Source of the DNA: Natrialba taiwanensis DSM 12281
GTDB taxonomy: Archaea > Halobacteriota > Halobacteria > Halobacteriales > Natrialbaceae
NCBI RefSeq assembly: GCF_000337595.1
Contig: NZ_AOIL01000013.1
Location: 188,149 to 241,211, forward strand
Direction of reading: 5' to 3'
DNA length: 53,063 bases
How positions within the stretch are numbered: position 1 is the first letter of the stretch; each line of letters opens with the position of its first letter. Below are positions 1-53,063 of the stretch, in pieces. Below the pieces are notes generated by a model. The model was not told the origin of the DNA, did not search any database, and saw only the letters and a program-made list of their open reading frames with translations. A program made the position numbers and the translations under genes.

Positions 1-1
1 G

Positions 2-235
2 ATGTACACAGACGTTGCGGGCGAGCGCCGCCAGGAGGCGACGACGGATCTGATGCTGTTCGGAGTCGCCGAGATCGTCTCCTATCTCTCGAAACGGTTC
101 ACCCTTCGCCCCGGCGACGTGATCGCGTTCGGCAGTCCAGCCAATCCCGGCCTGGTCGAGCCCGGAGACACCGTTGAAATTACCTACGAGGGCGTCGGGA
201 CGCTGCGGAATACGGTCGCCGAACCGACTGAGTGA
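2..235 (+). CDS. Fumarylacetoacetate hydrolase family protein, C-terminal part
   Basis: This is the last 77 codons of a gene that begins before the window. The visible part contains the family's C-terminal block: a region ending in SYLS, then LRPGDVIAFGSPANPG and a GDTVEI...GVGTLRN ending. This matches the FAH/FahA fold, whose members hydrolyse or decarboxylate acyl-pyruvate type substrates in a metal-dependent way. The metal-binding E-x-E/D residues lie upstream and cannot be seen, so the substrate cannot be assigned. The small C-terminal size of these archaeal members fits acylpyruvate hydrolase or 2-hydroxyhepta-2,4-diene-1,7-dioate isomerase annotations. The family call is secure; the exact activity is not. 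Confidence 0.85.
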   Translation: MYTDVAGERRQEATTDLMLFGVAEIVSYLSKRFTLRPGDVIAFGSPANPGLVEPGDTVEITYEGVGTLRNTVAEPTE

Positions 236-275
236 ACAGCGAGTGACCGGCGGGGGATCGGCGAGAGATTGGCGA

Positions 276-323
276 GGTACGGATACGGGTACGAGTACGA
301 ATACGAATGCGAATACAAATGCG
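276..323. repeat. Degenerate 6-bp tandem repeat
   Basis: Eight consecutive hexamers follow the pattern RRTACG (GGTACG, GATACG, GGTACG, AGTACG, AATACG, AATGCG, AATACA, AATGCG), and two more related units lie near 336-347. The array sits between the stop of the FAH gene and the chosen GTG start of the next gene, so it is treated as non-coding. It looks like a slippage-prone microsatellite. Confidence 0.7.
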
Positions 324-386
324 GGCGTGACGCAGGTATGGGTACGGGTAGAAAGGCACTTCAGGCCGAACACCCTCCGCCGACAC

Positions 387-896
387 GTGAGCGCTGACTC
401 CCGCCGCGTCGAGGTCCACCCCGGCCGCGAGGCCGTCGTCGAGTTCGATCCGGAACTCACCTTCGAGTGTGTCGACGACTGCACCTGGTGCTGTCACCAC
501 GGCGTTTTGCTGTACGATCGGGACTTACTCGAACTCGCCCAGCGGGCGAACCTCGCGGAGACGACGACCGATTTTCGGGGCGAGAAGTTCGTCACGCGCG
601 AGGAGAAAGCGCGGGACGAGCACGTCGCTGAAGACGGTCACGCGTGCGCGTTTCTTCGGGAAGACGGGCTCTGCTCGCTGCATCTGGATGAGGACTGGAA
701 ACCGACGCGGTGTTCGGTCTTTCCGCTCGGCGTCTGGCTTGAAGGGGGCGACCTTCACGTCGATATTCGGGAGTCGGCACACGACCACTGTGAGGGGCTG
801 AACGTCAGCGAACGCCGCGTGATCGACAATCTCGAGGCGTTCCTGCCGGAGCTGTTGTGGGACCTTGACAATCCGGACTCGGATCGGGAACTCTAA
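387..896 (+). CDS. YkgJ-type cysteine-cluster protein
   Basis: A 169-residue soluble protein. The Cys pattern CVDDCTWCC near residues 30-38 and later CAFL...GLCSLH...PTRCSVFPL is the signature of the YkgJ/CxxCxxCC family (UPF0153). Members are thought to bind zinc or an Fe-S cluster, and their biochemical role is not settled. The GTG at 387 is chosen because the reading frame before it runs through a hexamer repeat (276-323) that gives a TNTNAN low-complexity stretch unlike a real N-terminus, while the region after it (RRVEVHPGREAVVEFDP) looks like folded protein. It lies between the FAH gene and the aIF1A gene with no overlap. Confidence 0.85.
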   Translation: MSADSRRVEVHPGREAVVEFDPELTFECVDDCTWCCHHGVLLYDRDLLELAQRANLAETTTDFRGEKFVTREEKARDEHVAEDGHACAFLREDGLCSLHLDEDWKPTRCSVFPLGVWLEGGDLHVDIRESAHDHCEGLNVSERRVIDNLEAFLPELLWDLDNPDSDREL

Positions 897-975
897 TATA
901 TCTTATTATTCGTCCGCGAATGGCCCACTTTTTGCCACCCGTCGGGTGACACGTGATACCACTCCTTTCCGATAG

Positions 976-982
976 TTTAAAC
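976..982 (+). promoter_or_regulatory. TATA box of the aIF1A gene
   Basis: TTTAAAC is centred about 26 nt before the GTG start at 1005. That is the spacing expected if transcription starts at or next to the start codon, giving a leaderless mRNA as is common in haloarchaea. Confidence 0.55.
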
Positions 983-1004
983 GGCTGCCCCACGTAGGGA
1001 AGGT

Positions 1005-1289
1005 GTGACAGAAGACTCCGGGCGACGGAATCTCCGTATGCCCAACAACGATGAAGTATTCGCCGTCGTCACCGAACACCTCGGCGGCAACCACGTGCAA
1101 CTCCGCTGTGAGGACGGCGAGGAACGTCTCGGCCGTATTCCCGGCCGGATGAAGTATCGCACCTGGATCGAACAGGACGATATCGTCGTCGCCGAACCCT
1201 GGGACTGGCAGGACGAGAAGGCCACGATCGAGTGGCGCTACACCAGCCAGGACGCCGACCAGCTCCGCCGCGAAGGCCACATCGACTGA
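1005..1289 (+). CDS. eif1A: Translation initiation factor aIF1A
   Basis: A 94-residue OB-fold initiation factor. The sequence [33 protein letters not shown] and [14 protein letters not shown] is the conserved aIF1A core. The protein binds the small ribosomal subunit A site and promotes scanning-independent initiator tRNA placement. The GTG at 1005 gives [13 protein letters not shown], the usual haloarchaeal N-terminus, and a TATA element sits at the right distance for a leaderless transcript. Length is normal for the family. Nothing is missing. Confidence 0.97.
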
Positions 1290-1337
1290 TTTTACTCTCG
1301 CTCGCATGCTGACGCACGCGTAACCGAGCCGCGCTTC

Positions 1338-1907
1338 TCACGCCGACCCGTCTGCGAACGCCTCGACGATTCCCTCACAGAAAGCGTCGAGATCGTCCGG
1401 GTTTCGGCTCGTCACGAGCCCCTGATCAGTGACGAGTTCGTCGTCGACCCACTCGCCGCCCGCGTTACGGATATCCGTCTGCAGACTCGGATAGGAGGTG
1501 AGCGTCCGGCCGTCGACGACACCCGCCTCGACGAGCAGCCAGGGGCCGTGACAGATCACGCCGGCCGGTTTTCCGGCTTCGACGTGCTCGCGGAGGAGGG
1601 ACACCGCATCCTCGTCGAGTCGGAGTGTATCCGCGCCGACAGTGCCGCCGGGGACGATGAGTGCGTCGTACTCGTCCGCGCTGACCTCGCTGAACTGTTT
1701 GTCGACCGCGTAGGTCTCGCTCTCCTTGAGATCGTTGTTGACGCTCTGGGCCTCGCCGGTTTCGCTCCCGAGCACGTCGACGGTCGCGCCGGCGTCGGCG
1801 ACCGTCTGCTTCGGCTCGGTGAACTCGATTTCCTCGGTACCGGCTGGCGCGATGAAGATTCCGACCGTCGTGCCGTCGAGTGACTGCTCGTCGGTACTCA
1901 TACTCAT
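1338..1907 (-). CDS. DJ-1/PfpI family protein (class I glutamine amidotransferase-like)
   Basis: A 189-residue single-domain protein. After a short N-terminus it shows TTVGIFIAPAGTEEIEF, then ALIVPGGTVGAD and AGVICHGPWLLVEAG. C119 in the ICHGPWLL nucleophile elbow with the neighbouring H120 and the early Glu of EEIEF form the PfpI/DJ-1 active site. Family members include proteases, chaperones and deglycases acting on glyoxal-modified proteins; the sequence alone does not decide. The start at 1907 (or the Met two codons later) is preferred over an upstream Met at 1970, because the extra 21 residues are hydrophobic and not conserved in type. It is convergent with aIF1A. Confidence 0.9.
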   Translation of the reverse strand: MSMSTDEQSLDGTTVGIFIAPAGTEEIEFTEPKQTVADAGATVDVLGSETGEAQSVNNDLKESETYAVDKQFSEVSADEYDALIVPGGTVGADTLRLDEDAVSLLREHVEAGKPAGVICHGPWLLVEAGVVDGRTLTSYPSLQTDIRNAGGEWVDDELVTDQGLVTSRNPDDLDAFCEGIVEAFADGSA

Positions 1908-2006
1908 GCGCTGAACTCGTAGGAGCACGTGGAAAACGATTGCACCTACGCTTGCAACCGGAGCGTTCACGACGGATACTGAGACATGGTAGTGGGACCG
2001 TTGCCG

Positions 2007-3938
2007 TTACTTCCAACCGAAGAGGCGCTTGACGAGTGAGCGGTCGCTCGGTCGTTCTGCGAGAATCACCGAGCAGTCGACTTCGTTGACGACATCGAAG
2101 TGGAGCGATCCCGTGAGCAGCCGCGAGAGAAGTCCGCGCTCCGTTGCGCCGATGAGGAGCATCGAATGCTCTTTCGATTGGTGACAGATCGCACGTTCGA
2201 CGTCGCCCGAATCGTCGACCACGAGTTCGGCGTCCTGCAAGTTGTGGTCGACTGCCCAGTCCGAGAGGAACTGTTCCCCGGTCTGGCGCTCGTCGGGGTT
2301 ATCGACGACGTGCAGGAGCGTCACCTCGGCGTCCGACGTTTCGCGGAACGTTCGGGCGACTTCGGCACTCAGGTCCGAGTCCGGCCCGCCGGCGGTCGGC
2401 AGGAGGATTTTGGACGGGTCCAGTCCGCGGTCTTTCAGGACGAGGAAGTCACAGGGGAGCTGTCTCGTCAGTTCGCTGAGCGGCCGTTCTGCGCGCGCGG
2501 CGCCCCAGAGTTCGTTGACGCCCCAGCCGATCACGACGAGGTCGCTGCGTTTGCTCTCGGCCAGGTTGAAGATTTCCTCGAACGAGCGGTGCGTGACGAT
2601 CGTCGAGTACTCGAACTCGACATCGTAGTCGTCGATCTCACCGCCGACGTCTCGCAGTAACGCTTCGGATTCGGACACGATCTGATCACGCTGTCGTCCG
2701 CCGCTGGACTGATCCGGGATTTGCACGATGTGGACCACGTGTACGATCGCGGACTCGCGTTGTGCTGCGAGCGTTGCGGCGAGGTCGATGAGTCGGGATT
2801 CGGTGCGCGGGTTCGCGATCGGGACGAGGACCCGGTAGCCCTCTTCGTCTTCCTCTGTTCGCTCGGCTGTGTCGATCAGGGGAACGTACGACCGACCGAC
2901 GAGACCGCCGAACACCCACTCCTTGAACGACAGCCGGCGTTTAATCCCCTCGAAGCGGGCGGATTTGAGTCGTTCCTCGCTCGTCTGGAAGTAGTTGACG
3001 ACGGTGACGAGGAGGATGCCGCCGATGGTGTTCCCGAGCAGGACCGGCAGGACGAAATAGACCAAGCCGGTGAAAAAGCCGAGATCGCTGCTGACGAAGA
3101 CGGCGTAGGACATCTCGGTGAACGAGGTGACGACGTGAAACAGGTTCCCGATCGGAATCGCCAGGAACGCCATGTAGACGACGACGAGGCGAGAAATCGT
3201 ATCGCGAGAGGCGAAGGTAACCCAGACGACGCCGGCGACGATCAGCCCCGCGAAGGCTGCCTTGAAGAACAGGTCGAACCAGGGCGTCTCGATGCCGTGT
3301 GTTCCAAGGTACAGTGCAGCCTCGGCCGCGTCCTCGGAGAAGACGCCGCCCCACGCGAGCACCGCCGCCCCGATGGTAGCGCCGATGAAGTTCCCGATGA
3401 GGACGATCGTCCAGTGCCGAAAGAGCGCCGGAATGCTCGCGAGGCGCTCGAGCGTGAGTGCCACCGGCGGGAGCGTGTTTTCGGTGTAGAGCTGGTAGCC
3501 GCCGATGATGATGTAGATGAATCCGAGCGGGTACAACAGCGCACTCAGTATCGGATGGCCGTCCGTCGAACCGTAGAGCGAGGCGTACAACAGGAACGTG
3601 ATCGTGATCGCGAATCCCGCGGCGATCCCGCTGAAGAGCAGTTCGCGGTTTCCGGACGTGACCTCCTCGTCCGCGGCGGCGACGATTCGCTGGAAGACCT
3701 CGTCCGCGGAGAAGCGATCGCGAACGACCGAACCGACCGCGGGCGCGCCGCTACGCGAGCGTTCGACGGCGTCCCGCACCGCATCCTGGCGTTCCGTAGT
3801 GGTCACTTCCGGCACCGTGTGATCCGTCCCACGGTCCGCGTCCGACTCAATCGACTCGCGGTCGCGCCGGATGTCCTCGTCTCGTGCCTCGTCCTCGTCA
3901 CCAGGGGGTGGCGTGTGTTCGTGTTCAGAGGTATCCAT
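2007..3938 (-). CDS. Formate/nitrite transporter-like channel fused to two UspA domains
   Basis: A 643-residue fusion. Residues 1-75 are acidic and polar with no fold I recognise. Residues about 95-330 hold six membrane segments (ELLFSGIAAGFAITITFLLY, FIYIIIGGYQLYTENT, WTIVLIGNFIGATIG, FKAAFAGLIVAGVVWVTFA, IPIGNLFHVV, LLGNTIGGILLVTVVNYF) typical of the FNT family that conducts formate, nitrite or other small anions as pentamers. Residues about 365-500 and 505-625 are two UspA-like nucleotide-binding domains (YRVLVPIANP; ILLPTAGGPDSD and IGATERGLLSRLLTGS). The second keeps the Gly-rich ATP-binding end. The architecture suggests a channel gated by cytosolic Usp domains sensing energy state. The transported anion cannot be assigned. 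Confidence 0.9.
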   Translation of the reverse strand: MDTSEHEHTPPPGDEDEARDEDIRRDRESIESDADRGTDHTVPEVTTTERQDAVRDAVERSRSGAPAVGSVVRDRFSADEVFQRIVAAADEEVTSGNRELLFSGIAAGFAITITFLLYASLYGSTDGHPILSALLYPLGFIYIIIGGYQLYTENTLPPVALTLERLASIPALFRHWTIVLIGNFIGATIGAAVLAWGGVFSEDAAEAALYLGTHGIETPWFDLFFKAAFAGLIVAGVVWVTFASRDTISRLVVVYMAFLAIPIGNLFHVVTSFTEMSYAVFVSSDLGFFTGLVYFVLPVLLGNTIGGILLVTVVNYFQTSEERLKSARFEGIKRRLSFKEWVFGGLVGRSYVPLIDTAERTEEDEEGYRVLVPIANPRTESRLIDLAATLAAQRESAIVHVVHIVQIPDQSSGGRQRDQIVSESEALLRDVGGEIDDYDVEFEYSTIVTHRSFEEIFNLAESKRSDLVVIGWGVNELWGAARAERPLSELTRQLPCDFLVLKDRGLDPSKILLPTAGGPDSDLSAEVARTFRETSDAEVTLLHVVDNPDERQTGEQFLSDWAVDHNLQDAELVVDDSGDVERAICHQSKEHSMLLIGATERGLLSRLLTGSLHFDVVNEVDCSVILAERPSDRSLVKRLFGWK

Positions 3939-4033
3939 TACTAGACCGAGTCTCCCAGACGAACTAAGGCATTGGTATTTCGCTCAACGGAACCGGGATG
4001 CACATTCTTCACGCTACTTCCGATACCCATCGT

Positions 4034-4520
4034 ATGCGCTCCCCGGCCGGGTCCACAGCCATCGTCGTCGGAGCCGGTGTGGGCGGTCTCTCGACCGCCT
4101 GTTACCTCGCCGATGCCGGCGTGTCAGTTCACGTTGTCGAACAAAACGACCAACTCGGCGGCCGTGCGAGTCGGCTCGAACGCGACGGGTTCCGATTCGA
4201 TATGGGGCCGTCCTGGTACCTGATGCCCGACGTCTTCGAACGGTTCTTCGCCGCCTTCAACCGAACGCCTTCCGAGTACTACGACCTCACCCATCTCAAT
4301 CCACACTATCGGATCTTCTTCAAAGACGGAGACCAAGTGGACGTGACGCCCGACAGAGGACGAACGAAAGACGTCTTCGAGTCCTACGAAACAGGTGCCG
4401 GCGACGCGCTCGAACGCTATCTCGAGACCGCTCGCCACCATTACGAGATCGGCATGGAACACTTCGTCTACGAGGATCGGCCACGGCTTCGAGACTACAT
4501 CGACCCCAACGTCGCCCAGC
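4034..4520 (+). pseudogene. crtI: Truncated phytoene desaturase (crtI), 5' third only
   Basis: From the ATG at 4034 the frame reads as a CrtI-type phytoene desaturase: AIVVGAGVGGLSTACYLADAG (FAD-binding dinucleotide motif), VEQNDQLGGRAS, FDMGPSWYLMPDVFE, and a family-like stretch through RPRLRDYIDPNV. Similarity stops abruptly near 4515-4525, after about 160 of roughly 500 residues. The continuing frame turns into Arg-rich nonsense because it enters the antisense strand of a crtB fragment. The substrate-binding and C-terminal FAD regions are absent, so no active enzyme can be made. CrtI normally desaturates phytoene toward lycopene and bacterioruberin. Confidence 0.9.
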
Positions 4521-4724
4521 ACGAAGCGATTCGAGTTCAGCGCGTTGGGTGGCCGGCAGCACGTCGTCGGCGTCGTCGACGATTTCGTCTCCGAGCCGAA
4601 AAAAGGCGTAGAGGACGTGGGTCGCGCGACGAACTCGTCGCGGAAGGAACCTGGTTGCGAGATAGAAGGTTCTCCCGGTTCGTCGGTGGAGTTCCTTGCT
4701 GGCGGCGATGTGTTTCCGGTACAT
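4518..4724 (-). pseudogene. crtB: Truncated phytoene synthase (crtB), 5' part only
   Basis: On the minus strand from the ATG at 4724 the frame encodes the start of a phytoene synthase: KELHRRTGRTFYLATRFLP, ATHVLYAFFRLGDEIVDDAD, then ATQRAELESLR. The first aspartate-rich motif (DEIVDD) is present, but the coding similarity ends at about 4518 where it meets the crtI fragment tail to tail. Only about 68 of roughly 300 residues remain; the second Asp motif and the catalytic core are gone. CrtB condenses two geranylgeranyl diphosphates to phytoene. An upstream Met at 4766 exists, but the TATA box at 4782-4790 predicts a transcript start below it. Confidence 0.88.
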
Positions 4725-4781
4725 TCTTGCTCGTGTCAGCTCGGCGACTCGCTGAAAGATGGCCATCGTACTACAGAATCG

Positions 4782-4790
4782 TATAAAATA
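4782..4790 (-). promoter_or_regulatory. TATA box of the crtB remnant
   Basis: TATTTTATA on the minus strand predicts a transcript start near 4760, about 36 nt before the crtB ATG at 4724. The promoter appears intact although the gene is destroyed. Confidence 0.45.
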
Positions 4791-4891
4791 CCACGCCTTG
4801 ACTGCGGTCGGTACGAGCGGTGCTTCGGTGGAGAGATGCTCTGTTTCGAATATTCGGCCGTGTTTCCGGTGTGATCGTCCCGGCTAGATGG

Positions 4892-6181
4892 TCACGCCGA
4901 GTGTTGCTGTGATGGATCGCAGAGTTCGTCCGCGAGCATCGGGATGAACGCGCCGATGTCGGTGACCATGCCGATCGCCTGGGCGCTGCCGCGGTCGAGC
5001 AGTTGCGTGACGGTCGCGGGGTTGATGTCGACGCAGACGGTCTTCGTCGTCGAGGGCAGACAGTTGCCGACGGCGACGGAGTGGAGGAGGGTTGCGAGCA
5101 TGAGCACGATGTCGGCATCCTGGGCCTGTTCGCGGATCGCGTTCTGAGCCTCGATCGAGTCCGTGATCGTATCCGGCAGCGGGCCATCGTCGCGGATCGA
5201 CCCGGCGAGCACGTAGGGAACGTCGTTGCTGACGCACTCGTACATCACGCCCTCGTCGACGACGCCGGCGTCGACGGCCTCCGGAATGCTGCCGTGGCGG
5301 ACGATTTCGCTGATCGTGTAGATGTGGTGCTTGTGTCCCTTTCGCGGGTGTTCAAGGCTCTCGGTGTCGACGCCCAGCGAGGTGCCGTAGAGGTCCCGTT
5401 CTAAGTCGTGGACAGCGAACCCATTGCCGGCGCTGATCGCGTCGACGTACCCTTCTCGGACGAGTTCGGCGAGGGCGTCCCGACCGCCGGAGTGGACGAT
5501 TGCGGGGCCGCAGACGGCGAGGACGGTGCCGTCGTTCTCGCGGACGTCGCGCATCTCGTCGGCGATTTCCTCGATCAGCGACTCGGAGGGGCGCTCGCTG
5601 GAGACGCCGCCTTGCATGAAGCCGAACGAGCCGCCGCCGTTGCGGGGTCGTTCGGGGGGTTCGACCCTAATGCCGGTTTCGCCGGTGACGACGAGGTCGC
5701 CTTCTTCGACGGCGTTCAGGACTTTGGTGGTGACGCGGGGAGTTCCGGGTCCGGTTTCGTCGCTTTCGCCGTCTCCGTCGCTATCGTCACCGTGTCGCTC
5801 GACGATCAGCGCACAGTCCATCTCGATATCCTCGACCGCCACCCAGTCGCCGTCGACGCGGACGTACGTCGGGTGGTTCGTCGTCGAGTAGAAGTCGACC
5901 GGAACGACCTGATCGTTCGGAGCGGGTTCTATCGTCGCGTCCCGCGGATCGGCGACGGTCGCCCCCTGCTGGTTAAGTTCGTGCAGGATCGCCCGGAGGT
6001 CCTCGTGGCTCTCGGCGGTAACTTCCATCCGGCAGTACGTCTCGTCGTGTTTGTGGCGGCCGACCTCGAACTCCTCGACTTCGAACTCGCCGCCCATCTC
6101 CATGACGGCACCGAAACAATGGCCCATCGACCCGGAGTCGATAATGTGACCCTCGAGTTCGACGGTCTGGGAAACTGTCAT
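4892..6181 (-). CDS. Ornithine cyclodeaminase, nickel-pincer nucleotide-dependent (TIGR00300 family)
   Basis: A 429-residue protein matching the archaeal LOR/SDH-conserved-region family. The N-terminal part (SQTVELEGHIIDSGSMGHCF, FEVGRHKHDETYCRMEV) is the LOR/SDH domain. The C-terminal part has GPAIVHSGGRDALAELV, GNGFAVHDLE and HPRKGHKHHIYTISEIVRHGSI, followed by a Rossmann-like end (ADIVLMLATLLHSVAVGN, TVCVDINPATVTQLLDRGS). Characterised archaeal members convert ornithine to proline and ammonia. The Met at 6181 is chosen over one ten codons upstream because MTVSQTVELEGHI is the family-like N-terminus. An acidic linker (residues about 135-150) is a haloarchaeal-style insertion. A proline dehydrogenase lies elsewhere in the window. 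Confidence 0.88.
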   Translation of the reverse strand: MTVSQTVELEGHIIDSGSMGHCFGAVMEMGGEFEVEEFEVGRHKHDETYCRMEVTAESHEDLRAILHELNQQGATVADPRDATIEPAPNDQVVPVDFYSTTNHPTYVRVDGDWVAVEDIEMDCALIVERHGDDSDGDGESDETGPGTPRVTTKVLNAVEEGDLVVTGETGIRVEPPERPRNGGGSFGFMQGGVSSERPSESLIEEIADEMRDVRENDGTVLAVCGPAIVHSGGRDALAELVREGYVDAISAGNGFAVHDLERDLYGTSLGVDTESLEHPRKGHKHHIYTISEIVRHGSIPEAVDAGVVDEGVMYECVSNDVPYVLAGSIRDDGPLPDTITDSIEAQNAIREQAQDADIVLMLATLLHSVAVGNCLPSTTKTVCVDINPATVTQLLDRGSAQAIGMVTDIGAFIPMLADELCDPSQQHSA

Positions 6182-6299
6182 TGGTGTGGGTTGGCGACCG
6201 AAGACCGTCAAGGTGTGTGTCTTCGGTCGCCGCTCTCACGGTGGGGCCGGTGATCGTCACCGCCCGAAAGCGGGCCGACGGACGACGGTTCTCGGTTCG

Positions 6300-7649
6300 T
6301 CAGCGTATCCGGTCGGTGAGCCACTCCCGCGGCGGATCCTCGAACGGCCACCGTCCGCATTCCGTTTGCGTGAGCGAGCCGCCAGTCCGCTGTGCGTACT
6401 CTCGTTGTTTCTGTCCCAGCCGATAGTGACAGCTCTCGGGCTGTCGCTTCTCCCAGTAGATCGTCTGCATCGACTCGATTTCGTCCGGCTTCTCCGGGAG
6501 CGTTTCGTAATTCGAAATCGACACCGCCTCGTGGGCCTCTTCGACTTCGGTCTTGATCGGCGTCACCGGGCCCCCGACCCAGTAGAGGCTTGCGACTGCG
6601 AGCAACGCGACGGTGCCGGCGACGATCGACCGTCGTCTCGGGGTCCGTGTCGTTGCGATCACTAGGCCAACGCCGATGGAGAGAAAGAGCAACAGGAGGA
6701 TCAGTTCGATAGCGCCCTGCATCTCGAGGAAGATCTGCAGCGAGTACAGCGAGCCCCCCGCGCCGACCCACCAGTATCGTCGCCAATCGAGAGCGATCCC
6801 TCGAACCCACCCGTAGACGCCGAGCGGGATCAACAGTGCTCCGTATCCGAGGATCATTACGAGGTCGAGAAGCCGCCCCGGAATCGTGTACCGTTCGACG
6901 CCGTAAATCGGCGCGAGGACCGTTTCCAGGAAGAGCGGGACGGTCGCGTTCGCGGCGACGAACGGGGCGACGACGACGATCGTCACGAGCGCTCCGCCGG
7001 CTATCGTTCGCGCCAGGCCGCGGCTTCTCCCGCGCTGGAACCCGATGGCGAGAACGAGCGCGGAGAGTGGCCCGCCGAGCTGCCAGAACCCGGCGCTCGT
7101 CGCGGCGGCGGCACCGCTCAGCGCCGGCCGATCCGTCACTGCAAACAAGAGGCCCGCAACCCCGAACAGCAAGGCGAGGTATTTCGGTCTGAGTCCCACC
7201 GCCGGAAAGCCATAGAGCGACGGGACGACGAACATCGTCGCACCGGCGACGAAACTCGCGAACTCGTGTGCTGTTAACCGATAGGTGAGCAGCCCGACGA
7301 GCGTCACGCCGACGACGACCGAGCCGACGGCGACGCCGATGCTCAGCAGGTGCAACACCAGCATATTGCCGCCCGAAAGGAACGCCAAGACGGTCGTGAC
7401 GGCGTAGATGAGCGGCGGTTTCAGATCCCAGAAATCGACGTACGGGGTTGCCCCTTGCAGGATGTACCACCCGGCGTGCTGAAACAGCGCCGAGTCGTCG
7501 TGTATGCGGAACGGTTCGTGAACGAACTGGACCATCGTCGCGACCGTCACGAGGACGGTCGATCCCGCGAAAAGCAACCCGAGCCAGTGCTGCTCGAACT
7601 GATCGGTCCAGCGAGGCGGTATACTCGCACTCGATTCTCGAGATCCCAT
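6300..7649 (-). CDS. Polytopic glycosyltransferase-like membrane protein (DolP-mannose mannosyltransferase type)
   Basis: A 449-residue protein with about ten hydrophobic segments. After the first helix it carries IHDDSALFQHAGWYILQGATPYVDFWDLKPPL; acidic residues in the first external loop and the PYVDFWDLKPPL motif are typical of GT-C glycosyltransferases and of the haloarchaeal DolP-mannose mannosyltransferase group. The soluble C-terminal tail ends in CGRWPFEDPP. It would transfer a sugar from a polyprenyl phosphate carrier on the outer face of the membrane. The start at 7649 skips 34 Arg-rich upstream codons that read through intergenic DNA. It is the last gene of a minus-strand cluster with a broken gtrA and a GT2 gene. 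Confidence 0.75.
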   Translation of the reverse strand: MGSRESSASIPPRWTDQFEQHWLGLLFAGSTVLVTVATMVQFVHEPFRIHDDSALFQHAGWYILQGATPYVDFWDLKPPLIYAVTTVLAFLSGGNMLVLHLLSIGVAVGSVVVGVTLVGLLTYRLTAHEFASFVAGATMFVVPSLYGFPAVGLRPKYLALLFGVAGLLFAVTDRPALSGAAAATSAGFWQLGGPLSALVLAIGFQRGRSRGLARTIAGGALVTIVVVAPFVAANATVPLFLETVLAPIYGVERYTIPGRLLDLVMILGYGALLIPLGVYGWVRGIALDWRRYWWVGAGGSLYSLQIFLEMQGAIELILLLLFLSIGVGLVIATTRTPRRRSIVAGTVALLAVASLYWVGGPVTPIKTEVEEAHEAVSISNYETLPEKPDEIESMQTIYWEKRQPESCHYRLGQKQREYAQRTGGSLTQTECGRWPFEDPPREWLTDRIR

Positions 7650-7751
7650 ACTCGGTCGGTGTCGTACTAGCTGCCTTTGATCGAATAAGATCGGTGCTGG
7701 CACTCTGCGAGCACCGACGAGAGTTTGCGGGTCTGAAGGGAATTCGCGCAC

Positions 7752-8040
7752 TCAGGCGTCGCCGCCGAGCACGCTTTCCGGGACGTAGTTACGGCCATCC
7801 CGGCGCAGATACCGATACCGATACCGTTTGCGACTGTCGGCCAGCGATCGATGCCCGCAATCGGGAGTCTCATCGAGAGAAGGCGGGTCAATCCGAACAG
7901 AACGGGGAAGCCGATCGAGAGCTCCGCGACCCTGACGAATGCGAGTTCGTCCGCCGGTCCAAGAGCGCGATTCCGCCGGCAGTTCCGCTTCCCGCTCGAT
8001 GCACGAGTTCACCGAACACGGACGTATTTTTCCGTCCCAT
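7752..8040 (-). pseudogene. Broken GtrA-like membrane protein gene
   Basis: No single frame is open, but spliced frames give a GtrA-like C-terminal half. One frame reads LAFVRVAELSIGFPVLFGLT then PTVANGIGIGICAGMAV, and after a one-base shift near 7790-7795 the next frame continues NYVPESVLGGDA and stops. The combined VANGIGIG...VNYVPESVL matches the last helix of haloarchaeal GtrA proteins (ANAxGIGVGFxVNYxLESL). A missing A in the Val-Asn junction would explain the shift. A first piece starts at an ATG at 8040, 20 nt after the GT2 stop, and needs another frame change near 7955-7965. GtrA proteins are thought to flip or present polyprenyl-linked sugars. Remnant identity is inferred from pattern, not alignment. 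Confidence 0.55.
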
Positions 8041-8060
8041 ATTCGATCACACTGAACTCG

Positions 8061-8789
8061 TCAGTGACTCGGCGTTCGGACGGCGCGGTTCGTTGCGATC
8101 GCGTCGGTCCGTCGTTTTACGGTAATCAGTGCGGCGAGTAACTCGAACGATGTCGGGAGCGGGTCGACCGTTGAATCGAGCTGATCCGCCCAGACGACGG
8201 GCACTTCGGCGATATCGTATCCGAGCACGCCGGCGACCGAAACGAACTCTAAATCCCACGCGAAGCCGCGTTCGTAGCAGTGTCGTCCGATCGATTCCCA
8301 GGCGTCCGCGCGAACGTCTTTCGCCCCGCACTGGTAATCGCGACACTGCGCCGGGAGGACCCGTCTGGCGGCGACCGCGAACAGCGCTCCCAGAAACCGA
8401 CGAACGACGGTCTGGTGGGCGAGTATCTTCGACGAGGGGTGCCGGCGCGAGCCGATACAGACCTCGGATTCTTCCGCTCGTATTTCTCGGACGATATCGT
8501 CGAGCGACGAGACGGGGATGGAGCCGTCGGCGTCGGCGAAGACGTAAATATCGGTGTCGAGCGCGTCAAATCCCGCCGTGATCGCAGCGCCCTTGCCGCG
8601 TCGATCCCGCGACGTATTGAGGTCGATTGCCGACTCCGAGAGGACTTCGACGTGCGATTCGGTCGGCTGATCGAGTTCGATCCGAACGGTTTCGGGGTTG
8701 AGTGCGGTTCGAACGGCCGTGAGATACCGGCTCAGCACGAGTGGATCGGGATCGTATGCCGGGATGACGACGCCGAGAGAGTCAGTCAT
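8061..8789 (-). CDS. Family 2 glycosyltransferase (polyprenyl-phosphate sugar synthase-like)
   Basis: A 242-residue GT-A enzyme with no membrane anchor. It shows GVVIPAYDPDPLVLSRYL at the N-terminus, RDRRGKGAAITAGFDAL, the metal-binding YVFADADGSIPVSSLDDIV (DAD acts as the DxD motif), IGSRRHPSS, and FAWDLEFVSVAGVLGYDIAEVPVVW, which is the dolichyl-phosphate glucose/mannose synthase pattern. It probably loads a sugar from a nucleotide donor onto a polyprenyl phosphate. It is followed by the gtrA remnant and a GT-C membrane enzyme on the same strand, a familiar load-flip-transfer set. The start at 8789 is the only Met that leaves the first beta strand intact. Confidence 0.88.
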   Translation of the reverse strand: MTDSLGVVIPAYDPDPLVLSRYLTAVRTALNPETVRIELDQPTESHVEVLSESAIDLNTSRDRRGKGAAITAGFDALDTDIYVFADADGSIPVSSLDDIVREIRAEESEVCIGSRRHPSSKILAHQTVVRRFLGALFAVAARRVLPAQCRDYQCGAKDVRADAWESIGRHCYERGFAWDLEFVSVAGVLGYDIAEVPVVWADQLDSTVDPLPTSFELLAALITVKRRTDAIATNRAVRTPSH

Positions 8790-8976
8790 CTCCTCGAACC
8801 CCCTCGCGCCTCCGCTTGCGGGACGCTTCGCTCGTTCTCGACGCTGAGTTCACGTGCAGCCACGTCGTACTCTCCTCTCTGTGTCTCTGTTCTCGCTTTC
8901 CATTCGTCAGCCCGTTTCTCGGCTCTCATACCGTCGAAAATGGACCTGACCTTCGCGGTTGTATCGTTCGCGTCGG

Positions 8977-9411
8977 CTACTCGATCTCGATTTCGCCGCG
9001 CATCGTGTTCGGATGCACTCGGCAGACGTACTCGACGATTTCGTCGGTCACGTCGAACTCGATGAACTGGTCCTCGCCTCCTTCGGTCGCCTCTTCGGTC
9101 TCGTAGTCGTCGACTACTTCGTCGTTCTCGTCGACGAGTTCGATATTGTGGGACGCGCCGTCGCCTTCTTCCCAGCCGATTTCGTACGTTTCGCCGTCCT
9201 GAAGGGTGAGCGTCGGATTGTCTTCGTCTGCGATCGCTTCGGGTTCGATACCGACCCAGCCCGGGGTCTGTGCATCGAGTTCGATTCGCGTCTCGGGCTC
9301 GATGGCTTCATCGTCGTCTTGTGCGCTTGCAGACGCGCTTCCAAACCCGAGTAGAAGTGCCCCGCCGGTCAGTTGAAGGACCCGCCGCCGTGTCGTGTCT
9401 CGTACCATCAC
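8977..9411 (-). CDS. Halocyanin-like blue copper protein, Tat-exported
   Basis: A 144-residue exported protein. The N-terminus TTRRRVLQLTGGALLLGFGS is a Tat signal followed by an ASA-type cleavage region. The mature part is a single cupredoxin domain with the four type-1 copper ligands in order: H88 (ASHNIE), C130, H133 and M137 (YVCRVHPNTM). Such proteins shuttle electrons on the outer face of the membrane in haloarchaea. It is monocistronic here. The copper-type genes at 27035-30258 are far away and on the same strand, so no operon link exists. Confidence 0.92.
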   Translation of the reverse strand: MMVRDTTRRRVLQLTGGALLLGFGSASASAQDDDEAIEPETRIELDAQTPGWVGIEPEAIADEDNPTLTLQDGETYEIGWEEGDGASHNIELVDENDEVVDDYETEEATEGGEDQFIEFDVTDEIVEYVCRVHPNTMRGEIEIE

Positions 9412-9714
9412 CCTCGTCTGGCTACGACGATGTACTTAAACCATTCATCAATATTACTGGATTGAGTCCGTCGCTAGTGATATCGACGAGACGATACGAA
9501 ACGAAACGCGACCCGATACAGCGTGACCGCCGTCCATCACGAAAGTCCCGACGATGAAACGTACGAAACGGATCGCAGCGTAGCCACCGCGGGCCGTTCG
9601 ATAGCCCTACGCGGACGGAAGCAGCCCGTCGCTCCAGCGCGGCCGCGTCCCCGACACACATCAAATTTCTTTCCGGTACCAACTTATATGGTCGCTTTTA
9701 TCATAGTCTCTCAT
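9412..9714. other. Intergenic region between halocyanin-like and zinc-ribbon genes
   Basis: About 300 nt upstream of two divergent genes. It holds the promoters of both; apart from the TATA element at 9683-9690 I see no coding potential or repeat. Confidence 0.5.
9683..9690 (+). promoter_or_regulatory. TATA box of the small zinc-ribbon gene
   Basis: CTTATATG is centred about 28 nt before the ATG at 9715, predicting a transcript that starts at or within a few bases of the start codon. Confidence 0.5.
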
Positions 9715-9876
9715 ATGGCCGGTACATCAACCACTCGCGGACAATCTCGGTGTCGCAACTGCGGCTTTGAAGCGCCCGGTGGTGACGAACAGTGGCTTCG
9801 AATCGAGGTTCCGAAGCTCGGTCGAATGACACAGTGCCCGGTCTGTGAGAGCACGGACGTGATTACGAGTCGATAG
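9715..9876 (+). CDS. Small zinc-ribbon protein (53 aa)
   Basis: A 53-residue protein with two Cys pairs, CRNC near residue 13 and CPVC near residue 42, separated by about 25 residues. This is the layout of a minimal zinc ribbon, of the type grouped in haloarchaea as CPxCG-related small zinc finger proteins. The start at 9715 is chosen because the TATA box at 9683-9690 places the transcript start there; the frame is open further upstream but enters the promoter. No function is known to me beyond probable zinc binding and possible nucleic acid or protein contacts. Confidence 0.75.
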   Translation: MAGTSTTRGQSRCRNCGFEAPGGDEQWLRIEVPKLGRMTQCPVCESTDVITSR

Positions 9877-10008
9877 CACGAGTCGAACGCTCTCTTGCAC
9901 TCGACGTGGCACGCAACCGTCCCGTGGTGGTAACTAACACACGCTTCGGCGCGACACAACAGCCAGCATCACAACAGACTCTTTGCCCTCTCTCCCCTTT
10001 CTAGACGT

Positions 10009-10461
10009 ATGAGTAACGATTCCAGCCAGGAACAGACATCCGACTCCGAAACCCAGGCTGACGTCCCCGAAACCGATGCGGAGTGGCGCGCCGAACTCGA
10101 CGACGAAGAATACCGCATCCTCCGCGAAGCCGGCACCGAAGCCCCCTTCAGCGGCGAGTACGTCGACCACAAGGCAGACGGCAGCTACGAATGTGCGGGC
10201 TGCGGCGCTGCACTCTTCGATGGGGACACGAAGTTTGACTCCGGCTGTGGCTGGCCCAGCTTCTACGATGTTGACGACGATCGAATCGAGACGCGATCGG
10301 ACGACAGTCACGGAATGCGCCGTACAGAGGTCCTGTGTGCCAACTGCGGGGGCCATCTCGGTCACGTCTTCGAGGACGGGCCGGAACCGACCGGCAAGCG
10401 ATACTGTATCAACTCCGTCGCACTCGACTTCGAAGACGACGATACTGCCGACCGCGACTGA
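10009..10461 (+). CDS. msrB: Peptide-methionine (R)-S-oxide reductase MsrB
   Basis: A 150-residue repair enzyme that reduces the R form of methionine sulfoxide in proteins. It has both zinc-binding pairs (CAGC and CANC), the family block [23 protein letters not shown], and the catalytic Cys in [12 protein letters not shown]. An acidic 25-residue N-terminal extension precedes the core, as is usual for haloarchaeal proteins. It is complete and has its own upstream space. No msrA is visible in the window. Confidence 0.96.
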
Positions 10462-10604
10462 GAACGGGGAACCGAGTGCGAAACCGCGGCTGAAGCCACC
10501 TCAGAACTGGTGGATAGACGAACGCAATCACGGAGAGGACGGTCAGCGCGCACGACGCGAGTGCAGGCAGCATCCTTTTCGAAATTCCTGTCGCACTATC
10601 GCCC

Positions 10605-10811
10605 ATGTCCAATGAGCGACCAACCGCGGAAGAACTGCGCCAAGGGCTCACTGTCGAGATCATTCAGGGCGACCAGGATGTCGAATCGGTAGATCAAGAG
10701 CCCATCATTGGTGAGGTCGGCACCGTCTACGAGGACGATCCCGCCGGTCCGACCGTCGAATTGAAAAGCGGTGTCGTCGGCCACGTTCAGTCGATCGTCC
10801 ACGACAAGTAA
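10605..10811 (+). CDS. YwbE-like protein (DUF2196)
   Basis: A 68-residue protein with the YwbE pattern: LRQGLTVEIIQ, then IIGEVGTVYEDDPAGPTVELKSGVVGHVQSIV. This is a short beta-rich fold related to KOW-like modules, found in bacteria and haloarchaea, with no established activity. The ATG at 10605 directly starts the conserved region. It stands between msrB and a receiver gene on the same strand with gaps of 143 and 72 nt, so co-transcription is possible but not shown. Confidence 0.82.
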   Translation: MSNERPTAEELRQGLTVEIIQGDQDVESVDQEPIIGEVGTVYEDDPAGPTVELKSGVVGHVQSIVHDK

Positions 10812-10883
10812 AACGGATAGACGGGGAGAGTAATCAGAACTGGTGACCTCGCTGTTTTACCCTTCCGCTCAGAATACTCCGTA

Positions 10884-11342
10884 ATGACTCCAGACGGCGA
10901 GGAGGTAGGCGATCAGATCACCATTTTACTGATCGAACCGAATCCCGGTGATACGCGTCTCTTCACAGAACCCTTCAAAGACGCGAAACTCAAGAACAAA
11001 CTGTACACCATCAGCGATGGTGACGCCGCCCTTGATTTCGTTAACCAACGCGGCGAGTACGCAGCGAAACCACGTCCGGACTTGATCCTCCTCGAGCCGA
11101 AGTTACCCGGCAAAAGCGGTATGGACGTGTTGTCTGAGCTGAATAACGAGCCTGCACTCCGGGAGATTCCCGTTGTCGCTCTAACTAGTTCGGAGAGAGG
11201 CGAAGACATTGTCAAGTCACACGGCTTTGACGCGGATCAGTACGTCCAAAAGCCAGTTGAAGCGGAGGACTTCGTCAACTTCGTGCAGGAGATCGAGGAC
11301 CTGTGGTTTGCAATCGTTCAAGAGCCATCAACAGAGGAGTGA
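10884..11342 (+). CDS. Stand-alone receiver protein with Glu at the phosphorylation site
   Basis: A 152-residue CheY-fold protein of the Rcp1/RcpA type with no output domain. The phospho-acceptor Asp is replaced by E71 in LILLEPKLPGKSG. In the acidic pocket the usual ED pair is EP (E18-P19 in LLIEPNPGD). The switch Thr (VALTSS) and the conserved Lys (YVQKPVE) remain. It therefore cannot be phosphorylated in the normal way. Glu at this site often mimics phosphate, so it may be locked in an active-like state. The canonical paralogue at 22877-23341 keeps Asp, which makes the contrast clear. Partner kinases are not visible nearby. Confidence 0.88.
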   Translation: MTPDGEEVGDQITILLIEPNPGDTRLFTEPFKDAKLKNKLYTISDGDAALDFVNQRGEYAAKPRPDLILLEPKLPGKSGMDVLSELNNEPALREIPVVALTSSERGEDIVKSHGFDADQYVQKPVEAEDFVNFVQEIEDLWFAIVQEPSTEE

Positions 11343-11625
11343 GTGTGCTACTGAAACGCGCCATACGAGTTTCTGAGAGCGATCTGTGATGAGCGAGATC
11401 GTGTTACGTGCAGTTAGGGCGGTACCTAAATCCGGTTCTGTATTCCCGCTATACGATTTATACCGATCCCGTTTGCTGAGCGCTCGAACCCACCGATTCG
11501 CTTGCGAATGACCGCACAGACGGCACTGACAGGACCAGAATCACGTACAAGCACAACACGCATCGAACCGCCGAACCCAACCCAGCGTCACGACGTTTTT
11601 ACGTGCACGGCGGGTATCCCGGTCC

Positions 11626-12528
11626 ATGGTGCGGAACGTCGCCGAATTACTGCCGGAACTCGAAGAGCAGGATTTCTATCTCCTTTCGGGGGTCGAACAG
11701 GGAATGCGCTTCTCCGAGTGGGTACAGCGGGAGAAACTCCCGAAATTCGCCAGCCTGACCGACGAAGAAGTAACGTACCGACTCGAACGGTGTCTCAAAC
11801 GCGGCCTCATCAAGAAAAAGACCATCCAGTACGAGGGGTATACCCTCCAGTTCGAGGGGTATGACGCCCTCGCACTCCGAGCGCTCGTCGAGCGCGATAC
11901 GATCTCGGAGTTCGGCGCACCGCTCGGCGTCGGCAAGGAAAGCGACGTGTACGAAGTTCGGTCGTACAAGCCTCTCGCGTTGAAATATCACCGCGAGGGG
12001 TATACGAACTTCCGAGAGGTCCACAAAGAACGCGATTACACCGCTGACAACGAACACGTCTCCTGGATGTACACCGCTCGAAAGGCCGCCGAACGCGAAC
12101 ACGACATCCTCGAAGAACTCTACCCGGACGTTGCGGTCCCCCAACCGATCGACCAGAATCGCCACGCCATCGTCATGGAAAAGATGGACGGCGTCGAACT
12201 CTCGCGAACGAAACTCGAAGCCGACCAGGTTCTTGGCGTCCTCGATCTGCTCATCTCCGAAATCGCTCGCGCGTACGAAGCCGGCTACGTCCACGCGGAC
12301 ATGAGCGAGTACAACGTCTTCCTCGACGAGGATGGCGTTACCATCTTCGACTGGCCACAGGCCGTCCCAACCGACCACGAAAACGCCGACGAGTTCCTTC
12401 GACGAGATCTCCAGAACGCCGTGGGGTACTTCCGCCGAAAGTACCCACAGCAGGTTTCGGGTGAACTCGAGAGCGACACGGTGGCAGCGGAGATCGCTTC
12501 GGGGTCGTTCGAGACGATTCGCGAGTAA
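11626..12528 (+). CDS. rio2: RIO-type atypical protein kinase Rio2
   Basis: A 300-residue protein with an N-terminal winged helix (residues about 1-85, MVRNVAELLPELEEQDFYLL) followed by the RIO kinase fold. It has the ATP loop GVGKESDVYE at about 100-110, the Lys in LALKYHREG, catalytic D225 in HADMSEYNVF and metal-binding D242 in IFDWPQAV. Rio2 acts in late small-subunit ribosome maturation. The ATG at 11626 gives the family's usual N-terminus. It is convergent with the subtilase gene. Confidence 0.96.
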   Translation: MVRNVAELLPELEEQDFYLLSGVEQGMRFSEWVQREKLPKFASLTDEEVTYRLERCLKRGLIKKKTIQYEGYTLQFEGYDALALRALVERDTISEFGAPLGVGKESDVYEVRSYKPLALKYHREGYTNFREVHKERDYTADNEHVSWMYTARKAAEREHDILEELYPDVAVPQPIDQNRHAIVMEKMDGVELSRTKLEADQVLGVLDLLISEIARAYEAGYVHADMSEYNVFLDEDGVTIFDWPQAVPTDHENADEFLRRDLQNAVGYFRRKYPQQVSGELESDTVAAEIASGSFETIRE

Positions 12529-12849
12529 CGCTGACTCTCTCAGCGTTCGGTTCCGGTCGCTGCGGCTCGCTTTAGCTCGATTTGGATGGGGATAGTGATA
12601 GTCGTCCCCGAGCACGGTAATCGAGTTGGGGGAGACGCTCGTACGGGGATCGCGTTCGGTCGTTAATTGGGATACAGTATCACGCTCGGCGAAAGAGCGG
12701 AAGGCCGTGTTGAGTTGCATCGGTCGTCAGCCCACTCGTTGGTGGCCCAGGGGATGAACGGATACTGATATACGAAATTCGGGATGAAACGGGAGCGCGA
12801 TGGACGCTGCAGGGATAACCGCATGAGATCCCTGCAACCGAACTCGACG
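12529..12849. other. Convergent intergenic region
   Basis: About 320 nt between the ends of rio2 and the subtilase gene. Apart from the stem-loop at 12808-12836 it shows no gene-like frame or repeat. Confidence 0.4.
12808..12836 (-). terminator. Stem-loop after the subtilase gene
   Basis: A perfect 9-bp inverted repeat (TGCAGGGAT and ATCCCTGCA) with an 11-nt loop lies 13 nt beyond the stop of the minus-strand subtilase gene. There is no U-run after it, so it may stabilise the mRNA end rather than terminate. Confidence 0.4.
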
Positions 12850-14401
12850 CTACTCGTGACTGCCGGGTGCGAGATCGATCTCGTCGAATCCTGCGAGTTC
12901 ACCCGGCTCGGCGCGCTGAACCGCTGCCAGTGCGTCGACGTAGCCGGCATCGACGGATTCGGCGGTGTAGGTGTCGTGAACGGTTTCGACCGCCGTTGCT
13001 TCGAGCGTCGTGAGCACGTCGACGGGAGCGGGCGCTTCGCCGTGGGCCTCGAGAGACGCGTCGACGACGAGCGTCGCACAGCCGACGGTGACCGGACAGG
13101 ACATGCTGGTCCCGGACATCGGTCCGTAGTAGCGTTCACCGTCGGGTTCGGTGACGTTTAACGCATCGGCAGGGTTGAGCGTGCTCGTCACGTCGCCACC
13201 CTTGGCGGCGACGCCGTTGCGGTAGATACCGAGCGGCCCCTCGATTTCGTCTTCGGGGGTGCCATCGTGCAGCGCAGCGAGATTTTCGTAGGCCGCGTGC
13301 CGGTTGTAGTTGTCCTGCTCCCGGGAGCCGTCCTGGGGGCGTCCGCGGGAGGAAACGTCCGTCACCGTCTGATCGGCGTGCGTTGCCGCAACGCCGAGAA
13401 CGTGCGGGGCCTTGGCGTACTGGTTCAACGTTCCTCGCTCCGGGCCGCTGTTACCGGCCGAGAACACCGGGAGAATGCCGGCCTCGTGTGCGGCCCAGGT
13501 AGCGACGTTCGTCGGATCGTCGGGAACGAACGGGCGGTCGTCGGCGGCCGGGCCGTACGAGTTCGAGACGACCTGTACGTCGTGTTCCCCCTCGCGCTGG
13601 CGACGGAGCATGTCGTCGTAGGCGGCGACGATGTAGACGATCAACAGCCCGCCGACGCCGCAGAAGTAGACGGTGAGGTCAGCGTCCGGAGCCATGCCGG
13701 TGAACTCGCCGTCGCTGGCCGAGCCGTCGCCGGCGATACTGCCCGCGCAGTGGGTGCCGTGACCGCTGTTGTCGCTGTCGATGAAGCCGACATCCTGCCA
13801 CCACAGCGGGTCGTCGGTCACGGCGGGAATACCGACGTACTGCAGGTTCGCTCGCAGGTTGCCCTCGAGATCCGGACGCGCACCGTCGATGCCCGAGTCG
13901 ATGACGACGGTGTGAGCATTCGATCCGGTGTAGCCGTATCGAGCCCGGTTCCGGCCTGGACCGTCCCGGTCCGCGTATCCGCTCGTGCATCGTGTTCTGG
14001 TACTCGAGTTCGTAGTTCGCGGAAATATAGCGCACCTTCGACCAGCCGGCGACCGTCTCGATTAGCGGTCCGGTGAGTTCGGCGTACGCCATCGGAAGCA
14101 CGTCGAACCGGCCGGCGAGGGCGTCGAGAGACAGCAGCCGGTCCGCGTCGGCGTTGGTTTCGAAGACGACGATCGTCTCCTGTTCGAGGCTACTCTCGAG
14201 GTTGAGAGTATCGTCGACGAGCGTGTCGCCGACGCTGACGAGTCCACCGACGACATCTCCGAGAAGCATGCTTGCGCTCCCGGTGAGGCCGATTCCGCCG
14301 ACAAACCCCGTCGCTCCCACGCCAGTGAGGAATCGCCGTCTCGTTGCGACACCGTCCGTCGATTCGTCCGCGGTCGAGCCCGTCGAGTTGGTCCGTTCCA
14401 T
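12850..14401 (-). pseudogene. Tat-exported subtilisin-like protease (halolysin type), frameshifted
   Basis: The 5' frame from the ATG at 14401 gives a Tat signal (TRRRFLTGVGATGFVGGIGL), an inhibitor-like propeptide (QETIVVFETNADADRLL) and ELEYQNTMHE. At about 13971-13977 the frame breaks, and the protease domain continues one frame over with GYTGSN...VVIDSGIDG (catalytic Asp), SGHGTHCAGSIAGDG (His), FSAGNSGPERG and MSGTSMSCPVTVG (Ser). All three catalytic residues survive. Loss of one CG from a CGCGCG-like run would explain the shift (MHERIR-AD-RDGPGR restored). It could be a true pseudogene, a phase-variable gene or a sequencing error. No other lesion is seen. Confidence 0.85.
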
Positions 14402-14772
14402 AAGAGACAGCCACTGGAAACAATGGCAAATGCTATCATATCCTTTCGGCTAGCTGTTAGGGGTTCACCACGATCACGAGAACTGACGCGTGCCGGATAG
14501 AAAATTGCCAGCAGCGACAAACCTGGCAGCCAATTCTCGACCTGTTTCGTGTATACAACTGTTCGTCTCACACAAACTGCGGTCACACGGTGTGGAAGAC
14601 GGTTCCACGAGTGGAATCGTACGCGTGAGTAACACGAGAGCAGGTCCCGGTTGATCGGTCGAGTGTGACATCTCGTCCCGCCGTTCGTCTCGATTAGCTG
14701 GCCATTATCCAGCCAGCAACGATCCTAGTGCAGTCTATAGCTATCAGGACAAATCTCATGGCAGGAATTAGG
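14402..14772. other. Intergenic region between subtilase and a small acidic protein
   Basis: 371 nt carrying the divergent promoters. A 5-bp inverted repeat (GCTGG/CCAGC) lies at 14697-14713. A short segment near 14411-14421 (CCACTGGAAAC) resembles half an origin recognition box, but only one copy exists. No gene is supported. Confidence 0.4.
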
Positions 14773-14967
14773 ATGTCCGAGACAGCACTCGAGTATCAGA
14801 AGGATGTGCTCGAAACGATCATCGACGAGGCGGTGTACATGGGAACGGCCTCCGAAGAAGAGGCCGAACAGCTCCACGATCGGCTGGACGAACTCGAATC
14901 GATGCAGTCGGTCAATCAACTGTGGTACGACCTCTCTCAAGAGTACGACGTGATCGAGCAAACCTGA
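14773..14967 (+). CDS. Small acidic helical protein (64 aa)
   Basis: A 64-residue protein starting MSETALEYQKDVLETIIDEA, rich in Glu and Leu and predicted to be almost entirely alpha-helical, with heptad-like spacing around AEQLHDRLDELESM. It has no signal, membrane segment or metal motif. I do not recognise a family with certainty. The ATG at 14773 is preferred over one at 14728 because the upstream codons (QSIAIRTNLMAG) lie in the promoter region and lack the acidic bias. It precedes the L15e gene by about 190 nt on the same strand. Confidence 0.65.
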   Translation: MSETALEYQKDVLETIIDEAVYMGTASEEEAEQLHDRLDELESMQSVNQLWYDLSQEYDVIEQT

Positions 14968-15158
14968 CGAGCCAACGGGCCTGTCACACTCGAAACGCTT
15001 CGAAGCCCTTATACTCGGGAATTGGATAGAGTATCGTAACTCGCTGGGCCGCGGGCACCAGCGGGCACCTGTCCGGCACGACGCCGCCACAGGACGGAAT
15101 GTGATCCGCGGGGGATCGTCCTCGCCGGGTTGAACCATCACCGCCCGCGGTGAATACA

Positions 15159-15749
15159 ATGGCAAAGAGCTTCTATTCCCACATCAAGGACGCGTGGAAG
15201 GACCCCGACGACGGTAAACTCGGGGAACTGCAATGGCAGCGAAAGCAAGAGTGGCGCGACCAGGGCGCAATCGAGCGCATCGAGCGACCGACGCGACTCG
15301 ACAAGGCTCGTGAACTCGGCTACAAGGCAAAGCAGGGCATCATCATGACCCGCGTGTCGGTTCGCAAAGGGACCGCCCGCAAGCAGCGCTTTACGGCCGG
15401 TCGTCGCTCCAAGCGCCAGGGTGTCAACCGCATCGGACGGCGCAAGAACATCCAGCGCATCGGCGAAGAGCGCGTCTCCCGAAAGTATCCCAACATGCGC
15501 GTGCTCAACAGCTACTGGGTCGGTGAAGACGGGAGCCAGAAGTGGTTCGAAGTGATCCTCGTCGATCCGAACCACCCCGCAATCGAGAACGACGACGATC
15601 TTAACTGGATCTGTGACGACACCCACACGAACCGTGCTTTCCGCGGCCTCACCAACGCGGGCAAGGACAACCGCGGTCTCAACAACCGCGGCAAGGGTGC
15701 CGAGAAGGTCCGTCCGTCGAACACCGGCGGGCAGGGCCGCGCGAAGTAA
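15159..15749 (+). CDS. rpl15e: Large-subunit ribosomal protein eL15 (L15e)
   Basis: A 196-residue ribosomal protein beginning MAKSFYSHIKDAWKDPDDG. It carries the conserved blocks KARELGYKAKQGIIMTRVSV, KGTARKQRFTAGRRSKR, YPNMRVLNSYWVGEDGS and, at the C-terminus, FRGLTNAGKDNRGLNNRGKG. It contacts 23S rRNA deep in the large subunit and is basic, unlike most proteins here. The ATG at 15159 is the family start; a GTG three codons earlier is in frame but not needed. It is complete. Confidence 0.98.
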   Translation: MAKSFYSHIKDAWKDPDDGKLGELQWQRKQEWRDQGAIERIERPTRLDKARELGYKAKQGIIMTRVSVRKGTARKQRFTAGRRSKRQGVNRIGRRKNIQRIGEERVSRKYPNMRVLNSYWVGEDGSQKWFEVILVDPNHPAIENDDDLNWICDDTHTNRAFRGLTNAGKDNRGLNNRGKGAEKVRPSNTGGQGRAK

Positions 15750-15934
15750 CCGGCACGCACAGACCGCCGCATTCGGCGGCTTCGATTCACGTTCTTTTGT
15801 GACGCTTCTCGGTGAGTTGATGCTGTTTCGATGCACCTTATTCGACCACCGTACGCAACCACGCGAGGAAATCGACGCGACGGCCCCAGTATGACGGGCT
15901 GAAACTTAACTCGATGCTCGTCGTAGCAGGAAGC

Positions 15935-16369
15935 ATGCCACGTCACGTCCTCGTTCCGGTCGACGACTCGGACCGTTCGACTGACGCACTCGAGTTCACC
16001 TGTCGGGAGTATCCGGACGCGACGATCACGGCGTTACACGTCATCGATCCCGGGGACTTCTACGCGGCGACAGGGATCGAGGGCGGCGCGGTGGCAAATT
16101 ACGAGGAGATTCAGACCCAGCACGAACAGCGAGCCGATGCGCTCCTCGAGCAGACGCGCGAGGAGGCGGCCGAGTTCGGCTGCGAGATCGAAACGGACCG
16201 CGTCGTCGGCGGCATCTCGCGATCGATCGTCACCTACGCGGACGAACACGATGTCGATCACATTACGATCGGGAGCCACGGCCGCACGGGTGCGAGTCGA
16301 ATCCTGCTGGGAAGTGTAGCGGAGAACGTCGCCCGGCGGTCTTCGGTTCCGGTGACGATCGTCCGATAG
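15935..16369 (+). CDS. Universal stress protein (UspA family)
   Basis: A 144-residue single UspA domain. It starts MPRHVLVPVDDSDRSTDAL and ends with the ATP-binding signature IGSHGRTGASRILLGSVAENV (G-2x-G-9x-GS), so it should bind ATP. The middle (QTQHEQRADALLEQ) is the usual long helix. The ATG at 15935 is chosen because it directly starts the first beta strand. Usp proteins respond to stress and energy state; the specific partner is unknown. It is separated from L15e by about 185 nt and is convergent with gfcR. Confidence 0.95.
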   Translation: MPRHVLVPVDDSDRSTDALEFTCREYPDATITALHVIDPGDFYAATGIEGGAVANYEEIQTQHEQRADALLEQTREEAAEFGCEIETDRVVGGISRSIVTYADEHDVDHITIGSHGRTGASRILLGSVAENVARRSSVPVTIVR

Positions 16370-16506
16370 CGATCCGGATCACCGATGCACCATGCTGGCT
16401 GCACTACCGCCGCTGGTAGCGGCTTCGTCGGGAACACAGGATCGGTGACACGGACGAAACGGAGATACAGATCAACGACAGCACCGCGATCGGAGTCCCG
16501 GAGCGC

Positions 16507-17217
16507 TTAGACTGAGGTCAGCGAGCCGACCGGTGCATCCGTCCGACTGCGAGCGCGGCGAATCCCGTCCTCGCCGGCGGAGATGAGCGCAAAAACGCCG
16601 GCGACCTCCGCTTCGGACGTCTCGACGATGTCGAGCAAGAGTTCCTGCGTCTCACCCGAGCGGATGAGGTCGTCGACGACCAGCACCGACTCGCCGGCGT
16701 CGATAGCCGCGACGGGCAGGTAGTAGGTGAGTTCGATGCCCGACTGCAGGCGCTGGCGCGCCTCAATGAACTCCTCGACTGCGGTCTCTTTGCTTTTTTT
16801 CGCGTAGGCACACCGCGTGCCGTAGTAACTCGCGAGCGACGCCGCGAGCGTGATTCCGTCCGTCGCAGCGGTCAAGACGACATCCGGCCGATCGAACTCG
16901 AAGGCGTTCGCGACGACGGGTGCGACGAGGTCCAGAAACGACTGATCGAAGACGGTGCCAGAGTTGTCGACGTAGCCCTCGTTGTCGACGTGAATGCGCT
17001 CATCAAGTTCGGTGGCGAGGGCCTCGCGGCCGATATCTTCGACGACTTCACGAGCGCGTTCGGTGCCGGGGAGGACGTGGCCGTTGACGTAGCGATTGAG
17101 GTCGCCGGCCGGAAGCCCGGTCGTCTCGGCGAGTTCGTCGTAGGTCCGCGTTTCCTTCAGCATCCGCAGTACGTCGACGGCCCGCAACTGGAGGGCAGCC
17201 TTTTCTGCTCTGTTCAT
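16507..17217 (-). CDS. gfcR: PRTase-type transcriptional regulator GfcR
   Basis: A 236-residue protein with an N-terminal helix-turn-helix (about 10-60; YDELAETTGLPAGDLNRYVNGHVLPG) and a phosphoribosyltransferase-like domain whose PRPP loop is VLVVDDLIRSGET. This is the architecture of GfcR of Haloferax volcanii, which controls sugar catabolic genes and is thought to sense a sugar intermediate through the PRTase fold. The ATG at 17217 (MNRAEKAALQLRAV) is preferred over one four codons upstream. Some haloarchaea annotate the same protein as orotate phosphoribosyltransferase-like; the real PyrE is at 20492-21061. Confidence 0.88.
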   Translation of the reverse strand: MNRAEKAALQLRAVDVLRMLKETRTYDELAETTGLPAGDLNRYVNGHVLPGTERAREVVEDIGREALATELDERIHVDNEGYVDNSGTVFDQSFLDLVAPVVANAFEFDRPDVVLTAATDGITLAASLASYYGTRCAYAKKSKETAVEEFIEARQRLQSGIELTYYLPVAAIDAGESVLVVDDLIRSGETQELLLDIVETSEAEVAGVFALISAGEDGIRRARSRTDAPVGSLTSV

Positions 17218-17686
17218 ACTGGTATGCACGATTCCGTAAGTATGACTATTTCGATAGCAGTCTTGATTCTGATAACCACAAACGTGGGTGATGGGTCACT
17301 AGTGACTAACTGGCTACAAGACTCGCTCAGTTGGCGACGGTGCAACCCCTTGAAGATGCCCGTGCTGGTCCAGTGGAATTGGTGATACCGGTAGGTGCCA
17401 TAGTAGTCGTCGAATTGTATCTGCTGGAGTCGCTCAAGGAGAGGTTGCGTTAAGACGCTATATTTCTGATCATATGATGAAATACCAATAATATTTAATG
17501 ATTGTGGGAGTATGAGAGGAAAATAGACCAGTATCAATAAACTATCATGCAAAATTGTTATTAGATACTATAACTATAGTAGTAATATATACTCAACCAC
17601 CAATTCATCACATTCATCTATTGTTGCAAAACAACACTAGCAATGAAACGTTCTGTATGCTGTGTAAGACAATCAACTGACCAGCC
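17218..17686. other. AT-rich intergenic region
   Basis: About 470 nt with clearly lower GC than the neighbours, especially 17460-17660. A minus-strand frame at 17214-17552 is open for 112 codons (containing QFHWTSTGIFKGLHRR), but its composition and position over the gfcR promoter make it unconvincing; it could be an old insertion-element scar. A perfect small palindrome TGTTG-CAAAA-CAACA lies at 17622-17636. No gene is called. Confidence 0.45.
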
Positions 17687-18124
17687 ATGACTGACGATCA
17701 AACCTTCTACCGACGGAAATTTCTCGGGACAGCAATGGCGGCTACGGTTACTGTGACCGCTGGTTGTCTAGACTGGCTCAGCGACGAGGAGTATAAATAC
17801 GAGAATAAAGCACGAATCACAATCATCAACTCCCACTACGATAACGAGACGACCACGTTCGAATTCGCGGCTAAAGCGGAGAACGGGACTACAATATACG
17901 AAGATACGTGGGAAGTGACGAAGAGCCATTCGTTCACATCAGATCCCATTCTGGATGAGGTACGCACAATCAACTACCGGACCGATAACGGAGCAGACGG
18001 GAACGTGTCGATTCCGGCCGAACCGGAGTGTCCTCCACATCCGAGTGTGTCACGCAAGATCAATCTCTATTATGGGGATCGGAAAGAGATGACTTATCGA
18101 GAAGACGTCCCTAGCTGCGATTGA
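17687..18124 (+). CDS. Tat lipoprotein of unknown function
   Basis: A 145-residue exported protein. The N-terminus YRRKFLGTAMAATVTVTAGC combines a Tat signal with a lipobox, so the mature protein should be anchored by the Cys at about residue 26. The rest (about 120 residues) is beta-rich, with ARITIINSHYDNETTTFEFAAKAENG and a C-terminal Cys pair (PECPPHP...VPSCD) that may form a disulfide. This resembles small haloarchaeal surface lipoproteins with an Ig-like fold, but I recognise no named family. Codon use is less GC-rich than in the flanking core genes, which with the AT-rich region upstream suggests recent arrival. Confidence 0.75.
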   Translation: MTDDQTFYRRKFLGTAMAATVTVTAGCLDWLSDEEYKYENKARITIINSHYDNETTTFEFAAKAENGTTIYEDTWEVTKSHSFTSDPILDEVRTINYRTDNGADGNVSIPAEPECPPHPSVSRKINLYYGDRKEMTYREDVPSCD

Positions 18125-18242
18125 TTACTTGAAAACGGGCTGCGGACACTGATACGGATCGGTAACTCTGTCTTTACGCCCTTCAGACATCAACTGTAGA
18201 TTCGGGCTAACAACCCACGGCTCAATCCGAATGATTGGGTTG

Positions 18243-20210
18243 CTACTCGTCTTGCAGGAAGTCCGGCTCCGTCCGCTTTTCGTCGCGTTCGGCTTCCAGA
18301 TGCTCGCGGAACGCGTCGATCTCGACGTCGTACTTCTGATCCTCGAAGCGGTCCCGAACCGAGATGGTCCCGTCTTCCTCCTCGTTGTCGCCAACGATGA
18401 TCTGGTAGGGAACCCGGTCGTCGTGGGCCGCCCGGATCTTCCGTTCGAGCGTCGAATCTCGGTCGTCGACCTCGACGCGGAACGCGTCGAACTCGTTTGC
18501 GACCCGGTGGGCGTAGCCGAGGTTGTCGTCCGAAATCGGCAGCACGCGAACCTGCTCGGGCGCGAGCCAGAGCGGGAACTTGCCCTCGTAATGCTCGATA
18601 AGCACCATGAAGAACCGTTCGTAGCTGCCGTAGATACCGCGGTGGATCATCACCGGGCGGTGCTCCTCGTTGTCCTCGCCGACATAGGAGAGATCGAACC
18701 GCTCCGGCATGTTGAAGTCCAACTGGACCGTCGGCCCGTCCCAGACACGCCCGATCGCATCCTCGAATCCGAAGTCGATCTTCGGCCCGTAGAACGCGCC
18801 GTCGCCCGCCTCGATCTCGTAGTCCATCTTCGACTCCTCGAGCACGGACTCGAGCGTCGATTCGGCCCGCTCCCAGATCTCGTCGCTCCCGACGCTCTTC
18901 TCGGGCCGCGTCGCCAGTGACACCTCGTAGTCGAGATCGAACGTCTCGAGGACGGTGAAGATCATCTCGATGATCCGCTCGACCTCCTTCTCGATCTGAT
19001 CCGGTCGGACGAACAGGTGACCGTCGTCGATCGTGAACGCCCAGACCCGCGAAAGCCCCGAGAGTTCACCGCGCTGTTCCTTGCGGTAGACCTTGCCGTT
19101 CTCGGCGTACCGGATCGGCAGGTCGCGGTAGCTCCAGGACTGGTCCTGGAAGATGGCGGCGTGGCCGGGACAGTTCATCGGCTTCAGGCCGAACTCGTCG
19201 TCGCCGACGTCGAAGACGAACATATCGTCCTGGTAGTTCTCGTAGTGGCCCGAGCGGTGCCAGAGATCGGTCTTGAAGACGTGGGGCGTCTCGACGTAGT
19301 CGTAGCCGGCGTCCTGGTTTAAGGCCTCGACGAAGTCCTCGAGTTCTTTCAGGATCGTCTTCCCCGGCGGGTGATACAGGGGGAGGCCGGGACCGGTCAC
19401 GTCCTGGATCGAGAACAGGTTCATCTCGTTGCCGATCTTGCGGTGGTCCCGCTCTTCGGCTTCTTCCTTTCGCTCGAGGAACGCTTCGAGGTCGCTCTCG
19501 TCCTCGAAGGCCGTGCCGTAGATGCGCGTTTGCATCGTGTTTTCCTCGTCGCCGCGCCAGTAGGCACCCGCGATTTCGAGCAGTTTCACCGCACCGATCT
19601 CGCCCGTCGAGTCGACGTGCGGGCCGGCACAGAGGTCCTCCCACTCGCCCTGGCTGTAGAACGTCACGGTGTCTGACTCCTCGGCTAACTCCTCGAGCAG
19701 TTCGAGTTTGTACGGCTCGTCGGCGAGTCGCTCTTCGGCGTCCTCGATCGAAACCTCCTCGCGTTCGATCTCGTAGTCGTCGTCGATGATGGCCTCCATC
19801 TCCGCCTCGAGTTCAGGGAGGTCGTCCTCGTCGATATCGAGGTTGTCGAAGTCGTAGTAAAAGCCCTCGTCCGTCGGCGGGCCGATTGCGAGGTCCACGT
19901 CGTCGTAGTGGCGTTCGACCGCCTGGGCGAGACAGTGGGCCGCGGAGTGGCGCATGACGCGGATGAACTCGTCGGACTGGTCCGTGATGATCTCGAGTTC
20001 AGCGCCGTCGTAGGCGGGTTCTTCCTTGGCGACGAGGTCGCCGTCGAGTTTGCCGGCGACGGTGTCGCGGCCGAGGCCGGGGCCGATTTCGTAGGCGCAG
20101 TCTTCGACGGTTGCGTCGGCGTCGACTGCGAGTTCTGAGCCGTCAGGGAGGACGACTACGATTCCTTCTGCGTCTGATTCTGATTCTGATTCTGGTTCTG
20201 ATTCTGACAT
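18243..20210 (-). CDS. thrS: Threonyl-tRNA synthetase, bacterial-type domain order
   Basis: A 655-residue class II synthetase that charges tRNA-Thr. Order: Ser/Glu-rich N-terminus ([12 protein letters not shown]), a TGS domain, an editing-like domain with [12 protein letters not shown] and the [14 protein letters not shown] block, then the catalytic core ([61 protein letters not shown]) and an anticodon-binding domain ([10 protein letters not shown]). The zinc-site Cys in MNCPGH is present. Most archaea carry a different N-terminal editing domain; the bacterial form is established in haloarchaea. The N-terminal acidic repeat comes from a 6-bp microsatellite (20173-20208). The leader upstream is unusually structured. 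Confidence 0.97.
20173..20208 (-). repeat. 6-bp microsatellite in the start of thrS
   Basis: Six in-frame TCTGAT-type units (TCTGAT x3, TCTGGT, TCTGAT, TCTGAC on the plus strand) encode the [12 protein letters not shown]-terminus of ThrRS. Being a multiple of three, copy-number change would alter length without breaking the frame. Confidence 0.8.
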
Positions 20211-20250
20211 AGGTGTTGGTGTGGCTACTGTTGGTGCGAGCGCTGTGAAA

Positions 20251-20263
20251 ACGCCGGTGGCGT
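20251..20263 (-). terminator. Terminator-like hairpin in the thrS leader
   Basis: On the thrS transcript strand, ACGCC-ACC-GGCGT forms a 5-bp hairpin immediately followed by TTTT (plus-strand 20248-20251). It lies about 40 nt before the thrS start codon, an odd place for a terminator unless it attenuates thrS. The stem is short, so this is tentative. Confidence 0.3.
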
Positions 20264-20324
20264 GTCCGTCGCCGGGCGAACTGTCGTCACCGTTTGCTGG
20301 CCGAACGACGCCGACACAGCGAAC

Positions 20325-20379
20325 GGTAGGTGAGAGTTAGAAGCGGGCGCAAGCCCGGCGTGTAAAGCGGACACCTACC
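20325..20379 (-). promoter_or_regulatory. Structured element at the 5' end of the thrS leader
   Basis: A perfect 8-bp inverted repeat (GGTAGGTG at 20325-20332 and CACCTACC at 20372-20379) encloses a second 5-bp hairpin (CGGGC, 4-nt loop, GCCCG at 20344-20357). The predicted thrS transcript begins just upstream of it. Read on the plus strand the inner loop would be GCAA, a stable GNRA tetraloop, so an independent plus-strand RNA is the alternative. No known riboswitch class is recognised. Confidence 0.4.
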
Positions 20380-20406
20380 ATCGTGGCTACGGATAGCCCG
20401 TACCTG

Positions 20407-20414
20407 AATAAAAG
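20407..20414 (-). promoter_or_regulatory. Probable TATA box of thrS
   Basis: CTTTTATT on the minus strand would place the transcript start near 20385, giving a leader of about 175 nt before the ATG at 20210. Such a long leader is unusual where leaderless transcripts are common. Confidence 0.4.
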
Positions 20415-20491
20415 AATTGTGATGGGGCGTGAACCGGTAACGAACTCGTGGTGTGGGTACTCGCTTCCAGGCCAGCCCGGACAGCGGGGGA

Positions 20492-21061
20492 TCAGGCGTC
20501 GTCGGGCTGATCCGCGAGCAGATCGCTCGCGGTTACGAGCGACTCCATCTCGACGTTTGCATCTTCGACGGTCTTCCGACCGCCTTCCTCGCGGTCGACG
20601 ACCACGAGTGCACGGTTGACCGTCGCCCCGGCGTCCCGAAGCGCCTCGATGGCGTCGACCAGACTGGTCCCCGTCGTCACGATGTCCTCGAGCACGACGA
20701 CCTCCTCGCCCTCGTCGAGTTCACCTTCGATGAGGTTTGCCGTGCCGTACTCCTTGCGCTGCTTGCGGGCGATGACGTAGGGGACGGAGGCGGCGACGCT
20801 CGTCGCGGCCGCGAGCGGGACGGCCCCGAGTGCGACGCCAGCGAGTTTGTCGTCCGGTGCGATCCGATCGGCGAAGGCCTCGGCGACGGCCGAGAGACAG
20901 TCGGGATCGGTCTCGAAGCGATACTTATCGACGTAATATTCGCTGGTGCCGCCGTGGGCGAGTTCGAACTCGCCGAACTGGACGGCATCGGCCGCGCGGA
21001 GTGCATTGATAAGCTCCTGCGTCCCCTGTGCATCCTGCGTGTCCTCCCGCTCGGTAGTCAT
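20492..21061 (-). CDS. pyrE: Orotate phosphoribosyltransferase
   Basis: A 189-residue enzyme that joins orotate to PRPP in pyrimidine synthesis. It has [22 protein letters not shown] at the N-terminus, the Lys-rich ARKQRKEYG segment that contacts phosphate, and the PRPP-binding [20 protein letters not shown]. Length is normal. It is the selectable pyrE used widely in haloarchaeal genetics. It is transcribed from the same strand as thrS, 281 nt upstream of it, and is probably independent because the thrS TATA box lies between them. Confidence 0.97.
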
Positions 21062-21250
21062 TGCTCGTAGTGGCGAGACGAACCGAAATAAGCGGTGTGG
21101 AACGCGACGACTCTGTCCCGACCTGGCTGGTCCTGTTCTGTTCGAGTGAATTCCGTTCTAGAGCGTGTCAGAGAAAGACGCGCAGGAGGTTTGTTTCAGG
21201 CCTCTCTGGCTGAACCAGCCGTAAGCGGATGTGTGAACTGACCGCCAGTC

Positions 21251-21258
21251 ACATATAG
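21251..21258 (+). promoter_or_regulatory. TATA box of a small membrane-protein gene
   Basis: ACATATAG is centred about 26 nt before the ATG at 21280, which is the leaderless spacing seen at the aIF1A and zinc-ribbon genes in this window. Confidence 0.4.
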
Positions 21259-21279
21259 AACGGATTCGTACGATGGAAT

Positions 21280-21393
21280 ATGGAAACAATAGGAACAGCC
21301 GTTTCCCTTGCAGTTATACTCGGTATTCTCTATACCTATCTTCGTTGGTACTGGAACGGAGATGAAAGACTCAACAGTGAGTGGTTCAAATAA
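21280..21393 (+). CDS. Candidate 37-aa single-pass membrane protein
   Basis: The frame encodes METIGTAVSLAVILGILYTY followed by a basic/aromatic turn (LRWYW) and a polar tail ending EWFK. One membrane helix spans about residues 3-20, with positive and aromatic residues at the boundary as expected for a membrane anchor. A TATA box 26 nt upstream of the ATG supports expression as a leaderless mRNA. I know no family for it; the chance of a random hydrophobic frame remains. Confidence 0.4.
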   Translation: METIGTAVSLAVILGILYTYLRWYWNGDERLNSEWFK

Positions 21394-21561
21394 CTGAATC
21401 CGTATTCCTTTCCGGTGTCTGCTTGGCCTGCACTGACCGTCTGATAAATCGTTATACAGAGGGTGTGGGAAGTATTCTATGACACGCTCTTCTATCCAAC
21501 CCAATTCGTTCTGTCCGACTAAATTCCGTTCTACCGCGATCTTTCCACCCTTTGCGTCTTC

Positions 21562-21669
21562 TTATCCCGTCCATTCGAGTTGCTCCTGTGCGCGCGGACA
21601 CCGACCGAAGCGACAGTAGCCACTGCGAGTCACTGCACAGTCGGGGCTACAGTAGCCGCCGCACGTCAT
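21562..21669 (-). CDS. Candidate 35-aa cysteine-rich protein
   Basis: A short minus-strand frame encodes MTCGGYCSPDCAVTRSGYC and then RFGRCPRAQEQLEWTG. It has five Cys at residues 3, 7, 11, 19 and 24, and the spacing suggests zinc or cluster binding or disulfides. It is divergent from the hydrolase gene with about 90 nt between starts. A possible TATA element (GGTATAGT, minus strand near 21724-21731) would give a leader of about 30 nt. Cys is rare in haloarchaeal proteins, so five in 35 residues is unlikely by chance. Family unknown to me. Confidence 0.45.
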   Translation of the reverse strand: MTCGGYCSPDCAVTRSGYCRFGRCPRAQEQLEWTG

Positions 21670-21762
21670 AGTACACCCGATCACCCGACGGCTATGGATC
21701 GATGTGAAACCCGTTGCAGTTGTCACTATACCTTTTTCATGCCGCGGAGAATATGTCGATCG

Positions 21763-22791
21763 ATGACAGCAGATAGGGCTACCGAGCCGCATCCCGACGT
21801 ACAGCGGTTCCTCGAACTGTACGACTCCCTCGAGACGCCCTCGTTCGACGAGGTACCGGTCGAACGGGCCCGCGCGATGCTCGAAGAACTCCAAGCGGGC
21901 GAGCCGGCTATCGAACTCGAATCGGTGACCGATCGAACGATCGATGGACCGAACGGAGAAATCCCGATCCGGATCTACGAGCCGGAGGCGGGTGAGGACC
22001 ACCAGCGAGGGTGTGAACAGGAAGGAGAACAAGACCACGAACACGAACACGAGCACCACCGACCCCTCATCCTCTACTTCCACGGCGGCGGCTGGGTCAT
22101 CGGTAGCATCGACAGCCACGACAACACCTGCCGCAAACTCGCGGCCGACTCCGGCTACCCCGTCGTCAGCGTCGACTACCGGCTCGCACCCGAACACCCG
22201 TTTCCCGCCGGACTGCAGGATTGCTATGCCGCACTCGAGTGGGCCGCCGAGAGCGCACCTGAACTCGGTGCGGACCCGGACCGGATCGTTCTCGCGGGCG
22301 ACAGCGCCGGCGGCAATCTGGCGGCGGGAACGGCCCTACTCGCGCGCGACCAGGGTGGACCAGCCGTCGCATACCAACTCCTGATCTACCCGGCGACGGG
22401 CGATGCCACCGAGACCGATTCGTACGAGGAAAACGGCGAGGGATACTTCCTGACCGCCGACGAGATGGCCTGGTTCCGCGGTCACTACTTCGAGCGCCCC
22501 CTCGATCAGGGCAACGTCTACGCCATGCCGCGGCGAGCGACCGATCTCTCCGGGCTCCCGCCCGCGACGATTATCACCGCCGGATTCGATCCCCTTCGTG
22601 ACGACGGCGAAGCGTACGCAACCCGACTCGAGGATGCTGGCGTCCCCGTCACCCACTCCAACTACGACGATCTGATCCACGGCTTCTTCGGCATGATCAC
22701 CGAACCAGTGGCTATCGAACGCGCTCACGAAGCCTACGACGATGCCGTGGGCGATCTTCGGGCAGCACTGGACACGGAAGGCACCGTGTGA
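21763..22791 (+). CDS. Alpha/beta hydrolase of the hormone-sensitive lipase family
   Basis: A 342-residue esterase-like enzyme. It has the HSL oxyanion motif YFHGGGWVIGS, the nucleophile elbow VLAGDSAGGNLAAG (Ser), the acid in AGFDPLRDDGEAYA and the His in DLIHGFFGM, so the catalytic triad is complete. Residues about 78-98 are an odd His/Glu/Asp-rich insertion (containing EHEHEHH) just before the first core strand, which could bind metal or be a slippage product. The ATG at 21763 is preferred over one eight codons upstream; both are in frame. The natural substrate is unknown. Confidence 0.9.
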   Translation: MTADRATEPHPDVQRFLELYDSLETPSFDEVPVERARAMLEELQAGEPAIELESVTDRTIDGPNGEIPIRIYEPEAGEDHQRGCEQEGEQDHEHEHEHHRPLILYFHGGGWVIGSIDSHDNTCRKLAADSGYPVVSVDYRLAPEHPFPAGLQDCYAALEWAAESAPELGADPDRIVLAGDSAGGNLAAGTALLARDQGGPAVAYQLLIYPATGDATETDSYEENGEGYFLTADEMAWFRGHYFERPLDQGNVYAMPRRATDLSGLPPATIITAGFDPLRDDGEAYATRLEDAGVPVTHSNYDDLIHGFFGMITEPVAIERAHEAYDDAVGDLRAALDTEGTV

Positions 22792-22876
22792 GAAGAGACG
22801 TGAACAAGACGCATACCAAGTATATTGGTACGCAAGTTTATCCAGCTACCGCACGTCACTTCCTCTACCTACTACT

Positions 22877-23341
22877 GTGACCCATCAAACCTCCCGTGAA
22901 CCGATCGATATCCTGCTCGTCGAGGATAATCCCGGCGATGTGCGGCTCGCACAGGAAGCGTTCCGGACAGTCGATATCGAGACAACGTTCCACACAGTCA
23001 CCGACGGTGAAGAAGCCCTGACCGTCCTCCAAGAGCGGTTCGCGTCGGAAGCATCAGTCCACGTCGACCTCGTTCTCCTCGATTTGAACCTCCCGCGGGT
23101 GAGCGGCTTCGAAGTACTCGAGACCATACAGAACGATCCTGAACTCGCGTCACTGCCGATCCTCGTCCTGACGAGTTCAAAGGCGAGCGAGGACGTGGCA
23201 CGAAGCTACGATCTGTGTGCCAATGCATACCTTACCAAGCCGAGCGGACCGGACGAGTTCGCCTCGTTGGGGGCGGCCGTCGAGGCGTTCTGGATGGACA
23301 AGGCGATGTTACCGCCTGCCCCATCGGGAGCATCGTCGTAA
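22877..23341 (+). CDS. Stand-alone response-regulator receiver protein
   Basis: A 154-residue CheY-fold protein of the Rcp1 type. The acidic pair (ILLVEDNPGDVRLAQ), phospho-acceptor Asp (LVLLDLNLPRVSG), switch Ser/Thr (LVLTSS) and Lys (YLTKPSG) are all present, so it should be phosphorylated by a separate histidine kinase. No output domain follows; such proteins usually work by protein contact. The GTG at 22877 (MTHQTSREPIDILLVED) is chosen because the frame upstream overlaps the hydrolase gene. It is the intact counterpart of the Glu-substituted receiver at 10884-11342. Confidence 0.93.
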   Translation: MTHQTSREPIDILLVEDNPGDVRLAQEAFRTVDIETTFHTVTDGEEALTVLQERFASEASVHVDLVLLDLNLPRVSGFEVLETIQNDPELASLPILVLTSSKASEDVARSYDLCANAYLTKPSGPDEFASLGAAVEAFWMDKAMLPPAPSGASS

Positions 23342-23432
23342 ACGGGCGAAAAGCGGAGCGAGCAACAACGGGCAGTGCGGCGGGTTTCACGAGGAGTTCC
23401 GGCACGCGACGAGAGTTCAGGGTCGTTCGGAA

Positions 23433-23978
23433 CTACCAGGGTTCGTTCTTCAGGCCGAGTTTGTACGCGATCATATTGGTCGTGACGTGGAGAATCGGGG
23501 TCAGAACGACGATAACGAGGATGACCGCCGGGGAGAACCACTCGCGGAACCAGGCGGGTGCGAGTAGTGCCGTCAGCGGGAGCGAGACGACGACGAAGTC
23601 GAGTTGGTCGAGTCCGGGGAACATCGCACCGCGCTGGCGGCCGGTTCGACGCTTGAGGAAGGACGCGAGAATGTCACCGAGCATCGCTCCGGCAGCGAGT
23701 CCGACCGCGGCGAGGGGGACGAATTCGGGGACCGCAAAGCCGAGGATATCGCTTACGTCTCCAGCCAGAACCGTCAGAGCGCCGGCGAGAACGAGTCCGG
23801 CGGCGATTCCGGCGACCGTTCCACGCCAGGTCTTTCCGTCGCCGAGCAGGCGGGAGTCACCCATCGTTCGCCCTCCATCGATCGGCCGACCGCCACCGCC
23901 GAGCACCGCTGCATTGTTCGGCACGTACGCCGGTATCATCGCCCAGAACGCGATTACGACTGTCTCGAGTACTGCCAT
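23433..23978 (-). CDS. carS: CDP-archaeol synthase
   Basis: A 181-residue membrane enzyme that activates unsaturated archaetidic acid with CTP, a central step of archaeal phospholipid synthesis. It has about five membrane segments, the motif GDGKTWRGTVAGIAAG, and the CDP-alcohol synthase block AGAMLGDILASFLKRR...GAMFPGLDQLDFVV in which the acidic residues bind metal and CTP. The start at 23978 gives MAVLETVVIAFWAMIPAYVPN, the family N-terminus. It stands alone, convergent with the receiver gene. Confidence 0.94.
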   Translation of the reverse strand: MAVLETVVIAFWAMIPAYVPNNAAVLGGGGRPIDGGRTMGDSRLLGDGKTWRGTVAGIAAGLVLAGALTVLAGDVSDILGFAVPEFVPLAAVGLAAGAMLGDILASFLKRRTGRQRGAMFPGLDQLDFVVVSLPLTALLAPAWFREWFSPAVILVIVVLTPILHVTTNMIAYKLGLKNEPW

Positions 23979-24053
23979 ATTCGCCGAGAAGTGTCCAGAC
24001 GCCTTAATCGGCAGTGATTCGGGTCACCCACTGTGAAGACATCTCATGGTGGT

Positions 24054-24102
24054 CGCTATCTCGGATGAGTCTCCTGCGCAGGGGAGGAAAATGGCGATAG
24101 CG
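24054..24102 (+). repeat. Nested inverted repeats upstream of proline dehydrogenase
   Basis: A 7-bp inverted repeat (CGCTATC/GATAGCG) encloses a 10-bp perfect palindrome CCTGCGCAGG at 24073-24082. It lies about 110-155 nt before the proline dehydrogenase start and could be an operator or hairpin. Confidence 0.35.
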
Positions 24103-24177
24103 GCCGTCTCTACCGTCTATACGATGGCCGGCCGAGATCGCGAGCGACGCGAAGTAATTTCAAATTTCGAACAGTAA
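24091..24177 (+). CDS. Possible 28-aa leader ORF before proline dehydrogenase
   Basis: An ATG preceded by GGGGAGG at about 5-nt spacing starts a 28-codon frame (MAIAAVSTVYTMAGRDRERR and an acidic end). The ribosome-binding site is better than that of most genes here, but a 28-codon frame can arise by chance and the peptide has no recognisable motif. Confidence 0.25.
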   Translation: MAIAAVSTVYTMAGRDRERREVISNFEQ

Positions 24178-24208
24178 CGTCTTATGACAGGCTGTCGACT
24201 GCTACCGT

Positions 24209-25084
24209 ATGATCCCGCCAATTGCACGCCGGTTCGTCGCGGGGGAGTCTCCTGCCGAGGCGCTCGATCACGTCCGCAAGGCCAATCGACGAAACGTCAA
24301 GGTCATCGTCAATCTTCTCGGCGAACACTACGACGACCGTGGCCCGGTACGCGACGACGCCGCAGCGTACCGCTCGCTCGTCGCCGATATCGCCGCCTCG
24401 GATCTCGAGGCCTGCATCTCGGTCAAACCGTCACAACTCGGCCTCGATCTTGGCGAGGATGTCTTCCGCGAAGAACTCGAGACCATCGTCGGAACCGCAG
24501 CCGACCGCGGCATCTTCGTCTGGATCGACATGGAAGACCACACGACGACGGACGCCACCCTGGACGCGTACGAGGAGTTCGCACGGAAATACGGCGGCGA
24601 GCGATCCGCATCGGATCGCGACTCCGACGGCACCGGTGGCGTCGGTGTCTGCGTCCAGGCCAATCTCAAGCGAACGCGGAACGATATCGAGCGGCTTGCG
24701 GACGTACCCGGCAAAGTCCGCTTCGTCAAGGGAGCCTACGACGAACCCGCTGCTATCGCCTACACCGACAGCAGCCGAGTCAACACGGAGTACGAGGCCC
24801 TCCTCGAGTTCGCCTTCGAGCACTTCGACGGCGGCATTGCGGTCGGGAGCCACGATCCAGCGATGATCGAGCGCGCGATCGACCTCCACGAGGAGTACGG
24901 CACCGACTTCGAGTTCCAGATGCTCATGGGTGTTCGCGAGGACGCACAGTACGAACTCGCACGGGAGTACGACATGTGGCAGTACGCTCCCTACGGTAAC
25001 CGCTGGAAGTCCTACTTCTATCGACGCGTGATGGAACGAAAGGAAAACCTCTGGTTCGCGCTCCGGGCGATCACCGGCCGATAA
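24209..25084 (+). CDS. Proline dehydrogenase
   Basis: A 291-residue FAD enzyme that oxidises proline to pyrroline-5-carboxylate and passes electrons to the membrane chain. It shows the (beta-alpha)8 PRODH pattern: ISVKPSQLGLDLGEDVF, IFVWIDMEDHTTTDATLDAYE, GVCVQANLKRT, VRFVKGAYDEP (substrate Lys region), GSHDPAMI and the C-terminal FEFQMLMGVREDAQYEL...YAPYGNRWKSYFYRRVMER, whose RRVMER-type Arg residues bind the proline carboxylate. Length is typical for stand-alone PutA-type PRODH. A Gly/Asp-rich insertion (residues about 130-148) is haloarchaeal. Ornithine cyclodeaminase at 4892-6181 makes its substrate. Confidence 0.95.
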   Translation: MIPPIARRFVAGESPAEALDHVRKANRRNVKVIVNLLGEHYDDRGPVRDDAAAYRSLVADIAASDLEACISVKPSQLGLDLGEDVFREELETIVGTAADRGIFVWIDMEDHTTTDATLDAYEEFARKYGGERSASDRDSDGTGGVGVCVQANLKRTRNDIERLADVPGKVRFVKGAYDEPAAIAYTDSSRVNTEYEALLEFAFEHFDGGIAVGSHDPAMIERAIDLHEEYGTDFEFQMLMGVREDAQYELAREYDMWQYAPYGNRWKSYFYRRVMERKENLWFALRAITGR

Positions 25085-25123
25085 AGGGAAGGGCTCATTA
25101 GCCCCTAGTGAGACTGTCACGAT

Positions 25124-25822
25124 ATGGCTTCGTGGAAGCGGGACTTTGCGAGCGGGCTGATCGTCCTCGGCCCCATCCTCATTACGCTCTACGTCATTTA
25201 CTGGCTCTACGGCCTCGTCGCCGGCGTTACTCCCGGCATCATCCTCGAACAGGACGCCCTCATACCGCTGATCCCGGGTGACGGCAATCAGGCCGCCCGC
25301 GAACAGCTCGCACAGTTCCTTCGCGTCATCGTCACACTGACCGTCTTCATCGTTCTTACTTTCTCGGTCGGCTATCTCATGCGCACAACCATCGGCGGCC
25401 TCGTCGAACGCCTCGTCGACAACGTCGCCAATCGCGTCCCCGTCATGCGCGTCGTCTACAACGCCTCGAAGATGGCCGCCGAAACCGCCTTCGGCGAACA
25501 AGAATCGCTGCAAAAGCCGGTCAAAATCGAGGTCTGGGAAGGCCTCCGCATGACCGCCTTCAAAACCGGCAAGGTAACCGAAGACGGCAGAGAGATCCTC
25601 TTTCTCCCGACATCGCCGAACATCACGACCGGCTACGTCGTCGAAGTCCACCCCGAACGAATCACCGAACTCAACGAGGACGTCGAAGACGCACTTACCC
25701 GCGTCCTGAGCGCCGGCTTCGGCGACGCGGACAGAACTCGCGGGATGGACGCCGGCGTCCCGATCGATGTCGTTGACGAGAGCGATGCGAATCCGACGCG
25801 ACCGAGTGACGACGACGATTGA
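25124..25822 (+). CDS. DUF502 family membrane protein
   Basis: A 232-residue membrane protein. Two long helices (FASGLIVLGPILITLYVIYWLY and FLRVIVTLTVFIVLTFSVGYL) flank an external loop, followed by a soluble domain with the DUF502 block VPVMRVVYNASKMAAETAFG, KPVKIEVWEGLRMTAF and LFLPTSPNITTGYVVEVHPE. The family is widespread in bacteria, archaea and plants (LIKE COV) and is linked to membrane processes without a defined activity. It starts 39 nt after the proline dehydrogenase stop, so read-through transcription is likely. Confidence 0.9.
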   Translation: MASWKRDFASGLIVLGPILITLYVIYWLYGLVAGVTPGIILEQDALIPLIPGDGNQAAREQLAQFLRVIVTLTVFIVLTFSVGYLMRTTIGGLVERLVDNVANRVPVMRVVYNASKMAAETAFGEQESLQKPVKIEVWEGLRMTAFKTGKVTEDGREILFLPTSPNITTGYVVEVHPERITELNEDVEDALTRVLSAGFGDADRTRGMDAGVPIDVVDESDANPTRPSDDDD

Positions 25823-25999
25823 TCGACTGGTTCCCTCGTCCCCTGACCACCTGATCACCACTGACCTGCATACTCACTCTCCAGCACCGACTTGATTCGG
25901 TCCGAACTCGGTTTCTCGACAGCGAAACCGTCCCTTGAACTCGTTCTAATGGCGGAGAAGGAGACCCTGTTTCGAGACTGCAACGACGACCGGACGGCC

Positions 26000-26929
26000 T
26001 CAGACGTACTCGAACCAGTCGTCGTACTCGTCCGTCCGTCGTTCGACGACCTCGAAGAATCGGGACTGAATGTCTTCGGTGACGGGACCGCGGGAGCCGT
26101 CGCCGATCGTGACGTTATCGACCTTCCGAATCGGTGTGACCTCGGCTGCAGAGCCGGTGAAGAAGAGTTCATCCGCCGTGTTGAGTTCGCCGCGCGAAAT
26201 GGAGACGTTGTCGTGGACCGTATAGCCCAGATCTTCGGCGAGCGTGATCACCGTATCGCGGGTGATGCCGTCGAGGATCGACTCCGAGAGGCCGGGCGTG
26301 TAGAGTTCGCCGTCGCGCACGAGGAAGACGTTCTCGCCGGGGCCTTCGGCGACGTTGCCCTCCTTGTTCAGGACGAGCGCCTCCGCGTAGCCGTTTCGTC
26401 GGGCTTCCTCGCCGGCAAGGAGGCTGTTGACGTACAGGCCCGTCGTCTTGGCGTTCGTCGGCACCTGACTCGAGGCGTGTTTGCGCCACGAGGAGATCAT
26501 CACGTCGATGCCGTTCTGCAGGGCGTCCTCGCCGAGGTACGCGCCCCACGGCCAGGCGGCAATCGCCGTTCGCGTCGGACAGTCCTCGGGACTCACGCCG
26601 AGGGAGTTGTAGCCGTAGAAGGCGACCGGCCGGATGTAACACGAGGAGAGATCCTGGCGCTGGATGAGTTCGAGCGTGGCCTCGGTGAGTTCAGCAACCG
26701 AGTAATCGATCTCCATCTCGTAGGGCTGTGCCGAGTTGTAAAACCGCTCCAGGTGTTCCTCCCAGCGAAAGAGCGCGGGGCCCTGTTCCGTCTCGTAACA
26801 GCGTGCGCCCTCGAAGATCCCGCTTCCGTAGTGGAGGCCGTGCGTGAGTACGTGGACCTGCGCGTCGTCCCAGTCGACGAACTCGCCGTCCATCCATATC
26901 GTGTCGACGTCCATCTCGTCGAATGCCAT
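26000..26929 (-). CDS. ilvE: Branched-chain amino acid aminotransferase
   Basis: A 309-residue fold-type IV PLP enzyme for the last step of Val, Leu and Ile synthesis. It has IWMDGEFVDWDDAQVHVLTHGLHYGSGIFEG at the N-terminus, the PLP Lys in NAKTTGLYVNSLLA, EALVLNKEGNVAEGPGENVFLV and the phosphate-binding ILDGITRDTVITLA. The ATG at 26929 (MAFDEMDVDTIW) is preferred over one 24 codons upstream because family members begin close to IWMDGE. It is convergent with the DUF502 gene. Confidence 0.96.
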   Translation of the reverse strand: MAFDEMDVDTIWMDGEFVDWDDAQVHVLTHGLHYGSGIFEGARCYETEQGPALFRWEEHLERFYNSAQPYEMEIDYSVAELTEATLELIQRQDLSSCYIRPVAFYGYNSLGVSPEDCPTRTAIAAWPWGAYLGEDALQNGIDVMISSWRKHASSQVPTNAKTTGLYVNSLLAGEEARRNGYAEALVLNKEGNVAEGPGENVFLVRDGELYTPGLSESILDGITRDTVITLAEDLGYTVHDNVSISRGELNTADELFFTGSAAEVTPIRKVDNVTIGDGSRGPVTEDIQSRFFEVVERRTDEYDDWFEYV

Positions 26930-27034
26930 AGTGGTGTGTGTTGCAAGCCACCGTACTAAGTGTTCGCGATTTCCGGGCGATCCCCGCGTTGGGTCCGGCA
27001 CGGCGAGACGATTCAGGACGGCTGTGCGACACCG

Positions 27035-29050
27035 TCAGGCTCGCTCCCGGAACCGAGTCGCTTCGACGGCGACGGCAACGGAGCCGACGACCGCAATCGC
27101 CACAGCGCCGAACTGGAGGAGCAACGACAACGGCGAGCCGGTGGCTCCGCTGTCGTGGTCGGCGTGTGCGTCACCCGTCTCGGCAGTCTCGACGCGCACG
27201 TCGTACGTCTCGCTGACGAACTCGTCGTTCGGGCTGCCGGTAAGCCGAACCTCCCAATCGCCCTCGACCGGGAGCGTCTGAACCGTCGCGTAGGTTCCGC
27301 CCGCGGTCTCCTCGAGTTCAACGTTGATCGTCCGGTCCCCCTCCGTCGCAGTCGCGAGCAGGCGCACCGGGCCGTCCGAGTCGATCCGCTCTCCGTCGCC
27401 CGCCGCCGCTGAACTCGCGAAGGTAACGTCGAAGACGATTGGATCGCCGGGCCGGACGCGCAGTTGCTGGCCGTTCGAACGGTCCGAATTCTCGGTTTCA
27501 TCGGCGGTCCCAGTAGCGCTGCCAGCCGTCGGTCCTGCCTGCAGTTCGAGAGCGACATCGTCCGTCACCTCGCGTTCGATCGTCGCCAGTTCTGAGTCGC
27601 CTGCTCCGTCATCGACGACTGCGGCAGTCGGGGCCGACGTCAACAGTCCGGAGATGAGCAGGACCGCCACGAGAACGGCGACCTCGAAGCGAACGGCGCG
27701 GACGAACGTGGAGACGGTATCGGTATCAATATCGGCGGCGGCAGCCGCAGTGAACTCTCGGCTCGAGTGCTCCGCGAGCCGGGAGAGGAGGACGAACCGG
27801 GTGAGACCGCCGAGCCCGAGCGCGAGCAGGACGAGGAGGGACTTCGCGGAGAGCGAGAGTCCGTAGAGGGAATCCGTGAGTGCGGCGAGCGACGGGACGT
27901 GCCAACTCGCCAGGACGAGTCCGGTCGCGCCGGCGAGGGTCACGCCGGCGAGTGCGAGCAGGGAGTAACGCCGGATCGTCCCGGCGGCGAGGTCGTTTCT
28001 GTCGACCGGCTTCGCCTCGCGAAGCGCGGCTGGGACGACGAGTGCAAGGACGACGAGTCCGCCGACCCAGAGGCCGGCACCGCCGAGGTGGGCGATATCG
28101 ATGGCGGCTCCCTGGAACCGATCGATGGCGGTGGCCGAGTGGCTCGTCCAGCCGACGGTCGCACCGACGAAGGCTGCTCCGACTGCGGTGCCGGCGAGCC
28201 ACCCTCGCCGAGGGAGCCGTCCGGTTAGTCCGCCGACGAGGATCACCCCGAGAAGTGCGGTCAATCCGACCTGAACAAGCCACTCGCGGCCGAGCGGTGT
28301 GTCGGCGAACCGAACGAGCGTTTCGAGGGAAAGCGACCCGATCGAGGTCGCCCGCACCAGTCCGAGCGTGAGTACGGAACCGAACAGAACAGCGCCCGCT
28401 GTGGCGAGAACTCGGCCGAGTCTGCGGTCGACTGTTCGGAGCGACCGAAACGACGACTCGACTCGTGAAACGGCCGGATAGACGGCGACAACGGCCGTAA
28501 TCGGGGCACCAATGAGACAGACGAGTGCGATCAGCAACAGTCCTTTCGCGCCGGCAGCGACCGGCGAAACATCCTCATCCGGTCCCTCGTCCTCGTGGGC
28601 CTCGAGTACTGCATCCCTGTCGAGCGGTTTGTCTCCGACGCTGAAGACGAACGAGCCGCTGACCGTGTGGCCGTCGTCGGCGAGGATCTCCCACTCGACG
28701 CTGTACAGCCCTTCAGCGTCGTCCTCGTCGGCCGAACGCTCGATCGGAACGCGAACGAGTTGGGAGTCGTCGTCGATTTCGGCCGCGCCGCTTACGTCCG
28801 CGCCGTCGGGGCCGGTGACGGTCGCGTCGGCGACCTGCACGCCGTCGCCCGAGAAGGAGAGGGTTATCTCGTCGGGAACGGCATCGATCTGTTCGCCGTT
28901 GGCCGGATCGGAATCGCTCAAGTACGCGTGCGCCGCGACCGGCGTCGCAAGACTCGTGAGTATGAGGGCTGCGACAGCGAGCGCGACGAGTCCCCACGCC
29001 GGTCGCAAACCGGACCGCCGTTTGCACTCGAGCGATTCGTCGGCGCTCAT
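27035..29050 (-). CDS. CopC-CopD fusion (copper transport/resistance membrane protein)
   Basis: A 671-residue fusion. A signal helix (residues about 17-40) is followed by a CopC domain starting AHAYLSDSDPANGEQ; the His right after the cleavage site is the copper-brace His. The domain also has ILADDGHTVSGSFVFSV, where the His is a second ligand. Then comes a CopD-like region with about eight membrane segments (LLLIALVCLIGAPITAVV through VRFEVAVLVAVLLISGLL) and a C-terminal external beta domain. It would bind copper outside and import or buffer it. It starts 4 nt inside the end of the preceding lipoprotein gene, so translation is coupled. Metal choice is by family. Confidence 0.9.
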   Translation of the reverse strand: MSADESLECKRRSGLRPAWGLVALAVAALILTSLATPVAAHAYLSDSDPANGEQIDAVPDEITLSFSGDGVQVADATVTGPDGADVSGAAEIDDDSQLVRVPIERSADEDDAEGLYSVEWEILADDGHTVSGSFVFSVGDKPLDRDAVLEAHEDEGPDEDVSPVAAGAKGLLLIALVCLIGAPITAVVAVYPAVSRVESSFRSLRTVDRRLGRVLATAGAVLFGSVLTLGLVRATSIGSLSLETLVRFADTPLGREWLVQVGLTALLGVILVGGLTGRLPRRGWLAGTAVGAAFVGATVGWTSHSATAIDRFQGAAIDIAHLGGAGLWVGGLVVLALVVPAALREAKPVDRNDLAAGTIRRYSLLALAGVTLAGATGLVLASWHVPSLAALTDSLYGLSLSAKSLLVLLALGLGGLTRFVLLSRLAEHSSREFTAAAAADIDTDTVSTFVRAVRFEVAVLVAVLLISGLLTSAPTAAVVDDGAGDSELATIEREVTDDVALELQAGPTAGSATGTADETENSDRSNGQQLRVRPGDPIVFDVTFASSAAAGDGERIDSDGPVRLLATATEGDRTINVELEETAGGTYATVQTLPVEGDWEVRLTGSPNDEFVSETYDVRVETAETGDAHADHDSGATGSPLSLLLQFGAVAIAVVGSVAVAVEATRFRERA

Positions 29051-30258
29051 TCTGACTCGGGAACGTACTGGACGGTGCCGACACCCTCCTCGACGGGGAC
29101 GTGTTCGATCAGTTCACGAGCAGCCATATCAATCACCGCAACGGTTCCGTCGGCATCCGCGGGCGTGAAGAAGTAGCCGTCGCCCGAGACGGCTGATCGG
29201 TGGAGGCTGTGGGCGTCCTCTGGTTGTTCGATGCTCCCGGCGTCAATGTGGTCGACGACTGAGAGGTCGTCGAGATCGATGACGGCTGCCTCGGGCGTCA
29301 TCGTGTTCGCAGTAAAGCCGTACAGCGTGTCGTCGGCCTCGTAGTACTCCAGGGCGTCCGGGCCGCCCTCGACCGTGACGGACCCGATTTCGTCGGTAGT
29401 CTCGCTCGTCGCGTCGAGAAGGCGAATCTCGCTCTCGCCGATATTGCCCAGTCGCTCCTCGTCCGGCGTGAGATACAGGCCGCCGGTGAACTCGAGTTCG
29501 TCGACGACCTCGTTCGTCTCGGTGTCGACCACGGCGGTCGTCCCGACGCCGCCGGAGCGTTCGAAGTAGGCGAGCCCGGTTTGCGGACTGTAGGCCTTGT
29601 AGTGGGTACCGCCCTCGTCGCCGAGTTCGATGGAGTCGACGCGCTCGTAGGCGTCCATGTCGATGACGTGTGCCGCCGCGTCGTTGACGTTCGTCGCGTA
29701 GCCCGTCGAGCCGAAATCGTCGTGGTAGAGGAGTTTACCGTGGCCTTCACCGTCGAGGCCGGCCTCGACGGTTTCGACGACCTCGTGGGACGACGTATCG
29801 ATGACGTAGAACGTTCCCTCGGCGTCGGAGTGGGCCCACATCTCCTCGTCGTTGGGATGGTACATGTGGGTGCCGCCGGGTCCGATCGCAACCTCGGCGG
29901 TAATTTCGCGGGATGCAGTATCGATGACCAGGACCTGCGAGAGGGAGTCTTCGATAACGAAGAGGTAGTTCCCGTCGTTCGTCAGCACGGCATCGCCGTA
30001 GGTGTAGCCGTCGACACCGTCCGCGAGTTCATCGACGACCTCGCCCTCGGATGGGTCGATGAGTGCGATCGTTTCCGGGCCGAAGGCGTACGCGAGCCCG
30101 GCGCTGCCGTCCTCGGCCGAGCCGTTCTCGTCGTTTGTGTCGCCGTTTTCCGCCGGATCGTCCTCGTCCTCGTCACCGCCGAGACAGCCGGCGAGTCCGA
30201 CGACGAAACCGCCGCTCAATCCCTGTACGAGTCGTCGTCGATCGATGGATGTGTCCAT
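29047..30258 (-). CDS. Tat lipoprotein with YncE-like beta-propeller
   Basis: A 403-residue exported protein. The signal IDRRRLVQGLSGGFVVGLAGC is a Tat signal with lipobox, anchoring the protein by its Cys. An acidic linker (GDEDEDDPAENGDTN) follows, then repeated propeller blades of the YncE type (for example VIDTASREITAEVAIGPGG, VIDTSSHEVVETVEAGL, VVDTETNEVVDELEF, VIDLDDLSVVDHIDAG). Such propellers act as surface binding or redox-partner modules. It is translationally coupled to the CopC-CopD gene by a 4-nt overlap, which suggests that it is a periplasmic-side partner in copper handling. A good ribosome-binding site (AGGTGAG) precedes the ATG. Confidence 0.88.
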   Translation of the reverse strand: MDTSIDRRRLVQGLSGGFVVGLAGCLGGDEDEDDPAENGDTNDENGSAEDGSAGLAYAFGPETIALIDPSEGEVVDELADGVDGYTYGDAVLTNDGNYLFVIEDSLSQVLVIDTASREITAEVAIGPGGTHMYHPNDEEMWAHSDAEGTFYVIDTSSHEVVETVEAGLDGEGHGKLLYHDDFGSTGYATNVNDAAAHVIDMDAYERVDSIELGDEGGTHYKAYSPQTGLAYFERSGGVGTTAVVDTETNEVVDELEFTGGLYLTPDEERLGNIGESEIRLLDATSETTDEIGSVTVEGGPDALEYYEADDTLYGFTANTMTPEAAVIDLDDLSVVDHIDAGSIEQPEDAHSLHRSAVSGDGYFFTPADADGTVAVIDMAARELIEHVPVEEGVGTVQYVPESE

Positions 30259-30296
30259 ATACTCTCACCTGGGACACGCTACATTATTCGTAGTTA

Positions 30297-30322
30297 TGGT
30301 ACGTATATCGAAATTGTGGTAC
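30297..30322. promoter_or_regulatory. Direct repeat upstream of the beta-propeller/CopC-CopD operon
   Basis: TGGTAC occurs at 30297-30302 and again at 30317-30322, 20 nt apart, in the short promoter of the copper-type operon. Two turns of DNA separate the copies, as expected for a dimeric regulator site. No regulator is proven. Confidence 0.3.
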
Positions 30323-30377
30323 AATCCTCGAAAACGAGCGACCGTGCGACCCGGACTGCGCGACGACGCGAACGCAG

Positions 30378-30905
30378 TTAGCGCGATTCGGGAGACTCCT
30401 CGAGCAATCCGTCGACGAGCCGCGTGAACCGATCGACGAATCGATCCGGAACCGACGGCTCGACCGTCGACAATAATCTGCCCGTCGACTCCGGGTTTGC
30501 GAGCACGAGCGTCACGCGATTGCGTTCGTCGTAGGATTTCTCGACGATTGTGTGTTCGACGAGGCGGTCGAGATGGTACTCAAGTGTGCTTCTGGCGATA
30601 CCGAGTGAGTCGGCAACGGCAACCGGGGAAGCTGGTTCGTGTTCGATCAGATAGACGACGATTTCGCGAGCCGTTTCCCGACGGAACAGCGCCAGCATCG
30701 TCCGCTCACGCTCGTCGTACTCCAGCGGATAGTAGTGGGTCCGACCGTAGAACTCACACCGAACGAGTTCATCTTGGTCCAGGAGTCGCCGGACGTGGTA
30801 CTGGATCTGTCCCGGCGCGAAGTCGGACGTTCTGACGAGTTCGTTGAAGTGTATACCGGCGTTGTCCTGCACGTGCGTTCTGATTCGGCGTCGCGTATCA
30901 CTCAT
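30378..30905 (-). CDS. Regulator with two winged-helix domains
   Basis: A 175-residue DNA-binding protein. The first wHTH covers about residues 1-60 (TRRRIRTHVQDNAGIHFNELVRTSDF), the second about 75-135 (VYLIEHEPASPVAVADSLGIARSTLEYHLDRLVE). Between them lies RTHYYPLEYDERERTML. Paired wHTH proteins of this kind are numerous in haloarchaea and control nearby genes. The ATG at 30905 is chosen because the upstream frame is Arg-rich repeat DNA. It is just behind the copper-type operon and divergent from a small membrane protein, so it may regulate either; no metal-binding Cys cluster is seen (one Cys only). Confidence 0.82.
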   Translation of the reverse strand: MSDTRRRIRTHVQDNAGIHFNELVRTSDFAPGQIQYHVRRLLDQDELVRCEFYGRTHYYPLEYDERERTMLALFRRETAREIVVYLIEHEPASPVAVADSLGIARSTLEYHLDRLVEHTIVEKSYDERNRVTLVLANPESTGRLLSTVEPSVPDRFVDRFTRLVDGLLEESPESR

Positions 30906-31002
30906 AGTGGCTAATGGCTGTGGCGGTCCTGCATGTACGTCTCTGCTAGCGATCGTGATAACGGGTTGCGGTCGTTCCCGACGGACGGGAACGGCCCGAG
31001 TT

Positions 31003-31037
31003 GCGAGCGGTGAGCGGCGAGCGGCGAGCGGCGAGTT
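31003..31037. repeat. 7-bp tandem repeat in a divergent promoter
   Basis: Five units of GCGAGCG (GCGAGCG, GTGAGCG, GCGAGCG, GCGAGCG, GCGAGTT) lie between the two-wHTH regulator and the DUF7471-type gene. Copy-number change would alter promoter spacing. Confidence 0.7.
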
Positions 31038-31098
31038 CCGAGTCGACGATCGCACCGAAGCACATACGTGACTCACCATCCGACATAGAGCCGCGCCG

Positions 31099-31482
31099 AT
31101 GGACTACACGACCCCGTTCGATATCGGGTGGGTAGATCCCGAGTTCGCACCCGTGTTACTCGCCGTGATCTGCCTTGCGGTCGTCGGAACGACAGCGTTG
31201 CTCGGTGTCGGGCTCGTCGCCTATCTGCAGCGCCGGTCGAGTCGGTATCTGTTGATCACGGTCGTCCTCGGATTGCTCGTCGCGCGGTCGATCATCGGAC
31301 TCGGGACGGTGTTCGGGCTGGTACCGATGACGATCCACCACCTCGTCGGACACGGGGTTGATTTCTCTATTGCAGCCCTCGTTCTGTATATCGTGTACCG
31401 AAGCAGAAGTCCGTCGAGAGATAGATATGCCGGGCCCGGGAGCAGTGATGACGGTATCGAGGGCGAGCACGTGAAGGAGTGA
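31099..31482 (+). CDS. Small membrane protein (DUF7471-like)
   Basis: A 127-residue protein with three membrane segments (about residues 17-42, 50-72, 78-97), short loops and a polar tail. The two His in MTIHHLVGHGVDF sit between helices and could bind metal or heme. It resembles haloarchaeal DUF7471 proteins, which often pair with a divergent two-wHTH regulator as here. No activity is known. The ATG at 31099 starts directly before the first helix region. It is convergent with ribB. Confidence 0.7.
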   Translation: MDYTTPFDIGWVDPEFAPVLLAVICLAVVGTTALLGVGLVAYLQRRSSRYLLITVVLGLLVARSIIGLGTVFGLVPMTIHHLVGHGVDFSIAALVLYIVYRSRSPSRDRYAGPGSSDDGIEGEHVKE

Positions 31483-31535
31483 GTGCGTGGTCGACCACGA
31501 ACGGTCACTCGGGGCCAACGCGGACGAGACGACCG

Positions 31536-32279
31536 CTACGCGAACCGATCGAGAACCGTCCGCCCCTCGATATACGTAACGTCGTGGTTATCAGCGTAGA
31601 CGCGGGCGTCGGCCGGCGTGCGCGCCTGCCCGGTCTCGTCGTCTAACATCTCGCAGACGACGACAGCGGGCGGCAGGTCGGCCGCCGCCGCGAGCGCGAG
31701 GCCGAGTTCAGTGTGGCCCTCGCGCTGTGCCAGCAGATCCGGGGCACCCTTGAGCAGGTGGACGTGGCCCGGGACGCGGAACTCCGACGCAAAGTCGGTT
31801 GTCGCGGGGGTGCCAGCGGCCTCACCGAGCGCGCGGATAGTCTGCGAGCGGTCCGTATCGGTGATGCCGGTATAGGTGTCGCGGTGGTTGACGGTCAGCG
31901 AAAACGACGACCGTTCGTCGTAGCCGAGGTTGTGGTCCCCGGTCGCGGGGTGGTCGACGGCCTCGCCGTAGAACGGGAGGTCGAACGCCTCGGCGATGTC
32001 ATGGCCGAGCGCGACGCAGACGAGACCCCCAGCGTCGTTGCGCATCCGAGCGACAGCGTCCGGTGTGACGGCGTCTGCGTGGTAGATGAGATCCGTCTCC
32101 CCCTCGCGGTCGGCCGCGTCGTGAACGAGGATCGGCTCGCCCGCGCGGAGCGCCTGCAGCGCGTGGTCGATCGACTCCCGTTCTGAACTCGATCCGGGTA
32201 CCGCCTCCGTGCTGGTTTCCGTTCCCTCGTCCGTGTTCGGGTCCGTGTCCGGGTGTGCGCCGGCCTGCTGACCCGTCAT
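31536..32279 (-). CDS. ribB: 3,4-dihydroxy-2-butanone 4-phosphate synthase
   Basis: A 247-residue enzyme that makes the four-carbon unit of riboflavin from ribulose 5-phosphate. It has [27 protein letters not shown] with the acidic metal- and substrate-binding residues, the conserved [22 protein letters not shown] block and [14 protein letters not shown] plus [11 protein letters not shown]. The first 35 residues are a Thr/Asp-rich extension without fold. Its start overlaps the ribK stop by 4 nt (ATGA), so the two are translationally coupled. Confidence 0.96.
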
Positions 32280-32983
32280 TGGCGATCACCCACAATGACC
32301 GTCACGCGGTCGGCGTCCTCCAGCTCGAGTTCTTCGCGCAGTTTGTCGGGGGCGATGACCTCGAGTTGGTCCTCGTCGTGGTGGGTTCGCTCGGGGGCGA
32401 TGGTGTGGGCGGTCTCGTACCGTCGACCGTCCGCCGTTTCGATCGTCGCCGAGTAACAGACCGCGGGGCCGTAGGTGCGGTCGTCGTCCTCCCAGCCGTC
32501 GATGTGGACGGGCTCGAGCGAGGAGAGCGCGCTGCGGCGGCGGACGCTGTCGTCCCGGAGGTCGACGTTTAACGTGCCCGGGAACGGCTCGTAGCCGAGG
32601 CGGTCCTCGAACTGACGGTTGTAGCCGGGCAGGGAGATGTAGTGACGACCCTCGCCCATGCCGCTCGTGACGGTCCCCTCGAGTTCGACTTCCGAGTCGG
32701 TCTCGAAGATCCGTCGGTAGTCTTCGTATTCGGCATGGAGCGCGTGTTCACCAGCGTCGGTGATCCCGACCCATTGCCCGTCACTGACGGTGTCGCGCTG
32801 GAGGAGGGCGGCGCTTTCGAGGCGCTGGAGGCGGCGCGAGGCGGTCTGGTTCGACGCGTCGAGCCGGTCGGCGAGATGAGAACAGGAAATTTTGACGTCG
32901 CCTTCGAGCCCGCCTTCGAGGGCGAGCAATTTGAGGACGGCGAGTTCGTCGTGGCCGACGGCGGACTCCGCTGTCGTTGACAT
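32276..32983 (-). CDS. ribK: CTP-dependent riboflavin kinase with N-terminal HTH
   Basis: A 235-residue protein with a winged-helix domain (about 10-85; [24 protein letters not shown]) and the archaeal DUF120 kinase domain ([36 protein letters not shown]) that phosphorylates riboflavin with CTP. In RbkR-type proteins the HTH regulates riboflavin genes directly, so it may sense riboflavin/FMN and control its own operon with ribB. The ATG at 32983 ([14 protein letters not shown]) is chosen over one nine codons upstream. Confidence 0.94.
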
Positions 32984-33076
32984 AGCCGACGCTTTGTCAT
33001 CACCGGTCAAAAGCGTATCGAATGTGGAATGCGTAACAGAACTGCTATGGCGTTGTCGAGCGTTTATCGCGTCCGG

Positions 33077-34141
33077 TCAGTCGCCCGTTCCGGTCACCGG
33101 ATCGCGCGCCCAGAACTTGCTTCCCTTCTTCAATTTCGGCACCCACGTATCGCTCGTCTTCGAGAGCAGCGCGACGCGCGAGGAGGGCACGCCCTTGCAC
33201 TCGCTGAACTCTGGCAGGTACGATTTGACGGCGTCGGCGAACTCGAGAACCTCCTCGTGGTCGGGCATCGACGAGCGGTCCAGTCGCCCCTGGGAGTGGC
33301 CGACGTGCATGTACGCCTTGAGTTCGATAAAATCGGGGTCGGCCTGCTGGTAGAAGCCGGCGTACCAGTCGGGGTGGTGCATGTTCTCGCCCTTGACGAG
33401 CGTCGTCCGGAGGACCGTGCGAGTTTCGTCTTTGTCCCGAAGGACGGCCATCGTCTCGAGGAGGCGGTCCCAGGCGTCGTCGTCGACGGCTTTGACGACC
33501 TGATCGAAGGTGTGACGCTCGGGCGCGTCGACGCTAACGTACAGTTGCGTGGGATCGCACTCTCGAAGAACCTCGGGCCGGGTACCGTTCGAGACCAGGA
33601 AGGTGGTAATGTCCCGGTCGTGGAAGGCTTCGAGCAGTTCCGGCAGGTACGGATAGAGGGTGGGCTCGCCGTCGAGCGAGATGGCGACGTGGCGGGGTTC
33701 CATCGCTTCGTCGAAAACCTCGCGCGGCACCTCGTCGTTGCCGCCGAATCCGGACAGGAGCTTCTTCTGCAGTTTGATCGAGGCGTCGACGACGGCCTCG
33801 GGATCATCCCACTCGACCTCGTCCATCTCGTAGGCGTGACCCTGGTGGTCCCGCCAACAGAAGACGCAGCGCTCGTTGCACTTGACCACCGGCGTCATCT
33901 GGATGCAGCGGTGGGACTCGATACCGTAGTAGATGTTCTTGTAGCACCGACCGTCCCCGCGCAGGGCGTTCGCCGTCCAGCCGCAGGTCTGGGCGGCGGT
34001 GTGGTTCTCGCTGTGATAGTTCGGGCTCGAGACCTGTGCCGGTCCGCCGGCGGGGTCGCCGTCGTTCCCGTCTCGGTCCCGACCCTGGTCCGGATCGGCG
34101 TCGGCTCCCACCTCGACGCCGGCGTCGGCGGAATCGCTCAT
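33077..34141 (-). CDS. twy1: tRNA 4-demethylwyosine synthase (radical SAM)
   Basis: A 354-residue enzyme that builds the tricyclic 4-demethylwyosine base on tRNA-Phe position 37. After an acidic 40-residue extension it has CIQMTPVVKCNERCVFCWRDH (the C-x3-C-x2-C radical SAM motif), VAISLDGEPTLYPYLPELLEAF, TTFLVSNGTRPEVL, LYVSVDAPERHTFDQVV and the KGENMHHPDWYAGFYQQADP ending. An earlier Cys (CGWTANALRGDGRCYKN) fits the second cluster of TYW1. It is complete; no other wyosine genes are visible nearby. Confidence 0.95.
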   Translation of the reverse strand: MSDSADAGVEVGADADPDQGRDRDGNDGDPAGGPAQVSSPNYHSENHTAAQTCGWTANALRGDGRCYKNIYYGIESHRCIQMTPVVKCNERCVFCWRDHQGHAYEMDEVEWDDPEAVVDASIKLQKKLLSGFGGNDEVPREVFDEAMEPRHVAISLDGEPTLYPYLPELLEAFHDRDITTFLVSNGTRPEVLRECDPTQLYVSVDAPERHTFDQVVKAVDDDAWDRLLETMAVLRDKDETRTVLRTTLVKGENMHHPDWYAGFYQQADPDFIELKAYMHVGHSQGRLDRSSMPDHEEVLEFADAVKSYLPEFSECKGVPSSRVALLSKTSDTWVPKLKKGSKFWARDPVTGTGD

Positions 34142-34190
34142 GTTGCAATCGCTTGGACAGGGGCCACCAAAAGACGTGTGGTGTCGTCCG

Positions 34191-34523
34191 TTACTTCGTC
34201 TGCGAATCGACGGATTCCTCCGAACTCGTCGCGGGCGCGTGTGGCAGCTGCCCCGGCTCCGCCGGTTCGTCGTCCTCGTTCGCGATTCCGCGTTCGAAGG
34301 TGTACAACACGATGCCGGTGTTTGCCGTCATGATCACGCCGGGCATGGGAGCCGGCGCGAACAGATACAGCCACACGCCGACGGCGAACGGTGCCGCCGC
34401 GATCACCCCCCAGAGCCGCGACCGCGGGACCTCGTTGCGAGCCGCATCCCGGGAGACGTACGCGAAGAGCGCGAGCGTCCCGACGACCCCACCGAGCGCG
34501 ATCACCACCTCGGCTGCGTCCAT
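34191..34523 (-). CDS. Small membrane protein, three helices
   Basis: A 110-residue protein with helices at about 4-24 (VVIALGGVVGTLALFAYVSR), 38-57 (LWGVIAAAPFAVGVWLYLFA) and 60-75, followed by an acidic, disordered tail (NEDDEPAEPGQ). No family is recognised. It starts 63 nt after the stop of the HAD phosphatase gene and ends 49 nt before the twy1 start, so the three minus-strand genes may share a transcript. Confidence 0.7.
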   Translation of the reverse strand: MDAAEVVIALGGVVGTLALFAYVSRDAARNEVPRSRLWGVIAAAPFAVGVWLYLFAPAPMPGVIMTANTGIVLYTFERGIANEDDEPAEPGQLPHAPATSSEESVDSQTK

Positions 34524-34586
34524 ACGTGAGCCTTCGACGGGACACGCAAAAGCGTTCTGCGTAGCGCCCGCCTGCGATCGCCGCCG

Positions 34587-35312
34587 TTACCGAACTCGTT
34601 CGAGCACTGAAAGGGTCCCGTCGGCGTGGGCCGCATCGAGCACCTCGTCGGCCGCCGCCCGCGCCTCATCGTCCGCGTTCGAAACCGCGAAGCTCCGGCC
34701 GACGACCTCGAACGTCGAGACGTCGTTGATCGAATCGCCGACCGCGACGCAGTCGGCAAGGTCGATACCGACGTGCTCGGCGATCACCTCGACGCCGTCG
34801 CCCTTGTTCGGCGCGGCATCCTTGACGTGGTAGGCGTACCCCGTATCGATCACCTCGAGTTCAGCGTCGGCGGCGAACGCTTCGAGCGGGTCGAGGGGTT
34901 GGTCGCGGCTGACGGCGATTTCGGTTTCGCGCCAGCGGTTGATCGTGTCGCCGTCGCCCCAGCCGAGGTCGTAGCCGGCGGCGCGATACTGTTCGGCGAC
35001 GGTTTGGGGGGCGTCGCGGTCGGCGGTAAAGAACGCGTCCTCGCCGGTGTAGACGACGCCGCCGTTTTCGGCGACGACGAGTTCGGGAATGCCGATGAAG
35101 TGACAGAGCGCGATGGGGTAGGGAAAGGCCTTCCCGGTGGCGAGGATGACGGGGGCGTCCCACTCGCGGAGGGGATCGAAGATTCGGGGGTCGATGCCCC
35201 AGCCTTCGGGGCGCGTGAGGGTGCCGTCGATGTCTAAGACGAGCGGTGGCGGGGAGGGTGAAGACGGCGATGATGGTGATGATGAGGAAGATGCGGATGG
35301 CGATGGAGGCAT
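34587..35312 (-). CDS. HAD phosphatase, phosphoglycolate phosphatase type
   Basis: A 241-residue HAD-superfamily enzyme with a C2-type cap. The nucleophile motif is LVLDIDGTLTRPEG, motif II VILATGKAFPYP, then ELVVAENGGVVYTGED, the Lys in DAAPNKGDGVEVIAEHVGI and the metal motif VAVGDSINDVSTFEVVG. Archaeal members of this group remove phosphate from phosphoglycolate or sugar phosphates. The first 22 residues are a Ser/Pro run (SSSSSPSSPSSPSPPP) from a short-period repeat and are probably disordered; no other start codon lies between them and the catalytic strand. Confidence 0.88.
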   Translation of the reverse strand: MPPSPSASSSSSPSSPSSPSPPPLVLDIDGTLTRPEGWGIDPRIFDPLREWDAPVILATGKAFPYPIALCHFIGIPELVVAENGGVVYTGEDAFFTADRDAPQTVAEQYRAAGYDLGWGDGDTINRWRETEIAVSRDQPLDPLEAFAADAELEVIDTGYAYHVKDAAPNKGDGVEVIAEHVGIDLADCVAVGDSINDVSTFEVVGRSFAVSNADDEARAAADEVLDAAHADGTLSVLERVR

Positions 35313-35450
35313 ACACGCAGATGGCAGCGCGGGGCCTAAAAACGTCGGGGCAAGCGGGGATAGCCGCCGGATTTCGAGGGCCCGAGGTCGATAGTGACGG
35401 AAAGCCGCAAACGAAACCTATAGCCCGGCCAGGAAACGAGATAAACGGAC

Positions 35451-35774
35451 ATGTCGTGGTATATCCTGTTCGTCGCTGGCGTATTCGAGATCGCGTGGGC
35501 GATCGGACTTCAGTACTCCGACGGATTCTCGAAGCCGCTTCCCACGGCGGGTACTGTCGTCGCACTCGCCATCAGTATGATACTCCTCGCACGGGCCGTG
35601 ACGGATCTTCCGATCGGGACAGCATACGCGGTCTGGACGGGGATCGGAGCCGTCGGGACCGCCACGCTCGGGATCGTTCTCTTCGACGAACCGATGACGC
35701 TTGCCCGGGTTGGATTCATCAGCGTTATCGTCGTCGGAATCGTTGGCCTCCACCTCGTTTCCGGCGGTCACTGA
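35451..35774 (+). CDS. Small multidrug-resistance family transporter (SugE-like)
   Basis: A 107-residue protein with four membrane helices. The essential Glu of SMR exporters is in YILFVAGVFEIAWAIGLQYS (residue 13), and YAVWTGIGAVGTATLG is the conserved helix-3 signature. The W-x-x-G and the SDGF residues after helix 1 fit the SugE/Gdx subgroup, which exports guanidinium rather than drugs. It would work as an antiparallel dimer with proton exchange. I see no guanidine riboswitch in the 138-nt upstream region. It is monocistronic. Confidence 0.92.
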   Translation: MSWYILFVAGVFEIAWAIGLQYSDGFSKPLPTAGTVVALAISMILLARAVTDLPIGTAYAVWTGIGAVGTATLGIVLFDEPMTLARVGFISVIVVGIVGLHLVSGGH

Positions 35775-36039
35775 CCGGCGAAGAGATACGCGGTGGCCGT
35801 CGATCGGCGACCGCCGTTACTGCTGGGGGACTGGTCGGGGACCCTCGGTCGATCGGAACTCGTTGTTGTCAGCAAGAACGGACCGATTCGTTCGACTGAG
35901 TTCAATATATGCCGAAATATTGGATGTGACTCACAACATTCCCGGCAATCATATTCATCCAGACATTTTATCCGTTATACTATTCAAAATTGACTTGTCT
36001 GGCAATAAGAACTAAGAACGCTGCTCGGCGTTAGCAGCT

Positions 36040-38763
36040 ATGGTGTGGAAGGGACGGCAACTGGTACCGTCAGTCATCAGACGAAAGTATGCGTTGAAGT
36101 TCGGCGTCGTCTTTCTCGTTCTCGGGCTCTTGATCGGCGGGCTCGGCTTTGCCGCGACGACGTTACTCACGGATAATGTGGAAGCATCCGCTCTCGAAGA
36201 GCGACAGAACGCGGCCTACCAGGAAGGGACGGCCATGGAAACCTGGCTCGAACAGAATCGAAACGTCGTTCAGGCCGCTTCCGACGCCCCGGTCGTCGAC
36301 ACGAACGATCCGGAGGCGATTCAATCCTATCTCGAAGAAACGTACTACGACATGCCTGAATCGCGGATGAACGGCCTCTACGTCAATACGACGACCGGCG
36401 AGGTCGTCACCGGCGTCGGCGGCGACGCCGATTCCGTAGAGACGCTTGCCTTCCCGGACGCCGACGAACTCGATTCGGATCTCTCGACGGATGGCGTCGC
36501 GCGAACAGATCCCTACTCGATGCCGGACCAACTCGGCCGCTCGGCCGATACGCATCCAGTGATTTCTTACTATATCGGCGTCAACGACGGCGAGCACGCG
36601 CTCGTCTTTACGTTCGGGCTAGCGGACCGATCGACCGGAATGATCTCCACGGCGGATTCGGATACCGTCATGACGATCCTCGACGAACAGGGCCGGATCG
36701 TCAACGACGACGCCTACATGGGCAATGACGACGGCGAGAACGCGACGTTCCTCACGACCTACGAGGACCAAAGCGGCGTTCTCGAAACGGTCCAGTCGGA
36801 GAGTCGCGGCGCACTCCGAGTCGACGAACCGCCGGGGGAAACGCTTCGGAGCGCTCCCTACAACTTCAACCCTGACGGCTACGTCGTCGGCTACTACACG
36901 ACCGCCAGCGACTTGACCGTCCTCGTCCACACGACCGAAGCGGAGGCACTTGGCTTCGCCCACAGCGCGACCCAGTTCGGACTGTTGATCACCTTCGTCG
37001 GCGTCGCACTGATCGGCGTCGTCGGCGTCGTGCTCGGACGCACCACCGCTCGATCGCTCAGCGACCTGTCCGACCGCGCGGCCGCGATCAGGGACGGCGA
37101 GTTCGATACGACCGTCGAATCGGATCGCATCGACGAGATCGGCACCCTCTACGAGTCGATCGACGACATGCGCCTTTCGCTCGTTGATCAGATCGAGGAG
37201 TCCGATCAGGCCCGCGCACGGGCAGAACAGGCCCGCGAAGACTCGGAGCAAGCCAGAGCGCAGGCAGACACGGCGCGAAAAGAAGCCGAGGAAGCAAAAG
37301 AGCGCGCCGAACGCGCCCGTCGGGACGCCCAGGAGATGACCGACCACTTGGAACGAACGGCGACCGAGTACTGCGATGTCATGCGCGCCTGTGCCGGCGG
37401 CGACCTGACGCGGCGACTCGACCCCGATACCGAGAGCGACCCGATGGCCGAAATCGCCACGACGTTCAACGAGATGTTAGACGACATCGAGCGCACTGTC
37501 GCCACCGTCTCTGCGTTCGCCACCGACGTCTCCGACGCGAGCGACGACGTGCAAGCCCGCGCGGCCGAACTCGAGGCGACAAGTGAGACCGTCAGCGACT
37601 CCGTCCAGCAGATCACCGGCTACGCGGATCGACAGAACGACCGCATGGAAACCATCTCCGGCGAAGTGCAAGGCATCTCCGCGAACATCGAGGAGATCGC
37701 CGCCACCGCCGACAGCCTCGCAGAAACCTCCCAACACGCGGCCGAGCGCGCAAACGACGGCCGCGAGGCGGCGGGCGACGTGGTCGACGAAATGGAGGAC
37801 ATCGAACACCGAACCGAATCCACGCTCCGGGCGATTCGTGAACTCGACGACTCGATGGCTGAAATCGACGAGATTATCGATGTCATCACCGATATCGCGG
37901 ACCAGACCAACATCCTCGCGCTCAACGCCTCGATCGAGGCGGCCCACGCCAACAACGGCGACGGCAACGGCGGCCGAAACGGTAACGGCAACGGGTTCGC
38001 CGTCGTCGCAAACGAAGTCAAACAACTCGCGGAGGAAACCAAAGACTCCGCCGCCGAGATCAACCAACTCATCGACACCGTTCAGTCCCAGACCACCGAC
38101 ACCGTCGCGGAGATGGAAGCCATGCGCGAACACGTCGCCGACGGCACCGAAACCGTCGAACAATCCGCTGCCGCTTTCAGCGAAATCGAAGCCGAAGTAA
38201 CCGAGGCCGACCACGGCGTTCAGGAAATCAGCGACGCCACCGACGGCATCGCCAACTCGACGCAAGAACTCGTCACGATGGTCGACGACGTGACCGAGAT
38301 CAGCACCGAAACGGCGAGCGAAGCCAGCGCCGTCGCCGGAGCCGTCGAAGAGCAAACTGCAGCGATTACGACGGTGAGTCAGAACGCCGACGCCCTCTCG
38401 GAGCAATCCGTGAGCCTCCAGGAATCGGTTGCAGCGTTCACGACCGATCGAGAAGCGACCCGCGCGGCGAACGCGGACGACCACGAAACGATCGACGCAA
38501 CCGAAGCGACGGAACTGCAATACGTTGACGACGAACGCGAGATAGACGACGCGAGTTCAGCGCCGAAGGTGGATTCGGAGATCGACGGCAAAACTGACGC
38601 GGCGACCGCGCGTGATGGTGTCGAAGCGACGGGTGAGACCCCGCCCGCGATAGCGGACCCCGACGCGACATCCGACGATTCCGCTGACGAGGACGGGGTG
38701 GCGGACGACAAAGAGGAGACCGCTTCCGGCGACACCGCCGACGAAACTGGGACGGACCGCTGA
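36040..38763 (+). CDS. Methyl-accepting chemotaxis transducer (Htr type)
   Basis: A 907-residue membrane transducer. One helix at about residues 15-38, an extracellular Cache-type sensor domain to about 312, a second helix at about 313-335, HAMP domains at about 336-390 and 440-495, then the signalling bundle with methylation helices. The CheA/CheW contact tip ITDIADQTNILALNASIEAA is intact, but the hairpin turn carries a Gly/Asn insertion at about 637-652 before GFAVVANEVKQLAEE. The last 100 residues are an acidic tail with no fold seen. The ligand is unknown. An inverted repeat (AACGC/GCGTT) lies just before the start. Confidence 0.93.
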   Translation: MVWKGRQLVPSVIRRKYALKFGVVFLVLGLLIGGLGFAATTLLTDNVEASALEERQNAAYQEGTAMETWLEQNRNVVQAASDAPVVDTNDPEAIQSYLEETYYDMPESRMNGLYVNTTTGEVVTGVGGDADSVETLAFPDADELDSDLSTDGVARTDPYSMPDQLGRSADTHPVISYYIGVNDGEHALVFTFGLADRSTGMISTADSDTVMTILDEQGRIVNDDAYMGNDDGENATFLTTYEDQSGVLETVQSESRGALRVDEPPGETLRSAPYNFNPDGYVVGYYTTASDLTVLVHTTEAEALGFAHSATQFGLLITFVGVALIGVVGVVLGRTTARSLSDLSDRAAAIRDGEFDTTVESDRIDEIGTLYESIDDMRLSLVDQIEESDQARARAEQAREDSEQARAQADTARKEAEEAKERAERARRDAQEMTDHLERTATEYCDVMRACAGGDLTRRLDPDTESDPMAEIATTFNEMLDDIERTVATVSAFATDVSDASDDVQARAAELEATSETVSDSVQQITGYADRQNDRMETISGEVQGISANIEEIAATADSLAETSQHAAERANDGREAAGDVVDEMEDIEHRTESTLRAIRELDDSMAEIDEIIDVITDIADQTNILALNASIEAAHANNGDGNGGRNGNGNGFAVVANEVKQLAEETKDSAAEINQLIDTVQSQTTDTVAEMEAMREHVADGTETVEQSAAAFSEIEAEVTEADHGVQEISDATDGIANSTQELVTMVDDVTEISTETASEASAVAGAVEEQTAAITTVSQNADALSEQSVSLQESVAAFTTDREATRAANADDHETIDATEATELQYVDDEREIDDASSAPKVDSEIDGKTDAATARDGVEATGETPPAIADPDATSDDSADEDGVADDKEETASGDTADETGTDR

Positions 38764-38947
38764 GGTGAACTCCGGGTCAGTTCTGAACTCGGATCGACTG
38801 TCCGGGTCGTAGAGTCCGTTCGAAGGCCAGAACGTCAAAAGACAGCGGCGTGGCACGGCTTGTAATCGAGCAGAGCCGCGGAATCAAGCCCGTCGTTGGG
38901 TAGACACGGTGGCGTGACGCGCCTCTGGGTCACTCCTGACACGGTCG

Positions 38948-38990
38948 TTGTATTCTGTATCAAACTCTGACATTTCTATTGTATTCTGTA
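38948..38990. repeat. Two 12-bp direct repeats
   Basis: TTGTATTCTGTA occurs at 38948-38959 and 38979-38990, 31 nt apart. The second copy is part of an imperfect palindrome (GTATTCTG-TAG-CAGAGTAC, 38981-38999). AT-rich against a GC-rich background. Confidence 0.65.
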
Positions 38991-39018
38991 GCAGAGTACG
39001 ATCAGGACAGCCTCGAAG

Positions 39019-39042
39019 ACGACCGTCGTAGCAGACGGTCGT
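39019..39042. terminator. Strong hairpin between convergent genes
   Basis: ACGACCGTC-GTAGCA-GACGGTCGT is a perfect 9-bp stem with a 6-nt loop, placed between two convergent genes. It can fold on either strand. There is no clear U-run, so it may act as a block or mRNA end rather than a classic terminator. Confidence 0.45.
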
Positions 39043-39154
39043 GAGGAGCGTGGCGCTGACAGCGGCAACTGGACGGGTCGCGGCTGTGGCGGTGGAGAAA
39101 CGGCCGTCATCGGTATCGATGGCCGAAAAACGTCAGTTCGAAGGAGAGTTCCGG

Positions 39155-40222
39155 TCAGATGTAGCCTGCGTTCGGGAGGAGGCCGACCAGATAGAGCACG
39201 CCGATCACGAGCATGAACGCGGCGATGGCCATCGCCGGCGGGTCGACGTGCGTCCCGGAATGGGAGTAGAACACCCGCTGGGACAGTTCGCCGATGAGGG
39301 CGCTGATCGCGCCGAACGCGCCGGCGACGAGCAGCACGATCGGGTCACTCCCGACGGCCGACGCCGCGATTACCGCACCCGTCGATCCTAACAGCGTGAT
39401 GTGGTGCGTGACGGGAATCTTCTCGACGCCGAGGTTGAGAAACAGCAGACTCATCGCCGAGATCCCATAGCCCATGAAGATACTCCCCGTCTCGAGCCAG
39501 ATGAATCCGCCGAGGATACCGCCGACGAGGCCGATGGTGGTAACGCCGGACCACTTGTACTGGTGGGCCAGCCAGGGTTCGGTCGCCAGCCGGCTGGTCG
39601 TGGTCCCGCCGTCGGCCGCCATCCGCTTCTCCTCGCGCTCGAACGGCGACATGTCGAGGATATTCGAGCCGCCGACCTTGCCGACCAGTGGGTAGCCGAA
39701 CGCGAGCCGTGCGAGGAAGGCCGTCGCCACGACCGAGAGCGCGATATTGTCGGTGGGGAAGCCGATTCCGTCCATCACCTGGGTGATGAGCATTCCGAGC
39801 GCGCCGAAGACCGCGCCGACCGCGAGGATGTCGGGTTTGGTTCCGAACGCGTACAGGATGTCCTTGCCGAAGTGGTAGTCCCAGCCGGCGGGTTTCATCT
39901 CGGGGTACTTCCGGCCCGCGTAGGCCGTCGCAGCGACGCCGCCGGCGAAGGCGATGTGGGGGCCGGTGACCGCACCAAAGCCGATCACGTCGGTGATCCC
40001 GGTCGCGATATCGCCGGCCGCGATTCCCTCGAGACCGCCGACTTCCCCTTCGAGGGTGGCGATCCCCTCACCGAGGAAGACGACGAAGCCCGTGAAGACG
40101 AACGAGGGCAGCGCGCCGAGTGCCGCGCCGAACGCGCCGCCGGCGAGGGCGGCGATCAGCAGGACGACGAACGCCTCGAGTTCCATGCCGACGACCGGGA
40201 GCTGGAGCACCGTCCCGTACAT
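39155..40222 (-). CDS. Polytopic membrane protein of the glycerol cluster
   Basis: A 355-residue protein with about eight hydrophobic segments and Gly-rich helices (LLIAALAGGAFGAALGALPSF, ITDVIGFGAVTGPHIAFAGG, VTTIGLVGGILGGFIW, LLGSTGAVIAASAVG). It begins 3 nt after the glpK stop and must be co-transcribed with it. It is not an aquaporin (no NPA motifs). The matching gene behind glpK in Haloferax volcanii has been proposed as a glycerol facilitator; that role is by context only. A soluble loop at about residues 185-215 (EREEKRMAADGGTTTSRL) lies on the cytosolic side. Confidence 0.8.
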   Translation of the reverse strand: MYGTVLQLPVVGMELEAFVVLLIAALAGGAFGAALGALPSFVFTGFVVFLGEGIATLEGEVGGLEGIAAGDIATGITDVIGFGAVTGPHIAFAGGVAATAYAGRKYPEMKPAGWDYHFGKDILYAFGTKPDILAVGAVFGALGMLITQVMDGIGFPTDNIALSVVATAFLARLAFGYPLVGKVGGSNILDMSPFEREEKRMAADGGTTTSRLATEPWLAHQYKWSGVTTIGLVGGILGGFIWLETGSIFMGYGISAMSLLFLNLGVEKIPVTHHITLLGSTGAVIAASAVGSDPIVLLVAGAFGAISALIGELSQRVFYSHSGTHVDPPAMAIAAFMLVIGVLYLVGLLPNAGYI

Positions 40223-40225
40223 GGA

Positions 40226-41767
40226 TTACTCCTCACCGTCCCGAGCCCAGTCGCGCGAGCGTTCGACTGCGTCGAGCCAGCGATTGTATCGCGCATCCGC
40301 CGTTTCGGTGTCCATGGTCGTCTCGAAGGTTCGATCGACCTGCCAGTTGTCGCGCAGGCTGTCGGTGTCGTCCCAGTAGTCGACGGCGAGGCCGGCCGCG
40401 TAGGCCGAGCCAAGGGCCGTCGTTTCGTCGACGACCGGGCGGACGATTTCCGAGCCGATGATGTCGGACTGGAGCTGGCAGAGGTAGTTGTTCTTGACCG
40501 CGCCGCCGTCGACTTTGAGACTCGTCATCTCGATGCCCGAGTCGGCCTCCATGGCCTCCGCGACGTCGCGGGTCTGGTAGGCGATCGATTCGAGCGTCGC
40601 GCGGACGACGTGTTCCTTGCGGGTGCCGCGGGTCATCCCGACGATGGTCCCGCGTGCGCGTTGGTCCCAGTGAGGCGCACCGAGGCCCGTAAAGGCCGGG
40701 ACGACGTAGACGCCGTCCGTCGAGTCGACGCTGCGGGCGAGTTCGGCCGTCTCGGAGGGATCGTCGATCAGCGACAGATCTTCGAGCCACTCGATGGCCG
40801 CGCCGGTGACGAAGATAGAGCCTTCCAGTGCGTACTGGACGGGTTCGCCGGAGCGCTGGAATCCGATCGTGGTCAGGAGACCCTGGTCGGAGGCGACGGC
40901 CTCGTTGCCGGTGTTCATCAGGAAGAACGAGCCCGTCCCGTAGGTGTTCTTGGCGTCGCCGGCGTCGAAACAGGTCTGCCCGAACAGGGCCGCCTGCTGG
41001 TCGCCGAGTGCGCCCGCGATGGGAATCTCGGCTTCGAGGAAGCCCTCGGGATCGGTGGTCCCGTAGGTTTCGTCGTCACTGGAGGGACGGACCTCGGGCA
41101 GCATCGCTTCGGGGATCGAGAACTCTTCTAAGAGGTCGTCGTCCCACTCGAGGTCGTGGATGTTGTACAACATCGTCCGCGAGGCGTTCGTGACCTCGGT
41201 AATGTGATTGCCGGTGAGGTTGTAGATCAGCCAGCTATCGATGGTACCAAAGAGCACGTCGCCCGCTTGCGCGCGGTCGCGGATGTCTGCAGGGCGCGCG
41301 CGCTCCATCTTGATCGGATCGGCCTCGTCGAGGAGCCACTCGGCTTTGGTCGCTGAGAAGTAGGCGTCCGGCTCGAGGCCGGTCTTCTCGCGGATGGTTT
41401 CGACCGCACCGTTCTCCTCGAGTTCTTCGACGCGTTCGGTGGTGCGACGGTCCTGCCAGACGATGGCGTTGTGAACGGGCCGGCCGGAGTCGGCGTCCCA
41501 GAGCACGGTGGTTTCGCGCTGGTTGGTGACGCCGATGGCCTCTAACTGTTCGGGCGCGATGCCCGCCTGGCCGAGCGCCTGCGTAATGACGGTTTTCGTG
41601 TTTTCCCAGATCTCGATCGGGTCGTGTTCGACCCAGCCGGGTTCCGGATAGATCTGTTCGTGCGTTTCGTATGCATTTGCGACGACCTGGCCACCGTGAT
41701 CGAAGACGATAAAGCGGGTCCCGGTCGTTCCCTGGTCGACTGCGCCGACGTACGTAGTATCTGTCAC
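40226..41767 (-). CDS. glpK: Glycerol kinase
   Basis: A 513-residue FGGY kinase that phosphorylates glycerol. It has TTYVGAVDQGTTGTRFIVFD (phosphate-binding), HDPIEIWENTKTVI, GVTNQRETTVLWD, IVWQDRRT, AALFGQTCFDAGDAKNTYGTG, PAFTGLGAPHWD and LKVDGGAVKNNYLCQLQ. The GTG at 41767 is chosen over one three codons upstream because GGTGA sits 5 nt before it as a ribosome-binding site. It is divergent from glpABC, sharing a 300-nt regulatory region, and overlaps no neighbour. In Haloferax this enzyme is the sole route of glycerol use. Confidence 0.98.
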   Translation of the reverse strand: MTDTTYVGAVDQGTTGTRFIVFDHGGQVVANAYETHEQIYPEPGWVEHDPIEIWENTKTVITQALGQAGIAPEQLEAIGVTNQRETTVLWDADSGRPVHNAIVWQDRRTTERVEELEENGAVETIREKTGLEPDAYFSATKAEWLLDEADPIKMERARPADIRDRAQAGDVLFGTIDSWLIYNLTGNHITEVTNASRTMLYNIHDLEWDDDLLEEFSIPEAMLPEVRPSSDDETYGTTDPEGFLEAEIPIAGALGDQQAALFGQTCFDAGDAKNTYGTGSFFLMNTGNEAVASDQGLLTTIGFQRSGEPVQYALEGSIFVTGAAIEWLEDLSLIDDPSETAELARSVDSTDGVYVVPAFTGLGAPHWDQRARGTIVGMTRGTRKEHVVRATLESIAYQTRDVAEAMEADSGIEMTSLKVDGGAVKNNYLCQLQSDIIGSEIVRPVVDETTALGSAYAAGLAVDYWDDTDSLRDNWQVDRTFETTMDTETADARYNRWLDAVERSRDWARDGEE

Positions 41768-41796
41768 TGTAGTCACCCCGATGTTTCACGCGCCGA

Positions 41797-41830
41797 GTTT
41801 ACTGTCGGTCACGCGTTACTGGTAAACAGT
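41797..41830. promoter_or_regulatory. Inverted repeats over the glpK transcript start
   Basis: GTTTAC (41797-41802) and GTAAAC (41822-41827) form a 6-bp inverted repeat with a 19-nt spacer; overlapping its right half, ACTG-GTAAA-CAGT (41818-41830) is a second palindrome. The TATA box at 41841-41849 puts the transcript start near 41818, inside this element, as expected of a repressor operator. Confidence 0.4.
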
Positions 41831-41840
41831 CTCGACGATC

Positions 41841-41849
41841 ATTATAAAT
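41841..41849 (-). promoter_or_regulatory. TATA box of glpK
   Basis: ATTTATAAT on the minus strand, about 78 nt before the start codon, giving a leader of about 50 nt that contains the ribosome-binding site. Confidence 0.5.
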
Positions 41850-42026
41850 GTTACCGAATTCGCGGTCGGACGATTATCAGAAAGACAGAGCGAATAGTCG
41901 TGGATTGAGATAATACCGATTGAGATGACGTTTCAACTGCCATAAGACCATATAAGCGACTGTGATTCATAATAGATGTCAACAACCCACACGGACACTG
42001 TTTCTTATGGGTGGTCGGTTAGCGTC

Positions 42027-42050
42027 GATAAAATAAAGGTCGCGGCGACC
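42027..42050 (+). promoter_or_regulatory. TATA box and palindrome of glpABC
   Basis: GATAAAATAAA (42027-42037) is followed at once by the perfect palindrome GGTCGC-G-GCGACC (42038-42050). The transcript should start near 42058, 12 nt before the ATG at 42070. A protein on the palindrome would block the promoter. Confidence 0.45.
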
Positions 42051-42069
42051 GAGGTACTCGAACGAAGGG

Positions 42070-43746
42070 ATGGCACACGATACGACGGTCCTCGTCCTCG
42101 GGGGTGGCTCGACCGGTTGTGGTATCGCCCGCGATCTGGCGATACGCGGCGTCGACGTGACTCTCGTCGAACGAGGCAATCTGACCGGCGGAACGACCGG
42201 CCGCATGCACGGACTCTTGCACAGCGGCGGGCGCTACGCTGTCTCCGATCAGGCGAGCGCGACGGAGTGTATCGAAGAGAACGAAATACTCCGGGATATC
42301 GCGAGCCACTGCGTCGAAGAGACCGGCGGCCTGTTCGTCCAGCGACCCGAGGATTCGGACGAGTACTTCCGGGAGAAACTCGCGGGCTGTCGCGACTGCG
42401 GAATCCCCGCGACGGTCCTCTCGGGGCGCGAAGCCCGCGAGATCGAACCGTACCTCGCCGAGGACGTGGCGCGCGCAATTCAGGTACCCGACGGCGCGGT
42501 CGATCCGTTCCGCCTCTGCGTCGCGAACGCCCTCGACGCCGAGCGCCACGGCGCGCGCGTCGAAACCCACGCCGAAGTCATCGACCTCCTGCGCGAGGGC
42601 GACGACATCTACGGCGTCGAGGTCCGCCACGACTCCGGACCGGGCAAACGAACGCACGCGACGCCCGGCACGACCGAGGAAATCACCGCCGAGTACGTCG
42701 TCAACGCGACGGGCGCGTGGGCCGGCCGGATCGGCGCGATGGCTGACCTCGATGTCGCGGTCCGGCCCTCCAAGGGCGTCATGACCATCATGAACGTCCG
42801 CCAGGTCGACACCGTCATCAACCGCTGCCGGCCGAAAGGCGACGCCGACATCATCGTCCCCCACGAGACGACCGCCATTCTCGGCACGACCGACGAGGAG
42901 GTCGACGACCCCGACGACTACCCCGAAGAACAGTGGGAAGTCGATCAGATGATCGACACCCTCGCCGAACTCGTGCCCATCATCGAGGACGCCCGGACGA
43001 TCCGCTCGTTCTGGGGCGTCCGCCCGCTGTATGAACCGCCCGGAACCGGCACCCAGGACCCGACCGACATCACGCGGGACTTCTTCCTGCTCGATCATGC
43101 CGAGCGCGACGGCGTGGGCGGCATGTCGAGCATCGTCGGCGGCAAGTTCACCACCTACCGCGCGATGGCCGAGGAAATCGCCGATCACGTCTGCGCGAAA
43201 CTCGGCGTCGACGCCCGGTGTGTCACCGCCGAGGAACCGCTGCCTGGCAGCAAAGACATCGCGGTGCTCGAGGAGGGCATGGACTCGTTCGGCCTGCGCT
43301 CGCCGATCGCCCGCCGGAGCAAACAGCGCCTCGGCAGTCGCGCGCCGGACGTACTCGAACCGGCCGAGGACGAGGCCAACCCCGTCATCTGCCAGTGCGA
43401 GGGCGTCACGCGCGCTGAGATTCAGGACGCGGTCGAGCAGTCCGGCTCCGACCTGAACGCGGTCCGCATCCGAACCCGCGCCTCCATGGGCAACTGCCAG
43501 GGCGGCTTTTGCTGTCAGAACATGGCGAACGAACTCCACCCGCGGTACGACGAGCAGACGGTCCGCGACGCGCTCGATGAACTCTTTCAGGAGCGCTGGA
43601 AGGGCCAACGCCACGCGCTGTGGGGCGAACAGCTCTCGCAGGCAATGTTGAACTACGCGCTCCACGCGACGACGATGAATCGAGACAACGATCCCGCAAA
43701 CGCACCGGCACAGGTCGACTACGCGCAGTTCGACGGGGGCGCGTAA
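42070..43746 (+). CDS. glpA: Anaerobic-type glycerol-3-phosphate dehydrogenase, subunit A
   Basis: A 558-residue flavoprotein that oxidises glycerol-3-phosphate to dihydroxyacetone phosphate. The FAD motif is [20 protein letters not shown], followed by [39 protein letters not shown] and [24 protein letters not shown]-terminal Fer2/BFD-like domain with [13 protein letters not shown] and [10 protein letters not shown] binds a [2Fe-2S] cluster. Its stop codon is directly followed by the glpB ATG. It is first in the glpABC operon and is the route by which this organism uses glycerol, a major carbon source in salt ponds. Confidence 0.98.
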
Positions 43747-45069
43747 ATGGCGATCACCGACGACGTGCTGGTGATCGGCGGCGGACTCGCGGGCGCGACG
43801 GCCGCGCTTGCAGCCACCGAGACAGCACCCGACGCCCGCGTTCGCCTCGTCACGGCCAAACAAAGCACGCTCCGACACGCGAGCGGATTGATCGACGTGC
43901 TCGGCTATGCGCCGGGCAGCGAGGATCACGGACACGAACAGGGACAAAAACAGAAACCCATCGTCGACCCCTTCGCCGAACTCGATACCCTCCCCACCGG
44001 CCATCCCTACGAACGCGTCGGCGGCGAGGCCGTCCGCGACGCCCTCGAGTTCTTCGACGACATTGCCGGCGATGCCTACGCCGGCGGGCACACCGACAAA
44101 AACGCGCTCGTCCCGACCCACGGCGGCACGGTCAAACCGACCGCGCGCTATCCGGCCGCGACGGCCGACGGACTGGCAAGCGACGACCGCGACGCGCTCC
44201 TCGTCGGCTTCGAGACGCTGCCCGACTTCGAGGCACCCCTTGCGGCAGCGCACCTGGAAGCCGCGGGCGCACCCTTCGACGCGCGCGGGGTGACGCTCTC
44301 GTTCCCCGGCATCGTTCGCGACGACGCCAAGGTGACGCGGTACGCACACCTCCTGGATCGGAACGAGCGAGTCGCGTCGGAGGCAGGTGCGGGCGAAATC
44401 GGCGCGCGCGAGGCACTCGCCGCAGCCGTCGAGCCCCATCTCGAGGACGAACCGCGCGTCGGGTTCCCCGCAATTGTGGGCGACGACCGGCCAGCCGCGG
44501 TTCGAGAATCGCTTGCTGACGCGCTCGGCGTCGATATTTTCGAAGTCCCCATGGGACCGCCGAGCCTCCCCGGCCTTCGACTGGAGGATCTGCTGTACGC
44601 TGCACTCGAGAATGCGGGCGTCCGCGTGACCTCGGGCGTGCCGGTCGTCGACTACGAGACAGCGGACGGTGCGATCGATCACGTCATCGTCGACCGCAAC
44701 GGGGCCGAAATCCCCCACGAGGCCGCCCAGTACGTTCTCGCGACGGGCGGCCTGGTCGGGAAGGGAATCGAATCCGGTCGCGAGCGAGTATCCGAACCGC
44801 TCTTCGACTGTCACGTCCCCCATGCAAGCGACCGCTACGACTGGTTCGTCGACGACGTCTTCGGCGAACAACCCTACGCGCGCTTCGGCCTAGCCCCCGA
44901 TCGCGAACTCCGGCCGCTCGATGCGAACGACGACCCCGAGTTCAGGAATCTGCGCGCGGCGGGTGCCGTGTTGGGCGGCTACGACTACGCGGCCGAAAAA
45001 TCCGGTGCCGGCGTCTCGCTGGCGACGGGCTACGTCGCCGGGACGCGCGCGGGGGAGGAGAGCGAATGA
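43747..45069 (+). CDS. glpB: Anaerobic-type glycerol-3-phosphate dehydrogenase, subunit B
   Basis: A 440-residue flavoprotein subunit with a second FAD-binding N-terminus (DDVLVIGGGLAGATAALAATE) and LVTAKQSTLRHASGLIDVLG. It has a family-typical C-terminal region (EIPHEAAQYVLATGGLVGKG, LRAAGAVLGGYDYAAEKSGAGVSLATGY). GlpB links GlpA to GlpC. Its ATG abuts the glpA stop without any gap, so translation is coupled. An HEQGQKQK-type insertion near residue 60 is unusual but keeps the frame. Confidence 0.96.
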   Translation: MAITDDVLVIGGGLAGATAALAATETAPDARVRLVTAKQSTLRHASGLIDVLGYAPGSEDHGHEQGQKQKPIVDPFAELDTLPTGHPYERVGGEAVRDALEFFDDIAGDAYAGGHTDKNALVPTHGGTVKPTARYPAATADGLASDDRDALLVGFETLPDFEAPLAAAHLEAAGAPFDARGVTLSFPGIVRDDAKVTRYAHLLDRNERVASEAGAGEIGAREALAAAVEPHLEDEPRVGFPAIVGDDRPAAVRESLADALGVDIFEVPMGPPSLPGLRLEDLLYAALENAGVRVTSGVPVVDYETADGAIDHVIVDRNGAEIPHEAAQYVLATGGLVGKGIESGRERVSEPLFDCHVPHASDRYDWFVDDVFGEQPYARFGLAPDRELRPLDANDDPEFRNLRAAGAVLGGYDYAAEKSGAGVSLATGYVAGTRAGEESE

Positions 45070-45177
45070 GAATGAAAGTGATCGTGACAAGCGTCTCGAC
45101 CGGTGTCGGGACGACCCAGCACACGAGTACGAGTTCAACGGGAGACCGCGGCGATGCTAATTCAGTGAGCTACCGCT

Positions 45178-46548
45178 ATGAGTGAAGCAGAGCAACCGAT
45201 CGACGACGGGGTACCGAGCGACCAATCGAGCGCCGACGCGGACGACGACGAGTTCGAGCCAGTCCAGGTCTTTCCCGAATCCGAGGAGATGGACCTCCGG
45301 CCGGGTGCGGACAACTGTTATAAGTGCTCGACCTGCGACACGAACTGTCCCGTCGCCGAAGTCGACGACGAGTTCCCCGGCCCGAAGTTCCAGGGGCCGG
45401 AACAGTGGCGGCTCAAGCGCCAGGACGACCACGACATCGACGAGTCGGTGATGAAGTGCTCGAACTGCATGCGCTGTGACAGTTCCTGTCCCTCGGACGT
45501 GCCGCTGTCGCAGATGCACAACACCGCCCGGGGCGAGTACGTCGAGGAGAACATGAGCAAGTTCTCCCGCGAGTACATCCGCAACCGAATGCTCGCGAAC
45601 TATAGGCGACTCGCCCCGCTAGCGTCGATGTTCCCCCGCACGGCGAACTTCGTGATGGGGCTCTCGGTCACGAAGTGGCTCGGCGAGAAAACGCTCGGCG
45701 TCACGAGCGAACGCGACTTCCCCGAGTTCGCGACGGAGACGTTCCGAGAGTGGTGGACAAAGCGAGGTGGCGCGCACGTAGAAAGCGAAGACAAGCGCAT
45801 CGCGTACTTCCACGGCTGCTACTCGAACTACAACACGCCGGAAGTCGCAAAGGCGCTCGTGCGCGTCTACGAACACTTCGGCTACGAGATCATGGTTCCC
45901 AACCAGTCCTGTTCGGGCACCCCGATGTTCGCAAACGGCATGCTCGACGACGCCCGCCGCGCCGCCGAAACCAACGTCCGCGAACTCGCGGCGGCCATCG
46001 AGGACGGCGCTGACATCATCGCCTCGTGTAGCTCCTGCTCGATGTCCATCCGCCAGGAGTACCCCGAACTGTTCGACTTCGAGGACACCGACACCGTCGC
46101 CGAACACACCTGGGACGCCGTCGAGTACCTGCGCGTCCACGAGGATCTAGAAGCCGAACTCGAAGGCACCTCGGTCGGCGACGAGTTCGACGACTTCGCG
46201 TATCACGCACCGTGTCATTCACGTAACCAGGGGCTCGATGGACAGACGATCGAAGTGATGGACGCGATTGATGGTATCGAAGCGCACGATGTTGGGGACT
46301 CCTGTTCCGGAATCTCCGGGACCTACGGCTGGAAGGAAGAGAACTACGAGACGTCGATGAAGATCGGCGAAGACATGTTCGAGCACATGGCGGCCGCCGA
46401 GGCCGAAACCGGGCTGACGGAGTGTCCGACCTGCTCGATGCAGATGGAACACGGGACCGGCTACGAGATCAGACACACGCTCGAAGTACTTGAGGCGGCG
46501 CTCGTCGGGAGCTCCGCGCAGTCAGCACCAGCAACGGAGCCGAACTGA
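45178..46548 (+). CDS. glpC: Anaerobic-type glycerol-3-phosphate dehydrogenase, subunit C
   Basis: A 456-residue iron-sulfur subunit that anchors GlpAB to the membrane and passes electrons to quinone. After an acidic start it has two [4Fe-4S] motifs (NCYKCSTCDTNCPVAEVD and CSNCMRCDSSCPSDVP) and two CCG domains (FHGCYSNYNTPE...NQSCSGTPMF; ASCSSCSMSIRQEYPE...HAPCHSRNQGL, DSCSGISGTYGWKEEN, ECPTCSMQMEHGTG). It starts 108 nt after glpB. Its stop TGA shares its last A with the ATG of the next gene, so that gene is translated with it. Confidence 0.97.
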   Translation: MSEAEQPIDDGVPSDQSSADADDDEFEPVQVFPESEEMDLRPGADNCYKCSTCDTNCPVAEVDDEFPGPKFQGPEQWRLKRQDDHDIDESVMKCSNCMRCDSSCPSDVPLSQMHNTARGEYVEENMSKFSREYIRNRMLANYRRLAPLASMFPRTANFVMGLSVTKWLGEKTLGVTSERDFPEFATETFREWWTKRGGAHVESEDKRIAYFHGCYSNYNTPEVAKALVRVYEHFGYEIMVPNQSCSGTPMFANGMLDDARRAAETNVRELAAAIEDGADIIASCSSCSMSIRQEYPELFDFEDTDTVAEHTWDAVEYLRVHEDLEAELEGTSVGDEFDDFAYHAPCHSRNQGLDGQTIEVMDAIDGIEAHDVGDSCSGISGTYGWKEENYETSMKIGEDMFEHMAAAEAETGLTECPTCSMQMEHGTGYEIRHTLEVLEAALVGSSAQSAPATEPN

Positions 46549-47768
46549 TGAACTTACAAGAGCGCATCGCTCGCCGACGATCAGCACGCCAGGATCGCTC
46601 GATCATCGTCGATCGCGACCCCCTGAGCCCCGTCGTTCATCGGCAAGAGCCGGTCGGTCGGGGCCCCGTTCTCGAGCAGTTACTCGACACCCTCGAACCG
46701 GCTTTCGACGGCGAACTCCCCTCGCCGGTCGCAGTCGTCGGGCCGGCCGGCGCCGGCACGTCGGCGATCATCACCGCGCTCTTCGATGCGCTCAACGACC
46801 GCCTCGGCGAATCGAGCCGCTCGATCGCCACCACCACGCGCGCCGGGAGTACCGGTCCCGTCACCTGGTTCGTCTACGTCGACGGCCGCCGCGTCGAAAG
46901 CGCCTTCGCGTTCTACCAGGCCGTCCTCTCGGTCATCTCCGCCGAACCCGTCCCCGAGAGCGGTATCGGAACCGACGACCTCGGGGAGCGTCTGACCTCC
47001 CAACTCACACGCCACGACCGGCGCGCCGTCGTCGCCATCGACCACCACGACGAACCCGAAACCCTGTGCTACGACCGCGTCCGCGAACTGCTCGCCCCCG
47101 TCAACGATAGCGTCTCGACCATCGCCGTCGGACAGACCGAACCCGACAACTGGGACGCCGACGCCGGTTCCACCATCACCATCCCCGCCTATCGCCACCA
47201 CGAACTCGTCGACGTCATCACCGACCGCGCCTCAACCGGCCTCGCCCCGGGCGTCCTCGATCACGAATCCGTTCGTGAACTCGCCGTTTGGGCCGACGGC
47301 AACGCCCACGACGCACTCGCCGCCCTATTCAGTGCTGCAGTCCTTGCCAGTAGCACGGACGCAGACCACATCGAATCCGGTCATCTCGAGCAGGCACAGA
47401 CAGCCGTCCCCTCCCACGGCGTCCACGTCGACCGTACCCTCGCACTCTCCGAAACCCGCCAACAGGTCCTCGCCCACCTTGTTGATGTCGACCGCGACGG
47501 CCGCCCCATCCGCGAAATCGCGGGTGATATCGCCGATCGATCGACGCTCACCGACGGCACCGTCAAACGCTTCCTCTACGAACTCGCCGACCGCGGCGTC
47601 ATCGAACGCGTCCCCCTCCCAACGACCGGCAGCGGTCGCCGCCCGAGTTCAGTCGAACCGCGATTTCCAACGCTCGTGTTTCGAACGCTCAGTTCGGCTT
47701 CGACTACCGACGACCTAGACGAAAACCCGGACACAAACACAGACGGAGTGACCGAAGAGAACTCGTAG
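46548..47768 (+). CDS. Cdc6/Orc1-like protein with a degenerate ATP site
   Basis: A 406-residue member of the Cdc6/Cdc18 group. The AAA-like part has EPVGRGPVLEQLLDTLEPAFDG and a P-loop GPAGAGTSAII in which the Lys is Thr, plus AVVAIDHHDEPE, where the Walker B acidic pair is D-H. ATP hydrolysis is therefore unlikely. The C-terminal winged helix (about 310-375; LSETRQQVLAHLVDVDRDGRPIREIAGDI) looks intact and could bind DNA. The ATG overlaps the glpC stop by one base, so expression follows glycerol genes. No origin repeats are seen nearby. It may regulate rather than initiate replication. Confidence 0.85.
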   Translation: MNLQERIARRRSARQDRSIIVDRDPLSPVVHRQEPVGRGPVLEQLLDTLEPAFDGELPSPVAVVGPAGAGTSAIITALFDALNDRLGESSRSIATTTRAGSTGPVTWFVYVDGRRVESAFAFYQAVLSVISAEPVPESGIGTDDLGERLTSQLTRHDRRAVVAIDHHDEPETLCYDRVRELLAPVNDSVSTIAVGQTEPDNWDADAGSTITIPAYRHHELVDVITDRASTGLAPGVLDHESVRELAVWADGNAHDALAALFSAAVLASSTDADHIESGHLEQAQTAVPSHGVHVDRTLALSETRQQVLAHLVDVDRDGRPIREIAGDIADRSTLTDGTVKRFLYELADRGVIERVPLPTTGSGRRPSSVEPRFPTLVFRTLSSASTTDDLDENPDTNTDGVTEENS

Positions 47769-47913
47769 AACGGAAAAGAGAGCCAGCGACTCGTAGCGAG
47801 GTATTCGAATCGAGTTCCCCGTTCCGAGGGAGACAACTGATGGCAGATACCAGATATCCGACAGTGCCCTTTTTTGGCGATGGCCATGAATGTGATTTAT
47901 ACTCGAGGTAGAT

Positions 47914-50268
47914 ATGACGATCGAGTTCACGGAAGTAACTACCCCACCGGGGCTGGAAATTCACGATTCGATCGAACAGCGCCATCTCCAGATCGAAACA
48001 CCAGAGCCAGTATCGATCGAATCGCCGGTTTCCCATACGATTGCAGCCACAGCCCTTGCCTCGGCGTCGAATGCAAATACAGATTCAACTGCAGACCATC
48101 ACTCATTATCAGCTGATGAATTGGCAGATTTCCATTTCCCAGTCAATAAGACCTGTACAATTAAAACCGATGAGCTTCGGTTCGATCAGTTGCTCTCAGT
48201 AACACTTCATGACGGTGCTGGGCAGACGGAGAAGAGTTTCGATGCCGGAGAACGGGATTACTTAGAAGATCGACCACAATACATTGGTCTTAGCGGCCCA
48301 ATTAAACTCTACTGCCGCATCGAATCCCCCGGAACGATCGACGTTGGACTGACTGCTGTCCGCATCAATCTCGAGCGTGTCACGGAAATCGAACTTGGGG
48401 CTAGATCATTACATGACAGACCCGCCGGCACGATTACAACACCGCCCGATCTTGACTCGATGGCAACAGCCATCTCCGTCCTCTCGTCGGCACTCAAAAC
48501 TACCTCGCCGGAACGAACGTGGCCGACGCTCCGCGGACATCCGCCGCTCATCGAATTGGGAGACTCCCTCGAGATCCCAGATTCTGTCCCGAAATCGACA
48601 CTTCGTGATGATCTAAACAGTACTCCCTGGGATAAATTAAATATTAGTAATAACTATTTGGAGTCAACAGATGAAAAAGAGGTGGAAAAAACAGAGAACA
48701 ATGATACGATTGATCCATCCAGCGTATTCAAGAATTCCGAGACAATCGAAACACCCATAACTATTACAACACCGCCAACCTATCTTTCTCTCTTTCAAGC
48801 CGCACCGCTCGCGTTTTTCCTCGGTGCGACGGTCCAACCGGCGACGAGAACTGATTCTCCACCAACGCTCTACACGCCACAGTTTAAGTATCCGCTTCCG
48901 GCAGACGAAACGTTTGGCGACGAAATCGCTGCACTCCTCAAACGATTCTTCTTCCTTGAATGTCTCACCAGGACCGAAGGCATCTTCCAGTACGATCTCC
49001 TCGAGCGCTCCTTTCTGGAGGACGATCTTCCGTTCGACCTTACATCGACATACGAGAAATCGCTCTCAGAACGACTTGAGTGCTATCTCGAACCACCAGC
49101 CGATCTTATTGAGGAATACTCCCCACGGTGGCCACTCACCGCCCATGTACCACCGGAGCCGGAAAGCATCGAACTACTCCCGTTCATTGTCAACGAACTC
49201 GGAATCGTTCGTCCGTCTCGTGGTCGAACACCCGAAACAGTCCCCACACAACCACCGGCGAATACCCGTTTCGTTCGGTCGGCGAGCGAATCCGATGCGC
49301 GACGACCATCGTCATCCTCCCCATCTTCCTCATCACTACCAGACAAATCAGCCTTTGTCGTTCCGACTGTCACCGACGAATCGATCGAACACGCCTGGTT
49401 CGGTAACAATGTCCCCCAGAATGCCTCTAAGGCGACTATCGAAGCATATCAAAACCAATTGGATCGGGACGCTCGAAACGACTCCATCGAGATTTTGCTC
49501 GTCTGCAACGACGCCCGCATGCTCGACGAACACGATTTGCTCGATGCGACCTACGGCACTCGCGACGAACTCCCGTTCGAGATCCACTCCGAGTTCGGCG
49601 TCGACACGGCGAAACTCGCCGACCTCTTGACCGACGGCGGGTACGACTTCGTCCATTATATCGGGCATGCGACCGAGGACGGACTGCGGTGTCCCGACGG
49701 CGACCTCGACGTTCGAACGCTCGAGTCGGTCGACGTGGGTGTGTTCTTCTTGAACGCCTGCCAGTCATATCACCAGGCGCTTGCGCTGACCCGCCGCGGT
49801 GCGTTCGGCGGTGTAAGCACGTATAGCGACGTTGCAAACGAGGATGCAATCACCGCAGGTGAAACGATGGCGCGCCTGCTCAACCGCGGCTTCCCGCTCC
49901 GTGGCGCACTCGAAATCGCTCGGCAGAATACGGGGTTAGGTGACCAGTATCTCATCGTCGGTGACGGTTCGGCAGATATCGCCCAGTCCGAAGGAGGGGC
50001 TCCCTCAATTATAACACTCAAACAATCAAAATCAGACGCCATTTGTTTCTCTATTCAATCCTATTCAACAAAAGAATTTAAATTAGGAACAGCAACTGAG
50101 TCGAATCTCCCCTGTGTTGAAGACCGACATCTCAGTCCAGGACAAACGCCATTTGCAACAGCTAATCGACAGGATGTTCAAGAATACCTATCTTGGAATG
50201 AGCTGCCTATTAAACTCGATGACGACCTCCTTTGGAATGATGGGATCACTAGATTCGATCTGCTCTAA
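47914..50268 (+). CDS. CHAT-domain (caspase-like) protease with a haloarchaeal N-terminus
   Basis: A 784-residue protein. Residues about 505-710 form a CHAT peptidase domain: the segment IEILLVCNDARM opens it, catalytic H585 is in DFVHYIGHATEDG, and catalytic C616 in VGVFFLNACQSYHQAL. AGETMARLLNRGFPLRGALE follows. The first 500 residues form a large region (Thr/Pro/Ser-rich, mixed beta and helix) that I do not recognise, with a low-complexity Ser run near 465-480. CHAT proteases cleave partner proteins in stress and defence systems. GC is clearly lower than in the flanking glp genes, suggesting transfer. A ribosome-binding site GAGGT precedes the ATG. The 42-residue membrane peptide gene is convergent, 51 nt on. 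Confidence 0.85.
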   Translation: MTIEFTEVTTPPGLEIHDSIEQRHLQIETPEPVSIESPVSHTIAATALASASNANTDSTADHHSLSADELADFHFPVNKTCTIKTDELRFDQLLSVTLHDGAGQTEKSFDAGERDYLEDRPQYIGLSGPIKLYCRIESPGTIDVGLTAVRINLERVTEIELGARSLHDRPAGTITTPPDLDSMATAISVLSSALKTTSPERTWPTLRGHPPLIELGDSLEIPDSVPKSTLRDDLNSTPWDKLNISNNYLESTDEKEVEKTENNDTIDPSSVFKNSETIETPITITTPPTYLSLFQAAPLAFFLGATVQPATRTDSPPTLYTPQFKYPLPADETFGDEIAALLKRFFFLECLTRTEGIFQYDLLERSFLEDDLPFDLTSTYEKSLSERLECYLEPPADLIEEYSPRWPLTAHVPPEPESIELLPFIVNELGIVRPSRGRTPETVPTQPPANTRFVRSASESDARRPSSSSPSSSSLPDKSAFVVPTVTDESIEHAWFGNNVPQNASKATIEAYQNQLDRDARNDSIEILLVCNDARMLDEHDLLDATYGTRDELPFEIHSEFGVDTAKLADLLTDGGYDFVHYIGHATEDGLRCPDGDLDVRTLESVDVGVFFLNACQSYHQALALTRRGAFGGVSTYSDVANEDAITAGETMARLLNRGFPLRGALEIARQNTGLGDQYLIVGDGSADIAQSEGGAPSIITLKQSKSDAICFSIQSYSTKEFKLGTATESNLPCVEDRHLSPGQTPFATANRQDVQEYLSWNELPIKLDDDLLWNDGITRFDLL

Positions 50269-50319
50269 GCTACCTATACAAAAAACAGCTACTAGTTAAT
50301 TATATTGTTTGAAACCCTC

Positions 50320-50448
50320 TTATGGTCCTACCTGTGAGTTCGTTCCTGCAATTACCGTTCCCGCCTGGCTGAGGAGGAGGAACAGCGTAAATACTGCGCC
50401 AATCATTCGTGGGTGCTTTGCGAGATATTCCTTCATGGTATCTGTCAT
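50320..50448 (-). CDS. 42-residue single-pass membrane peptide (DUF7503-like)
   Basis: Not long enough for most gene finders. The frame reads MTDTMKEYLAKHPRMIGAVF, then TLFLLLSQAGTVIAGTNSQV and GP. A basic, polar N-terminus leads into one hydrophobic helix and a short GTNSQVGP tail. The KEYLAKHPRMIGAVFTL pattern matches a haloarchaeal small-protein family I recall as DUF7503 (typically ...ENPRMIGVLFTL...LLLSQAG...AGP), so it is very probably a real gene. Its function is unknown. It lies tail to tail with the CHAT protease gene; this pairing is the notable point. Confidence 0.8.
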   Translation of the reverse strand: MTDTMKEYLAKHPRMIGAVFTLFLLLSQAGTVIAGTNSQVGP

Positions 50449-50814
50449 TGACATCTCATATGTAGATATGTAACCAATGGTAATAAAATTATCTTATTAT
50501 TACATACTTATGCATTTAATGAAGTAGTGCATGATGAGATGACGATATAGGAGACTGATACCGTCATTTTGGAGCGATGTGGAGAAATATTTATCAAACC
50601 ACATACAATACAATGTGGGTAGAATTGTCGTCTCTTCGTTGTACTTATTGAACCACCCAACAAACTGTTAATTTCATTTTTTAAATTGGAACGTCTAAAT
50701 AGGGACGATAATTATTATGGCTGTATCTTTGTCTATCTCTACCCACGATAAGAAAGGATAGATGTTCGGTGAGCTAAAAAGATCCTCGCTACTTTCGATT
50801 TTCCGCTTTGAGCA
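50449..50814. other. AT-rich intergenic region before the end of aglB
   Basis: About 365 nt of low GC carrying the promoter of the small peptide and the downstream end of aglB. An inverted repeat CCACAT/ATGTGG lies near 50600-50620. No gene-like frame is supported. Confidence 0.5.
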
Positions 50815-53063
50815 CTAATCCATCGGTTTAGCGCTCACTGCGGCAGTCGTCTCGGTATCGTTGTCCGATGAACCGTCGCCGGTACTTTCGTCATCGGTGG
50901 AATCGCCTTCCTCACCGGTCTCGTTTCCGGTCCCGGCGTCGCTTTCGTTACCCGCGTCCGTCTCGTTTCCGTCAGCACCGTCGTCGAACTCGACTTCTTC
51001 GAACTCGGTCGTGATCGTGTCGCCGTCGATGACCGCCGTCTCCGGAACGGCCGTGGTCGCTTCGTACGCGCTCGTCTCGTTGCCGTCGGACGTTACGAGC
51101 GAGAGCGTGTAATTCTCGTCAAGTGCCTCGACATCGCTGTTCGTGTACCCGTCGTCAACACCGAGTTCATCGTTCGTCGCGTACGGGACGGTCAGTTCGA
51201 ACGAGCCGCTCTCGTCGACGGTTCCGCGCTGGGTGTAGTTGAACGTGGTGCCGGTGTTGGTCTCGAGTTCGAGCGTCGCGGTCACGACATCGCCCGCTTC
51301 GACGGCGTCTGCGCCGACGGTACCGGTGAGCGTTGCGCCTTCGACACGCTCGTAGGTTTTAACGGATGCCGTCTGGCGCTGCCCGATGAGTTCGTACTCC
51401 AGGTTCGGCCTCTGTTGGATAACGCTGAGTTCGACCTGCGTCTGCCGACTGTTCAACTGCTGGTTGATCCGGACCTGTGGCGTTCCGTCGTCGCTCATGA
51501 GCACCTGATCGGTGTTCGTGTTGATGATCGCGTAACTGATGAACGCGGATTGGTCGTCCGCGTCTTCGTGGACGAGCCGGTAGTGGTCCATTCCGACGGC
51601 GTTGTTGAAGTACAGCGACGAGGTCATCGTATCGTCGTAGGGCAGATCTCCGAACCGTTCGGAAACCTCATCTCGATCGATTTGTTCGTTCGCACCGAGA
51701 TCATCCGGCGTGATGTAGTGGGAGTAGTCGGGCCCGGACCAGGCGGAAATCGCGGAGAACTTTCCAGCGGCCATCCCGTCGTCGATCATGATGTACCGGA
51801 TTTCCTCGTTGGTCTCGTCTGCGTCGGCGACGATCTGTTCGAGTTCCTCGTTGGACTGGTTACTGACGGATGCACCGGCTGCAATCGCGTCCAGAACCAG
51901 CTCGCCGCGCGTTTCGGATTCTGCGGTCAGGAACGCGGCCGAGGACTCGGCGTTTTGCTGGAACGGGTTCGAGTGGGGGATCCGTTCGGCCTGTGTGGTG
52001 ATCAGGTGGCCGTAGTCCCACCAGGACAGGACGCCATACGATCCGACGGGATAGTCGTAATCACCGTCTCCGGGCGAGTAGCTGCCGTAGTAATCGAGTT
52101 CACTGGCGTTGTCCGCGCCGCCCCAGTTGCCGGGGGCCGGCGTGTTTTCGGCGAGCCACTCGTTCGAACTCTCCCAGGTCTGGGCATCGCCGTGTGGCTG
52201 TACTCCCTCGGCCTGTTGCCACGCGGTCGACCCTTGTGCCATCGGCGGAAGCAACGGCGCAAACAGCAACAGGACGATCATGACGAGGACGATGACCTGA
52301 TAGGTCTCGACCTGACGCAGCGAGTCGATGCTGCCCCGAACATCGAAATTGAATAGACGAGCGATATCGGCCACGAAGACAGCGTTCACAACGACGACAG
52401 CGAGCGTGAGGTAGTACGAGAAGCGAATCTGGGTCGCCGCCATACTGATCAGGAACAGCGACCAGACGACGATCAGCGTATACTCCGCGCGGAACTTGCG
52501 GCCGAGGAACGGCCGCGCGATCAGCAAGGCGAGACCGACGAGCATCGTGTAGAACGCCGCGCCGAACTCGTCTCCGACGAACTGGGTGAAGTTATCCGGC
52601 GGTTGGGCCTCTTGAATCGTCAGGTCGGTCGCCGTTCCACCGAACGGAATCGCACGACGAGCCGCGTTGGAGACGATATTGTCGAACAGATCCGGCAGCG
52701 CCAGCCACATCACAGCGAAGGTAAGGGCGATGAGAGCCCCAATCGCGGCCGGGTAATAACGGCGGTCGATGTCGGTGCTGTTCCACTGCCGAGCGAACCA
52801 GGCCATGAAGAGACAGCCCCCAGCGACGAGTGCTGCACTCAGGGGCTGCAAGAGCCCAAAGCTCGTCGCGCTCGTACTGAACTGCTCTATCAACAGTGCC
52901 GTGATGATTGCGGTGAGACCGAGACTCACGGCGCCGACGAACGCGACGTGGTCCGGCGAGATGTTCCGAACGTAGTCCAGACAGAGCTGGATCGTAAAGA
53001 AGATCGCGAGAATGCCGACGAGGACGACACCGGACGGCCAGACCCAGATATACAGCGAAAGAG
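50815..53063 (-). CDS. aglB: Oligosaccharyltransferase AglB, C-terminal part
   Basis: The gene runs off the right edge; about 748 codons are visible, without the N-terminus. It has at least nine membrane helices, then the catalytic STT3 signature SWWDYGHLITTQAERIPHSNPF in an external domain, followed by a beta-rich region (AVSDATVTA-like, FNYTQRGTVDESGSFELTVPY) and a Thr/Asp/Glu-rich tail (STDDESTGDGSSDNDTETTA). AglB transfers lipid-linked glycans onto Asn of surface proteins such as the S-layer. The frame stays open to 53063 (LYIWVWPSGVVLVGIL near the edge). With the sugar-loading genes at 6300-8789 it shows N-glycosylation capacity. Confidence 0.95.
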   Translation of the reverse strand, partial: LSLYIWVWPSGVVLVGILAIFFTIQLCLDYVRNISPDHVAFVGAVSLGLTAIITALLIEQFSTSATSFGLLQPLSAALVAGGCLFMAWFARQWNSTDIDRRYYPAAIGALIALTFAVMWLALPDLFDNIVSNAARRAIPFGGTATDLTIQEAQPPDNFTQFVGDEFGAAFYTMLVGLALLIARPFLGRKFRAEYTLIVVWSLFLISMAATQIRFSYYLTLAVVVVNAVFVADIARLFNFDVRGSIDSLRQVETYQVIVLVMIVLLLFAPLLPPMAQGSTAWQQAEGVQPHGDAQTWESSNEWLAENTPAPGNWGGADNASELDYYGSYSPGDGDYDYPVGSYGVLSWWDYGHLITTQAERIPHSNPFQQNAESSAAFLTAESETRGELVLDAIAAGASVSNQSNEELEQIVADADETNEEIRYIMIDDGMAAGKFSAISAWSGPDYSHYITPDDLGANEQIDRDEVSERFGDLPYDDTMTSSLYFNNAVGMDHYRLVHEDADDQSAFISYAIINTNTDQVLMSDDGTPQVRINQQLNSRQTQVELSVIQQRPNLEYELIGQRQTASVKTYERVEGATLTGTVGADAVEAGDVVTATLELETNTGTTFNYTQRGTVDESGSFELTVPYATNDELGVDDGYTNSDVEALDENYTLSLVTSDGNETSAYEATTAVPETAVIDGDTITTEFEEVEFDDGADGNETDAGNESDAGTGNETGEEGDSTDDESTGDGSSDNDTETTAAVSAKPMD

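Follow-up and report, generated by a model that had tools for sequence, protein, structure and literature searches.

The window, the whole stretch of 53,063 nucleotides of Natrialba taiwanensis DSM 12281 that was analysed, contains the beginnings of two carotenoid genes joined tail to tail. The plus-strand frame at 4034-4522 holds the first 163 codons of crtI/crtD (bifunctional phytoene desaturase/3,4-desaturase), the full length of which is about 502 codons, and then reads on into antisense crtB to end at 4786. This frame matched the CrtID model NF058655 (E 5.4e-71) over profile positions 2-156 of 478, corresponding to about 155 N-terminal residues, and the crtI family model TIGR02734 over positions 1-154 of 504 only. 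On the minus strand, the frame starting from the ATG at 4724 matched SQS_PSY (PF00494; E 2e-12, 47.8 bits) over its 55 N-terminal positions. It holds the 5' remnant of crtB (phytoene synthase) at 4518-4724, with 69 of 316 codons, and reads on into antisense crtI to end at 4320. The two remnants meet at 4519-4523, deep within a contig of 284 kb, where alignment to Natrialba aegyptia and Natrialba asiatica revealed a 5-bp microhomology, GCACG. The preliminary description of this DNA, made from its letters alone, had the first third of crtI joined tail to tail to the first 68 codons of crtB, with both genes breaking at about 4515-4525. The profile matches and alignments bear out this arrangement, the breakpoint mapped by BLASTN (4519-4523) falls inside that range, and the crtB remnant itself stands, its length being 69 codons instead.

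Both flanks of the junction are syntenic in N. aegyptia and N. asiatica. On the left, divergent from crtI, the minus-strand gene at 2007-3938 encodes a formate/nitrite-transporter-like membrane protein with UspA domains, which we take to be a transporter-UspA fusion from reading its sequence rather than from a family search. On the right, the minus-strand gene at 4892-6211 is the conserved neighbour of crtB, presumably with a TIGR00300-like product as judged by reading. Farther out on the crtB side, N. asiatica lacks about 2.7 kb of the window (6242-8963, against L029 16271-16344), including genes for a membrane protein and a glycosyltransferase-like protein.

Reconstruction of the missing DNA and the search for other copies

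The intact gene order, crtI, lyeJ and cruF in one direction facing crtB in the other, was found with all frames open in N. aegyptia DSM 13077 (L028 9986-14629) and N. asiatica DSM 12278 (L029 9986-14754), and neither stops nor frameshifts were detected in these two clusters. The N. aegyptia homologues exceeded the NCBIfam cut-offs for CrtID (766.8 against 640), the PRK12875 prenyltransferase (460 against 205) and CruF_Halo (405 against 300). By BLASTN, window positions 1-4523 align with L028 5935-10475 (94.4%) and positions 4519-7987 with L028 14424-17908 (92.4%), leaving 3,953 bp (L028 10476-14428) missing with respect to N. aegyptia, or 4,078 bp with N. asiatica as the yardstick. Gone with this DNA are lyeJ and cruF in their entirety, the part of crtI beyond the remnant (two thirds of the gene) and the last 247 codons of crtB (78% of it).

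Collinear flanks, one junction and an absent interior make up the pattern of a single-event deletion scar. Both parental breakpoints carry GCACG, of which the window retains a single copy at 4519-4523; such short identity at both breakpoints is what microhomology-mediated end joining leaves behind, and an overlap of at least 5 bp arises in about 0.008 of cases when breakpoints in crtI and crtB are drawn at random. A repeat search found no direct repeat linking the two breakpoints, which have merely 5 bp in common, and no tandem repeats at the junction. The two-part collinear alignment with its 5-bp overlap upholds the earlier proposal that one deletion took everything between crtI and crtB, including lyeJ and cruF. 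From these alignments we infer a single event, which would most simply have proceeded via microhomology-mediated end joining.

The genome (4,635,192 bases in 70 contigs, a draft of 97.85% completeness) was searched by family, by protein and by DNA. In the whole-assembly DNA search, matches to the deleted region were confined to the two junction flanks, with no second copy or translocation. No crtI-family match above the cut-off was found elsewhere in the genome, and CruF (PF04240) had no match in it. The protein search returned no LyeJ homologue in the genome; an empty protein answer is weak by itself, and the DNA search agrees with it. Full-length CrtI/CrtD, LyeJ, CruF and CrtB, the four requirements of a functional bacterioruberin locus, are all lacking. 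The search for second copies of crtB and crtI that the preliminary description had called for detected no intact copy in the assembly.

The sole further gene of the SQS/PSY family in the genome (PF00494, C70:160031-160918) was considered as a spare phytoene synthase and rejected, because it is squalene-synthase-like, its best match being squalene synthase TIGR01559 (116.6 bits, under the cut-off), and because an equally scoring orthologue exists in all seven Natrialba genomes. Outside the trio of N. taiwanensis, N. aegyptia and N. asiatica, each of the four other Natrialba genomes (G003-G006) carries an additional phytoene/squalene synthase gene and an additional CrtI-like match, both of which are missing in the trio. 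Throughout the class Halobacteria, CruF was detected in 388 of 391 genomes, N. taiwanensis being one of the three without it. The other two CruF-less genomes (G366 and G389) also gave no crtI-family match above the cut-off, and are probably independent losses of the pathway.

Promoters and constraint in the three pigment-free species

The core promoter of the crtI operon was analysed by alignment of 45 loci. Most of the 42 Natrialbaceae loci outside the trio share a core promoter with the consensus CCCTAC.TA.GTATGAC.TACGTTTATCA, carrying mostly ACGTTTATCA or ACGTTTAACA at the TATA position. The remnant in the window (plus strand, 3998-4033) carries the TATA-like box ACATTCTTCA at about 4001-4010; the same ACATTCTTCA occupies this position in N. 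aegyptia and N. asiatica, the upstream box is absent in all three species, and their position-matrix scores are among the lowest of the 45 loci. Counter-examples exist for each of the two changes: Natronococcus jeotgali (L040), with ACATTCATCA, is the only other locus with the T-to-C change, and two further loci (L046 and L094) have a good TATA box without the upstream box. The upstream region of crtB (minus strand, 4725-4880) still contains its conserved TATA box TATTTTATAC, as identified by alignment of crtB upstream regions, and all three species alike have an intact crtB promoter (TATTTTATA). Upstream of crtI, N. jeotgali also has the same adjoining transporter-UspA gene as the Natrialba trio, next to its nearly identical weak TATA box, which suggests that this upstream region was shared or exchanged.

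Constraint on the genes was estimated as dN/dS by Nei-Gojobori counts over conserved domains in close species pairs only, so that the values rest on small numbers and on pairs that are not independent. For three genes the aegyptia-asiatica pair gave the highest value of all: lyeJ (0.48, the next being 0.18; 31 close pairs), cruF (0.34, the next 0.24; 36 close pairs) and crtB (0.215, the next 0.16; 31 close pairs). For crtI the value of this pair was ordinary (0.099; 75 close pairs). Taken together, lyeJ and cruF exceed the neighbouring genes of the aegyptia-asiatica pair (Fisher p 0.003) and crtB is not beyond them (p 0.38), the neighbour-gene counts in this comparison being the sound-looking ones kept from a cruder first dN/dS pass. 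Constraint on lyeJ and cruF is relaxed in N. aegyptia and N. asiatica; relaxation of crtB is less clear.

Position 45 of CrtB, next to the first aspartate-rich motif, is glycine in both N. aegyptia and N. asiatica, against alanine in 59 of 59 other sequences, and the crtB remnant in the window also has glycine there. Other unusual residues shared by N. aegyptia and N. asiatica are CrtB H247Y, CruF N207D and LyeJ Y51H/L52V. In total, however, the deviations at conserved residues of the relatives' enzymes are not extreme in number. Within the crtI remnant, nonsynonymous and synonymous changes number 6:10 on the window lineage, and 0:7 and 4:8 on those of the relatives; the former ratio is compatible with recent relaxation. 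The crtI remnant contains no stop before the junction, so the deletion is unlikely to be very old.

Pigment and the order of events

Since the required genes are gone and the assembly offers no replacements, lack of bacterioruberin is expected; judged from knowledge of the pathway, the strain should be without phytoene, lycopene and bacterioruberin, and so without C40 and C50 carotenoids. Mutation of crtB leaves Haloferax colourless, and mutation of crtD turns it white (PMC8305020). We found no pigment measurement for N. taiwanensis itself in the open literature; its type strain is the former N. asiatica B1 according to the title of Hezayen et al. 2001, which also calls N. aegyptia non-pigmented. 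N. asiatica has been described as non-pigmented (PMC1828056), and bacterioruberin was wholly absent by lipidomics in strain DSM 12278 (PMC10704169), the same strain in which the complete cluster was found. The preliminary description had proposed comparison with a pigmented relative, and had predicted a strain lacking red pigment as the result of the deletion. The comparison turned out otherwise: the closest relatives hold the whole cluster but are colourless, by measurement in N. asiatica and by description in N. aegyptia. Absence of red pigment remains the expected effect of the lesion, but the comparison does not support the deletion as the origin of colourlessness. With the clusters of N. 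asiatica and N. aegyptia intact, it cannot explain the colour of those species, and since the colourless trait is common to the species group, the deletion more plausibly came late, when a pathway no longer in use was already decaying.

What the locus shows is, in all likelihood, the scar of a natural deletion from the bacterioruberin cluster, in a pathway most likely already silent. The ancestral N. taiwanensis locus would have had the arrangement still seen in N. aegyptia and N. asiatica, with crtB facing crtI, lyeJ and cruF. Before the three pigment-free Natrialba diverged, pigment synthesis would already have failed, the probable cause being a decayed crtI-operon promoter, and constraint on lyeJ and cruF would have relaxed after this silencing. 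In the N. taiwanensis lineage, a single end-joining event would then have fused codon 163 of crtI to codon 69 of crtB with the loss of 3.95 kb, striking a cluster already dispensable. Promoter decay as the cause, and the order of these events, are inferred from comparison among the three species. Some findings speak against this account. The constraint on crtI is normal (dN/dS 0.099), a poor fit to a pathway dead since the common ancestor; this continued constraint is the weakest point of the account, which leaves it unexplained. In addition, the weakened promoter is nearly matched in N. jeotgali, and the raised dN/dS of crtB does not exceed that of the neighbouring genes. A staged death of the pathway, in which promoter decay was followed by loss of downstream constraint and then by deletion of the cluster in one lineage, with crtI kept in the other two for another or a conditional role, is put forward only tentatively.

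An assembly collapse or chimaera at the junction, the living strain carrying the full cluster, seems very improbable. The assembly is a draft of 70 short contigs, which would allow such an error; however, the breakpoints share 5 bp and no long repeat that could collapse, the flanks are collinear on both sides, the missing 3.95 kb appears in no contig, and the species group is reported to be non-pigmented. We also consider it unlikely that the deletion itself ended pigment in N. taiwanensis and that other, later lesions separately made N. asiatica and N. aegyptia colourless. The TATA-box change is identical in all three species, as is CrtB A45G, which is otherwise unseen, and the two species with intact clusters show relaxed lyeJ and cruF, so that one common cause is simpler, even though such independent losses would agree with the relatives' coding sequences, free of stops and frameshifts, and with the constraint still seen on crtI. 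Doubtful, too, is the possibility that the clusters of N. asiatica and N. aegyptia are functional and induced only under conditions outside culture, the capacity having been lost in N. taiwanensis alone. The constrained crtI, the intact crtB promoter and the high scores with which the family models were passed all point in that direction; against it stand the undetected bacterioruberin in N. asiatica, the consistent descriptions as non-pigmented and the weak crtI-operon promoter.

As a side observation, a seven-helix, opsin-like protein of N. taiwanensis (L121 738-1523; G000 C49:129756-130394) gave a weak match to PF01036 (26.5 bits) and reads ...TYLDIVWLAGFG... at the Schiff-base lysine site of retinal proteins, as does the N. 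aegyptia copy. As a sign of retinal use this match was rejected, because it is weak and the retinal lysine is missing by reading; the protein is possibly a lysine-less opsin homologue in pigment-free species. N. taiwanensis and N. aegyptia are also among seven haloarchaea without an annotated photolyase (PMC4230888), which is suggestive of a lineage with little light exposure or little need for light protection.

Comparison with known bacterioruberin loci

The capacity for bacterioruberin is near-universal in the class, CruF being missing in only 3 of 391 genomes. Against this background the locus represents a clean natural knockout beside sister species that hold the genes without the pigment, and the "non-pigmented Natrialba" become a testable series of genetic steps, providing strains with which the cost to a cell of lacking C50 carotenoids can be studied. 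Loss of a gene cluster is a familiar kind of event; the instance is new, such loss is rare in the class, and intermediate stages survive in the sister species.

The bacterioruberin cluster crtD-lyeJ-cruF is known from Haloarcula japonica (c0507-c0506-c0505) and Haloferax volcanii (HVO_2528-2527-2526, with crtB as HVO_2524) (PMC8305020, PMC7179442). The same families in the same three-gene order are kept in N. aegyptia and N. asiatica, whereas in N. taiwanensis lyeJ and cruF are gone and crtI and crtB are reduced to their 5' ends. In H. volcanii, CRISPR self-targeting gives rise to microhomology-mediated end-joining deletions in crtI, and colonies lacking crtI are white (PMC7521656). As in these white mutants, a carotenoid desaturase gene of N. 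taiwanensis was hit by a deletion joined via short homology; unlike them, the deletion was not provoked in the laboratory but is a natural one of 3.95 kb affecting four genes in the sequenced strain. The haloarchaea that naturally lack red carotenoids include N. asiatica, N. aegyptia, Halorhabdus tiamatea and Halomicroarcula pellucida; among them, N. asiatica and N. aegyptia differ from N. taiwanensis in having kept the complete cluster.
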